From Amoebophrya sp. AT5.2 (Eukaryota > Sar > Dinophyceae > Syndiniales > Amoebophryaceae), in NCBI GenBank assembly GCA_005223375.1, contig RXOD01005575.1, positions 1-13,383 on the forward strand: a DNA stretch of 13,383 nt, read 5' to 3'. The position numbers and the translations under genes were made by a program. This document shows positions 1 to 13,383 of this stretch, piece by piece. Position 1 is the stretch's first letter. Every line of letters starts with the position of its first letter. The notes beneath the pieces are model-generated. The model was not told the origin of the DNA, did no database searches, and was given only the letters and a program-made list of their open reading frames with translations.

Positions 1-533
1 GGCTCCATATGTGTCCGCTTGAGGCCGTCGCTTCAACCCCGGGCGATCACTCTGCTGACGTTGCGAAGCAAGACCTACTTGCTTCAAATTCAGTGACAAA
101 CCCAGGCCGGAACTGTCGCAGCCGCAATCCCCCGGGTCAGGGGGAGATCCCGCTGACCGCCCGCCAGCTTCCTCCCGAGAACCTGCGTCGAAACCTTGAG
201 GCAAAGAGATCCGCACCCCAGCCAAGTGCTCGTCGTCCTGATAGAACGCCTCACATCGTCGCCACACGTCGCCGCTGAGGATCCGAACGGCTGCAAGTGA
301 TACGTAAAAAACTAAAACCACGCGGCTGCTAGTGAGTTGCTACTTGTTGGTCGTGGACGAGCTGGAGGCAAGGGAGGTCTTTCTGTTGCGGGTGGCGCGG
401 TCTTCCTGTTGCTTGTTGGCACTGGCAGTGGAGCTGGAGGCAGCGGATAGCTGCGGGAGGCAGGGGCAGCGGCCGCGTCATGGCTATGTTTGTCTAAGAG
501 AATGGCAGCGAGATAGATTATTTTCATCTTCAT
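1..533 (-). CDS. Partial secreted or membrane protein, N-terminal part, two exons
   Basis: Product unknown. I read exon 1 as 533..344 and exon 2 as 290..1, which runs off the window without a stop. The join is inferred: the acceptor at 291 follows a T-rich tract and ends cttgcag, and the only donor whose phase fits is gtagc at 343. Both sides are then in phase 1. The proposed intron is only 53 nt, shorter than the others here. The chosen ATG gives MKMKIIYLAAILL followed by small residues, which resembles a signal peptide or signal anchor. Residues 27-63 are Pro-rich. Exon 2 encodes a mixed, more globular-looking stretch with Trp, Cys and charged residues (VRILSGDVWRRCEAFYQDDE), open for 96 codons. 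A longer start at the in-frame ATG at 647 would add 38 residues. Transcription runs in the same direction as all neighbours. The minus strand and coding nature of exon 2 are moderately supported; function is not recognised. Confidence 0.45.
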
Positions 534-1220
534 GGGGAAAACAGAAGGACGTCGTCGGTCAGTCTCTGCGAGAACCACATCGGCACTCCAAATCCAAATC
601 CAATACAAATGACGGAAATATAAGAGAGTCTGACATCGGGAGAACATGGTCAGACCCGAACGTGCCTCCTGCGAGCGGGTCCATCGATCTGATGAACAGG
701 AAGCCTCAATCTCTCATCCTCATCCTCAACCGTGTATGGTAAAATTCGGCATGTGTTCGTGTTGGCGTTGGGTGTTGCAAAAATTCTCGCACTAGGCCTG
801 GGGGGCATGATGTGTTGCATGACTGAGCTCGTGATCGTCGCCGTAGAGTTATTTCTTTGGGTAAACTTAGCCTTAGGAAGTCGCTTCGTCCAGCAGAAAT
901 GTCCAACCATGTCACAACATGTAAGTAGTAAGTTGGAGAATTGATAAACCTGTAAGTATGCTTTGAAAGAAAATTGCGTTGCACAATGAATGTTGATGTG
1001 GCGGAGGTCGTTGGTACTTAGTTTAATTCGCGCACAGCGCATCACGAGCATGCTACTTTCAAAGAAAGGGGTGGGGGGCATTATAAGCGATACATTCATA
1101 GTGTAGCCAAAAATAAATCCTGGTGTAGTCAAACATCTTCTGGTGCGTGGGTAGCAAAACGAAAAGTCGAGCTCTACAACATGATGCTTTGGCTTTCGCT
1201 TTCATACTCACACATTAGTT
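534..1220. other. Intergenic stretch, 3' side of the long-exon gene
   Basis: About 690 bp between the stop of the 1,678-residue gene and the next possible start codon. It is more A+T-rich than the flanking coding DNA. Open frames exist on both strands, but none has domain-like content or convincing splice partners. Two GTAAGTA strings (about 931 and 952) look like donor sites on the plus strand but have no matching exons. An AATAAA string lies on the plus strand at 1112-1117 and has no plus-strand gene to serve. Part of the stretch near 534-647 could be coding if the left-hand gene uses its upstream ATG. Confidence 0.5.
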
Positions 1221-4200
1221 TCAGTAATTGTGAGAGTCGACTGGTGTGGGTGCCGCGAATAGCTGTTGGTGAACCCTTTGCACGGCTACGACGGTCGGTT
1301 GGTTACTCACCCATCTCGCCGGCGGCGCGAAGTTCAGCCCCACGGAGGGCACCTGCAGCACGGGTGGCTGGGCCTGCAGAAACGATCCCAGTTTCGGCTG
1401 CGGGAGGTTCTTGCTCGTTGAAAACAGACCGCTGGTGTATACTGATGGAAGTGCCTGCTGCTGGAGCATCGTCGTGGTGGAAGAGGATGACATCACAGGT
1501 GCCTGGACATTCACATTCTCGTGCGTTGCGCGGCCTACTTCTACTCCGGCAGCGTCGAGTAGATCATCTCCTGCTCCAACCGCCGCAACGTCACCACCCA
1601 CTTGCTCCCCCGCAACGGAAGCTGTTGCGGCCATGAATTGCTGCTCTGATTGTAGTTCTTGTACGACCGGCGTCAAGTCAACATATGCTTGCTCGTCTGC
1701 TCCCACCTCAACGGCCGTGGGCTTGGCAAGCAGTATACTGCCAGCAGTAGTTGCAGCTGCGAGTTGTGCAACATTCGCATTGGTCGTTTCTACTTCTTCT
1801 TCCGCGGGCACACTGCTGTGATGCTCGAGGGCATCTTCTTCGTCCTCGTCGAGCTCCTCGGGAAGATCGTCGACTTTCTTCATGTCCAACGTCGGGACTA
1901 CCTTGACAGCCTTCGCGTGGAAGTTCAACGAAGCGCTACCATTTCTGCGCACCACTCTACTGTTTGGGGAGGCCGTGGTGGGCTTCTCCTGTGGCGTCCC
2001 GGGAACAACCTGGTACTGCGGGGTCTGCTCGCGAGTTATCGTGACACCTGCAGCCTGAAGAGCGCTGTTCTCCTGCTCTCGATGATTTTCCACCCCACTG
2101 CTCAACATCTGGTCGCCCAGCACTCTCACTGGCCAAGTGATTTCCGATCCCGATGTTGGAGGTTTATTATTCTCATCTTCCTCGATGGACGTTCTTCTTC
2201 TTCCGTCCTCCAGCTTTTTTATCTGCTGATCTTCATCTGCATTAGTTGCGGGAACCTCGGCCACCGGGGCCGGGCACTGAAACCGGGACAGGGGGCTGCT
2301 TCTGTCCCCCTTTTCCGACAGCTCCGTGGCGGAGCGCCCAGCGGTGTCCGGGTCTAGCGGCTCCTGTGGGACCATGGGCTCGTCGAGGTAAACTGGCAGC
2401 ACGCCGCCTGAACCTGAAGCGGAAGAAGGTCTGAACCAGGAACCAGGAACTCCATTTTTCCCACCTGCCTTACGTCCCTGCTTCCGGAGCTTGTAGCGCT
2501 GCCCCCGTTGGTGGAGGTTCGCAGGAGCAGTTGCTCCCTTACGCCCACCAGCGCCATTTCGCTGCCCTTTGCTGTCCGCGGCACCGGCACGAGCACCGCC
2601 GCCGCGGATACTACTGCCCTTGCTGTTGCTTTTGCTCCCGTTTTTGGACAATGCCGCTGCAGGAGCAGAAGTCTTCACCTTCGCAGCTGATGCGGTCGTC
2701 GGTGCAGCAGCAGTTGTAGTTGGACCTCCCCTGCCGCGCGTCCGCTTGTTCCTCCGATCGAAGCGGGGTAGATTGAGCTGAGCAGAATCGACCGCAGGTG
2801 TCGTTCCACTTGTTTCGTCTCCAACGTGCTCGACCACGTTATGATCGTTGCTCGTCTTGCTTTCTTGGCGGTCATCGGGGTCCTCACCGCCGAGGAGGCC
2901 GCGGAGGTCCGGCGTGGCTTTTACGCGGTGTTCCGGCATGTCAAACAAACGCGAGCCCACCCGCATGTATTTCTGCATTTTCCAGCGCTTAAATTTGTCC
3001 ACACGCTCCGATGTCTCCTGCGAGGCCTCCCCGAGCCGTTGAGGAGAAATCGATGCCCCTTGCTGAGAATCTTCTTCCTTCTCCTTGTTCAACTGCTCCT
3101 TGCGCGTTCCTGCAACGCGGCCGCGGCGCCCGCCCCTTCGAGGCTGGTGGGAACCTCCAGGTCGTGAAGACGATTTCAACAAAGGCTGCTCGCTTTGTTC
3201 GTGCTCGTCCACAAAATTCAAATTGTCAAGATCGCCAGTTAGCTTTGCGGTTTTTGATTTTGTTTTGCCACCGTTCTTACCCTCCGAGCTCTCGTCTGCC
3301 CTGGAAGATGCGAAGCTAACGATCACGCCCGGCATGAGTGCTGCCGCCTGGGCGAAGAACCTGCCTTGCGTCATCCCGAGGTACGGTGCCTGCAGGGCTC
3401 CGGCTTGCAACGGGACACGGTTGCGCGCGAGCTGTGCCGCCGACGGACTCTTCGAGAGCCCAAGCTTTTCCCCACGGGCCCCCGGCACCGGCGTGCTGGA
3501 TCGTGCGCGTCTGTCCAGCTCGACAACTTCCATTTCGGCACCTTCGCGGCCGCCCACAGCAGATGATGAAGTTGCACCAGCTCCCGCGGGCTCCACGTCG
3601 ACGCAGGGGTAGACATTCGCCCACTTTGGGACGTACCTGAGCCACTTCTCCGGGTGGGCCATCAACGGGTGGTGCATGCCGGTTACTTCGACCTCAGCAT
3701 CTTTTTCCGAGTGCGGCGCAGAGTGATGCGGACGATGCCGCCTCTTGTGGTGCTGGTGCTGGTGTTGAGTACTAGAGTGAGAGTGAGCGTGGTGGCGGAG
3801 GTGCGAACTCTCAGCAGAGATATCTTCTTCTCCTTCTTCAGCGCGGCTAGCACCCGGAGAAGTTTTCGAGAGATGAAGCGGCGCATGAAGATCTCCTCCG
3901 ACCTGATCTACTCCTTGGCTTCCCCAAGTGAGCTGGGCGACTCCGAGGCCGTTTGCTGACAGGTGCTCCCTGACGGCCGGCGACAGAGACGTCGCGCTGC
4001 GGCAGCCAGCGGCAGGAGCCCCAACAGTACTGGCGCTCGCTCCGGCAAACACCGAGCCCGCACTGTGGCCGCACTTGGGAATATTCTGAAGCGCTCTTTG
4101 CTTTACCGATTGCAGCCGCTGCAGCATGCCTTCTTCATTCACGAGGTGCACGCTTGGACTTGCGTGCCCTGCAGCGTGAAGATGTTGGGAAGCGGAAACC

Positions 4201-6352
4201 TCCGCTGACGAGGAACCAGCTTCCACCAGAAGTGGACCGCCCTGCGCCCGCAGGTGCGCCTCGCGCTCCAAAAACTGGTCGAGCGCGGAGGCGGCCTCCC
4301 ACGGCCCCCCGTGCGGATAAATCTTGGCCGCGGGGAGCGGCACCATCGGCTTCCACGCTGGGAGTGCTGGAGCCGGCGCCGGTTCTTGCTGGTCCTCTTC
4401 ACCCGCGGCCCCGGTTGTGCCATCCTGCTCTTCGTTGGCTTTATGCACGTGGTCGATGCTGTTGTCGAGCTCGGGCCCTCCGTCCTCGTTTGCATCCCCA
4501 CCACGCTTTCTTCCACCAGGAGAGAGCCCCCCCCTGATTGTGGTCGGCGGGCGCGGGGTGATCTTCACGTACTGGTTGGCCCTGGTCCTCTCCACCAATT
4601 CTCGGCTGCGCGGCGTCAAAAAGCCTCCCTCCTCTAGCTCCGACGTGCGGTACCTGCCCTTCGGAATGTGCTCCGAAAATGAAGAGTTTGCGTTGTACGA
4701 CCCCAATTGCTGCTCAACCATGAGATCCATTTCCAGCGTCGCCGACCTACCGAACGCGGCTGAACGCTGTCGCCCGAGTCGCTGCGAGGCCATTCGTTGC
4801 GCGTGCCTCTCCTGCGAGCGAGCGCGCCGCTCTGCCGCCGCAGCCCTCTCCTCAGGCGTTATTTTCCACACACCGCGGGGGCCGGGGCCGCCCGTGCTGG
4901 AGGTTCCTTTTTTCCCTCCTTCCTTCGGCTGCGGCGCCAGAATCATCGACTCTGCAACGTCTTGCACCAAAGGTTGGTGTCCAGCTTCCGTTTCCTCGGC
5001 ACCATCATGTGCTGGGAAGAGAGAGCCGGACGGCACGACCACGGGCATCATAAGGGGAACGGTCGTCAGAGGCCGCTCCTTTTTTGTTTTCTCCGCTTTG
5101 ATCTGGAAGCTCGCATTCACAAAATCCACGAAGTTGTCGAAGGTCCGAAATCCCTCCACCGGCTCGATCAAATTCATCGGCTTGTTACCACCTGTTCCGC
5201 CAGCTCCGCCAATCATGTAGTGCGCCGTGCTCGTGAGAAAGGCTTCCAGGTCCTCGTGGTCTACTTGTTCACCAGAATTCGCCGCAGCGGTGGGCTCTTT
5301 AATACCTTTCTCCTCCTCCTTCAGCTTCGTCATCAGGCGGCGCAGGGACCTCGTCGGCGTTCGCCGCAGAAATTTCCGACCCCGCTCTTCCAGCAGCTGC
5401 TTCTCGCGCTGCTTGGCGCGCTGCCGGGCCACGTAACGCTCATACGCGGAATGGTTGCGCGCCGCGGCACCCCGCGGCGTCGCGCTCGCGGCCCCGTGCT
5501 TAATTTGGCTACTATTCCTGTGGGACTTAACGTTGCTCGAGCGTGCTGGCGGCTCCTGGGTGATGGTTGTGCCATCTCCATCTGCATCTTCTTGTTCTTC
5601 ATCTTGCAGAAGATCCTCTCGACGTCCACGCCCGTCTTGTGCGGAAGTTCGTCCCTGCTGGTTGTCGTCCTGGTCGTCAGCTACAGGTCCAGCTTCTGTT
5701 TCATCCCCCGGGGCAGCAGGCGCCGCGGTGACGTCTGATTGCGCATTCTCCATCTGTTCCTCCTTCTCCACAACAGCCGTGGACCGGTAAAAGTCCAGGT
5801 CGTCGTCGGCACCACCAGCTCCCAGTCCGAGTATTGCTTCCGCGTCCTCGCGCGCCGGCTGATCTTCCACGGGCAGCTCATGCTGCACTTCTTCCAGCTG
5901 CTTTGCCCGGTTATCGTCGAGCGTTCTCCGGGCCTCCACTGGCGAGAGCGTCATGCCCACCGCGATGAGCCGCGGCGGCGGAAGCAGCTCCTTCGGCGGG
6001 GGTGAGGGGGTAAAGTCATGGGCGGTCTGCTCGCCGCGCAGAGACGCTTTCGGGGAGAGCGTTTTTCTGAGGTCGAGCTTTTCGATCATGACCGGGGGTA
6101 GCAGCGAAAGCAAACCCACGTCGGCCTGCAGCAGCTTGTTCGGTGAAACACCTCCGCGTGCTCCTTCGCTCCGCGGGCTCATTTGAGGGCGGACGATCTC
6201 GAGGACGTTGCTCGCTTTGCTCGTCGTGCCTGAAAATAAAAGCAAGGGTACGATGGATGGCCATCACGATCGATCATCGGATGAACATGAAGACCAAGAC
6301 GATCTAGATCTTCGTATTTTCTACTCGTCGTAGTACAACTGCTCCTATCCAT
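1221..6352 (-). CDS. Giant low-complexity protein of unknown function (about 1,678 aa)
   Basis: A single frame stays open for about 5 kb (6229..1221), too long to be chance. Upstream of it sits a clear acceptor, cttttattttcag, ending at 6230. I infer a 28-nt first exon (6352..6325) encoding MDRSSCTTT plus a split Ser, joined across a 95-nt intron in phase 1. The fallback start is the ATG at 6182. I recognise no known domain. Most of the protein is disordered Ala/Gly/Ser/Pro/Glu. In frame numbering (residue 1 at 6245) there are basic helical stretches at 262-318 and 462-490 and acidic runs at 190-223 and 1461-1472. A His-rich patch covers 815-845. Aromatic islands lie at 355-385, 857-882, 944-978 and 1082-1118; these are the likeliest places for conserved binding motifs. 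Several SP/TP sites (for example at 23, 64, 79-81, 101) suggest phosphorylation. A cytoskeletal or scaffold role is possible but only a guess. Confidence 0.85.
3711..3803 (-). repeat. Histidine-rich coding patch
   Basis: Within the long exon this segment encodes a run with about 14 His in 31 residues, mixed with Ser, Gln, Arg and Lys (motifs HLRHHAHSH, HQHQHHKRRHRPHH). It reflects CAC/CAT/CAG-like codon runs. It could bind metal or act as a pH-sensitive linker; no catalytic motif is seen. Confidence 0.8.
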
Positions 6353-6398
6353 TGTCGGCTGCTTCAAAGACAAAGACAAGAGTTGAACAATCAAAATT

Positions 6399-7178
6399 CT
6401 ATGGATCTATACCTTCTGAGAGACCGGCAGCGGCGCCGGATGTGTCATGATCCGCGGTGCCTTGCTGAGCAACATCATGAACACCGCGGTGGTTCAGGTT
6501 CCGGCGCTCATGATGTTGCTCACGACGCAGGTGGTGCGGCACGGTCCTTTTCTCGGGCAGGAACATGATCGCGCGTCGAGCTGGCGGCGACTGCAACGAG
6601 ACCACCTCCGCTAATGTAGATGTTGCGGCGCCCTGAAGATCTCCCGATGAAGACCCTTCAACGATCACTGTGTCCTTCGACGCAGTGGCTGCCTTGGACA
6701 GCGTCAGCTGCATCTCTGCAGAGACCGTTCGCGTCTCTTTCATCTCCTGCTCCACAAGAGATAGGTTTCTGTTTGTAAAATTGGCTTCCAAAAACAAATT
6801 GAATCAAAAGCAAAACGAAAACCTGTGGGGTTCCCACACGACATAGATATGAATGTTACTGTTGCTTTGTGAGTAGCTACGTAGCAAAGACTTTGGCTCG
6901 AACTTGTTCAGTTATGAACCACCTGAGTGATGAACCTGATCTATCAGTGATGAGGGTGACGGTGATCCATCATGATTGAAAAAAAAATACGCAAGTACGT
7001 GTAGTACGACGAGTGGCGCTAGGACAGTGAAAATGGGAGCTCGCGTCATTCGATTTCGACGAGGACGGCATAATAAATTCGGACGGACTTCAACTAGGTG
7101 CGGGTCCTCATTGACGGAATGCAGACAGGCTTGCAACGAACGTTGCGAAAAGCTGGAGTTTCGGTCCGGAAAAATCAT
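6399..7178 (-). CDS. Possible type II membrane protein, two exons
   Basis: This is a tentative model. Exon 1 (7178..6923) and exon 2 (6784..6399) join in phase 1 across a 138-nt intron with a CAG|GTGG donor and a T-rich acceptor ending gaag. The product would be 213 residues. Residues 34-48 are Arg-rich and are followed by a hydrophobic segment at 49-67 (APIFTVLAPLVVLHVLAYFFF), the arrangement of a signal anchor with a cytosolic N-terminus. Just after it come two sequons, NFT and NLS, on the side that would be lumenal. Then follows a Glu/Lys/Gln segment that could form a short helix. Exon 2 favours G or C at third codon positions, especially in its first half, which supports coding. I recognise no family. 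A simpler alternative is a single-exon ORF from the ATG at 6743 to 6399 (114 aa). Either could also be non-coding. Confidence 0.3.
6466..6522. repeat. Perfect 15-bp inverted repeat with 27-bp loop
   Basis: TGAGCAACATCATGA at 6466-6480 is the exact reverse complement of the bases at 6508-6522. The loop contains the palindrome ACCGCGGT (6483-6490). Nearby, TCATGA occurs three times (6445, 6475, 6508) and CCGCGG twice (6452, 6484), so the block looks locally duplicated. It lies in the 3' part of the tentative membrane-protein gene and just upstream of the long-exon gene. Confidence 0.85.
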
Positions 7179-7189
7179 TTCTTTGTGGT

Positions 7190-7600
7190 TCAACGCAACG
7201 AGGAGAACGACCGACACACGATCATCTTCAGATGCACGAGGACGAGCAGCACGATTATATCTTTATCGAGGCACTCTACAAATCCAGGGCTCCGGCACCA
7301 GCAACAGCAAGACCCTGCTTTTGCGGCTGAAATTAAAAATAAAAATAAAAGGAAATAACACCCAACACTAACACAGTTCTCCAGCATGAAGTTGCAGCTA
7401 CCTGAGAATCGGTGGACAGTTCTTAGCTTCTTGCCTGGTGGATGCAGATTGTTGATGGCATTCACTCGTGTACTAAGTAATTTCCAACCTGCTGTCACCA
7501 CACTCACGACTACTGAGTTGGCAGGAGAGACAGAGAGGTCTTTTTTGGAGCAACGTTCGCTGACGACCGCGGCGCCCGTGGTGCGAGGAGTTTGTGCCAC
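7190..7600 (-). other. Splice-like exon pair, possibly the 5' leader of the gene below it
   Basis: On the minus strand a strong donor, TCTCAG|GTAGCTG (exon end 7402), is followed after 75 nt by a strong acceptor with a long T-rich tract, ttttaatttcag (exon start 7326). The frame across the join (phase 1) stays open to a TGA at 7190 and would end with a Cys-rich piece (SCCCWC) and a hydrophobic run. The 75-nt intron is a multiple of three and has no stop in that frame. No ATG opens the frame and the composition is not persuasive. I favour a 5' untranslated leader for the tentative gene at 7178-6399, but a separate small gene is possible. Confidence 0.3.
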
Positions 7601-7894
7601 TCAAGGATACAATGAAGCCGAAGATAATGGAAGCGAGCGCGTTTTTTCAATATTCTCATCTCTGCGTTTATTAGTGCATCCCCGCACAAGGGGATCTGTG
7701 TGCGTGCTTCCACACAAAAGAAAGACGGGCCGGTGACAAAACTTTCTCTTTTACATCCATGCAAAAACAAACTTAGGTCTTTGTCTTTCTAACATCTACT
7801 CCCCCTCCTCCACCTCATTCCGCTCGCCCAACGTTGTGTTTATTTTTCCATCACTCATTGTAGCCTTGAACTTGACGCACCAGCTGGTTTCTAG
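7601..7894. other. 3' region of the PEX14-PUB gene
   Basis: This stretch follows the TAG at 7895-7897. No supported gene lies in it. On the plus strand it contains a C+T-rich run near 7800-7830, which would be purine-rich in the transcript. Confidence 0.4.
7839..7844 (-). terminator. Candidate poly(A) signal AATAAA
   Basis: AATAAA on the minus strand, about 50 nt past the stop codon of the PEX14-PUB gene. The hexamer is common by chance, and some protist groups do not rely on it. Confidence 0.25.
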
Positions 7895-10780
7895 CTATTT
7901 CTCCTTGGTCGCTTTGTCCTCGGCTTCGAGCGCTTCTTCCTCTTCTTCCAACAGGTTGCGGATCTTGACGCCCCCCGGCATCATGTTCCCAGCGCCCGTA
8001 CCTCCGTTCTTGCTGGAAGACATCGTGGCTTCTTCTTGCCGCTCTTCTTGTTCATCTTCCAGTTTGGTTGTTGCTCCTCCAGTTGTTGCCTCGGTGTACA
8101 ACACGTCTATACCGTGCAGCGCGTCCGACACGACGTCCACAGCCACCGGGACGGGGCAGCTCGTCTCGCGCACGGGCAGCAAGTTCTTTTCCGCGATGCG
8201 CTCCAGCTCCGGTTTGGTCAGCTCGTACGCAAAATTCTGCCCCTTCTTCTCGAAACCGAGCAGGAGCAGAAGCTCACTGGTCGCCTTCTTGTTCCCCAGC
8301 CGCTCCTTAAACCGGGTGGAAGCGGTGTTCACCTGATTTTTTGTATTTTACCTTATGTCGTCGTGTGGAAGATGAGGGCGGGTTCGTTTTCTTCTTGTGT
8401 CTCGTTTGTTCTGTAAATATCGTCCTCACGACATTCATCATCACTTTCAGTTTCACATTCATCAAGCAAGTAAAGCTACCTTCCTGTATTTGTCTTGCCC
8501 TGGGTGCTTGCGCAGATTTTCAATGACCAAGTAGAGCATGTTCAGCGTCTTCGACGCGTCATTCTTGTTCTCGCACTCTCGTACCAATTGGAGAAGGAGT
8601 GCGTGCACGCGCGCCTTCCAAGCGTCGATCTCTTCTTCCGGAAGGTCCACGATTCCCTTGTACTTACCGGCCTTGTTACCGGAGGTCGCGCCATCTTCTA
8701 CTGCAGCCCCTCCAACCGAGGCAGCGCTTCCACTACCACTTGCAGGAGCTGCGCTAGAGCTACTACTACTCCCCTTGTGTGGTGGCTTGTCGCTTGCGGC
8801 CGCGTCTCCACCTGACGGGGCCGATTCCGTTTGCTTCTCGCGCCGCGTGCTGGAGGCCGCCGCAGCATCCTGACTGGCGAAGGGCTGCGACGAACTACTC
8901 GTGAAGAAAGCGCTCGGAGTCTGCGGAATTTCGCGTCGGGGATGAGGTACTCAAGTCGTTTTTTTTCGGAATCAATCCATGATACACACTTCAAAACAAA
9001 CAGAGGCACGACAACGACACGACCAAGTTGTACGTAGTTGTACCGCGTCGCTTTCTCCGCTACCTCGCAGGCTCACGGCAGCCGAGTTTGTCGTTTGGGT
9101 TTGGCTCGCGAGTTTTGCGGCCACCACTTCAGCAATTTTCTCCAGATCGTCGGGGTCCAGTTTCGCCGACACGCTAGATGGGCCTTCTGACGTACTAGCA
9201 GTTCCTGCGTTAGAGTTCGTATTGGCCGCTGTGGTTAGGTCCGTCGTTTTCTCCATGAGCTGGCTCAGGCTCTGCATCAACTCTCCGTTCCTCTTCGCAA
9301 TTTCGTCCTGCAGGCTGAGGTTGGTCTCCCGCAACTCCTCGACCGCGGATCGAAGGTGCCCGATCTCCGCCGCCTGCTGTTGCAGCTTGAGTGCGGTATG
9401 GGAAGAACCACCGCCAGCGCCATCGTCGCCCTGGTTCAACTCGTCGTGCGTCGGCGCTGATCATGTCCAGATCGATTCAACACAGCTGCGACAAATCATA
9501 ATCATGGAAGCCGCGAAACTACTGCAAGATAGAACGCAAGCGTCGAATTTCAAACAAAATTACCAAGCCCTAATGACACGCCCGTGCGCTCCTGAATCCA
9601 AGCTTCGTTGTTCTGCAGCCACCGATATGCCAACGCGCCGATGCTCACCGCGCCGGACACTTGCAAAAATGTACGCAGAATGCTGGACTCTGTCGAAAAA
9701 CAATTCGTATTCCTTCGTAAATCGTAAAAATAGGAGCAAGTAGCGCACTATTTGATTTGGTTGTTGCTGCTCCTGCTTCACTGGACAAAAGTTGTACAAG
9801 CAGGAACTGCACAAGCTGCACGAGGACGAGCCTTTGCCTACTATTTGTTCGTGTTTCTTTGAAACCGATTGTAGACATAGCTTTTACCTCCATCCCCCCC
9901 TTCTTGCAGGTAGCTCGGCGGTGGATAGACGAACTTTGGCATCGTCCCTTCCCCCTGCGCTGCCCCTGCAGCGCCTCCACTAATACTGCTGCTTCCTCCT
10001 CCCGCGCCAGTACTGGAGGAAGATGCTGCGGCCCAGGAGCCGCCCATCCCCGCCGCGGCCCTGGTTAGCGCCTCCGTCACCTCCTCCTCCGTGAGGCCTT
10101 TTTGGAGCAAAAAGGTCCGCTTCTGGTTCTCCGAGGCGGTCTTGCGCACCGTCTCATGGTTCAGGAACGACAAGGCCTGCTTGATCATCTCCTCGCGGAT
10201 GGGGAGGGGCGCCTGCGGATTCTGGGCCTTCGCCTGCGCGTACGGATTGCTCGCGCCGTCCGGCTGCCCCCCGACGCTGGGAACGCCCCTGTGTTGAGAA
10301 ATAAAAGAAAAACTACGAGTCTAAACTCAACCAACGCGGCAAACGCTCATCTCTAGCTCTACGACCCTCCTCCACTACCTACTTTTATCAGTACCCTCCG
10401 AAGTTTCCGTACGGGTTTCCACCTCCATATCCACCGTACATGTTCGCCGCGGAAGTAGTGTTTGTGTTTGCAGGAGGTGCCAACGGGGCAGCAGCAGGTG
10501 GTGCGCTTGTTTGCTGTACGGAGGGGGCCACACTTGCACTTGGAGTTCCTGTAGGCGCTGGCTGAGCGGCGGTCGTCGCCGGTGGAGCAGCTCCAGCTCC
10601 AACTGATACGGGTTCCTGCGGTGCGCTTGTGCTGTGCGACGTCGAAGATGCTGCAGATGACGGCGGGACGCCGGCACCGGTCTGTGGGAGGTAGTTGGCA
10701 AACGCGTTAGATGGAGATGACCCGGGGACTGCCGCAGTTGGATCTCCCTTTTGCTTGCTCTCGTCCTCCTCCCCAGCCAT
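7895..10780 (-). CDS. PEX14: PEX14-like peroxisomal docking protein with C-terminal PUB domain
   Basis: Exons: 10780..10395, 10288..9888, 9689..9564, 9456..9044, 8920..8480, 8332..7895. All introns are GT-AG (106, 198, 107, 123 and 147 nt), the phases agree at every join, and the coding length is 2,205 nt (734 aa plus stop). Residues 1-158 are low complexity, ending in a Gly/Tyr/Asn run. Residues 159-207 match the PEX14 N-terminal domain (IREEMIKQALSFLNHETVR, then KGLTEEEVTEAL), which in the family binds PEX5 WxxxF motifs and PEX19. Residues 266-284 are hydrophobic, as expected at the family's membrane segment, preceded by PPPSY. A coiled coil lies at about 327-380. Residues 541-645 match the PUB fold (DASKTL, HPGQDKYRK, ELLLLLGFEKK). 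PUB domains in NGLY1/PNGase, UBXN6 and HOIP bind the p97/Cdc48 tail. The acidic tail has no clear PTS1. Human PEX14 has 377 residues, so this protein is about twice as long. The role is docking of cargo receptors at the peroxisome membrane; p97 recruitment is inferred. Confidence 0.88.
8165..8626 (-). other. PUB-domain coding segment (split by intron 5)
   Basis: Exon 5 ends and exon 6 begins inside the domain (…DKYRK | VNTASTRFKERLGN…), in phase 0 on both sides. Typical PUB features are present: an Asp-Ala-Ser-Lys helix start, Asn-Leu-x-x-x-Pro before Lys-Tyr-Arg, then Phe-x-x-(basic)-Leu and a Leu-rich helix ending in Gly-Phe. The flanking exon 5 frame has no ATG before the one inside the domain (NMLYLV), so the domain needs upstream exons to be translated. 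Confidence 0.88.
10054..10200 (-). other. PEX14 N-terminal domain coding segment
   Basis: Encodes residues 159-207, lying wholly in exon 2. The order Arg-Glu-Glu-x-Ile, then a helix with Ala-x-x-Phe-Leu, then Val-Arg, then a basic stretch, Phe-Leu, and Lys-Gly-Leu-Thr-Glu-Glu-Glu is the recognised three-helix signature of PEX14 proteins. It sits about 150 residues further from the N-terminus than is usual for the family. Confidence 0.92.
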
Positions 10781-11416
10781 CAAGTAGATGTTGCGATAGC
10801 GATACCGAGGATGATTTCTAAAACTTCTGATTTTTTTGCACTAGGACTAGCGCTTGGACTTCGGGCTCGTCATCGACTTCGTCTTCGACTTGCTGTAGTA
10901 CTAGAGATACTTTCTTGAGGCGGAGGTGGACGACCCCACGCCCACACATAGTCACCCACTACACGCACACTTCGCATACAAAAAGTTCATATCATGGCCA
11001 ATGCTCCACGCGATCGCAAAAACCGGCTCAAAGCTTCTAGTTCTACTTCGTTCGAGCCCATCTTCAGTGTGATCGACCTACTGAGCCCCGCCACTTGGAC
11101 CAACTGAGTGTCAATCGAGCTGTCGCCGCCGCGCCGGCGGTCGCAAAACGCAGTGATCTTCTTCGCGGAAGTGGGAACATGACTGAGACTGTTTTTCTAT
11201 AAAGATTTGCGTAGATTCTTCGAGGAGAACACAGCTGGCCGTTCGCCAGCACTAAATCCAGTTCCAGATGACTCTGCTGTTTCGCGTGCGAGAGCACCTG
11301 CTTCCAATACAATCCGACAAAGTTGAAATTGCAGCACATTCTGCCGAGTGCTTTTTCAACAGAGACGCAGCAGCAGCTGTCTCCACCCTCTCCACCCTCC
11401 TTCTACCCGCCGGTAG
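10781..11416. other. Intergenic region upstream of the PEX14-PUB gene
   Basis: About 635 bp between the stop of the repeat-protein gene and the PEX14-PUB start. In-frame codons directly upstream of the ATG lack another ATG back to a TAG, which supports the start at 10780. A minus-strand ORF at 11339..11064 shows no recognisable content. Small GC hairpins occur: CTACC/GGTAG just after the TAA (11403-11416), and CCGCCG/CGGCGG near 11128. I see no TATA box or other promoter element I would defend. It presumably holds the 3' end of one transcript and the promoter or leader of the next. Confidence 0.5.
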
Positions 11417-13383
11417 TTACGGATAACTGCCTCCGGTGTCAGACGCAAACGCTCCAAGGCGGCGGTCGGTACGGGCGGTGGTACCAGCGCCAGGTGGCGG
11501 CTCGGCCCCCGGCTCTCCTGGCTCGTCGGGGTCTCCTGCACCGATGGCTTCTTCTACCATCAATTCGTTGCCCTCCTCGGCGATGTCGTCCAACGAGAGC
11601 GCTGACCCCATCATCCCCGTACTGCCCGCTTCTCCCGTCGCACCTGCGCCCCCGCTTCCCGTTCCCGTTCCGCTTCCGGTTCCACTCACAGGATTAACAC
11701 TAGTACCACGAGGACCTGCTTTAGAAGCCCGACCCTTGTCGGCGGACGTCGCAAACGCACCCGCCGGCACGGGAGGCCCTTTTCGGCCCGGAAGTTCGGG
11801 CTCTTGTTCTCGGGTACTGGGTCGAGGAATGGAAGTTCGCTCTAGGAGTAGGATCTCTTGCAGCTCGAGCTGGCCGTTTGCGTTTAGTACGTTGTTTAGG
11901 ACGGCGCCGTCGTGTTCTGCCATAATTGTCCTCGGCTTTCCTGTGACTGCTGCACGTAATGCTGTGCCGTAGGGCTGCTCCTTCCCGGTCTTGTCGCTCT
12001 TGGAAGTCGTCGCCGTGGGTACCCGGCCAGCACCAGCTCCCGATTGCGGGAAGAACCAGCTCGGCTTCAATCCTTTACGCGGAACAGGAGGATGAGAACC
12101 GCCTTTGAAGCTGCTGTTGGTGCTGTTTCTCGCGCCCTTAATTCTACCCGACCCTTTTGGAGGCAGTGGAGGACCTTTACCGCGAATCGTCTCGACGTTG
12201 TCTTCGCCCCACAGCAGGTTCGTCCGTCGCGGCGCGCCCGCTTCGCCCTCCGCCTGTCGGGAGCCGGGAATCGGCGGACCCTTGAAAAACCCTTTCATCG
12301 TGGTCCCGGAGGGGGCTGCGCCCTTCGACTTTGATGGTGGAGTCGCGGCGGGAGCTGCAACCACGGGAGCAGTCGGCGAGATAACATCTTCAGGAACCGC
12401 GTTGAGAACAAAGTTCTCATGAATTGCCGCGGCGACAAGAGCGGCGTCGTCCTGGGCTTCGCGATCAGAAATGTCATCTTTGTCTTTATTGTTCGGCAAA
12501 ACTGTAGTTTCTTCCATCGGAGCTTCGCCGGTCGCGGCGAGCTCCTCGGGCACCCTGGCATATCCCGCAGCGGCTTGTTCCGGCTTCCCAGACGCTTTAG
12601 CTTTCCCAGCCGGAACCACGGGCGGAGCCGAGGCACTTCCTTTTGCCGTCTTGTTCGGTGCAGGCGGTACCGCGGGCACATCCTCACTTTCCGCTACGGC
12701 AGCAGGAAGAACAGGTGGCGATTTCCCTTTTGCCGGCAGAGCTGCGGGCGGCGCACCCTTGCTACTGCTTGGAACCGTCGCCGCGGTCTTTCCGGTGCCT
12801 GGAGCTGTCGGTGCAGTCTTGCCGCTGTTGGGAATCGTAGGCGCAGTCTTCCCGCCTGGAGCTACAGGCGGAGGTGCAGCACCCTTGCCAGCACCGGGAG
12901 CGGCAGGTGCCGCTTTGCCGGCCGCGCTCGGAATAACCACAGACGGTGACACTTTGCCACCAGGAGCAGTTGGAGCGCCTTTTGCGCTACGAACCGTTTC
13001 CGCTCCGGCTCCGCTGGGTACCGTCGCTATGGGATCTCCACCCGTGCTGCTCGGTATTCCTGGTGGCGCCGGCGCTCCCTTCCCTTTAGCACTCGATGAA
13101 ACTGCCGGAGCTGGGGCGGTCGTGGTCACCTTGCCCTTTGGAGTCGCTGCGGGAGGACCTCCTTTTCCAGCGCTCGGGCCAGGGTGAGGAGGTGGACCTC
13201 CCTTCGGTCCACTCTTCGCGCTCGCGGCCGTGACGAGTGTCGTCGCCGGGGCATCGTCAACATACTCAGCGTCTCCACCGACGTCTGCAGTAATAAAGCC
13301 ATAGTCCGCACCCGCAGCCGTGGGCACATTGCCTTTTCCACCCGCTATAGGTGGCGAGCTGGCCGCTTTCCCGCCGGCGGGGG
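11417..13383 (-). CDS. Pro/Ala/Gly/Lys-rich repeat protein, N-terminus outside window
   Basis: Product unknown. The frame is open from the window edge to a TAA at 11417, giving at least 654 residues with no start reached; the nearest GTG codon is not a credible start. Numbering from that GTG (13327), residues about 35-250 are degenerate repeats of small residues around Gly-Lys and Pro (for example GKTAPTIPNS), so this part is intrinsically disordered and basic. The C-terminal half is less repetitive. It has KGPP[ILV]P motifs at 349, 384 and 516, a related HPPVP at 412, and a segment at about 452-500 with more hydrophobic residues (TALRAAVTGKPRTIMAEHD, then ELQEILLLE) that could fold. A Ser/Thr/Gly linker at 547-570 precedes an acidic helix-like piece (SLDDIAEEGNELMVEEAIGAG). 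The proline motifs could bind SH3, WW or EVH1 domains; this is inference. It lies 636 bp upstream of the PEX14-PUB gene with no evident functional link. Confidence 0.8.
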   Translation of the reverse strand, partial: PAGGKAASSPPIAGGKGNVPTAAGADYGFITADVGGDAEYVDDAPATTLVTAASAKSGPKGGPPPHPGPSAGKGGPPAATPKGKVTTTAPAPAVSSSAKGKGAPAPPGIPSSTGGDPIATVPSGAGAETVRSAKGAPTAPGGKVSPSVVIPSAAGKAAPAAPGAGKGAAPPPVAPGGKTAPTIPNSGKTAPTAPGTGKTAATVPSSSKGAPPAALPAKGKSPPVLPAAVAESEDVPAVPPAPNKTAKGSASAPPVVPAGKAKASGKPEQAAAGYARVPEELAATGEAPMEETTVLPNNKDKDDISDREAQDDAALVAAAIHENFVLNAVPEDVISPTAPVVAAPAATPPSKSKGAAPSGTTMKGFFKGPPIPGSRQAEGEAGAPRRTNLLWGEDNVETIRGKGPPLPPKGSGRIKGARNSTNSSFKGGSHPPVPRKGLKPSWFFPQSGAGAGRVPTATTSKSDKTGKEQPYGTALRAAVTGKPRTIMAEHDGAVLNNVLNANGQLELQEILLLERTSIPRPSTREQEPELPGRKGPPVPAGAFATSADKGRASKAGPRGTSVNPVSGTGSGTGTGSGGAGATGEAGSTGMMGSALSLDDIAEEGNELMVEEAIGAGDPDEPGEPGAEPPPGAGTTARTDRRLGAFASDTGGSYP
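12764..12853 (-). repeat. Three tandem 30-bp coding repeats
   Basis: Three adjoining 30-bp units encode GKTAPTIPNS, GKTAPTAPGT and GKTAATVPSS. On the plus strand each carries the core GCAGTCTT or a close variant (for example GTCGGTGCAGTCTTGCCG). The same pattern continues less regularly on both sides, across about 12728-13000, indicating repeat expansion followed by drift. Confidence 0.8.

Follow-up and report, generated by a model that had tools for sequence, protein, structure and literature searches.

Protein import into peroxisomes has been compared with ERAD, and PEX1/PEX6, the motor that resets the import pore, resembles p97. PEX14 is described as a widely conserved core component of the pore for import into peroxisomes, with Pex14_N as the only Pfam domain given for it; the human protein is placed with its N-terminus inside and its C-terminus in the cytosol, and the C-terminal domain of the yeast protein is reported as disordered (PMC8172628). 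PUB domains such as those of UBXD1 and PNGase bind the p97 tail in a pocket summarized as YxxN(x)9Y plus K/RxxN. According to the same account, mutation of any residue of the YxxN(x)9Y motif strongly impairs binding, loss of R55 in PNGase abolishes binding of the tail, and the SPATA2 PUB, in which the first Tyr is Val, binds no known p97-type motif (PMC6995525). For the HOIP PUB, the Asn of the second motif has been called the cornerstone (PMC4017264), and in Leishmania the DDLYS tail of VCP is the binding site of LiPUB1 as predicted by modelling and docking (PMC7403338). At another organelle, PUX10 is reported to recruit Cdc48 to the chloroplast import site via its UBX domain (PMC11410653).

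A protein from the dinoflagellate parasite Amoebophrya sp. AT5.2, here called PEX14–PUB, brings these two known domains together in a new combination. The sequence-only reading of the locus knew of no described PEX14 with a PUB domain, and a search of the openly licensed literature likewise found no description of one. A PEX14 with a PUB can be regarded as a natural experiment linking peroxisomal import with ERAD-type extraction by p97, and it offers a concrete protein with which to ask what ATPase acts at the import pore.

Gene structure and domain organization

The window analysed is the whole of contig C1779 (13,383 nucleotides), and the assembly searched comprises 50.7 Mb in 2759 contigs. 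The PEX14–PUB gene lies on the minus strand (10780-7895) and consists of six exons separated by five GT-AG introns, as follows.

10395..10780, minus strand: exon 1, carrying the start codon and encoding the low-complexity N-terminus; donor GTACTGATAA
9888..10288, minus strand: exon 2, holding the Pex14_N domain; acceptor CAACACAG, donor GTAAAAGCTA
9564..9689, minus strand: exon 3, hydrophobic segment
9077..9456, minus strand: exon 4, long helix and linker
8480..8920, minus strand: exon 5, linker and N-terminal half of the PUB
7895..8332, minus strand: exon 6, second half of the PUB, C-terminal tail and stop TAG; acceptor AAAATCAG

Splicing of these exons reproduces the structure read earlier from the letters alone and gives a coding sequence of 2172 nt, divisible by three, which encodes 723 aa followed by a TAG stop. 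Agreement of phases alone is weak evidence for the gene model, because 864 GT/AG combinations stay open within the ranges set around the five introns, 432 of them ending at 7895 and 432 at 8307. In the alignment with the related protein of Amoebophrya sp. A120 (see below), the exon 5-6 join, inside the PUB, is gapless and the exon 3-4 join nearly so, and the exon 1-2, 2-3 and 4-5 joins fall in or beside gapped, variable stretches; the exact position of the exon 4/5 join, which falls in a weakly conserved linker, could shift by as many as about 11-20 residues. The frame of exon 5 (8950-8462) has a single ATG, at 8539, which corresponds to residue 559 within the PUB, and exons 5-6 could therefore not encode a whole PUB from an ATG in their own frame. 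The gene and the two-domain anatomy described for it are confirmed, because the Pfam matches lie above their curated cut-offs and the A120 protein shows the same order of the two domains.

The features found in the 723-aa protein are the following.

10060..10197, minus strand: Pex14_N, aa 160-205; Pfam PF04695, 40.8 bits against a cut-off of 23.2, E 1.7e-10
9628..9684, minus strand: hydrophobic segment, aa 265-283; the top 19-residue hydropathy of the protein, with a modest mean Kyte-Doolittle value of 1.32
9209..9406, minus strand: long helix, aa 322-387; AlphaFold2, with pLDDT 78-88 in the block of residues 331-380
8480..8563, minus strand: first part of the PUB, aa 551-578; Pfam PF09409
8207..8332, minus strand: second part of the PUB, aa 579-620; Pfam PF09409

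The profile search that had been proposed earlier as a check places Pex14_N and PUB in one protein, both above the curated Pfam cut-offs, the whole PUB (aa 551-620) scoring 43.8 bits against a cut-off of 34.3 (PF09409, E 2.5e-11). A genome-wide profile search matches Pex14_N exactly at 10060..10197 with 45.9 bits, and 12 PEX14 N-domains are found among PDB sequences (5aon, 2w84 and others) at E 0.0013-0.056. When the PUB is compared with PDB sequences by phmmer, it matches the PUB of PNGase (2hpl, E 4.6e-4) and UBXD1 (UBX domain-containing protein 6; 6sap, E 7.5e-4), and hhalign aligns it with other PUBs at 96% probability over 55 gapless columns. Weak Pfam matches to GLE1 and DivIC in the spliced protein both stay under their cut-offs.

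In that a Pex14_N (PF04695) above its cut-off is followed by a modestly hydrophobic segment and a long predicted helix, the protein is like PEX14, from which it differs in its PUB in the C-terminal part and in a long low-complexity region before Pex14_N. The hydrophobic segment claimed by the sequence-only reading is found, although its hydropathy is modest, and on its composition it is probably a membrane anchor; of the coiled coil claimed along with it, the model shows no more than a single long helix (aa 322-387), which probably forms a coiled coil if the model is right. The mean pLDDT of the AlphaFold2 model of the whole protein is only 44.9. A model of the PUB segment, made from an alignment of two sequences only, has a mean pLDDT of 71.6, and a Foldseek search with this two-sequence model gave no PUB chain among the best 50 matches listed.

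Two stretches of exon 6 that have no Pfam match are common to the A120 protein, namely CPV..AVDVVS..LH.ID at aa 637-662, after the PUB, and an acidic C-terminal motif GG..IR.LL.EEE at aa 698-712. The former may be an additional PUB helix and the latter a short binding motif.

Conservation in a second Amoebophrya

The protein search, which covered about 5.8 billion sequences, returned a single protein, P0001 of Amoebophrya sp. A120, which has 675 aa, is unnamed in public databases and is 52% identical to PEX14–PUB. It carries Pex14_N (44.0 bits) and PUB (43.3 bits) in the same order, as judged by Pfam. Orthologues between Amoebophrya strains are reported to have an average identity of 48.2-51.2%, and the genes of A120 to have been predicted by a transcriptome-based in-house pipeline (PMC7789003). 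Identities to P0001 by region, with gapped positions excluded, are listed from the N- to the C-terminus.

N-terminal low-complexity region: 47/117
Pex14_N: 41/51
Linker after Pex14_N, before the hydrophobic region: 9/23
Hydrophobic region, aa 246-305: 46/59
Coiled coil: 28/62
Short linker: 6/18
Helix 406-425: 10/15
Linker before the PUB: 25/84 (30%)
PUB, Pfam span: 60/70 (86%); 75/98 over aa 523-620
Region after the PUB: 22/45
C-terminus: 20/53

The best conserved region is the Pfam span of the PUB. At the level of residue identity, the comparison shows the PUB to be under constraint as strong as that on Pex14_N, and the predicted A120 protein shows the PEX14–PUB fusion to be present in a second species; most likely, to go by these two proteins, the PUB was in place before the two Amoebophrya lineages split. 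Since the search scored only those candidates that share most exact 5-residue words (7985, 7995 and 419 scored), distant PEX14–PUB proteins, for example in other dinoflagellates, may be missed, and no claim is made that the fusion is confined to Amoebophrya.

The PUB pocket

The five pocket positions of the PEX14 PUB are V563, N566, Y576, N580 and S583, with the same letters in A120. Two of the five pocket residues are kept (N41 and Y51), and Tyr38, Arg55 and Asn58 are replaced in both species by Val, Asn and Ser. The core reads VxxN(x)9Y at 563/566/576 instead of YxxN(x)9Y, and the carboxylate clamp reads NxxS at 580/583 instead of K/RxxN, both as in A120; this register is supported by the 55-column gapless profile alignment noted above. 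The PEX14 PUB is like the PUBs of PNGase and UBXD1/UBXN6 (PF09409) in its profile match, in the two residues kept and in the gapless register, and unlike them in the three replacements and in being fused to a Pex14_N protein. In having Val for the first pocket Tyr and a noncanonical pocket it can be likened, by description only, to the PUB of SPATA2 (PMC6995525), which, unlike PEX14–PUB, is an adaptor to CYLD and not a peroxin.

A six-frame profile search of the genome, in which the PUB of the window itself does not appear because intron 5 splits it, gave seven other PUB loci, four of them above the Pfam cut-off, which served as an internal control. The Tyr38 column holds Leu or Met in all six of those that cover it, and the Arg55 column holds Lys or Arg in four of the seven, Asn in two (L004, L006) and Gln in one (L005). 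The Asn58 column, on the other hand, holds Asn in six of the seven (L002-L006 and L008, the last with small loop insertions in the alignment) and Gly in L007. Because the other PUBs of the genome also lack Tyr38 and some of them lack Arg55, the replacement of Asn58 by Ser is the more conspicuous change. As read from these alignments, the pocket of the PEX14 PUB is atypical yet fixed in both species.

In the same assembly, a 619-aa frame on contig C1643 (1605-3461, plus strand) combines a WLM domain (119 bits) with a PUB (39 bits) and is presumably Wss1-like. A 405-aa frame on contig C931 (2960-4174, plus strand) has a PUB (51.5 bits) after an OTU-like stretch that scores 19.2 bits against a cut-off of 23.3, and on this arrangement it is possibly a deubiquitinase with a PUB.

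Candidate ATPase ligands

The D2 end of Cdc48 is encoded on contig C311 (809-1641, plus strand); against the PDB, the top match of this exon is 9ox9, labelled vesicle-fusing ATPase (E 9.5e-77), and most later ones are p97/Cdc48. The last exon, which we infer about 190 bases beyond the D2 exon, ends ...FTAAAADEDDDLYS-stop (DEDDDLYS), and by its residues this DDLYS end is a p97-type tail. With the match beginning only at base 103, contig C311 does not carry the N-terminal half of Cdc48, nor was this half identified on another contig.

PEX1 is represented by an open frame of 1727 codons on contig C2191 (280-5463, plus strand) with long acidic low-complexity insertions, a PEX-1N domain and the C-terminus ...SAQIGKRVALA. 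Its identity rests on the PEX-1N domain, because its D2 region scores best against p97-type chains of the PDB, the PEX1 chain 8u0v_A being last among the matches listed. The ATPase on contig C2105, with the C-terminus ...YEALAQEYRNA, is called PEX6-like in our own judgement of its sequence; p97 chains are its top PDB matches, and PEX6 (8u0v_F) comes last among the best 60 listed. A D-L-Y-x tail is absent from the ends of both the PEX1 and the PEX6-like open frames, and among the three ATPases only Cdc48 appears to have a tail of the kind expected of a PUB ligand.

Proposed function and alternative explanations

The PEX14–PUB gene holds the only Pex14_N match that the profile search found in the 50.7 Mb assembly, so that no PUB-less PEX14 is seen that could do the normal job. 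The explanation that we tentatively prefer, with somewhat less than even confidence, is that the one PEX14 found in this assembly had a PUB added to its C-terminal arm and acts as a membrane-anchored adaptor whose likeliest ligand is Cdc48/p97, bound via DDLYS. In such a model, the N-domain would lie inside and the C-terminal arm would be cytosolic, as in human PEX14, which would hold the PUB on the docking complex, facing the cytosol. The protein would thereby tether a factor of the ubiquitin pathway, most likely Cdc48/p97 with its DDLYS tail in the atypical pocket, and the bound Cdc48 could work alongside PEX1/PEX6 in extracting or discarding receptors or cargo that have become stuck. The identity of the ligand is the least certain step of the mechanism proposed. 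The sequence-only reading had suggested that the fusion would place p97 at the import pore, a suggestion that is favored by the p97-type DDLYS tail in the genome but weakened by a pocket that lacks three of the five residues binding the p97 tail in UBXD1 and PNGase; binding of p97 is for these reasons only partly supported. The broader proposition, that in Amoebophrya-type parasites Cdc48 is bound at the import pore beside, or instead of part of, PEX1/PEX6, and that import is there joined to an ERAD-type motor, is to be regarded as doubtful.

PUX10 offers a precedent by analogy, suggesting that anchoring Cdc48 at the import site of an organelle is workable in principle. The likeness lies in how the two would work, each as a membrane protein by which an adaptor domain for Cdc48 is held where an organelle imports proteins. 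PUX10 differs in having a UBX in place of a PUB and in being a recruiter of its own, separate from the import machinery. To our knowledge, PUX10 and PEX14–PUB share no domain.

The alternative that survives best, and which carries almost the same weight, is that the PUB has been re-purposed and that its altered pocket binds another partner, such as a deubiquitinase, a ubiquitin-like domain or a peroxin. Precedents exist in the SPATA2 PUB, which binds CYLD and shows the same change of the first Tyr to Val, and in the HOIP PUB, which binds an internal motif in OTULIN. The changes of R55 to Asn and N58 to Ser alter the carboxylate clamp, mutation of R55 to Ala in PNGase reportedly let an internal motif bind weakly (PMC4017264), and the altered pocket has been kept, with all five positions identical in both species. 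However, no candidate partner was identified, the Leu or Met at Tyr38 in all six covering loci and the Asn at Arg55 in two of seven make these changes not special to the PEX14 PUB, and Ser could still hydrogen-bond the C-terminal carboxylate. Binding of Cdc48 through the atypical pocket is given a slight edge over a re-purposed pocket, a narrow margin on which the data are not decisive.

That the PUB is a structural passenger without a ligand, as the altered pocket might be taken to mean, is improbable: a drifting passenger would not be expected to be the best conserved stretch of the protein (60/70), with 86% identity over 70 residues as against 30% in the linker that precedes it.

Marginally less probable again is a direct tether of PEX1/PEX6, in which the PUB would replace an anchor of the PEX26/PEX15 type. 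PEX14–PUB would resemble those anchors in bringing an AAA ATPase to the peroxisome membrane. The assembly does contain PEX1 and a PEX6-like ATPase, and a search of it for Pex26, run with no positive control, gave no match. PEX26 and PEX15 differ in binding the N-terminal side of PEX6, as reported for the known anchor PEX26 (PMC5447069), and PEX14–PUB itself has no Pex26 Pfam match. Binding of the PEX1/PEX6 tails by the PUB was rejected since the tails on both frames lack the p97-type motif, which makes unlikely the earlier suggestion that an AAA relative such as PEX1/PEX6 is the ligand.

Hardly credible, finally, is an artefact in which neighbouring PEX14 and PUB-protein genes were wrongly joined, which could appeal to the 864 open splice combinations and to exon 4 reading on, unspliced, to a stop at 8972, but which was rejected given the same fusion in A120, whose genes come from transcriptome-based prediction (PMC7789003), and given that exon 5 has no ATG in frame before the PUB.

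Other peroxins and neighbouring frames

In an earlier account, the presence of peroxisomes in Amoebophrya was inferred partly from six peroxins (PEX1, 5, 7, 11, 12 and 16), PEX14 not being among those listed there (PMC7789003). In the present assembly, two Pex2_Pex12 matches lie over the cut-off, and together with PEX1 they are, on profile evidence, other parts of the peroxisome machinery. PEX13, PEX26 and PEX19 gave no match, which is not to be read as absence, as no control genome gave a match, introns break up the genes and the assembly is perhaps incomplete. The CDC48_2 profile had no match in the assembly either, although the D2 end of Cdc48 is present; negatives from these profile searches can mislead, because they missed both Cdc48 and the intron-split PUB of the window.

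Within the window, the PEX14–PUB gene is flanked by two open frames on the same strand, one of 1680 aa (1221-6263, minus strand) and one of 654 aa (11417-13381, minus strand) that runs off the contig end, neither with a Pfam match at E <= 0.1. Blocks of co-oriented genes have been reported for Amoebophrya, and the common orientation of the three would be consistent with such a block.
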